This document shows positions 1 to 35,866 of a stretch of 35,866 nt of DNA, one piece after another. Both the position numbers and the translations under genes were made by a program. This DNA is from Gammaproteobacteria bacterium (lineage in GTDB: Bacteria; Pseudomonadota; Gammaproteobacteria; Ga0077554; Ga007554). Within the stretch, counting starts at the first letter, position 1, and each line of letters starts with the position of its first letter. Location: contig SBBG01000147.1 in assembly GCA_005240065.1 (NCBI GenBank), positions 1-35,866 of the forward strand, given 5' to 3'. The notes below the pieces were generated by a model. That model saw nothing but the letters and a program-made list of their open reading frames with translations, did no database searches and was not told the origin of the DNA.

Positions 1-1
1 A

Positions 2-283
2 GCCTTCAATGCCGCCATGAACGACGCCCGCACACTCGGCACGATGGAAGTGCCGATGCACCTGCGCAACGCGCCCACCCGCCTGATGAAGGGCCTGGGC
101 TACGGCCACGGCTACCGCTATGCGCACGATGAAGCCGAGGGCTATGCGGCGGGAGAGAAATATTTCCCCGAGGAAATGGGTGAAAGACAGTATTATTATC
201 CCGTGGGGCGAGGGCTGGAGATCAAAATCGGCGAGAAGTTGTCTGAGTTGAGGAAACGGGACAAAGACAATCAAAAACCCTGA
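2..283 (+). CDS. rarA: RarA/MgsA replication-associated recombination protein, C-terminal fragment
   Basis: The reading frame is already open at the left edge, so only the last ~93 residues are present. The visible part matches the C-terminal region of the RarA/MgsA AAA+ family: a '[10 protein letters not shown]' segment, a '[12 protein letters not shown]' segment and a terminal '[12 protein letters not shown]' block. The family acts at stalled replication forks as a clamp-loader-like tetrameric ATPase. The AAA+ ATPase motifs lie outside the window. The downstream order with crcB and serS is a familiar gammaproteobacterial arrangement and supports the call. The lipoprotein gene follows after about 85 bases. 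Confidence 0.9.
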
Positions 284-368
284 TGCTTCCGTGGGGTGTG
301 TCCCATGCACCGCAATATCGCTCAGCAGGAATAACGCCGCATTAAAGAACCTTTATGAGGGCAACACA

Positions 369-875
369 ATGAAACACGTCCGGCTTAAATTGTTGGCAAG
401 CTGCGCAATGATTCTGTTGCTTGGGGCCTGCGCCGCCCCCTTCAGAACATCCGGCGGCGTGGTGATGTTGTCCGGGCTCAAACCGGCAACCCCGGCTCCC
501 GTCGAAACCGTACAACTTTTTGTCACGCCACCCAACACGCCCTATAAAAAAATCGCATTGGTCACCGCCAGCGTGCCCGTCTCCGGCAATTATGGCATCG
601 CCCAGGCCGAAGCGGCGGCCTTGGAAGAGCTAAAGAAACAAGCGGCCAGCGCTGGCGCCGACGGCGTGATCGAAATAACGCGCGAGGTACTGTCGGGCGA
701 TACGTTGATCTCGACCTCGGGCTGGGGTGGCACACCCTTCGTCGCCGCGCCAGTGACCGATGCCCAGTTGCTGGCGCTGCGCACACGCACCACGCAGCAG
801 ACCACCTCGATCACCAGCTATTACACGATCAACTTCCGCGCCCAGGCCATCAAACTCGAAAGCAGACAACCTTGA
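369..875 (+). CDS. Small outer-membrane-type lipoprotein of unknown function
   Basis: This is a 168-residue protein with a classical lipoprotein signal: positive MKHVRLK start, hydrophobic run, and lipobox LLGAC giving a lipidated Cys near residue 20. I chose the ATG at 369 because a GAGG ribosome site lies 8 bases upstream and the signal peptide begins there; a longer in-frame ATG at 291 would bury the signal. The mature part contains 'YKKIALVTASVP' followed by an alanine-rich helix and 'GADGVIEI', a layout seen in small DUF4156/YbjQ-like domains, but I would not assign a family firmly. The stop overlaps the crcB start by four bases (TTGA), so the two are probably translationally coupled. 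Confidence 0.8.
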   Translation: MKHVRLKLLASCAMILLLGACAAPFRTSGGVVMLSGLKPATPAPVETVQLFVTPPNTPYKKIALVTASVPVSGNYGIAQAEAAALEELKKQAASAGADGVIEITREVLSGDTLISTSGWGGTPFVAAPVTDAQLLALRTRTTQQTTSITSYYTINFRAQAIKLESRQP

Positions 876-1252
876 AACAGGTATTGGCGGTTGCCGCAGG
901 CGGTGCGCTGGGCTCGGCGCTGCGTTTCTGGATGTCGACCTGGGTGCATGGCATCGCCGGGCGCGGCTTTCCCTATGGCACACTGACGGTGAATGTGCTC
1001 GGCTCGTTCGTGATGGGCCTGTTGTGCGTGCTGCTGATTGACAAGCTCAATGTCAGCCTGGAATGGCGCGCGGCGCTGTTGACCGGAGTACTCGGCGGCT
1101 TCACCACCTTTTCCAGCTTTTCCATGGAAACCCTCACCCTGTTTGAAATGGGAGAGCCCTTCAAGGCGTCGCTGTATATCCTGCTCAGCATCGCTGTCTG
1201 TCTGGCCGCCACCTGGGTGGGCGTGGTGGTCGCACGGCAGATACCGTTATAA
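872..1252 (+). CDS. crcB: CrcB/Fluc fluoride ion channel
   Basis: This 126-residue, four-helix membrane protein belongs to the CrcB/Fluc family, which exports fluoride across the inner membrane as a dual-topology dimer. Diagnostic segments are 'GGALGSALRFW' at the N-terminus, 'GTLTVNVLGSFVMG' in helix 2 and 'GVLGGFTTFSSFSMET' in helix 3, the last holding the phenylalanine-box and Na+-site residues. Length is typical. The start appears to be TTG at 872, overlapping the upstream lipoprotein stop as TTGA; no ATG exists near enough to keep helix 1. I see no fluoride riboswitch upstream, consistent with control as part of the rarA/lipoprotein transcript. Confidence 0.93.
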   Translation: MKQVLAVAAGGALGSALRFWMSTWVHGIAGRGFPYGTLTVNVLGSFVMGLLCVLLIDKLNVSLEWRAALLTGVLGGFTTFSSFSMETLTLFEMGEPFKASLYILLSIAVCLAATWVGVVVARQIPL

Positions 1253-1253
1253 T
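1248..1253 (+). promoter_or_regulatory. Possible -10 element for serS
   Basis: A perfect TATAAT overlaps the last codons of crcB, about 28 bases before the serS ATG. The region where a -35 would sit is not a good match, so this is a candidate only. Confidence 0.35.
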
Positions 1254-1271
1254 CCTGCCAACCGCACATAA

Positions 1272-2552
<1,281 letters not shown>

Positions 2553-2559
2553 ATGATTC

Positions 2560-2614
2560 GTAGGGTGCGCCATGCGCACCATTCATTTTAATGCGGTGCG
2601 TGAGACGCACCCTA
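2560..2614. repeat. TAGGGTGCG-family palindromic repeat, copy A
   Basis: Two small hairpin units face each other: GGTGCGC-CAT-GCGCACC (2564–2580) and GGTGCGT-GAG-ACGCACC (2596–2612). They are bounded by TAGGGTGCG at 2561 and CGCACCCTA ending at 2614. The element fills the serS–cysG gap and ends 12 bases before the cysG start. It is one of five related copies in this window. Confidence 0.85.
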
Positions 2615-2626
2615 TGTCAAAGAAAC

Positions 2627-4024
2627 ATGGACTTCCTGCCAGTATTTCTCAACATCAAAAACAAATCCTGCTTGATCGTCGGTGGCGGCGAGGTCGCTGC
2701 ACGCAAGGCGAGGCTGCTGCTGCGCGCCGGGGCGCAGGTCAACGTGGTGTCACCGGAGTTGAACGATGCACTGGCCGAACTGCGCGACACCGGTAACATC
2801 CGGCACCGCGCCACGCCTTTCCAGGAAAGGGATCTGACAGGCATGGCCCTGGCCATCGCGGCAACGGACGACACCATCGTCAATCAGCGGGTTTCGGAAT
2901 TGGCAAGGCTGCGCGGCATCCCCGTCAACGTCGTCGATCACCCTGAGCTGTGCAGCTTTATCCTGCCCTCCATCATCGATCGCTCGCCGGTCATCGCCGC
3001 CATTTCCACCGGCGGCGCCGCGCCAGTACTGGCGCGGTTGTTACGCGCCCGGCTGGAAACGCTGATCCCCGCCTCCTATGGCCGGTTGGCCGAACTGGCC
3101 GCGCGCTTTCGTGACCAGGTCAAACAACGCTTGCCAAACACCGCCGGTCGCCGTCGCTTCTGGGAAAAGGTTCTCCAAGGCCCCATCGCCGAGCTGGTAT
3201 ACACAGGACGCGATGACGAGGCCAGCGCCGCCCTTCAGGCCGCATTGAACGACACGAAAAAAACGGGCTCGCTGGCGCGCGGCGAAGTCTACCTCGTGGG
3301 CGCCGGCCCCGGCGACCCCGATCTGCTCACCTTCCGTGCCTTGCGCCTGATGCAACAGGCCGACGTCGTGCTCTATGACCGTCTCGTAACGCCAGCGGTA
3401 CTGGATCTGGTGCGGCATGAGGCCGAGCGCATCTATGTTGGCAAGAAGCGCGCTTTCCACACCCTGCGCCAAGAAGAAATCAATCAGGAACTGGTGCGTC
3501 TCGCCAAGCAAGGCAGACGCGTGTTGCGCCTGAAGGGTGGTGATCCTTTCATCTTCGGCCGTGGCGGCGAAGAGATCGAAACCCTCGCCGAAGAAGGCAT
3601 CCAGTTTCAGATCGTCCCCGGCATCACCGCTGCCTCCGGCTGCGCCAGCTACGCCGGCATCCCTCTCACCCACCGCGATTACGCCCAGTCCGTGGTGTTC
3701 GTTACCGGCCATCTCAAGGATGGCACCATGGACCTTAACTGGGCCAATCTGACACAACCCCAGCAAACCGTGGTCATCTACATGGGCCTGACCGGCCTTG
3801 ATGTGTTATGCCGCGAACTGATCAACCACGGCCTGCCTGCCACCACACCCATCGCCCTCATCCAGCAAGGCACCACCCCCCAACAGCGCGTGCTCACCGG
3901 CACACTGGAAACCCTGCCGGGCATCGTCGCCAACGCGGAAGTGCATGCGCCTACGCTGTTGATCGTCGGCGAAGTGGTCGGGCTGCACGGCAAGCTGGGG
4001 TGGTTTCGAGAAGGCGTAGCGTAA
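2627..4024 (+). CDS. cysG: Trifunctional siroheme synthase CysG
   Basis: This 465-residue fusion makes siroheme from uroporphyrinogen III, serving sulfite/nitrite reductases. The N-terminal half is precorrin-2 dehydrogenase/sirohydrochlorin ferrochelatase, with the NAD-binding '[13 protein letters not shown]' at residues 16–28 and '[15 protein letters not shown]' further on. The C-terminal half from about residue 219 is the SAM-dependent uroporphyrinogen III methyltransferase (SUMT/CobA), with '[12 protein letters not shown]', '[17 protein letters not shown]' near 300 and '[21 protein letters not shown]'. I chose the ATG at 2627 because '[10 protein letters not shown]' aligns with the usual CysG N-terminus. 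An in-frame ATG at 2591 would add 12 residues translated from the palindromic repeat. Synteny after serS fits. Confidence 0.96.
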
Positions 4025-4099
4025 AAACTTGCGCGTGGAGACAGAGCACGTAGGACGCAAAACCTGCGGGCATTGCGCCGGATGTGACAACAACCATTC

Positions 4100-4128
4100 G
4101 GCGCTATACGGCTATCGCCTATTGCGCC
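4100..4128. repeat. REP-like hairpin
   Basis: GGCGCTATA at 4100 pairs with TATTGCGCC ending at 4128 with one mismatch, and the inner GGC/GCC closes a TATC loop. The wording is like short GC-rich hairpin repeats common between genes in proteobacteria. Only one clear copy is visible here. Confidence 0.45.
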
Positions 4129-4469
4129 CTGCGCGGGCTGCTGTTACTGCGAACAAGCGTCCCCTTCTCGCGAGATAAAAAAGGGGATAGCCCATCGGCT
4201 GCCAGCTGTCTTACCCAGTGTCAGTTGAGTTTAACAGATACGACAATCTTCCGGTCGCAGATATCCTCGGCGACCAGCGAGACATTGCTGCTGGCGGGGG
4301 TGAACGAGAAGATTCCACATTCACATTTACGTTGACACTTGCCGGGGGTGATACACTCCTTATTATGAGCATATTTTGTCAAAAACGACCGGCTGTAGAT
4401 TGTTGACATCTTCCATCAGGAGGTTGAGGTTTCAAGTCCAACCCTATTTGTAAACCCATTTATATTTAT

Positions 4470-4647
4470 CCTGAAAACCTCAGTTGGAGCCGTAACGAGA
4501 ATGACTAAGGCGCTGAAGATGGGCGAGAAAATCGCAAAATATTCCGCAGCCGTAGCCATGCGCTACGGTGAGGACAGATTTTGCGATTTTCTCACATAGA
4601 TGCGGCGCATTAGACATTCGCAACAGACTCCAACTGAGGTTTTTAGG
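4470..4647. repeat. MITE-like nested palindromic element, 178 bp
   Basis: Terminal inverted repeats of about 20 bases, CCTGAAAACCTCAGTTGGAG at 4470–4489 and its near-perfect reverse complement at 4628–4647 (one mismatch), enclose a second inverted repeat. The second is GAGAAAATCGCAAAAT at 4525–4540 against 4578–4593, perfect over 16 bases. Inside it lies a third (CCGTAG 4550–4555 / CTACGG 4563–4568). The whole element could fold as one long interrupted hairpin. No open reading frame for a transposase is present, so it would be non-autonomous if mobile. Confidence 0.7.
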
Positions 4648-4662
4648 TTTATACGCCCACCC

Positions 4663-5115
4663 TCACCGCACATCCAACAACTCCACATCAAAGATCAGCG
4701 TGGCATTCGGTGGAATGACGCCGCCCGCGCCGCGTGAGCCGTAGGCCATGTCGGGCGGGATGACGAGCGTGCGCTGACCGCCGGTTTTCATGCCGGCCAC
4801 GCCTTGGTCCCAGCCTTTGATGACCTGCCCCATGCCGAGGAGGAAATCGAACGGTTGGCTGCGGTCGCGCGAGCTGTCGAATTTGGCGCCGCGTTGATTG
4901 GCGGCTTTGGGATCGTACAACCAGCCGGTATAGTGCACGATGACCAGCTTGCCGCTCACGGCCTCTTTGCCTGTACCGGCCTTGACGTCGGTCTTTACCA
5001 ATTGGGTGATGGCGGTTTCTGTCATGGATGATTTTCCTTGTTTTGCGGTTTCCGCATAAACGGCGCTATTCATACCTAAAGCCAGCACCACGGTGAGGAT
5101 TGCCCTTTTTTTCAT
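4663..5115 (-). CDS. Periplasmic FKBP-type peptidyl-prolyl isomerase
   Basis: This 150-residue protein has a Sec signal peptide ([14 protein letters not shown]…VYA, cleavage after about residue 21) and one FKBP domain filling the rest. Family residues are clear: 'VHYTGWLYD', 'KFDSS', '[20 protein letters not shown]', '[10 protein letters not shown]' and '[14 protein letters not shown]'. It should catalyse cis–trans isomerisation of prolyl bonds during folding in the periplasm. I chose the ATG at 5115 because AGGAG lies 10 bases upstream and the signal peptide starts there; an upstream in-frame ATG at 5145 overlaps the preceding gene. It is the last gene of a unit with the membrane protein (13-base gap) and the ankyrin protein. 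Confidence 0.92.
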
Positions 5116-5128
5116 GCGTCGAAAACTC

Positions 5129-5548
5129 CTATTGGTTTGGAACATTTACCGATACGGCATCCGGCTCCACCAGGAGGGCGCCGGTGATCAGCGCCAGCGC
5201 CCTGATCACCAGAATACCCTTGCCTTGACCGCGATGCTCAATGCGCGCCTCCATATCGCCATGCAGCAGCTTCCGGCCGGCCTGAATCTGGAACACATAC
5301 AGAATATAAAGAGCCAGCACCATGATGAAGTGCATCCAGACGAGGAAGGAGGTGATGTCACCGTGTTCGATCAGGCGGGTGTAGAAGTCACGGAACAGGT
5401 ACAGATAGACCGGCAGCGCCATATCGAAGCACATGACGAACACCATGGTCCCGATATGGAAGGTGCGACGCTGCGGCCGGGCGAAGGCGGCGAGCATCAG
5501 CAGGTAGGTCAGGAATACGACAGCTACCGTTATAACTTTTTCTGTCAT
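5129..5548 (-). CDS. Small multi-spanning membrane protein, function unknown
   Basis: The product is 139 residues with four hydrophobic segments (about 4–22, 31–52, 66–87 and 109–127), so it is an inner-membrane protein. Histidines occur near membrane boundaries ('TFHIGTM', 'IEHGD', 'WMHFIMV', 'LLHGD'), which gives a loose resemblance to DUF420/cytochrome-oxidase-assembly-type small membrane proteins. The similarity is too weak for a firm family name. It lies 3 bases after the ankyrin gene stop and 13 bases before the FKBP start, so all three are very likely co-transcribed. Confidence 0.75.
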
Positions 5549-5551
5549 TGA

Positions 5552-7384
5552 CTAGCCAGAACTCCGGGCACCGGCGGACTTGAGCAGTTTCACGATTTCC
5601 GCATAGCCGTTGCTCTCCGCCTCCTTGAGCGCGTTCATACCATTGCTGTTCATGGCGTTCACATCGGCGCCGGCGCGCACCAGCATTTGCACGATATCGG
5701 CATGACCGGCGCGCGTGGCGTAGATCAATGCCGTGGTGCCGGAGACACCGAATACATTGCCGCCTGAACCCGCTTCGGCTCCTTCGACGGCGTTCACATC
5801 GGCCTTGCTTTTCAGCAGCAATTCCACCAGCCTGGCATTGCCGGCGGTCGATGCGACCATCAGCGGCGTGAGACCCTCGACCGATCGGATATTGGGATCG
5901 GCCTTGTGATCGAGCAACGCCTGGGTAACGCCGAGATGACCGCGTTCCACCGCCCAGTAAAGAGCTGTCTTGCCAATGAAACCGCGCGTATCCGGCAAGG
6001 CGCCGGCTTCCAGCAAGACGCGGGCGACCTCGGCGTGGCCGAGCTGCGCGGCCCTCATCAACACGGTGTTGCGGCCGACCGCGCCCAGTGCGACGGTGAA
6101 CGAGCTGGCGCGGTTTTCCTTCTCCACCGCGTTGGGATCAGCATTCTTGTTCAGCAGCAGGCGCATGATACCGGGATTGCCTTGCTCGGCGGCGACAAAC
6201 AATGCAGTTTCGTTGCGGCGGTTGGCGCGGTTGATGTCGGCTCCCTGTTCGAGCAGATAACGCACGGTCTCGGCATGGCCACGGCGCACGGCGACGATCA
6301 ACGCCGTATCGCCTCGCGCGGCGGCTTCCACCACCTCTTCGTCACCCAGTGGTACGCGGACAGCCGACATGGCCCATTCACGCAGCCCGTCGGGAATGGC
6401 ATTGACCTTGGCGCCGTTCTCGATCAGTGACTTGACGACATCGGTATAGCCGCCCAACGACGCCGCCAGCAAGGGCGTCAAGCCCAGGGTGTTCTTAATG
6501 TTGGCCCGCGCGCCGGCCTCGAACAACTGGCGCACTTTCGGCGCATCGCCATTCTTCGATGCCTTGATCAGCGCATCGTCCAGACTCAACCCGGCATAGA
6601 CCGCTTCCCTGCGCGCACCGGCCTGCTTCAGGCTATGCGCGATATCGGCATACTGATTGCGCTCGGCGATATTCAGCGGCGTATGGCCGTGGGTGTTGCT
6701 GGCATTGGGATCGGCACCCTTGGCGAGCAGCGCATCGGTGATGGCCAGCCATGGCCCGTCGGCCGCCAGCAGGCCATGTTTCGCGGCGTACATCAGCGGC
6801 GTGTAACCGCTGTCGCCCGCCGAAATAGGCAGGGTATTCGCTACATTGGGGTTCGCCCCCGCCGCCAGCAGCGTCTCCGTCAGGCGCAGGTTGCCGTATT
6901 GCACCGCCGGAAAGAGCGCCGTTTCTCCCCGATTGTTTCTGGCATTCACGTCAGCCTTGGCCTTGAGCAGAGTTTTGGTGATCTCGATATTACCTTTTGC
7001 CACGGCGCCCATCAGCGCGGTATTACCCGAGCTGTTGACGGCATTCACATCCGCGCCTGCTTTCAGCAGCAGGTCGGTCATTTCCCATTGGCCGGCGGTA
7101 GCGGCGGCGATCAGCGCGGTGGTACCGGCGCTATCCTTGGCATTCGCGTCCACACCGCGATCGAGCATGTAGCGCACGACACTTTCATGACCATAGGTCG
7201 CGGCCAGCACCAAGCGATCGGGACTGAGAGCATCGCCGGGAATGGCTGCAGGCGGAGAGGCAGTGGGTACCGGCTCCTCATCCGCCATCGCAGGCATGAT
7301 GCCCGCCCAAAGAATCGCGCCCATACCACATAACAGCAGGCGGTTTCCCCTCCACCGCGACAGCGCCACTTTATTGTGATGCAT
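5552..7384 (-). CDS. Secreted ankyrin-repeat protein
   Basis: This ~610-residue protein has an N-terminal export signal (arginine-rich start, hydrophobic run LLLCGMGAILWAG, probable cleavage after AMA). Roughly a dozen or more ankyrin repeats run almost to the C-terminus. The repeats are textbook: 'GTTALIAAATAGQWEMTDLL', 'GADVNAVNSSGNTALM' and similar, spaced about 33 residues. One longer loop interrupts the array around residues 330–355, and shorter insertions occur elsewhere. Ankyrin arrays bind proteins; the partner is not evident. I prefer the ATG at 7384, with GGAGGG 8 bases upstream; an in-frame GTG lies two codons earlier at 7390. It heads the unit with the membrane protein and the periplasmic FKBP. 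Confidence 0.9.
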   Translation of the reverse strand: MHHNKVALSRWRGNRLLLCGMGAILWAGIMPAMADEEPVPTASPPAAIPGDALSPDRLVLAATYGHESVVRYMLDRGVDANAKDSAGTTALIAAATAGQWEMTDLLLKAGADVNAVNSSGNTALMGAVAKGNIEITKTLLKAKADVNARNNRGETALFPAVQYGNLRLTETLLAAGANPNVANTLPISAGDSGYTPLMYAAKHGLLAADGPWLAITDALLAKGADPNASNTHGHTPLNIAERNQYADIAHSLKQAGARREAVYAGLSLDDALIKASKNGDAPKVRQLFEAGARANIKNTLGLTPLLAASLGGYTDVVKSLIENGAKVNAIPDGLREWAMSAVRVPLGDEEVVEAAARGDTALIVAVRRGHAETVRYLLEQGADINRANRRNETALFVAAEQGNPGIMRLLLNKNADPNAVEKENRASSFTVALGAVGRNTVLMRAAQLGHAEVARVLLEAGALPDTRGFIGKTALYWAVERGHLGVTQALLDHKADPNIRSVEGLTPLMVASTAGNARLVELLLKSKADVNAVEGAEAGSGGNVFGVSGTTALIYATRAGHADIVQMLVRAGADVNAMNSNGMNALKEAESNGYAEIVKLLKSAGARSSG

Positions 7385-7437
7385 GGCCACTACCCTCCCA
7401 CCCTCTTTGAGAATGTAATTGTTTTTGATTGACTGCT

Positions 7438-7466
7438 TTTATAGAGCCTATTACTTAAGCGCACAA
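7438..7466 (-). promoter_or_regulatory. Candidate sigma-70 promoter for the ankyrin/FKBP unit
   Basis: On the minus strand TTGTGC (7461–7466) and TATAAA (7438–7443) are separated by exactly 17 bases, about 55 bases before the ankyrin start. The -10 is 5/6 and the -35 only 3/6 to consensus. Confidence 0.4.
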
Positions 7467-7516
7467 CTCAACAATCAACATACTTGACAACGCGGCGTTT
7501 GCCAAGCGCTACTTTG

Positions 7517-8233
7517 TCAATTGACGGTCAACTTTCTCCACAGGCAATTCCCCCCGCTCTCCTTGTCGATGGCATCCAGCCGACGCTCGTGGGCCGCCAA
7601 CTCGTCCTCCGCTGCCCGCACGACCCGCAATCCCGGCCGTTGCGCATCGAGTTTGCGAGCCGTCCTGCCGGAAACGGCGAAATGGCTTTGCGCGTCTTCC
7701 AGCGACAGGGTAACCTGGCCGCCGGTCATCGCCAGATAGACATCGGCGAGGATCTCGGCGTCCAATAGCGCACCGTGAAGATCGCGGTGACTGTTGTCGA
7801 TGCTGTAACGCTTGCACAGGGCGTCGAGGTTGTTTTTCTGGCCCGGATGCAATTGACGAGCCAGTGCCAGGGTATCGACCACCCCGCAATGATCGGCGAT
7901 CATTCTCCACGACGGCCCCAGCATCCTAAACTCGTGATTGAGAAAACCGACATCGAACGGCGCGTTGTGGATGATCAGTTCGGCGCCCTTGATGAAGCCG
8001 AGAAACGCCTCCGCCACATCGGCGAAACGCGGCTTGTCGGCCAGAAATTCATTGCTGATGCCATGCACTTCCAGTGCACCGGCGTCTATCTCACGGTCGG
8101 GTTGCAGGTATTGGTGGTAATGATTGCCAGTGAGACGTCGGTTAACCAGCTCCACGCAGCCGATTTCGATGATGCGATGTCCATCGGCCGGTTCCAGGCC
8201 GGTGGTTTCGGTATCCAGTACTATTTGTCTCAT
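7517..8233 (-). CDS. dnaQ: DNA polymerase III epsilon subunit, proofreading exonuclease
   Basis: The product is a 238-residue DEDDh 3'–5' exonuclease, the proofreading subunit of the replicative polymerase. Visible active-site motifs are ExoI '[10 protein letters not shown]' (Asp7, Glu9), ExoII '[13 protein letters not shown]' (Asp94) and ExoIII '[10 protein letters not shown]' (His153, Asp158). The spacing matches the E. coli catalytic set. The C-terminal ~60 residues correspond to the polymerase alpha-binding tail. The start ATG overlaps the rnhA stop (ATGA). In E. coli dnaQ and rnhA are adjacent but divergent; here they are co-directional, so they probably share a transcript. Confidence 0.97.
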
Positions 8234-8697
8234 GAACCCCTCGATTTTCTGGCAGCCACCGGCAGCATCTCATCGATGGCGCGGTTGGCAAGCTGATCGG
8301 CCAATTCATTCTCCGGGTGCCCGGTGTGCCCGCGCACCCAATGCCATTCGACATGATGCCGGACACTGGCGGCCTCCAGCCTCTGCCACAGATCAGCGTT
8401 CTTCACCGGCTCCCGGCCGGCGGTCTTCCAGCCACGCCGCTTCCAATTCGCCAGCCACTCGGTGATCCCCTTTTTCACATACTCGGAGTCGGTGGTCAAG
8501 CTGACCTTGCAGTGCCGCTTGAGCGACTCCAGCGCCATGATCGCCGCCATCAACTCCATGCGGTTGTTGGTGGTCAGCGGCTCGCCGCCGTAGAGCGTCT
8601 TTTCATGACCTTTGTAACGCAACACCGCGCCCCAGCCACCGGGGCCGGGATTGCCGCGACAGGCGCCATCGGTGAAAATCTCCACTACTTCAGACAT
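8230..8697 (-). CDS. rnhA: Ribonuclease HI
   Basis: This 155-residue cytoplasmic enzyme cleaves the RNA strand of RNA–DNA hybrids. The catalytic residues fall at the E. coli positions: Asp10 in '[17 protein letters not shown]', Glu48 in 'NNRMELMAA', Asp70 in '[11 protein letters not shown]', His124 in 'RGHTGHPEN' and Asp134 in 'ELADQLAN'. The basic protrusion 'NWKRRGWKT' is also present. The stop overlaps the dnaQ start by four bases, indicating coupled translation. Upstream, a 122-bp inverted-repeat element separates it from the methyltransferase gene. Confidence 0.98.
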
Positions 8698-8716
8698 GGC
8701 TGCCGCTTCTCAGAAG

Positions 8717-8838
8717 CTGTTCAAGATCTCGATCAAGGAACGCAGCGCAAGGAAAAAAGTGGAGCATACACGGAGTATGTGAGCATTTTGAGGCCATTTT
8801 CAACACCGCAATGCGCCCTTCAGCGAGATCTTGAACAG
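8717..8838. repeat. Inverted-repeat element between rnhA and the methyltransferase, 122 bp
   Basis: Perfect 15-base terminal inverted repeats CTGTTCAAGATCTCG (8717–8731) and CGAGATCTTGAACAG (8824–8838) bracket about 90 bases. The interior contains a further hairpin CATAC-ACGGA-GTATG. No coding content is seen. The right arm overlaps the last codons of the methyltransferase reading frame. Confidence 0.7.
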
Positions 8839-9620
8839 GTTCTCGCGCAAGGCCGCGCCGGAACACCCACAAGACTACGCCGTGGCCGCCAACGCGGCTT
8901 GATCGGTGTTAGCGTCGTCACGCGCTTTCTCGCAACCACCATATACGCCCCGCTCAGCCTTGGCCACAAGCGGGCGCCGATTTTTTCCATGAACATCAAC
9001 CTGCGCATCACTCCGTCCCGCTGCAAGGGCGGACGAAAAAAATACTGGCGCACCAGCACCACGTCGAACCCCAGCAAAGCCAGCCAGTCCTTGATGCGGA
9101 TCAACCCCAGAAACCGTCCCGACCACGGCGGAATACCACGCCGCGCCAAGACCCACCGCCAGACGCCCCACAGGCTCCACGGGTTGAAAGCGAGCACGAC
9201 GACATGCCCTTCGGCGATCAACACGCGCTCCACCTCGCGCAACACCCGATGAGGATCCGGTTCGAATTCCAAGGTATGCGGCAAGACCACCACATCCACG
9301 CTGTCGGTAGCGATGGGCAGCTCGTCCGCACAACCGCACACAGGGCTGGAGGGTACATTTTGCCGCGCGATATCGGCGTCCAGCACGACGCGATGGGAAA
9401 TGCGGCTGGCAGCGAGAAGATCCTGACCGTGAAAGCAGCCTACCTGCAGCAGATGATAGCCAAACAGATCATGCAGCACCTCGTCCAGATGACCGCGCTC
9501 GATATCCAGCAGCAGCATTCCCAGCCCGTGGCCATACCAGGCCCGCAATTCTTCCCGGCCTCCCTGAAGTTTGTTATGATCCGGCATCGATTTCGGTAGG
9601 TCTTCCATAACAGCAAGCAT
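8820..9620 (-). CDS. SAM-dependent methyltransferase, YafS-like position
   Basis: The product is a 266-residue class I methyltransferase (Methyltransf_11-like). The SAM-binding motif I is unusual ('LLQVGCFHGQDLL'), followed by 'VVLDADI', an acidic 'CADELPIATDSVDVVVLPHTLEF' motif and 'PHRVLREVERVLIAEGHVVVLAFNP'. Its place between rnhA and gloB is that of E. coli yafS, and it is probably the equivalent; the substrate is unknown. The last few residues (…TCSRSR) are encoded by the right arm of a 122-bp inverted repeat, so the native C-terminus may have been replaced. The start at 9620 has GGGA about 9 bases upstream; ATG at 9608 is an alternative. It is divergent from gloB. Confidence 0.87.
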   Translation of the reverse strand: MLAVMEDLPKSMPDHNKLQGGREELRAWYGHGLGMLLLDIERGHLDEVLHDLFGYHLLQVGCFHGQDLLAASRISHRVVLDADIARQNVPSSPVCGCADELPIATDSVDVVVLPHTLEFEPDPHRVLREVERVLIAEGHVVVLAFNPWSLWGVWRWVLARRGIPPWSGRFLGLIRIKDWLALLGFDVVLVRQYFFRPPLQRDGVMRRLMFMEKIGARLWPRLSGAYMVVARKRVTTLTPIKPRWRPRRSLVGVPARPCARTCSRSR

Positions 9621-9658
9621 AACCTGCTTCCCTTTCGCCGTACCAGACTTTCCTGCGC

Positions 9659-10450
9659 ATGAACATGCTAAACGTACTCGCCGTTCCGGCTTTCACGGAC
9701 AACTATATCTGGCTGATTTGCAATGAAGAAAAGGACAATCTCTGCCGCCGCGCCGCCATTGTCGACCCCGGCGACGCCGAACCGGTGATCGACGCTCTGA
9801 GCGAACTTTCCATCACCCCGACCGCCATCCTGATCACCCACCACCACAGCGATCATGTCGGCGGCGTGAGCATTTTGGCGGAGCGCTACTCGATCCCGGT
9901 GTATGGCCCGGCGCGGGAACACATTGCCGGCATCACTCATCCATTGCGTGACGGCGATCACATCATCCTGCCGGGGAAAAATATAAAATTCAACATCATG
10001 GACGTACCCGGCCACACAGCCGGGCATATCGCGTATCACGGGCACGGCACGCTGTTTTGCGGTGATACCTTGTTTGGCGCGGGGTCCGGGCGGCTGTTCG
10101 AAGGAACCGCCGCCCAGATGCACCACTCGCTCAAGAAAATCGCCGGACTGCCGAAAACTACTCTTGTCTACTGCGCGCACGAATACACCCTCGCCAATCT
10201 GCGGTTCGCCATGAGGGTGGAACCGGACAACCCCGACATCCGGGCACGCATGCTGGAGGCCGAACGCTGCTGGGCGCACGGCCAAGCGACCGTCCCGTCG
10301 ACTCTTGAACTGGAGCTGCGCACCAACCCTTTCCTGCGCTGCAACGTCCCCGAAGTCATTGAGGCGGCAGAGAATTTTTCAGGAAAACGGCTTGCTTCCG
10401 AAGAACAGGTGTTTACCGTGATACGCTATTGGAAGGATAGCCTGGATTAA
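9659..10450 (+). CDS. gloB: Hydroxyacylglutathione hydrolase (glyoxalase II)
   Basis: This 263-residue metallo-beta-lactamase-fold enzyme hydrolyses S-D-lactoylglutathione to D-lactate and glutathione, the second step of methylglyoxal detoxification. The metal-binding motif 'THHHSDHVGG' is at residues 60–69. Further ligands lie in 'VPGHTAGHIAY', 'LFCGDTLFGAGSGRLFEG' and 'VYCAHEYTLANLRFA', and the C-terminal 'RTNPFLRC' glutathione-site segment is present. Length is typical. A second ATG two codons in is an equally possible start. It is followed by mltD, the same order as E. coli. Confidence 0.97.
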   Translation: MNMLNVLAVPAFTDNYIWLICNEEKDNLCRRAAIVDPGDAEPVIDALSELSITPTAILITHHHSDHVGGVSILAERYSIPVYGPAREHIAGITHPLRDGDHIILPGKNIKFNIMDVPGHTAGHIAYHGHGTLFCGDTLFGAGSGRLFEGTAAQMHHSLKKIAGLPKTTLVYCAHEYTLANLRFAMRVEPDNPDIRARMLEAERCWAHGQATVPSTLELELRTNPFLRCNVPEVIEAAENFSGKRLASEEQVFTVIRYWKDSLD

Positions 10451-10466
10451 CCACATCTTCGCAAGG

Positions 10467-10472
10467 TATAAT
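10467..10472 (+). promoter_or_regulatory. Possible -10 element for mltD
   Basis: A perfect TATAAT lies in the short gloB–mltD gap, about 31 bases before the mltD ATG. A recognisable -35 is lacking. Confidence 0.4.
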
Positions 10473-10502
10473 TCCGGCTTATGTAACCGGACTGGAGGAA
10501 TC

Positions 10503-12407
10503 ATGGATAAAAACAGCCACCAGGCGCGCCGTTTCGCCGGTTTGTGCTTGTCCAGCGCCATTCTGCTCATACTCGGCGGCTGCGCCACGCAGCAAGGTAA
10601 ACTCCCCCTCGCCGACGCCCAGCCGCAAAAGAAACCGCTCGCTCAAACCACGCCTTTGATAGCTGTGACCGCGATCGATCCCGCCGTCGTCCGGCCTGCG
10701 GCGGACCCGGCTACTTCCGAAAAGGCTCTCTCCGAGGTGGAATTGGCCGATCTCTGGGGGCAGATAGTTACACAGTCCACCGAAATCGAACCCGCACCGG
10801 TCACCCTCACCCCTCTGGCCGAAACACCGCTATCACCTGCGGAACGGGCTGCGCGGATACTGGAAAAAACCAAAACCGGGGCGGCTCTGCCCAGGAAAAA
10901 ACCGGCGGCTGATGCCTCCACCCCGGCCCTCACGACCATCACGGCAAAATCCAGCATACCGGACAACCACGCCCCGGCCGACATCTGGGACCGCATCCGC
11001 AACCGCTTCAGCTTGCCCGACCGCGACCACCCGCGCGTGGAATCCAGCAAAAACTGGTACGCCTCGCGTCAACAATACCTCGACCGCACCATCGAGCGCG
11101 CCACACCTTATCTGCATTACATCGTGGAAGAAATCGAGCGGCGCAATATGCCCTCCGAACTGGCGCTGCTACCCATCGTCGAAAGCGCCTTTCAGCCAAT
11201 GGCCAATTCACACGCCAAAGCCGCCGGCATCTGGCAATTCATCCCGTCAACCGCCAGAAATTTCGGCCTGAAGCAAAACTGGTGGTATGACGGCCGGCGC
11301 GACATTCATGCCTCGACGCGCGCTGCGCTCGATTATCTGCAAAAGCTGAACGTCATGTTCGACGGCGACTGGCTGCTGGCGCTGGCCGCCTATAACGCCG
11401 GCGAAGGCGCCGTGATGCGTGCCGTCAACGCCAACGCCGCAGCAGGCAAACCCACCGACTTCTGGTCGCTGAAACTGCCTGTGGAAACCCAGGGCTATGT
11501 CCCTTGGCTGCTGGCGATCACCGACATCGTCGCCGCGCCGGAAAGCTATGGCATCGCCCTCAAATCTGTGCCGGACAAACCCTATCTGACGCCGATCAAC
11601 ACCGGCAAGCAGATTGATCTGGCGCTCGCCGCCGAATTGGCCAACCTGTCTGTCGAGGAGCTTTACAAGCTCAACCCCGGCTTCAACCGTTGGGCCACCG
11701 ATCCCGACGGACCGCACCATCTGCTGCTGCCTATCGACAAGGTGGACACCTTCAAGGCGAAACTCGACTCTCTGCCGGAGGAAAAACGTGTCGCCTGGAC
11801 CCGCCATCGCGTCGAGAAGAAACAATCCCTCGGCTACATCGCCAGCATCTATGGCACCACCGCCGACCTGCTGCGCCAGATCAATAGACTGACCAGCAAT
11901 GCCGTGCGCAAAGGCCAGGACTTGCTCATTCCGGTCGCCACCGCCAAGGATAGTAATGACAACAGCGTCTCGCGTCTTGCGCAAAATACCCCGCCGCAGG
12001 CCAATACCTCCTACGTCAGCGAATCTGATGCCGATACTGCAGAAAAGAAGCTGACCCATACCGTGCACCGCAGCGACACCCTGTGGAAAATCGCCCGCAA
12101 ATACGGCGTCAACCCCCGGCAACTGGCGGCTTGGAATAACCTCACCCCGAAAGCCAGGATCATCGCTGGTCAGCGGCTGGTGATAAAGACTACCTCGCCC
12201 CGCCCCACCCGTCTCACCCTCAGCCGCGCCTCGCAAATCGAGAAGGCCACCATACGCCGCATCAACTATAAGATACGTCCTGGCGACACCTTGACCCGCA
12301 TCGCCGAACGGTTTGACGTGAGCGTGAACGAACTACGCAAGTGGAATTCCGCCACCAAAGTAAAGCATTTGAAACCGGGGCAGAAATTGATGTTGGTGCT
12401 GAATTAA
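10503..12407 (+). CDS. mltD: Membrane-bound lytic murein transglycosylase D
   Basis: This 634-residue lipoprotein cleaves the MurNAc–GlcNAc bond of peptidoglycan to leave 1,6-anhydro ends. The signal ends in lipobox ILGGC. A proline-rich linker precedes the SLT (lysozyme-like) domain, with catalytic Glu227 in 'LLPIVESAFQPMANSHAKAAG', then 'GIWQFIPSTAR' and 'LALAAYNAGEGAV'. Three C-terminal LysM modules bind glycan: a divergent one around 438–480, then 'HTVHRSDTLWKIARKYGVN' and 'YKIRPGDTLTRIAERFDVS'. GGAGG sits close before the ATG. Overall length and order are normal for MltD, although LysM number varies between species. Confidence 0.96.
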   Translation: MDKNSHQARRFAGLCLSSAILLILGGCATQQGKLPLADAQPQKKPLAQTTPLIAVTAIDPAVVRPAADPATSEKALSEVELADLWGQIVTQSTEIEPAPVTLTPLAETPLSPAERAARILEKTKTGAALPRKKPAADASTPALTTITAKSSIPDNHAPADIWDRIRNRFSLPDRDHPRVESSKNWYASRQQYLDRTIERATPYLHYIVEEIERRNMPSELALLPIVESAFQPMANSHAKAAGIWQFIPSTARNFGLKQNWWYDGRRDIHASTRAALDYLQKLNVMFDGDWLLALAAYNAGEGAVMRAVNANAAAGKPTDFWSLKLPVETQGYVPWLLAITDIVAAPESYGIALKSVPDKPYLTPINTGKQIDLALAAELANLSVEELYKLNPGFNRWATDPDGPHHLLLPIDKVDTFKAKLDSLPEEKRVAWTRHRVEKKQSLGYIASIYGTTADLLRQINRLTSNAVRKGQDLLIPVATAKDSNDNSVSRLAQNTPPQANTSYVSESDADTAEKKLTHTVHRSDTLWKIARKYGVNPRQLAAWNNLTPKARIIAGQRLVIKTTSPRPTRLTLSRASQIEKATIRRINYKIRPGDTLTRIAERFDVSVNELRKWNSATKVKHLKPGQKLMLVLN

Positions 12408-12444
12408 TTCAGTTGCATCACAAAACGCTGAAGGGCGCATCATA

Positions 12445-12500
12445 CAATGCGACTATGTCGATGACTTGCGTGTCGAACGCGAAGTCTCGACATAGCATTG
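12445..12500. repeat. Long hairpin downstream of mltD
   Basis: CAATG/CATTG, CTATGTCGA/TCGACATAG and GACTTGCG/CGCGAAGTC (one bulge) stack as an almost continuous 25-bp stem around a 7-base centre. No T-run follows, so a simple intrinsic terminator is not indicated. It may be a REP-type repeat or a 3'-end stabilising structure for the mltD mRNA. Confidence 0.6.
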
Positions 12501-12524
12501 CGGGACCAAATCGGGATTTGCCTT

Positions 12525-12541
12525 TGTCGGTTTCTTTTACA
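12525..12541 (+). promoter_or_regulatory. Upstream activator box 1, TGTCGG-N6-TTACA
   Basis: TGTCGG TTTCTT TTACA. The same pattern recurs 112 bases downstream in the same orientation. Both lie upstream of a sigma-54-type promoter and a PEP-CTERM gene, as expected for an enhancer-binding activator of the PrsR type; that assignment is inference. Confidence 0.55.
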
Positions 12542-12636
12542 TCCTTAAAAAACATCGCAATAGATTGATAAATATTAATTTAATTAAAAATTAACACCGC
12601 TTCCTGCTTTATTTTTGCACAAAACACATACAAAAC

Positions 12637-12653
12637 TGTCGGCAAACTTTACA
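12637..12653 (+). promoter_or_regulatory. Upstream activator box 2, TGTCGG-N6-TTACA
   Basis: TGTCGG CAAACT TTACA, the second copy of the box. It lies about 100 bases before the predicted -24/-12 promoter, a normal distance for a sigma-54 enhancer site. Confidence 0.55.
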
Positions 12654-12738
12654 CATCTAATCAATTCTTGGTCAAAAACCAAGATCAAAACTCACCCATA
12701 GAATATAAGTCAATGTTTTAAAAATAAAAAATATTTTA

Positions 12739-12754
12739 TGGCGCACATTTTGCT
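12739..12754 (+). promoter_or_regulatory. Sigma-54 (RpoN) -24/-12 promoter
   Basis: TGGCGCACATTTTGCT matches the TGGCAC-N5-TTGCW consensus, with the invariant GG (12740–12741) and GC (12752–12753) separated by exactly 10 bases. Transcription would begin near 12765, giving a leader of about 50 bases. The leader contains a GCGGATT-GCAT-AATCCGC hairpin (12766–12783). Confidence 0.65.
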
Positions 12755-12816
12755 ATCAGGCGGGCGCGGATTGCATAATCCGCAATGCGCAACAACAAAC
12801 AGCAAGGAGTGTTCAA

Positions 12817-13596
12817 ATGAAATTTACCAGAAAATCCCTGAACGTCGCGGCATTGATGCTGGCGGCAACAGTGAGCGGTGTCGCATCAGCCGCCCCCATT
12901 CTCTGGGTAGGTGACTCACAAGGCAACTTGGGAACTGTCGACGTCGCTTCCGGCACGGTCAATATCATCGGCAACATGGGCCAGTCGATGACCGACATCG
13001 CCTTCGACCCCAGCGGCAATCTTTACGGCATCACTTTTACCGGCTTGTATTCCATCAACCCGGCCACGGCAGGCACCACGTTCATCGGTAACCTGGGAAC
13101 ATCCGCTAATTCGCTTGTATTCGATTCCGCCGGCACCCTCTACACTGCGAACAGCGCACTGTACAGCGTCAACACCAGCACTGGCCTTGCTACATTGATC
13201 GGCAACGGCGGCGCCGCCTACGGCTCCTCGGGCGATTTGGCGTTCATCAACAATAAGCTGTATTTGAGCAGCAACATTGGCAACGATTCGCTGGTGGAAC
13301 TCAACACCTCGACCGGGGTTGGTACACTGATCGGCAACATCGGCTATTCCGCCGTTTATGGCTTGGCGACCGACAACAACATCAATCTCTATGGTGTCAC
13401 CGGCACGACTGTCATTGGCATCAATACCGCCACTGGCGCGGGAACTACTCTCATCAACTACGGTGGCAAAGGTCTTGTCGATGCTTGGGGCTCCGCTTTC
13501 CGCACCGAAGCCGTTCCGGAACCGGCGACTTTCGCGCTGATGGGCATGGGCTTGGTGGGACTTGGACTGGCCCGCCGCAAAGCCAAGACACAGTAA
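12817..13596 (+). CDS. PEP-CTERM sorted protein with beta-propeller-like repeats
   Basis: The product is a 259-residue exported protein: a Sec signal peptide (MKFTRKSLNVAALMLAATVSG…SAA), about 200 residues of repeating blocks, then a PEP-CTERM tail. Blocks read like 'LGTVDVASGTVNIIGNMG', 'LYSINPATAGTTFIGNLG' and 'LVELNTSTGVGTLIGNIG', suggesting a small beta-propeller. The tail from residue 233 has VPEP, a hydrophobic helix (ATFALMGMGLVGLGLA) and a final RRK cluster, the exosortase recognition pattern. Such proteins are cut by exosortase and linked to exopolysaccharide synthesis or biofilm; no exosortase gene is in the window. AAGGAG lies 8 bases before the ATG. Its own sigma-54-like control region suggests independent regulation. 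Confidence 0.93.
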   Translation: MKFTRKSLNVAALMLAATVSGVASAAPILWVGDSQGNLGTVDVASGTVNIIGNMGQSMTDIAFDPSGNLYGITFTGLYSINPATAGTTFIGNLGTSANSLVFDSAGTLYTANSALYSVNTSTGLATLIGNGGAAYGSSGDLAFINNKLYLSSNIGNDSLVELNTSTGVGTLIGNIGYSAVYGLATDNNINLYGVTGTTVIGINTATGAGTTLINYGGKGLVDAWGSAFRTEAVPEPATFALMGMGLVGLGLARRKAKTQ

Positions 13597-13635
13597 AACT
13601 TACCATCACTCCAATGGCTACGCCCCCTCGCTTCA

Positions 13636-13656
13636 CTCTCCCCGCCTGCGGGAGAG
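13636..13656. repeat. CTCTCCC/GGGAGAG hairpin downstream of the PEP-CTERM gene
   Basis: CTCTCCC(C)GC and GCGGGAGAG form a strong stem with one bulged C and a tiny CT loop, about 40 bases after the stop. A G-run rather than a T-run follows on this strand. It may act as a terminator for either converging gene, or be a REP-type repeat. Confidence 0.5.
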
Positions 13657-13673
13657 GGGGGGGTTACACCAAA

Positions 13674-13718
13674 GAGCGCGCAGGAAAGGTTGCTCCATAC
13701 CACCCATCCTGCGCGCTC
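13674..13718. terminator. Inverted repeat between the converging PEP-CTERM and dnaJ genes
   Basis: GAGCGCGCAGGA (13674–13685) and TCCTGCGCGCTC (13707–13718) are perfect 12-base arms around a 21-base loop, ten bases from the dnaJ stop. Position suggests transcription termination from either side. The long loop and missing T-run make this uncertain. Confidence 0.4.
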
Positions 13719-13727
13719 ACAACCGAC

Positions 13728-14876
13728 CTAAAACTTCATCGCATCAAAAAACTTCTTCACCCCGTCCAGCCATGAGCTGAAACGCGGGCTGTGTTTTTCC
13801 TGGTTATCGTCTTTCATGGATTTATCGAACTCCGCAAGCAGCTCTTTTTGCCGCTTCGTCAAATTGACGGGCGTTTCGATCACGACGCGGCAAAGCAGAT
13901 CACCGACATCGCCACCGCGCACCGATTTGACGCCCTTTCCGCGCAGCCGGAACAGCTTTCCGGACTGGGTTTCGGCGGGGATTTTGAGCATCACCGGTCC
14001 TTCCAGGGTCGGCACTTCCAGCTCGCCGCCGAGCGCGGCAGTGGCAAAGCTGATGGGCACTTCACACATCAGGTGATTGCCCTCGCGGGCGAAAATGGGA
14101 TGTTCGCGCACTTGGATGTGAACGTACAGATCACCGGCGGAACCGCCCTGCTCGCCCGCCTCGCCCTCGCCCGCCAGGCGGATGCGGTCACCGTTGTCCA
14201 CGCCTGCTGGAATCTTGACCGACAGCGTCTTCTGTTCCTGCACGCGGCCCTGTCCGTGACAAGTGGGACAAGGATTGGGGATGATCTTGCCGGTACCCCG
14301 GCATTTCGGACAGGTCTGCTGCAGGGAGAAGAAACCCTGCTGGATGCGTACCTGGCCATGCCCGCCACATGTCGCGCAAGTGGTGGCGCTGGTACCCTTC
14401 TTGGCGCCACTGCCTTCGCACGCTGTGCATGACACGAGGGTGGGAATGCGGATCTTGACGGTGGTGCCATGCACCGCTTCTTCCAGGCTGATCTCGAGAT
14501 TGTAACGCAGGTCCGCGCCACGATAAACGCCGCCGCGGCTTCCTCCCCGGCCCGCTGCACCGCCGAAGATATCACCGAAGATATCACCGAAGATATCACT
14601 GAAATTGCCGCCGCCAACCCCGGTGCCACCCGCCCCGGCGGCTGCGGAAGGATCGACACCCGCATGACCGAACTGGTCATAGGCGGCTCGCTTGCGCTCA
14701 TCAGTGAGCACTTCGTAGGCTTCCTTAGCCTCCTTGAATTTCTCCTCCGCTTCCTTGTCGTCCGGGTTGCGGTCGGGATGGTACTTCATGGCAAGACGCC
14801 GGTAAGCCTTTTTGATATCGGCCTCGCTGGCATTGCGGGCTACCTGCAATACTTTGTAATAATCGCGTTTTGCCAT
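13728..14876 (-). CDS. dnaJ: Chaperone DnaJ (Hsp40)
   Basis: This 382-residue co-chaperone stimulates DnaK ATP hydrolysis and delivers substrates. The J domain occupies residues 1–70, with the HPD motif at 33–35. A Gly/Phe-rich linker follows, containing a DIFG tandem triplet encoded by three identical 12-base units (14563–14598). Four zinc-finger CxxCxGxG motifs are intact ('CTACEGSG', 'CATCGGHG', 'CPKCRGTG', 'CPTCHGQG'), and then the substrate-binding C-terminal domains ('[22 protein letters not shown]'). It is the last gene of hrcA–grpE–dnaK–dnaJ. It is separated from dnaK by a strong hairpin and a palindromic repeat, so it may be expressed below dnaK. Confidence 0.98.
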
Positions 14877-14906
14877 TTTTTTGAAACTTTTCGTTTGTGG
14901 AATAAC

Positions 14907-14934
14907 GACGAGGGCACACTATCGTGCCCTCGTC
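14907..14934 (-). terminator. Strong hairpin in the dnaK–dnaJ gap
   Basis: GACGAGGGCAC and GTGCCCTCGTC form a perfect 11-bp stem with a 6-base loop, 30 bases before dnaJ. No clear U-tract follows. It could be a partial terminator or a processing/stability structure lowering dnaJ output relative to dnaK. Confidence 0.5.
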
Positions 14935-14944
14935 TATCGCCAAG

Positions 14945-14967
14945 TAGGGTGCGCCGTGCGCACCCTA
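14945..14967. repeat. TAGGGTGCG-family palindromic repeat, copy B (single unit)
   Basis: TAGGGTGCGC-CGT-GCGCACCCTA is a perfect 10-bp hairpin with a 3-base loop, directly after the dnaK stop. It is a half-size version of the two-unit copies elsewhere in the window. Confidence 0.85.
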
Positions 14968-14981
14968 ACATTGGTCAGACT

Positions 14982-16901
<1,920 letters not shown>

Positions 16902-16945
16902 TTCTTTCTCCGTCGGTAATTGAGCGTCTTTTTGGATTTCGGTTC

Positions 16946-16963
16946 GACAGATGAAAATCTGTC
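16946..16963 (-). other. GNRA-type hairpin in the grpE–dnaK gap
   Basis: GACAGAT and ATCTGTC form a perfect 7-bp stem. The loop on the transcribed (minus) strand reads TTTC; on the plus strand it reads GAAA. It lies in the dnaK leader and could affect processing or dnaK translation. Confidence 0.4.
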
Positions 16964-16982
16964 ATATTTAACTGCTTAGATT

Positions 16983-16996
16983 GGGCTTTTAAGCCC
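16983..16996 (-). terminator. Short GC hairpin right after grpE
   Basis: GGGCTT-TT-AAGCCC lies 4 bases past the grpE stop. It is a perfect 6-bp stem without a U-run, so it is more likely a weak attenuator or 3'-end stabiliser than a full terminator. Confidence 0.35.
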
Positions 16997-17000
16997 GATT

Positions 17001-17552
17001 TCAAGCTTTGGCCTTGGACACCACCACCAGGGCCGGCCGGACTACCCGGTCATTGAGCAGGTAGCCCTTCTGATACACGGCCAACACGGTATTGGGCTCC
17101 GCATCTGCCGCTTCCTGCGCGACCATCGCCTGATGCAGCTCGGGGTTGAATTTTTCCCCCAGCGGGTTGATTTCCTTCACGCCCATCTTTTCCATCGCGG
17201 ACCGCATCATTTTCACTGTCATATCAAAGCCTTCGCGGATCTTGACGATATCCGCCTCCTCGTCGCTGGCCGCTATCAGCCCCATCTCCAGACTGTCCCT
17301 GACCGGCAACAGTTCGTCGACGAACTTTTCCAGCGCATATTTGTGAGCGCTCTCCACATCGCGCTCGGCGCGGCGGCGCAGATTTTCCATCTCGGCGCGC
17401 GTCCGCAGCAACTGATTCCAGTGCTCATCGGCCTTGGCCTGGGCGTCCTGCAAGGTCAGCAGCAGTTGTTCGTAGGGAATTTGTTCTTCGGCAGGGGCGA
17501 TCCCGGGAGGGGTCTGCTTCGCTTCTTCTGAAAGGTTCTCGGTGTTGCTCAC
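17001..17552 (-). CDS. grpE: GrpE nucleotide exchange factor
   Basis: This 183-residue homodimeric co-chaperone releases ADP from DnaK. It has an acidic, disordered N-terminus and then the long coiled-coil helix ('LQDAQAKADEHWNQLLRTRAEMENLRRRAERDVESAHKYA' region). The four-helix bundle with 'FVDELLPVRDSLEMGL' and the C-terminal beta-wing with the signature 'NPLGEKFNPELHQAM' and 'VLAVYQKGYLLNDRVVRPALVVV' follow. The start is GTG at 17552, with GGAGGAATAACA just upstream. It lies between hrcA and dnaK in the CIRCE-controlled operon. Confidence 0.97.
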   Translation of the reverse strand: MSNTENLSEEAKQTPPGIAPAEEQIPYEQLLLTLQDAQAKADEHWNQLLRTRAEMENLRRRAERDVESAHKYALEKFVDELLPVRDSLEMGLIAASDEEADIVKIREGFDMTVKMMRSAMEKMGVKEINPLGEKFNPELHQAMVAQEAADAEPNTVLAVYQKGYLLNDRVVRPALVVVSKAKA

Positions 17553-17614
17553 TGTTATTCCTCCGAATCCTGATTACCGGGCTTTCCGATTCAAAAACAT
17601 GGGGTATATGAGGA

Positions 17615-18655
17615 CTATTGACGCTGATTCAAGGCCGCGCCCAGCAATTTCGCCGTGACATCCACCAGCGGGATCACCCGGTCATAGGCCATGCGGGTCG
17701 GGCCGATGACGGCCAGCACGCCCACGGCCTGACTATCGATCTCATAGGGGGCGGCGACGATGCTGCATTCATCGAAAGCCTTATAGCCGGACTCGGCGCC
17801 GATGAACACCTGCACCGCCTCGGCACGCAGGCATTGGTCGAGCAGATGCAGCATGTCCCGTTTCTGGCTGAAGGCGTCAAACAACTGCCGCAGCTTCTCG
17901 ACACTCGACAGTTCCGCGAAATCCATCAAATTGGTCTGCCCGGCCACGACATAATCGGCCTCGTCCACCGAAACGGCAAAGACCCTTTCCGCCATCGTCA
18001 CCGCGGTTTGCATCATGTCATTCATGGTGGTCCGCGCGGCATCCATCTCCGACAGCAGGGTGCTTCTGATGGCATCCAAATCCTTGCCGGCGAAGGCCGC
18101 GTTCAGATAATTCGCCACCTTCTGCAATTCGGACTCGGAATAACGCCGCGGCGTGTGAATGATGCGGTTTTGCACCTGGGACTGATTGGTGACCACGATC
18201 ACCAGCACGCGATTGTCACCGGACAAAGGCAGAAACTCGATCTGGCGCAGCACGGTAAGCTCACGGCGCGGCGCCATCACCACCCCCGCCATGCGGGTAA
18301 TACCGGATAACATCGACGAGGCCGATCCCAGCAGATGTTCGACGCCGACACCCTGGCTAAATTGGCTTTTCAGACGCATCACCTCGGCCTGATCGGGTTG
18401 ACGGACGGTCAGCAAGGCATCGACAAACAGGCGATAACCCTTCGCTGTCGGAATCCTCCCGGCGGAGGTGTGTGGAGATGCCACGATCCCCCTGTCTTCG
18501 AGATCGGTCATGATGTTGCGGATCGTCGCCGGGCTTAAATCCAACCCCGAATCGCGCGCAAGTGTGCGCGATCCCACCGGCTGCCCTTCACGGACATAGG
18601 ATTCTACCAATGTCTTCAATAAGCGCAATGCGCGTTCGCTGATTTCTTGCGTCAC
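17615..18655 (-). CDS. hrcA: Heat-inducible transcription repressor HrcA
   Basis: This 346-residue repressor binds the CIRCE operator and shuts off the grpE–dnaK–dnaJ operon until heat stress diverts GroEL, which it needs for activity. The N-terminal winged helix includes 'ISERALRLLKTLVESYVREGQPVGSRTLA' and 'LSPATIRNIMTDLEDRGIVASPHTSAGRIPT'. The remainder is the GAF-like and dimerisation region ending 'GPTRMAYDRVIPLVDVTAKLLGAALNQ'. The start is GTG at 18655 with only a weak ribosome site. A CIRCE element lies 23 bases upstream, so the gene is autoregulated. Confidence 0.97.
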   Translation of the reverse strand: MTQEISERALRLLKTLVESYVREGQPVGSRTLARDSGLDLSPATIRNIMTDLEDRGIVASPHTSAGRIPTAKGYRLFVDALLTVRQPDQAEVMRLKSQFSQGVGVEHLLGSASSMLSGITRMAGVVMAPRRELTVLRQIEFLPLSGDNRVLVIVVTNQSQVQNRIIHTPRRYSESELQKVANYLNAAFAGKDLDAIRSTLLSEMDAARTTMNDMMQTAVTMAERVFAVSVDEADYVVAGQTNLMDFAELSSVEKLRQLFDAFSQKRDMLHLLDQCLRAEAVQVFIGAESGYKAFDECSIVAAPYEIDSQAVGVLAVIGPTRMAYDRVIPLVDVTAKLLGAALNQRQ

Positions 18656-18677
18656 AACCGGCCTGCGGAAAAATCTC

Positions 18678-18704
18678 TTAGCACTCTACCCATAAGAGTG
18701 CCAG
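18678..18704. promoter_or_regulatory. CIRCE operator (HrcA binding site)
   Basis: TTAGCACTC (18678–18686), N9, GAGTGCCAG (18696–18704). The consensus is TTAGCACTC-N9-GAGTGCTAA; the left arm is perfect and the right arm differs at two positions. It lies between hrcA and divergent nadK and covers the predicted hrcA transcription start. Confidence 0.93.
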
Positions 18705-18707
18705 AAA

Positions 18708-18736
18708 ACACTAACAACTCCCTCCAGGACTGTCAA
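18708..18736 (-). promoter_or_regulatory. Sigma-70-type promoter of hrcA–grpE–dnaK–dnaJ
   Basis: On the minus strand a perfect TTGACA (18731–18736) is followed after exactly 17 bases by TAGTGT (18708–18713). Transcription would start around 18700, inside CIRCE, which explains repression by HrcA. Confidence 0.7.
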
Positions 18737-18782
18737 GAAATGGAACAGCATGGTAACTTTACCGGCAAAGGAAACCAGAACC

Positions 18783-19670
18783 ATGAACAGCATAACCACG
18801 GCGTTTAAAACCATCGGCCTGATCGGCAAATACGGCGACCCCGGCGTCAATGACACATTGAGCGCTCTGCGTACCTATCTCCAGACGCGTGGACTGCGTG
18901 TACTACTGGACGAGGACACCGCCAAGACCTTCCCGAGCACGAGCCTGGAAATCGCCAGCCGCCAAGTGATCGGTGAACAGTGCGACCTGGTGATCGTCGT
19001 CGGCGGGGACGGCACGCTGCTCAACGCCGCGCGCGCCCTGGCCAGTACCGGCATCCCGCTGGCCGGCGTCAACCTCGGCAGGCTGGGTTTTCTCGCCGAT
19101 ATTTCTCCCGGCCGGATGATCGAGCGCATGGAGGAAATCCTGCGCGGCCATTATCTGCTGGAAGAGCGCTGCCTGCTGCACAGCGAGATCAAGCGCGCGG
19201 ACCAGACCATCAGCGAAGCCTGCGCCCTCAACGACATGGTGGTCCACAAGTGGAACATGCTGCGCATGATCGAGTTCGAAACTTACATCGATGGCCAGTT
19301 CGTCAACAGCCAGCGTGCCGACGGCCTGATCGTCGCCACGCCGACCGGCTCCACCGCCTACGCGCTCTCCGGCGGTGGACCGATCCTGCACCCGACGCTC
19401 AACGCCATCGCCCTGGTGCCGATTTGTCCCCATACGTTGAGCAGCCGCCCCATCGTCGTCAGCGGCGACAGCCGGATCGACATCGTCATCACCGACTGCA
19501 ACCACGACCGCGCTCAACTCACTAGCGACGGACAGCTCAGCGCTGGACTGCTCGAAGGCGACCATGTCCACATCCGCAAAAAGGAGCGCCCCATCCGCCT
19601 CATCCACCCGGCGGATCATGATCACTACCAGATTTTACGCGCCAAATTGCGGTGGGGCGAGAAGTTGTGA
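18783..19670 (+). CDS. nadK: NAD kinase
   Basis: This 295-residue enzyme phosphorylates NAD to NADP using ATP. The diagnostic 'VVVGGDGTLLNAAR' is at residues 72–85 with the GGDG motif at 74–77. 'GVNLGRLGFLADI', 'ALNDMVVHK' and the NAD-binding 'ATPTGSTAYALSGGGPI' follow. I chose ATG 18783 because the length and the 'FKTIGLIGKYGDP' start then match the family. An in-frame ATG at 18750 would add 11 unconserved residues. nadK beside grpE and near recN is the ordinary gammaproteobacterial context; here a toxin–antitoxin pair separates it from recN. Confidence 0.97.
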   Translation: MNSITTAFKTIGLIGKYGDPGVNDTLSALRTYLQTRGLRVLLDEDTAKTFPSTSLEIASRQVIGEQCDLVIVVGGDGTLLNAARALASTGIPLAGVNLGRLGFLADISPGRMIERMEEILRGHYLLEERCLLHSEIKRADQTISEACALNDMVVHKWNMLRMIEFETYIDGQFVNSQRADGLIVATPTGSTAYALSGGGPILHPTLNAIALVPICPHTLSSRPIVVSGDSRIDIVITDCNHDRAQLTSDGQLSAGLLEGDHVHIRKKERPIRLIHPADHDHYQILRAKLRWGEKL

Positions 19671-19677
19671 GAAGTGT

Positions 19678-20046
19678 TCACATCGTATAGGGAACAACCA
19701 CAAAGGAATAGCTCTGGGGCGGGAAATCTTTGGTATTTCGCGTCACCAGCGACATGCCATAATGCTGCGCCAAGGCCGCCTGAAACGCATCGGGCAATTT
19801 CCAGCGATGATCCCGGCGCAGTTGCGCCGCGCGATCGGCGATAGCTTTTCCAATATCAAGCGTGGGCAAGGCATCGAGGAGACGCAACGCCAATTTACCT
19901 GATACCTCGTCAAACCCGGCCAGCACTTCGGCGCGGGTGATGACCGAAATGGCCACCTGCCCTCGCGTCACGGAGAGATATTCCGTCGCCGGGGAAATGC
20001 CGTTGAAATGATCGACAATGATCACCGAATCAAGCAATAACTTCAC
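19678..20046 (-). CDS. vapC: VapC-like PIN-domain toxin
   Basis: The product is a 122-residue PIN-domain ribonuclease. Acidic active-site residues are visible in 'LLLDSVIIVDHF' near the N-terminus, 'ISVITRAEVLAGF', 'LPDAFQAALAQHYGM' and 'LVTRNTKDFP'. I prefer the GTG start at 20046, giving a 4-base GTGA overlap with the antitoxin stop and beginning right at the domain ('VKLLLDS'). An ATG at 20061 would add five residues. VapC toxins typically cleave tRNA or rRNA, but the target here is unknown. The gene ends 8 bases from the nadK stop. Confidence 0.9.
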   Translation of the reverse strand: MKLLLDSVIIVDHFNGISPATEYLSVTRGQVAISVITRAEVLAGFDEVSGKLALRLLDALPTLDIGKAIADRAAQLRRDHRWKLPDAFQAALAQHYGMSLVTRNTKDFPPQSYSFVVVPYTM

Positions 20047-20285
20047 TTCGACTGACCCCATTCGGCACGCATGGCACGTTGATAATCCAGGCCATCACCG
20101 GCACGCCAGATGCCGCTGGTTTCCCTCAGAATCACATCCAGGCCCGGGGATTCCCTTTGCGATTCCTCACGCATACGGCGAATAGCCTCGCGAACCACCT
20201 GCGTCATCGGCACATGGCGTTCCTTGGCGACTTTATCCAGCCAGGCTTTGTCTTCCGGCTCCAGACTGATGATTGTACGTGGCAT
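20043..20285 (-). CDS. vapB: Ribbon-helix-helix antitoxin, VapB-like
   Basis: This 80-residue protein starts with a ribbon-helix-helix DNA-binding fold ('MPRTIISLEPEDKAWLDKVA…MTQVVREAIRRM', residues 1–39). It ends with a tail ('GLDVILRETSGIWRAGDGLDYQRAMRAEW') that would wrap the toxin. It is translated just ahead of, and overlapping, the PIN toxin, the usual antitoxin-first order. AAGGGGG sits 6 bases before the ATG. Autoregulation is expected for the family; GATATC/TGATATCAC words at about 20298–20326 in its upstream region are possible operator half-sites. Confidence 0.87.
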   Translation of the reverse strand: MPRTIISLEPEDKAWLDKVAKERHVPMTQVVREAIRRMREESQRESPGLDVILRETSGIWRAGDGLDYQRAMRAEWGQSK

Positions 20286-20426
20286 TTTTGCCCCCTTGCG
20301 ATATCTGAGTTACCCAAAAATGATATCACTCGTCGTTTTGGCAATCCATCACTTTGTTCTCCCATGGCGATGCGGCATTACTTTGAATAAACTACCACCA
20401 CTACCTGAAAACAAAACCGCATAACC

Positions 20427-22109
20427 ATGCTAACCCACATCACCATCCGCGACTTCGCCATCGTTGACCATCTGGAGCTGGACCTGAACACCGGCATGAC
20501 CGTGCTGACCGGCGAAACCGGGGCCGGCAAGTCCATCCTCGTCGACGCGCTGGGGCTGGTGCTGGGCAATCGCGCCGACAGCGGCGTGGTGCGCCATGGC
20601 TGCGAGCGCGCCGAGATCGGCGCGGCATTCGATGCGGAGGGCATGGAGGATGTTCGGCGCTGGCTGGCGGAACACGAGCTGGATGCCGGCGGCGAATGCC
20701 TGCTGCGCCGCTCCGTCACCGCCGAAGGGCGCTCCAGGGGCTATATCAACGGCCGCCCCGTCCCCCTGCAATTGCTGCAGGAGTTGGGCGAGAAACTGGT
20801 CGACATCCATGGACAGCACGAACACCAGTCGCTGCTCAAAAGCGACATCCAGCTCCGCTTGCTGGATGACTATGCGGGACACGGCGAACACGTCTCCGGC
20901 GTGGAAAAGACCTGGCGGCAATGGAAAAAGCTGAGCGCGGAACTTGAAGAACTGCGCCGCGCGGCGCACGACCGTGATGCGCGGCTGGAATTGCTGCGTT
21001 ATCAGGCCGGCGAGCTGGAGGCCCTGGAACTGGGCGAGGGAGAACTCACCCTGCTCGACGAAGAACACGCCCGGCTGGCCAACGCCGGACGCCTGATACA
21101 CACCGTCGAGACGGCGCTGCACAATCTCTACGAAAGCGACGAGGGCGCGGCGCTCACCGTGCTGGATCGCACCCTCGGCGAACTCGAACAGTTGCGCGCC
21201 ATCGACAGCCGGCTGGCCGCCGCCTGCGAACTGTTGAACAACGCGCTGATCCAGATCGGTGAAGGCGCGAACGAACTGCGCCATTACCGGGAAAGCCTGG
21301 ATCTCGACCCGGAACGCCTGCAATGGGTGGAGCAACGGCTGGACGCCATCCATCAATTAGCGCGCAAACACCGCATCCCGCCGGCCGAACTGCCCGCTCT
21401 GCTGGCGCGCTCGAGCGAGGAATTGGCGGCGATCGAGCGCAGCGACGAACGGCTTGCGGACCTGCAAAAAGAACTCGAAACCCTCGCCCGCCGCTACCGC
21501 GAACAGGCGCGCGAACTGGGCGCCAGCCGCGCCCGCGCCGCGCATGAACTCAGCGAACGCGTCACCGCCGCCATGCGGCCGCTGGGCCTGCCTCACGCAC
21601 ACTTCGAAATCACACTGCACCCGCTGGACGAGGAACGCTTCTCCCCCACCGGCATGGAACGCGCCGAGTTCCTGGTCAACACCAATCCAGGCCAACCCCT
21701 GAAGCCGCTGAACAAGGTCGCCTCGGGCGGCGAACTGTCACGCATCAGCCTCGCCATCCAGGTCATCACCGCGCGCAGCCAGCACATCCCGACACTGATC
21801 TTCGACGAAGTGGACACCGGCATCGGCGGCGGCGTAGCGGAAAGCGTCGGTCGGCAACTGCGTACCCTCGGCGAATCGCACCAGGTATTGTGCGTCACCC
21901 ACTTGCCTCAGGTCGCCGCCCTCGGCCATCATCACCTGCATGTCAGCAAGCAGACAAAACAAAACAGCACCTCCACCCGTATCCAGGTCTTGACCAAAGA
22001 CACCCGCCAGGAAGAAATCGCCCGTATGCTCGGCGGCGTCGAAATCACCGATCAAACACGAGCGCACGCCAAGGAGATGATTGCGCGGGCGCAGAAGCGA
22101 AGGGGGTAG
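20427..22109 (+). CDS. recN: DNA repair protein RecN
   Basis: This 560-residue SMC-like ATPase acts early in double-strand-break repair. The Walker A motif 'GETGAGKS' is at 29–36 near the N-terminus. The long middle is coiled coil rich in Glu/Leu/Arg. The C-terminal ABC half has the signature 'VASGGELSRISLAIQVI', Walker B 'LIFDEVDTGIGGGVA' and 'CVTHLPQVAA'. Length is normal. I see no LexA box of the enterobacterial type in the ~140 bases upstream, which are shared with the divergent antitoxin gene, and no clear ribosome site. Confidence 0.97.
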   Translation: MLTHITIRDFAIVDHLELDLNTGMTVLTGETGAGKSILVDALGLVLGNRADSGVVRHGCERAEIGAAFDAEGMEDVRRWLAEHELDAGGECLLRRSVTAEGRSRGYINGRPVPLQLLQELGEKLVDIHGQHEHQSLLKSDIQLRLLDDYAGHGEHVSGVEKTWRQWKKLSAELEELRRAAHDRDARLELLRYQAGELEALELGEGELTLLDEEHARLANAGRLIHTVETALHNLYESDEGAALTVLDRTLGELEQLRAIDSRLAAACELLNNALIQIGEGANELRHYRESLDLDPERLQWVEQRLDAIHQLARKHRIPPAELPALLARSSEELAAIERSDERLADLQKELETLARRYREQARELGASRARAAHELSERVTAAMRPLGLPHAHFEITLHPLDEERFSPTGMERAEFLVNTNPGQPLKPLNKVASGGELSRISLAIQVITARSQHIPTLIFDEVDTGIGGGVAESVGRQLRTLGESHQVLCVTHLPQVAALGHHHLHVSKQTKQNSTSTRIQVLTKDTRQEEIARMLGGVEITDQTRAHAKEMIARAQKRRG

Positions 22110-22719
22110 CCAACCCTCGCTCAAGACAGCCAATCAAAGGCACGGCGGAATTTTTCCTTGCCGCCTTGTCTTTGATGAAAAATGTGTTGAACAGCCGCGT
22201 CGGTCCAAAATGGCGATAAGCCCCGTTCAGTCGAAGTAGCAGTTTTTCCAACGACGATGCGGAACGGGTGATATTGAACACCAAGTCAGTGACGATGAGG
22301 GCACGGCTTTTCTTGTGGTAAAACACAACCTCATTCAGGCGCGGCAGGCCCCTCATCACATGTTGCTCCAGCTCACCGCGCCACGCTTCCGCCGCCGTGC
22401 CATCAAGCATCTCTTCCCGCACAGGAGATCCCTTTATCGGCGCTACTCCGGCCGGGTGATAATACACCGCCCGCGGATAAGCGCGGATCCATTCGGCGAG
22501 GAAGAGATTGTGTTCGCAGTTTGGAGCGATAATCGCTCATACCTCGCCCAGCGAATCCAGCCATTTTTGCAAGCCCGCCTCGTACCCCACCGGCGAATGC
22601 AGCATCAGCCCGCCGGAACTCAACTTGACGACCGTCATCCGCACCCCCAGACCAAGGCCCATGAAACGGAACGGGCGATCGACAACCCACACATCCTCAT
22701 GGATTTTTCTCATCGTCAT
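22045..22719 (-). pseudogene. DUF4336-like gene with in-frame stop and altered 3' end
   Basis: Two same-frame pieces belong to one protein. The first 60 residues (22719–22537) read 'DRPFRFMGLGLGVRMTVVKLSSGGLMLHSPV', then a TGA at 22537–22539. Translation past it continues without a shift as 'AIIAPNCEHNLFLAEW' and then 'LPRLNEVVFYHKKSRALIVTDLVFNI', the metallo-hydrolase-like DUF4336 pattern. The stop sits where an Arg codon (CGA) would be natural, so a C-to-T change is likely. The final ~40 residues after 'FFIKDKAA' do not look like the family and overlap the 3' end of recN, which suggests a lost C-terminus. Downstream translation restart is possible but a working protein is doubtful. Confidence 0.8.
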
Positions 22720-22730
22720 CCTTCCCCATG

Positions 22731-23174
22731 TCAGAGCGCGTCACCGCTCGCCAGCAAGGTTAGTAAACTTGCTCTCAGTGCTTGATAGCCACGCTTACCC
22801 AATGCGGCTTCGTAGTGCCGCTCGATGTTCCGCACGACATGAATCGCCTGCTCTATGAGCACTTTTCCCCTTTTCGTATAAACAATCGACTTGGCCCGCC
22901 CATCTTCCGCATCCGCAGTGATTCGCACATAACCTTTTTTCTCAAGACCCTTGGCGATCTGCCCAACGGCTTGCTTGGTCAATCCGGCGTGTTCGGCGAG
23001 AATGGTCACGCGCAGCCCCTCCGGGTCCAGATGACGCAACACGTTGAGATCGGATAGGGTGACATCCGGGAACCCCACCTTTCCCAATTCATCGAGTAAC
23101 CGCTCCTCGAACTTACGGAAGGCGAAAAGCATCAAGCGGGCGGTGGGGTGCTGATTCATATCGTTTGGCATCAT
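22731..23174 (-). CDS. MarR-family transcriptional regulator
   Basis: This protein of about 147 residues carries a winged-helix MarR domain. The recognition helix and wing are seen in 'LAEHAGLTKQAVGQIAKGLEKKGYVRITADAEDGRAKSI', flanked by dimerisation helices at both ends. Such proteins are ligand-responsive repressors. Two adjacent ATGs follow GGAGGAATA; the second (23171) has the better spacing. A 37-bp palindrome lies 21 bases upstream, in the gap shared with the divergent secreted-protein gene, and probably mediates autoregulation. Downstream, after about 11 bases, comes the broken DUF4336 gene, a natural former target. Confidence 0.9.
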   Translation of the reverse strand: MMPNDMNQHPTARLMLFAFRKFEERLLDELGKVGFPDVTLSDLNVLRHLDPEGLRVTILAEHAGLTKQAVGQIAKGLEKKGYVRITADAEDGRAKSIVYTKRGKVLIEQAIHVVRNIERHYEAALGKRGYQALRASLLTLLASGDAL

Positions 23175-23194
23175 TATTCCTCCCCACTTTAATG

Positions 23195-23231
23195 GTAAAT
23201 ATTATTTACTATTAAAGTAAAGAATATTTAC
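23195..23231. promoter_or_regulatory. Palindromic operator candidate for the MarR regulator
   Basis: GTAAATATT (23195–23203) and AATATTTAC (23223–23231) enclose TTTACT (23205–23210) and AGTAAA (23216–23221). Fifteen of 16 arm positions pair around a 5-base centre. It is AT-rich, symmetrical and placed between divergent genes, the normal setting for a MarR site. Confidence 0.65.
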
Positions 23232-23324
23232 AAAATGCGCATACCTAAAGGCTCTTGCCTGTTCAACCAGAAGAATATTATCCTTGCCGGACACAATCAC
23301 AATTATTTTCCTGAGGAGGGGAGT

Positions 23325-23768
23325 ATGAAAAAAACGATTCTTGGCATGTTTCTTTTGATGGCTGCCTGGGCTAACCTGTCCGGCGGGGCGGTGGCTGCCG
23401 AACCGAATGTGATCGACCTGGATTCGCCCGAATGGCTGGGTAATTACAAGCTGGAGCAAAAACAACTCTCAGCGGTCAAGGCGGCCATGGAACGGGCGAT
23501 GACGGCCCCCATCGACGTGGAGCAACAATGCGCCGAAGACACGGGCCTGTGCGTGGTGCGCACTGCGCGTGAATGGTTCTTCGAGGGAACAAGATACCGC
23601 GCCATTGTCATTTACCTCCACACCATCGGTAATGCCACGGGAGTGGTTCGTCAAATCGACGGCAAGTGGACGGAAATCAAGATTAAGGAGCCGGCGGCGA
23701 GTTCAGCCGGCTCCACACCAACGGCCACGAAAAAGCAGCGGGCCGCCGGCACCAAGACGCGGAGATGA
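23325..23768 (+). CDS. Small secreted protein of unknown function
   Basis: This 147-residue protein has a clear Sec signal (MKKTILGMFLLMAAWANLSGG…VAA, cleavage before EPNV). I chose the ATG at 23325 because GAGGAGGGGAG is directly upstream; the longer frame from 23235 adds 30 residues without sense. The mature part has two cysteines in 'QQCAEDTGLCVVR', probably a disulphide, then beta-strand-like segments 'RYRAIVIYLHTIG' and 'GVVRQIDGKWTEIKI', and a Ser/Ala/Lys-rich disordered tail. I do not recognise a family. It is divergent from the MarR gene across the palindromic operator, so it may be MarR-controlled. Confidence 0.82.
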   Translation: MKKTILGMFLLMAAWANLSGGAVAAEPNVIDLDSPEWLGNYKLEQKQLSAVKAAMERAMTAPIDVEQQCAEDTGLCVVRTAREWFFEGTRYRAIVIYLHTIGNATGVVRQIDGKWTEIKIKEPAASSAGSTPTATKKQRAAGTKTRR

Positions 23769-23800
23769 TTCGCTGATAATGAGTGCTTGGCGGCACGGTT

Positions 23801-23834
23801 GGCGGGTTACGGTGCTAAAAGCGCCTAACCTACC
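23801..23834. repeat. Degenerate REP-like hairpin
   Basis: GGCGGGTTA (23801–23809) pairs imperfectly with TAACCTACC (23826–23834), and GGTGCT with AGCGCC inside. It lies between the converging secreted-protein and prfC genes. It looks like a diverged member of a GGGTTA-type intergenic repeat. Confidence 0.4.
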
Positions 23835-23870
23835 CTACCATTCAATTCACCACAAGCATGACAAATACCC

Positions 23871-25451
23871 TCAATGTTCCCGCGTCGTACGAAACGCGAT
23901 GTCCGGCCAGCGCTCCATCGTCAATTCCAGGTTGACGCGGGTGGGGGCGATATAGGTTAGATCACCCGTCCCATCCAGCGCCAGGTTGTCACGGACCTTG
24001 TTCTGGAATTCATCAAGCTTTTTTGCATCGTTACAACTGATCCAGCGCGCGGTGGCAACCTGGACATTCTCGAAAGCGCACTCCACTCCGTACTCGTGTT
24101 TCAGACGATAGGCCACCACGTCGAATTGCAGCACACCAACGGCGCCCAGGATCAGGTCGTTGCTGTTGAGAGGCCGGAACAATTGCGTAGCGCCTTCTTC
24201 GCATAACTGCTGTAAACCCTTCTGCAGGGCCTTCATGCGTAGCGGATCGCGCAGACGGGCGCGACGGAAGAGTTCGGGGGCGAAGTGGGGGATGCCGGTG
24301 AACTTGAGTTCTTCGCCGGCGGTGAACGTGTCGCCGATCTGGATGGTGCCGTGATTATGCAGGCCGATGATGTCGCCGGCATAGGCGTCTTCCACCTGTT
24401 CGCGGTCCTGCGCCATGAAGGTGATGGCGTTGGCGATCTGCACATCGCGGCCGATGCGCACATGGCGCACTTTCATGCCCTTGCTGTAACTCCCCGAACA
24501 GACACGCAGAAAGGCGATGCGGTCGCGGTGCTGCGGATCCATATTGGCCTGGATCTTGAAAACGAAGCCGCTGAACTTCTCCTCCAGCGGCGAGACTTCG
24601 CGCGTGGTGGTTTGGCGCGGCTGAGGCGCCGGCGCGTAGTCGACGAAGGCGTCGAGCAATTCCTTGACGCCGAAATTGTTGATGGCCGAGCCGAAAAACA
24701 CCGGCGTCAGCTTGCCTTCGAGGAAGGCCTGCTTGTCGAAGATGTTGCTCGCGCCGCGCACCAGCTCGATTTCGTCGCGCAACTCGCCCACCATGGTTCC
24801 GAACAACTCGTCCAGGCGCGGATTATCCAGCCCATCCACTACCTCGCCTTCCCTTATCTTGCCGCCATGCGTGGCGCTGAAGAGATGCACGCGGTCGTTG
24901 TGGAGATCAAACACGCCCCTGAAACCCTTGCCCATGCCGATCGGCCAGGTGATGGGCGCACAGCGGATCTTGAGCACCTCTTCCACCTCATCGAGCAGTT
25001 CGATGGGCGGACGGCCTTCACGGTCGAGCTTGTTGATGAAGGTGATGATGGGTGTGTCGCGCAGACGGCACACTTCGATAAGCTTGATGGTGCGCTCCTC
25101 CACGCCCTTGGCGCTGTCGATCACCATCAGCGCGGAGTCCACCGCGGTTAGCGTGCGATAGGTGTCCTCGGAGAAGTCTTCGTGGCCGGGGGTATCGAGC
25201 AGGTTGATGATCGCATCGCGGTAAGGGAACTGCATCACCGACGAGGTGACCGAGATACCGCGCTGCTTTTCCAATTCCATCCAATCGGAGGTAGCATGGC
25301 GCGCGGCCTTGCGCCCCTTCACCGTGCCGGCGAGCTGGATGGCGCCACCGAACAGCAGCAGCTTTTCGGTGAGCGTGGTTTTACCAGCGTCGGGATGGGA
25401 AATGATGGCAAAAGTACGGCGGCGCGCCGTTTCGCGTGCGAGAGTGGACAT
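23871..25451 (-). CDS. prfC: Peptide chain release factor 3
   Basis: This 526-residue translational GTPase recycles RF1/RF2 from the ribosome after termination. The G1 motif '[16 protein letters not shown]' is at about residue 17. '[13 protein letters not shown]' (G2), '[18 protein letters not shown]' (G3) and '[13 protein letters not shown]' (G4) follow. The RF3-specific C-terminal part includes '[23 protein letters not shown]'. Length and motif order are standard. It lies downstream of ffh with a gap of about 90 bases containing a GTAAACCGGTTTTAC near-palindrome (25465–25479). Confidence 0.98.
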
Positions 25452-25543
25452 TCTTCGATGACGGGTAAACCGGTTTTACGCTGCGGTGGTTACAAAACAG
25501 TTAATTCTACCAGTTTATGTGGCACCGCACAAAACCGGAGGAC

Positions 25544-26890
25544 TCAAAACGGCAGCCTCCCCTTCATCCCCCGCATCATTTTGGCCAGTCCGCCGCCCTT
25601 GGACATCTGCTTCACCATACGTTGCATCTGGTCGAACTGCTTGAGCAGGCGGTTGACATCCTGCACCTGGACACCGGAACCGGCGGCGATGCGGCGTTTG
25701 CGGGAACCCTTGATGACATCAGGATAGCGCCGTTCCTGATTCGTCATGGAGTTGATGATCGCCTCCATGCGGATGATTTCCTTGTCGTTGACCTGGTCCT
25801 TGACCTTCTGCGGCACGTTGGACATGCCCGGCATCTTGTCCATCAGGCTGGTGAGTCCACCCATCTTGCGCATTTGCTGCATCTGATCGCGGAAGTCTTC
25901 GAGATCGAAACCCTTGCCTTTTTTCAGCTTGCCGGCGAGCTTCTCGGCCTGCTCGCGGTCGATGGTGCGCTCCACTTCTTCCACCAGGCTCAGCACATCG
26001 CCCATGCCCAGAATGCGCGATACCACGCGGTCGGGGTGGAACGGTTCGAGCGCGGTGGTCTTTTCACCCACGCCGAGAAACTTGATGGGCTTACCGGTGA
26101 CATGCCGGATCGACAACGCCGCGCCGCCGCGCGCATCGCCGTCGGCCTTGGTGAGCACCACACCAGTCAGCGGCAGGGCCTCGTTGAATGCTTTGGCGGT
26201 GTTGATCGCATCCTGGCCCGTCATGCTGTCGACGACGAACAGCGTCTCGGTGGGAACGAGCGCGGAGTGCAAGCGCTTGATCTCGTCCATCATCTCTTCG
26301 TCGATGTGCAAGCGGCCCGCAGTGTCGATGATCACCACGTCGATGAAACGCCGCCGCGCTTCGGCCACCGCACCTTCGACGATGCTCAGCGGATTTTGCG
26401 ATGGGTCGCTGGGATGGAACGTGACGCCGATCTCTTTGGCCAGCGTCTCGAGCTGATCGATGGCCGCCGGACGGTACACGTCGCAGCTCGCCACCAGCAC
26501 GCTCTTCTTGCGCCGCTCCTTGAGATGGCGCGCCAGCTTGGCGACGGTAGTGGTCTTGCCGGATCCTTGCAAACCGGCCATCAGGATGATGGCGGGCGGC
26601 GGCACGTTGAGGTTGAGATCGACGGCCTCGCCCATCACCGCGAGCAGTTCGTCGTGCACCACCTTGACCAGCGCCTGGCCGGGCGTGAGGCTCTGCAACA
26701 CGTCCTGACCGACCGCGCGCTCGCGCACATGCTCGATGAACTCGCGCACCACCGGCAGCGCGACATCCGCCTCCAGCAGCGCCATGCGCACCTCGCGCAG
26801 CGTTTCCTTGATATTGTCCTCGGTCAGCCGGCCCTGCCCGCGCAGGCGCTGGAGAACACCGTTCAAACGTTCCGTCAGACTATTGAACAT
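25544..26890 (-). CDS. ffh: Signal recognition particle protein Ffh (SRP54)
   Basis: This 448-residue GTPase binds 4.5S RNA and signal sequences of nascent inner-membrane proteins and delivers them to FtsY. The N domain is followed by the G domain with 'GLQGSGKTTTVAKLA' at 106–120, 'SCDVYRPAAIDQLE', 'DVVIIDTAGRLHIDEEMM' and 'LTKADGDARGGAALS'. The methionine-rich M domain includes 'MQQMRKMGGLTSLMDKMPGM' and ends 'GSGVQVQDVNRLLKQFDQMQRMVKQM'. No 4.5S RNA gene was recognised nearby. A palindromic repeat lies upstream, towards thrC. Confidence 0.98.
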   Translation of the reverse strand: MFNSLTERLNGVLQRLRGQGRLTEDNIKETLREVRMALLEADVALPVVREFIEHVRERAVGQDVLQSLTPGQALVKVVHDELLAVMGEAVDLNLNVPPPAIILMAGLQGSGKTTTVAKLARHLKERRKKSVLVASCDVYRPAAIDQLETLAKEIGVTFHPSDPSQNPLSIVEGAVAEARRRFIDVVIIDTAGRLHIDEEMMDEIKRLHSALVPTETLFVVDSMTGQDAINTAKAFNEALPLTGVVLTKADGDARGGAALSIRHVTGKPIKFLGVGEKTTALEPFHPDRVVSRILGMGDVLSLVEEVERTIDREQAEKLAGKLKKGKGFDLEDFRDQMQQMRKMGGLTSLMDKMPGMSNVPQKVKDQVNDKEIIRMEAIINSMTNQERRYPDVIKGSRKRRIAAGSGVQVQDVNRLLKQFDQMQRMVKQMSKGGGLAKMMRGMKGRLPF

Positions 26891-26921
26891 GACTCGTATG
26901 ACCTGTTATGGCTGCATGTAT

Positions 26922-26988
26922 GTAGGGTGCGTCCCACGCACCGTACATCGCCTGGCGCGACAATGCTGGTGCGCACGGCGCACCCTAC
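26922..26988. repeat. TAGGGTGCG-family palindromic repeat, copy C
   Basis: GTAGGGTGCGT-CCC-ACGCACC and GGTGCGC-ACG-GCGCACCCTAC, two hairpin units in opposite orientation, are separated by 25 bases. It occupies the thrC–ffh gap. Confidence 0.85.
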
Positions 26989-27002
26989 GGATGATTTCAG
27001 CA

Positions 27003-28082
27003 TCACGCCATATTTTCAAGTATCGCCCGCTTCACCGAATCCAGCGTCGCTTCGACGGTAATCAGCGGCGCGGTGCTCTGCTTGATGGCGATATCGGGAT
27101 CCTTCAGGCCATGGCCGGTCAGGGTACACACCACCTTGCTGCCCTCGGGAATCTTGCCCGATCTGATATCGCGCATCGCGCCCGCCAGCGAAGTGGCCGA
27201 GGCAGGCTCACAGAACACGCCCTCCTTCTGCGAGAGCAGTTTCTGCGCGACGAGGATGTCTTCATCCGTGCATTCGTCGAACCAGCCGTTCGATTCCGCC
27301 TTCACCTGCCAGGCCTTGTCCCAGCTTTGCGGATGGCCGATGCGGATGGCGGTGGCGACGGTTTCGGGATTGTCGACCGGATGGCCGCGCAGGAAGGGCG
27401 CGGAACCGGCGGCCTGGTAACCGACCATGCGCGGACGATTATTGGCGATGCCGTGCTCCTGATATTCCTTGTAGCCCATCCAGTGCGCGGTGATGTTGCC
27501 GGCATTGCCCACCGGCAGACAGTGGAAGTCCGGCGCACACTCCAGCTCCTCGACGATCTCGAAGGCAGCGGTCTTCTGGCCCTGCAAACGGTAAGGATTG
27601 ATGGAATTGACGATGGTGACCGGCGCCTCTTGCGCCACATCCTTGACCAGTTGCATTCCGGCGTCGAAATTACCCTTGATCTGGATCACGAAAGCACCAT
27701 GAATCATCGCTTGGGCGAGCTTACCCAGCGCGATCTTGCCATCCGGGATGAGCACGAACGATGTGATCCCGGCCCGCGAGGCATAGGCTGCCGCCGCCGC
27801 CGAGGTATTACCGGTGGAGGCGCAGATGATGGCGCGGCTACCCTCTTCCACCGCCTTGGTCACCGCCATCGTCATGCCGCGATCCTTGAACGAACCGGTG
27901 GGATTGAGCCCCTCGAACTTGACGTAAATATCCACCTCCTTGCCCAGCAGGCGCGGAATGTTGTTGAGGCGGATCAGCGGGGTATTACCCTCGCCAAGAC
28001 TGATGATGCGCGTGTCGTCGTGGACGGGCAGGCGATCGCGGTATTTGTCGATCAAGCCGGTGTAGCGGGGGCGGAATGGCAT
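27003..28082 (-). CDS. thrC: Threonine synthase
   Basis: This 359-residue PLP enzyme converts O-phosphohomoserine to threonine. The PLP lysine is Lys66 in 'FEGLNPTGSFKDRGMTMAV'. The phosphate-binding 'SLGEGNTPLIRL', 'ASTGNTSAAAAAYASRAG' and 'LPVGNAGNITAHWMGYKEY' are all present. This is the shorter, plant/Bacillus-type form rather than the ~430-residue E. coli type. It sits downstream of hom with a repeat in the ~120-base gap, completing the homoserine-to-threonine branch. Confidence 0.97.
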   Translation of the reverse strand: MPFRPRYTGLIDKYRDRLPVHDDTRIISLGEGNTPLIRLNNIPRLLGKEVDIYVKFEGLNPTGSFKDRGMTMAVTKAVEEGSRAIICASTGNTSAAAAAYASRAGITSFVLIPDGKIALGKLAQAMIHGAFVIQIKGNFDAGMQLVKDVAQEAPVTIVNSINPYRLQGQKTAAFEIVEELECAPDFHCLPVGNAGNITAHWMGYKEYQEHGIANNRPRMVGYQAAGSAPFLRGHPVDNPETVATAIRIGHPQSWDKAWQVKAESNGWFDECTDEDILVAQKLLSQKEGVFCEPASATSLAGAMRDIRSGKIPEGSKVVCTLTGHGLKDPDIAIKQSTAPLITVEATLDSVKRAILENMA

Positions 28083-28132
28083 AAATGAACCTCAAGAATT
28101 AATCTCAGATTATCGAATTGAAACCTCAGGCA

Positions 28133-28181
28133 TTGGGTGCGTCTCACGCACCACACGGACGGTGCGTGAGACGCACTCTAC
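28133..28181. repeat. TAGGGTGCG-family palindromic repeat, copy D
   Basis: GGGTGCGT-CTC-ACGCACC and GGTGCGT-GAG-ACGCACTCTAC, two opposed units, are separated by 8 bases. The outer ends carry substitutions (TTGGG, CTCTAC), so this copy is slightly decayed. It lies in the hom–thrC gap. Confidence 0.8.
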
Positions 28182-28205
28182 GAATCCGCACCTTTACGTT
28201 GAACA

Positions 28206-29522
28206 TCATTTGGCCAAATGCTCCAGCCGCATCCGCATCACTGGCGCGGCGATTGTGCCCAGTGCTTCGATACGGCGGATGGCTTCGTTCATCTGTTGCT
28301 CGCGGATGCGGTGGGTGAGGATCACCACGGGCACCGAACCGTCGCCGCCGTTGACAGGGGCTTTTTGCAGGATGGCCTCGATGCTGATGCTCTGATCGGC
28401 GAGGATGCGCGTCACATCGGCGAGCACGCCGGGGCGGTCTTGGGCCTGCATGCGCAGGTAATAGGCGGTTTCCACCTTTTCCATCGGCAAAATCGGCAGG
28501 TCGGACAGCGCATCGGGCTGGAACGCCAAGTGCGGCACGCGGTTTTCCGGGTCGGCAGTGAGGGTGCGCACCACGTCCACCAGGTCGGCCACCACCGCCG
28601 AGGCGGTGGGCTCGGCACCCGCACCGGCGCCATAAAACAGTGTGGGGCCGACGGCGTCACCCTGCACCAGCACGGCATTCATCACGCCGTCGACATTGGC
28701 GATCAGGCGTCGATGCGGGATCAGCGTGGGATGAACGCGCAGTTCGATGCCTTCCGCAGTGCGGCGCGCGATGCCCAGATGTTTGATGCGGTAGCCCAGC
28801 TTCTCGGCATAACCGACATCCTGGCGAGTGATGCGGGTAATGCCTTCGGTGTAAGCCTTATCAAATTGCAAGGGGATGCCGAAAGCGATGGAGGCCAGGA
28901 TGGTGAGCTTGTGCGCCGCATCGATACCCTCCACGTCGAAGGTGGGATCGGCCTCGGCGTAGCCCAGACGTTGCGCCTCGGCCAGCACATCGGCGAAATC
29001 ACGCCCCTTATCGCGCATCTCGGTGAGAATGAAATTTCCGGTGCCATTAATAATGCCCGCCAGCCATTCGATACGGTTGCCCGCCAAACCTTCGCGTATC
29101 GCCTTGATGATCGGAATGCCGCCCGCCACCGCCGCCTCAAAGGCGACCATCACACCCTTCACGCGGGCTGCGGCAAAGATTTCGTTGCCGTGCTTGGCGA
29201 TCAGCGCCTTGTTGGCAGTCACCACATGCTTGCCGTTGGCGATGGCGCGCAGCACCAGTTCGCGCGCCTGATCCATGCCGCCGATCAGCTCGACGATCAC
29301 TTGAAGTTCGGGATTGTTGACCACCTCGAACGGATCCTGGGTGAGCGTGATTCCCGTGGTATCGCAGATGCGCGGCTTGCCCAGATCGCGCGCGCTGGCA
29401 TGGACGATCTCGATGCCGCGTCCGGCGCGGCGCATGATCTCCTGAGCGTTGCGCGTCAGCACTTTGACCGTGCCGCCGCCGACCGTGCCCAGCCCCAGCA
29501 GGCCAACCTTAACCGGATTCAT
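28206..29522 (-). CDS. hom: Homoserine dehydrogenase
   Basis: This 438-residue enzyme reduces aspartate semialdehyde to homoserine. The NAD(P)-binding '[14 protein letters not shown]' is at the N-terminus. '[10 protein letters not shown]', '[22 protein letters not shown]', '[14 protein letters not shown]' and '[19 protein letters not shown]' form the substrate region. A C-terminal ACT domain ('[28 protein letters not shown]') probably confers threonine feedback inhibition. It is the monofunctional form, without aspartokinase. The start ATG overlaps the aminotransferase stop (ATGA). Confidence 0.98.
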
Positions 29523-30784
29523 GTTCCCGTTCCCCGCATGACTATCCCATCTTTTTTAAACATATCGCGTATGCCGCGTATCGCCTGGCGGGTGCGATGC
29601 TCGTTCTCGATCAAGCCGAAGCGCACATGGTCATCACCGTACTCGCCAAAACCGATGCCCGGCGCCACGGCGACCTTGGCCTCTTCCAGCAGTTTCTTAG
29701 AAAACTCCAGTGATCCCAGATGCCGGTACTGCTCGGGGATCGGCGCCCAGACGAACATCGTCGCCTTGGGCGGCTCGACGGGCCAGCCCAGCGCATTCAA
29801 CCCGCTGCACAGCACATCGCGACGGCGGCGGTAGGTCTCGGCGATTTCATTAAGACAGTTCTGCGGCCCTTCCAGCGCGGTGATCGCCGCCACCTGGATG
29901 GGGGTAAACGTGCCGTAATCGAGATAGGATTTCATGCGCGCCAGTGCTGCCACCAGCGTGGGATTACCGACCATGAAGCCGACACGCCAGCCCGGCATGT
30001 TGTAGCTCTTGGAGAGGGTGAAAAACTCCACCGCCACGTCCTTCGCGCCCGGCACTTGCATGATGGAGGGCGCGACGTAGCCATCGAAGACGATATCGAC
30101 ATAGGCAAGGTCATGCACCACCCAGATGTTGTTCTCGCGGGCGATGGCGATGACCTTCTCGAAAAAGGCCAGATCCACGCACTGCGTAGTGGGATTGCCG
30201 GGGAAGTTGAGCACCAGCATCTTGGGGCGCGGCCAGCAGTCCTTGATCGCCTTTTCCAGCTCGGCGAAGAAATCCCCGCCCGCCACCAACGGCACATGGC
30301 GGACGTCCGCCCCGGCGATGACGAAACCATAGGGATGGATGGGATAGGCCGGATTGGGCACCATCACTACATCACCCGGTCCCATGGTAGCGAAGGCCAG
30401 ATGCGCCAGACCCTCCTTGGAACCGATGGTGACGATGGCCTCGCTGTCGGGATTCAGATCGACGTCGAAACGGCGCTGATACCAGGTGCAGATCGCCCTG
30501 CGCAGGCGCGGAATGCCCTTCGACACCGAATAGCGATGCGTGTCGCCGCGCTGCGCGGCCTCGATCAGCTTGTCGACGATGTGTTTGGGCGTGGGCTGAT
30601 CGGGGTTGCCCATGCCAAAGTCAATGATATCCTCCCCCCGCGCGCGCGCCTTGGCCTTCAACTCGCCGACGATGTTGAAGACATAGGGAGGTAAGCGTTT
30701 GATTCTGGAAAATTCGTTGTTCAAGCGGTCGATCCGGGTAACTTTAGGCGTCTGCTGAGAATCTAGGTTCAAAACTTTAAACAT
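29519..30784 (-). CDS. alaC: Alanine/aspartate-type aminotransferase, AlaC-like
   Basis: This ~421-residue class I PLP aminotransferase belongs to the AlaC (YfdZ) group, which forms alanine from pyruvate and glutamate. The PLP lysine is about Lys259 in '[18 protein letters not shown]'. '[12 protein letters not shown]', '[15 protein letters not shown]', '[13 protein letters not shown]' and '[12 protein letters not shown]' are further family marks. I prefer the ATG at 30784: family N-termini begin near '[13 protein letters not shown]', so the 28 residues from an upstream ATG at 30868 are probably not translated, though no good ribosome site is seen. It overlaps hom by four bases, forming an aminotransferase–hom–thrC unit. 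Confidence 0.93.
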
Positions 30785-30874
30785 TACCGGCGGGAGGGGG
30801 AGGCTGTCAATCGAAAAAGCGGCAAACCGCGCAAAAACGGCCATTACGAACGGGCAGAAACGGGGCAAAAACCG

Positions 30875-31444
30875 CTATGAGTGCGACTCAGGCTTGCCGG
30901 GCATGGGCGAATGGCTGTCGGTATGCGTCAGATAAAGCGCCAGACCGATCAAGGTGATGCCGCCCGCCAGGTAGAGCAGATCGACGGGGCTTTCGAATTT
31001 CATGGCGATGGCGTGCTCGAAGTATTTCACAATCAGGATCATCAGAATCACCTTGGCCAACCGTCCTTTTAGGTCGTCAAGACTGTGTATCACCAGCACG
31101 TTGGACCGCGCTTCGGAGGATTCGGCTTCGTCGATGGTGCTTATGAACAATTCGTAGAGCCCCAGCGCGAAAATAAGCAACACCGTAGCCAGCAGATAAC
31201 CGTCGACGATCTCCACCACATGCGCAATGGTGGCGCTGCGCAACGAGGCCCGCGCCTCGCCCACCAAAGTGGGAGAAACATATTCCCCGAGATGGCTGAC
31301 CATGTAATAGGCGTCGACGGTGGCGATGAAGAACATCGCCAAACTGGCCGCCAGACTCGTCACAACCGCCGAGATCACAATCAGGCGGCTGTTCCATAAC
31401 AACCCTTCGAAGATACTTTCAACTTTCTTTTTGCCGTGCTTCAT
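30875..31444 (-). CDS. UPF0114 (YqhA) family membrane protein
   Basis: This 189-residue inner-membrane protein has four hydrophobic segments. Family-like features include the start 'KKKVESIFEGLLWNSRLIVISAVVTSLAASLAMFF', 'HVVEIVDGYLLATVLLIFALGLYELFIS' and 'SLDDLKGRLAKVILMILIVKYFEHAI'. UPF0114 has no settled function. I chose ATG 31444 because it starts at the conserved part; the longer frame from 31552 overlaps the upstream lipoprotein gene. The gap to that gene is 17 bases, so they are probably one transcript. Confidence 0.88.
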   Translation of the reverse strand: MKHGKKKVESIFEGLLWNSRLIVISAVVTSLAASLAMFFIATVDAYYMVSHLGEYVSPTLVGEARASLRSATIAHVVEIVDGYLLATVLLIFALGLYELFISTIDEAESSEARSNVLVIHSLDDLKGRLAKVILMILIVKYFEHAIAMKFESPVDLLYLAGGITLIGLALYLTHTDSHSPMPGKPESHS

Positions 31445-31461
31445 GGCGCCCGCACCAATCT

Positions 31462-32346
31462 TTAGAACCTGTCTATCACCAGCACCTGCCCGGGATAAAT
31501 CAGGCCGGCGCGCTTGACGCTCTTTCTGTTCGCCTTGTATATCAGCCGCCATTTACGGGCGTCGCCGTAAACCTCCTGTCGGCCGGCGATCTTCCACAGG
31601 CTGTCGCCCCGCTCGACGGTATAACTGGATGGCAATGCGGAGGGCTCTTCCGCCGCCGTCACCACCGGCGGGGGCGCGGGCTCAGGCGGAGCAGGCTGCG
31701 CGGCTTGCCAGGCTATACGCAGTTCGCTCACCAACTTGTCGATCAACAGGTGAGCCTTTTTCCCTTCGCCCTTGTGGTGCGCCGCCTCGGCAAGCTCCAG
31801 GACGGCGCGCTGATCGGGCGCCATGGCCGGGAAAGTGTTCGCCTCGTCGAGCAACGCCCTGGCCTTGGCGAGCCAGGCGTTGTTGACATCCTGTTCGGCA
31901 CGATGTTTTGCGTCGCCGGCCAGCCGCACCGCACTTTTTTCGTCATCGACGCTGGCCGCCACTTCGGCCTGTTGAAGCAACGCTTGCGCCTCGGCCGACA
32001 GGACGCCATCGGCCGCCGCCTCGCGCAATGCGATCTTGGCGGCAGACAGTGACGCCGCCATAGTGCGCGCCCTGGTCGCTTCCTGCTTGGCGGCAAGCGC
32101 GCTTTGCTGCGCCTGCTTGAAAGCGCCGGCTTCGAGCTTTTGCTCGGCCTGGGACAGTAATTGGTTGGCACCCTCCATAGCGCGCGGCGAATAGCGGCCG
32201 GCATCGGCCTCACGGGCCGCATCCAGCGCCTGACGCGCATCGCTCATCTCCTGGGTTGGGGGCACCGAAGCACACCCGCCAGCCACAACCATCCCCCCCA
32301 CCACCAAGCACCAGGTAAACCGCCTGAAAGACAGAACAACACTCAT
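31462..32346 (-). CDS. Lipoprotein with DUF4398-like helical region and C-terminal LysM
   Basis: The product is ~294 residues with a lipoprotein signal (lipobox VAGGC, lipidated Cys near 25). A long Ala/Glu-rich helical region follows with DUF4398-like repeats ('ARQALDAAREADAGRYSPRAMEGANQLLSQAEQKL'). After a Pro-rich linker comes a LysM domain ('YTVERGDSLWKIAGRQEVYGDARKWRLIYKAN…GLIYPGQVLVI'). It probably tethers the outer membrane to peptidoglycan or scaffolds an envelope complex; the exact role is unknown. An in-frame GTG immediately precedes the ATG at 32346. It is followed closely by the UPF0114 gene. Confidence 0.88.
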   Translation of the reverse strand: MSVVLSFRRFTWCLVVGGMVVAGGCASVPPTQEMSDARQALDAAREADAGRYSPRAMEGANQLLSQAEQKLEAGAFKQAQQSALAAKQEATRARTMAASLSAAKIALREAAADGVLSAEAQALLQQAEVAASVDDEKSAVRLAGDAKHRAEQDVNNAWLAKARALLDEANTFPAMAPDQRAVLELAEAAHHKGEGKKAHLLIDKLVSELRIAWQAAQPAPPEPAPPPVVTAAEEPSALPSSYTVERGDSLWKIAGRQEVYGDARKWRLIYKANRKSVKRAGLIYPGQVLVIDRF

Positions 32347-32457
32347 CACATCAAATCGCCTGTGTTGAAAACCCGCCTTGGACCCTTTTTGTAATGGTAA
32401 TCAGGCCCCTCACCGCAAACTATCACCCGCTTCCCCGGAGTGTCAACCCGATCTTGA

Positions 32458-33114
<657 letters not shown>

Positions 33115-33145
33115 TTCCATTTCGCAATAGTCAAAGTGAAATATC

Positions 33146-33196
33146 GTAGGGTGCGTTCCACGCACCAATGGTAATGGTGCGTGGAACGCACCCTAC
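33146..33196. repeat. TAGGGTGCG-family palindromic repeat, copy E (perfect)
   Basis: Arms of 22 bases (33146–33167 and 33175–33196) are exact reverse complements around a 7-base centre ATGGTAA. Each arm is itself a hairpin unit, GGTGCGT-TCC-ACGCACC. This is the best-preserved copy in the window and lies between the converging wrbA and CSLREA genes, where it could act as a bidirectional terminator. Confidence 0.9.
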
Positions 33197-33292
33197 AAAA
33201 TTATTGTCGTTTTTAACGCCAACTGGAATAAGGCGGGCAGCATCGCCCGTCTTTTCGTCCATGACGCAGTGCGGTGACGAGCGATATCCGGC

Positions 33293-35692
33293 CTACGTGG
33301 AACGGCGGCGCAACAGCAATACCGCGGGCAACCCGAACAGCGCCAGCGCCAAAGCCCCGAATGCTCCGCCACCGCCGCCAGGCGGGGTGTTGATGACGGT
33401 ATCAGCCTTCACCGAGGTTACTGCGCAAGCACCGCGAACGCAGGCATCGAGCGAACCATTGTTACCGGGAAGATAATCGGACGGCAAACCAACCGTCACA
33501 GCGGCTCTGTTCTCAATCAGTTTATCGACCAGGGAGGGATTAGAGGGCTTGACGACGACAAATACCGTAAAAGTTTCGCCGTTCTTTAGCGTGGCCATCG
33601 TACAAACGAGCTGATTGTTGCTTATCGAGTAGCTGCAATTTCCCGCCGCGCTACCGGTGGCGATCGCCCAGCGGGCAAAATCGACTCCGCCAGGCAAGCG
33701 GTCGGTCAACGTGACCGAACTCGCTTCATTTGGCCCCTTGTTGTTGACAACCAGGGTGTAAGTCAGCTCGGTGTTCAACCCAACGGTATCGAAATTGGCG
33801 GTTTTCAGCACCTCAAGATCGGTTTTGGCGGGCGAGAAATTATCGCTGTCCGCCTCCACCGCGCCGATATCGCAGTCATTGCCGCCTGGACGGCCGAACT
33901 GGCGCTGATCGAAGCCGCTGACACAACTGGCGCCGTCGATAGCCGGACTGAGGGACTGTGGCAGCAGGGTTTTAGGATACGTGTTGTCGGGCAACAGGGT
34001 ATCCACACTGCTGCCCGGCCTGAAGGGTGTCACGCTGGTATTGTCGGCAAGCGGGGCAAGGTTCGGATTGATGTTCTTCAAGTCACTGGATTCCGTGAGA
34101 CCGCAGCTATCGCCGTGCTCCAGATTGTGGCCTCTGGAGGTAATGAAAATAAGGTAGTTCGTATCGCCAGCGCAATTGTTCGTACTAAGAGTGTTATCGC
34201 CGATAATGGTATTCTCGAAGATCGTGCGGTCACCCGCGGCGTTTTGGGTGCGGATGAAAATTTCCTTGCCGGACGGCGCACTGTTGCCGCTCACGGTCGC
34301 ATGGGTGAGCGTGGCGCCCCGATCGTTACTGATGCCGCCGCCGCTCTGCAAAGCCGTGTTGCCGGTGATGGTGCTGTTGACGACAACGAGCCCACCGGGG
34401 CCATTGTTGTTGATACCGCCGCCGGACGCGCCTATCCCGGACGTTGCGGCGTTGTTCCTGCGGATGGTGCTGTATGAGATATCCAGCGAGGATAGATTGA
34501 CGATGCCATTGCCGATATTGCCGTCGACCACGCTCGACGTCAGCCGCACAATACCCGTTACCGTGCCAAGGCGGCTCAAGCCATTGGTATTGTAGATACC
34601 GGCGCCGATACCGGCCTCATTCTGATTGCTGGCGCTGATAGTATCCTGGTTATCGCCGATGATGGTGCGAGTGATCGTGACCACGCCACCGTGGTTGCTT
34701 AACGCCCCGCCACGGCCATAAGGTCCGCTGATGTCCGCGCCGGTGTTGGTGTTTTTGTTCCCCTGCAAGAAAGTGTCGGTGATCGTCAATCGGCCGCTTT
34801 TCTCCTCCAGCCCGCTGGCATTGGCGATGCCGGCGCCGTAGGGATGGCCTTCGTTTTGGCTGATTTCCGTCTTGCTCTTGATGGTCATGTCGCCGTTGGT
34901 AAAAATACCACCGCCGCCGACGAATTCCAGGGCGGGGTTCGGAGCGAAGACCGGCCCGGGAGGATTGATAAGCTTGTTATTGGCTATGCGGCTGTTTCGA
35001 ATCTCCATCCTGGCGTTGTTAGCATTGTAAATACCGCCGCCGCTGTACCATTTGCCGTCAAAACTCGCGTCGACGGCATCATAGCTTTTGGCCGTATTGT
35101 TGATGACCTCGGAGTTTTCCAGCACCACCCAGCCATTGGAATTCCTGATACCGCCGCCATTGGCGTTCTTCGCAAAACCACCCTGAATGGTCACGCCAGT
35201 AATCTTGACCGTGTTTCTGCCGACGAAATGGAATACCCGGTCGATACCGCCGCCGTCGATGATCGTCACCCCCTTGCCCATGCCTGTAATGGTCAGGCAC
35301 GGCACGTTCAAATCGGCGCTGGGGCAGGTGCCGAGAATGTCGAGATCGCCATTGGCAGCATTGTCATCGGTTCCCGGGCGGGTAAGCGTGTAAGTACCGG
35401 GCGCCATCAAATTAATGACGATATCGGTGATGCCCTTGGTGGTGATGAGGGCGTTGGCTTCCTGAATCGCGGCGCGCAGGGTGCAGAAATTGCCGTTCAC
35501 CGCTTTGCATTGGCCATCGCCGGGGTTGAGATCGACATCATCCCGAAAGTCGTTCACTGGGAGGAAGGTCGTTGCCGCCACCTGGGCAGACCCCAACAGA
35601 AAAACGAACGCAGCCAACAGAGCACGGAAGACGAGACCGTCCCCCCGGAGACGGACTGGCTGAAAACCTGAATGTATTATATTTTTTGGCAT
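33293..35692 (-). CDS. Large secreted CSLREA/DUF11 protein with GlyGly-CTERM-like tail
   Basis: This ~799-residue surface protein starts with a signal peptide (FRALLAAFVFLLGSAQVAA). A CSLREA-type domain follows ('DGQCKAVNGNFCTLRAAIQEANAL', cysteines conserved). A long right-handed parallel beta-helix region of choice-of-anchor-Q type comes next ('NNTAKS…GGGIYN', 'STITGNTALQSGGGISND'), then a DUF11 domain ('TDLEVLKTANF…ELTYTLVVNNKGPNEASSVTLTDRLP'). The end is a run of glycines, a hydrophobic helix and RRR, the GlyGly-CTERM pattern cut by rhombosortase. I prefer ATG 35692; a GTG at 35716 is in frame. No neighbour explains its role; cell-surface display is inferred. Confidence 0.88.
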   Translation of the reverse strand: MPKNIIHSGFQPVRLRGDGLVFRALLAAFVFLLGSAQVAATTFLPVNDFRDDVDLNPGDGQCKAVNGNFCTLRAAIQEANALITTKGITDIVINLMAPGTYTLTRPGTDDNAANGDLDILGTCPSADLNVPCLTITGMGKGVTIIDGGGIDRVFHFVGRNTVKITGVTIQGGFAKNANGGGIRNSNGWVVLENSEVINNTAKSYDAVDASFDGKWYSGGGIYNANNARMEIRNSRIANNKLINPPGPVFAPNPALEFVGGGGIFTNGDMTIKSKTEISQNEGHPYGAGIANASGLEEKSGRLTITDTFLQGNKNTNTGADISGPYGRGGALSNHGGVVTITRTIIGDNQDTISASNQNEAGIGAGIYNTNGLSRLGTVTGIVRLTSSVVDGNIGNGIVNLSSLDISYSTIRRNNAATSGIGASGGGINNNGPGGLVVVNSTITGNTALQSGGGISNDRGATLTHATVSGNSAPSGKEIFIRTQNAAGDRTIFENTIIGDNTLSTNNCAGDTNYLIFITSRGHNLEHGDSCGLTESSDLKNINPNLAPLADNTSVTPFRPGSSVDTLLPDNTYPKTLLPQSLSPAIDGASCVSGFDQRQFGRPGGNDCDIGAVEADSDNFSPAKTDLEVLKTANFDTVGLNTELTYTLVVNNKGPNEASSVTLTDRLPGGVDFARWAIATGSAAGNCSYSISNNQLVCTMATLKNGETFTVFVVVKPSNPSLVDKLIENRAAVTVGLPSDYLPGNNGSLDACVRGACAVTSVKADTVINTPPGGGGGAFGALALALFGLPAVLLLRRRST

Positions 35693-35737
35693 AAGCTTGA
35701 TTTCTCGCGCACGCACGCGGCTCGAAGGTCAGCGTAT

Positions 35738-35756
35738 TCCCGACCTCCTTTCGGGA
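35738..35756 (-). promoter_or_regulatory. Leader hairpin enclosing AAAGGAGGT upstream of the CSLREA gene
   Basis: TCCCGA (35738–35743) and TCGGGA (35751–35756) pair around a 7-base loop that holds most of a perfect Shine–Dalgarno-like AAAGGAGGT (minus strand). An alternative hairpin CTCC-CGAAA-GGAG would exclude the first. The gene's candidate starts are 27 or more bases away, so its role is unclear. Confidence 0.35.
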
Positions 35757-35866
35757 GATTCCCAGTGATGATGACAGAATTGTTAATCATCTCTGTAATT
35801 TCCGATATTTGCAAGGGTGACAAGTTGAAACTCAAGCCATTTCCGCCAGGGTTCCCATTAAGATAT

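Follow-up and report, generated by a model that had tools for sequence, protein, structure and literature searches.

The question raised by this locus is how a PEP-CTERM protein gene is switched on from the long AT-rich region in front of it, and whether the distances between the elements of that region carry information. The window, meaning the whole stretch of DNA analysed, is 35,866 nucleotides long and comes from a gammaproteobacterial genome of 2.68 Mb. The intergenic region before the PEP-CTERM gene extends over 409 bp, and the following features were assigned to the region and the gene:

12525-12541, + strand: box 1, the distal PEP-CTERM box (motif 1), TGTCGGTTTCTTTTACA; exact match to TGTCGG-N5-TTTACA and a predicted PrsR dimer site
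12637-12653, + strand: box 2, the proximal PEP-CTERM box (motif 1), TGTCGGCAAACTTTACA; exact TGTCGG-N5-TTTACA
12659-12671, + strand: weak IHF-like site AATCAATTCTTGG, an 8/9 consensus match of low likelihood
12708-12720, + strand: IHF-like site AGTCAATGTTTTA, an 8/9 consensus match 31 bp before the -24 TGG
12739-12754, + strand: putative sigma-54 promoter TGGCGCACATTTTGCT, with the -24 GG at 12740-41, N10 and the -12 GC at 12752-53
12765, + strand: predicted transcription start, placed from the standard sigma-54 -12 position, about 12 bases past the -12 GC
12804-12809, + strand: ribosome-binding site AAGGAG, read from the sequence
12817-13596, + strand: PEP-CTERM protein gene of 259 aa, with an N-terminal signal sequence and the C-terminal VPEPATFALMGMGLVGLGLARRK, assigned by profile matches

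The two boxes lie on the same strand, 112 bp apart from start to start, which corresponds to approximately 10 turns of 11.1 bp. A previous reading of the window from its letters (the sequence-only reading) had described two boxes of the same orientation 112 bases apart, and their coordinates and strand were verified. Its motif, TGTCGG-N6-TTACA, does recur, but one shared T had been missed and the motif is the 17-nt TGTCGG-N5-TTTACA. Under a dinucleotide model only 0.00025 boxes are expected in the 409-bp intergenic region. The box may be written as TGT-N11-ACA, an imperfect dyad of the kind that would be expected for a dimer of a Fis-type activator. A one-mismatch box at window position 11651 was set aside because it lies inside the transglycosylase gene.

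The motif at 12739-12754 reads as a good -24/-12 promoter, in agreement with the exact GG-N10-GC element previously placed before the PEP-CTERM gene, and the start codon follows 62 bases after 12754. The start of box 2 is separated from the TGG by 102 bp, and about 85 bases lie between the end of box 2 and the promoter motif. The boxes had also been said to lie in AT-rich DNA unlike its surroundings, and the AT content of 12520-12760 is indeed 70.5 % in comparison to 40.9 % window-wide. A hairpin in the 5'-UTR (12766-12790) was dropped, since its folding only marginally beats that of shuffled sequences (z -1.5).

The product of the gene, whose last residues are VPEPATFALMGMGLVGLGLARRKAKTQ, exceeded the cut-offs of both PEP-CTERM profiles (TIGR02595, 23 bits versus 16; PF07589, 30.1 bits versus 20.7), so that the earlier assignment of the gene holds. 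Its upstream neighbour on the same strand encodes an MltD-like LysM lytic transglycosylase and its downstream neighbour is dnaJ, on the opposite strand. The search for relatives of the protein gave no true orthologue: a named genome yielded a single weak match, at the C-terminus, and related genomes yielded only partial matches, so that the conservation of the promoter of this very gene is not traceable. In a related genome (G001 C12:12547-12696, L090) an isolated 50-aa stretch in a 56-codon open frame is 56 % identical to the window protein and may be a decayed relative. Elsewhere the minus strand encodes a large protein containing DUF11, at the end of the window (33296-35716), and an ankyrin-repeat protein (5555-7390).

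It had been proposed that recurrence of the boxes before other PEP-CTERM genes would define a regulon, and that their occurrence at background frequency would speak against it. Exact matches to TGTCGG-N6-TTACA numbered 12 in the window's own genome versus 0 for the reversed control, which contradicts a background frequency, and 11 of the 12 precede six PEP-CTERM genes, on contigs C7, C46, C88, C95, C104 and C147. The boxes recur before five genes of this type besides that of the window and before a PilZ gene described below, which would define the proposed regulon; no box was found before two further PEP-CTERM genes that were checked (C105 and C16). Since at least two PEP-CTERM genes of this genome have no box, PrsR would not be the sole route to PEP-CTERM expression. 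When two mismatches were allowed the search returned background (155 matches versus 127 in the control), and only close box matches are meaningful because the two-mismatch signal drowns in it. Each of the six genes is preceded by a same-strand pair of boxes, spaced by 113 (C7), 112 (C46), 133 (C88), 99 (C95), 189 (C104, where the proximal box has one mismatch) and 145 bp (C147), and by a GG-N10-GC promoter 91-116 bp past the start of the proximal box. Direct alignment of four of the own-genome promoters gave nothing informative between the motifs because their spacings differ. On contig C20 a gene for a secreted Asn/Ser/Asp-rich repeat protein follows a box with one mismatch and a promoter located 95 bp beyond it. 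This protein and its counterpart (L031, G000 C20, and L085, G001 C4), both encoded behind a PEP-CTERM box, end in ...GISQVAQNNGQNSLIQQNFTIQGNVSP without a PEP-CTERM tail, and their tails show a Q-x-x-N pattern, faintly reminiscent of curli repeats.

The regulators suggested by the sequence-only reading, namely a PrsK/PrsR-type pair acting with sigma-54, were found in the same genome. On contig C88 the genes for EpsB2, PrsK, PrsR, PrsT and PrsT and a double-boxed PEP-CTERM gene follow one another in a row; an exosortase was not seen among the C88 proteins scanned. PrsR scored 730 bits (cut-off 502.6) and PrsK 842 bits (cut-off 300), and both copies of PrsT exceeded their curated cut-offs. RpoN is encoded in one copy (522 bits, cut-off 277). 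The proposal that the sigma-54 promoter drives the PEP-CTERM gene fits the elements, their recurrence, the presence of RpoN and the phasing of the elements, as presented below.

The spacing itself, through its helical phase, is information which the sequence-only reading had overlooked. Quantised distances were first seen in the window's family, and a class-wide pattern search was then run in order to avoid hand-picking. The pattern TGTCGR-N5-TTTACA-N{52,113}-TGG-N9-TGC, divided into two gap ranges, was run against 369 genomes of the class; it was present in 66 of the 369 genomes with gaps of 52-82 and in 29 of the 369 with gaps of 83-113, whereas none of the genomes contained a match to the reversed control. 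Among the matches listed, at least 193 box-promoter distances from 73 genomes were available. Most of these 193 listed distances, measured between the box start and the TGG, are 69-71, 78-82, 90-93, 102-103, 112-115 or 123-125 bp, and hardly any are 72-77, 83-86 or 105-110 bp. The best period is approximately 11.2 bp (resultant 0.67, Rayleigh p ~1e-38; bootstrap over genomes 10.98-11.40), and 79 % of the 193 listed distances are at most 2 bp off one helical face, with 90 % within a quarter turn. The Rayleigh values assume independent sites; because the sites of related genomes are not fully independent, the figure for one site per genome (n=73, period 11.1 bp, p ~3e-14) is the more cautious one. 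The 165 listed sites outside the window's family gave a period of 11.15 bp. Since the pattern search favours no offset, the comb is no search artefact. The 102 bp of the window is only 0.3 bp off a peak of the comb, and exceeds the commonest distance in the class, 80 bp. The quantisation of box-promoter distances at ~11.1 bp, like the box-box phasing, the IHF-like site and the PilZ member described below, is apparently unpublished for the PEP-CTERM/PrsR system, and no report on helical phasing of PEP-CTERM boxes was found in the open-access literature.

The distances between boxes were phased as well. Of the 36 family promoters 30 have a second same-strand box within 400 bp upstream, as do 21 of 106 others, in comparison to 0 matches of the reversed motif and 6 opposite-strand boxes in the same upstream DNA. 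In the family and among the other promoters alike, the box-box spacings cluster at multiples of a full ~11.1-bp turn, with a phase of 0.04-0.05 turn. The best period is 11.35 for the family (n=31, R 0.65) and 11.0 for the others (n=21, R 0.70, jitter p 0.002). At a period of 10.5 bp the resultant was 0.33 for the family and 0.07 for the others. One PEP-CTERM gene of G001 is preceded by three consecutive identical boxes (C31:65481-65723) at intervals of 119 and 107 bp.

Alignment of the promoters on the TGG revealed an AT-rich block with conserved A/T at -32 to -30. An 8/9 match to the IHF consensus YAANNNNTTGATW occurs in 42 of 148 sites, whereas shuffled sequences gave 13; most of the matches lie at -31 to -33 relative to the -24 element or, a helical turn more distant, at -42 to -44. 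Related promoters of the window's spacing class also carry an IHF-like site at -31 in forward orientation. Binding of IHF to the degenerate 8/9 site of the window may be envisaged on these grounds.

The region is very probably a PrsR enhancer-promoter of the PEP-CTERM/exosortase regulon, dependent on sigma-54, acting by looping and sensitive to the helical face. In this mechanism PrsK would act as the kinase of the NtrC-type activator PrsR, whose phosphorylated form would be the active one. A PrsR dimer would occupy each of the two 17-bp boxes; lying whole turns apart, the dimers would share one face of the DNA, which would help the active oligomer to form. The spacer, which is AT-rich and probably carries an IHF-induced bend around -31 to -43 relative to the -24 element, would then loop PrsR onto the RNA polymerase-sigma-54 complex at 12739-12754, and ATP hydrolysis would open the promoter. 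Because the loop would be short, the box would have to face the promoter correctly, which would account for distances changing in whole turns of ~11.1 bp. We infer the binding and phosphorylation of PrsR, the binding of IHF, the looping and the transcription start from sequence. The output would be a surface protein induced together with exopolysaccharide.

Other explanations had to be weighed against this mechanism. The boxes could bind a different NtrC-type activator while the promoter would still depend on sigma-54. The own genome does encode several other NtrC-like proteins that do not reach the PrsR cut-off and might act at the same site; the gene for one of them (C7:6964-8331) immediately precedes the PEP-CTERM gene on C7. 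However, PrsR alone passes its cut-off, the next-best NtrC-like activator reaching 397 bits; the prsR gene is clustered with the double-boxed PEP-CTERM gene on C88; and the phylogenetic profile from which PrsR was predicted as the activator ties the box to PrsR, PrsK and PrsT (PMC1569441). A different activator is therefore considered improbable. Even less credence is given to the view that the 11-bp comb reflects shared ancestry or the AT-tract periodicity of intergenic DNA instead of a looping constraint. Some of the sites are homologous between related genomes and the box-promoter spacer is AT-rich, as this view would have it, but the same comb was obtained with one site per genome and with the sites outside the family, six different peaks of it are occupied, jittered distances gave a resultant of at most 0.28 versus the 0.67 observed, and the box-box spacing independently gives the same period.

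The least credible possibility, with hardly any weight attached to it, is that a sigma-70 promoter, or readthrough from the transglycosylase gene, accounts for expression of the gene, the boxes being a minor modulator or a relic. A sigma-70-like site is present at 12750-12779 and the transglycosylase gene does lie upstream on the same strand. Sites of this kind are found in the region only at the chance level (2 versus 1.4 expected), and a long, strong hairpin at 12445-12500 (-29 kcal/mol, z -4.6, without a T-run) separates the transglycosylase gene from the boxes and the PEP-CTERM gene. The GG/GC and box positions are moreover kept in phase across genomes, which would not be the case for a relic.

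The genes located behind the phased boxes extend beyond the PEP-CTERM proteins. Sorting of the genes downstream of 148 distinct promoters by a simple PEP-CTERM rule readily recognised a PEP-CTERM gene in 66 cases, and several of the other genes encode VPxPA-type variants of the sorting signal. In the own genome (G000) a PilZ-domain gene (C40:32417-32970, L051) is placed under a PEP-CTERM box and a sigma-54 promoter. Its functional box is likely the intergenic TGTCGA box at 32417, with the promoter 115 bp further on. The 12th exact box (C40:32676-32692) was set aside as a second PilZ site, since it lies inside the PilZ coding sequence and is probably there by chance. PilZ genes behind boxes were confirmed by Pfam in the own genome, in two further genomes of the family (G003 and G007) and in two that belong to other families (G294 and G201), and very similar PilZ-type sequences occupy this position in G001, G002, G004 and G005. 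A GGDEF gene behind a box in the G258 lineage provides a second connection to c-di-GMP. The recurrence of PilZ suggests a link between the regulon and c-di-GMP; the open-access literature searched contained no mention of PilZ as a member of the PrsR regulon.

Further genes were noted behind such boxes in several genomes. They encode proteins with an early Arg-Arg (Tat-like) signal (L139, for which no Pfam family was matched, L161, L182, L157 and L185). Genes behind phased boxes for DUF5658-type membrane proteins (L164, L223 and L229), DUF3135-type proteins (L236-L238) and an NtrC-type activator (L160) are possible members of the regulon.

A broader proposal, put forward as moderately probable, is that a strict helical code governs box-promoter and box-box distances throughout the class, records the helical repeat in vivo and predicts which boxes are functional, with wiring to c-di-GMP through a recurrent PilZ gene and, in one lineage, a GGDEF gene behind this box. 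By the spacing rule a loosely spaced pair of motifs becomes a site with a measurable rule, which makes looping by PrsR testable and sharpens the genome-wide prediction of PEP-CTERM regulons in flocculation and biofilm formation. The PilZ protein may tie exopolysaccharide-surface assembly to c-di-GMP. Even a specialist may be unaware of the helical comb and of the PilZ member.

The site is, judged by its sequence, of an already described cis-regulatory type. The published motif for PrsK/PrsR-type control, alluded to in the sequence-only reading, could be identified as the 17-nt motif 1 of Haft et al. 2006, which ends in TTTACA, is sometimes repeated and is followed by the sigma-54 motif 2 (PMC1569441). 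In that study 99 of 167 proteobacterial PEP-CTERM genes were preceded by the motif pair, with a spacer of 62.8 +/- 10.6 nt (range 32-92) between the motifs and 71 +/- 38.5 nt (range 23-221) from motif 2 to the start codon (PMC1569441). The boxes of the window agree with motif 1 as compared by length and ending, rather than by the full logo; the GG-N10-GC about 85 nt after box 2 and the start codon 62 nt after motif 2 are within the published ranges; a single PEP-CTERM gene lies downstream of a large non-coding region; and PrsR, PrsK and PrsT are all encoded above curated cut-offs. The 2006 prediction is in this way confirmed in a new genome with a nearly complete set of regulators. Unlike in the published description, which gives only a mean spacer, the spacer in the window is longer, the spacing is quantised by the helix and pairs of boxes are usual in the family. 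For pepA of Aquincola tertiaricarbonis RN12, dependence on RpoN and a mapped -24/-12 start have been shown (PMC9850573); in contrast to that experimentally mapped promoter, the one in the window is known from its sequence and is accompanied by two exact boxes.

The phasing itself has a precedent in the LuxO-qrr sigma-54 enhancers of Vibrio, 61 of which have loop lengths from ~80 to ~120 bp clustered every ~11 bp (PMC4740811). An NtrC-type activator, a short loop of ~80-120 bp and lengths displaced by ~11 bp are common to both systems (PMC4740811). Since short sigma-54 loops such as those of Vibrio qrr show phase dependence, the phasing of PrsR boxes is a new case of a known principle. The Vibrio enhancers serve small RNA genes of one genus, whereas here the activator and the box are different, the phasing extends over 73 genomes of a class and the activator sites are phased relative to each other too. 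The effective helical repeat near 11.1 bp is also close to the 11.08 bp per turn fitted in vivo for Lac repressor looping in wild-type E. coli (PMC1762422), with the difference that the Lac loop was a matter of repression in engineered constructs, while the comb described here is an evolutionary one, formed by natural enhancers.
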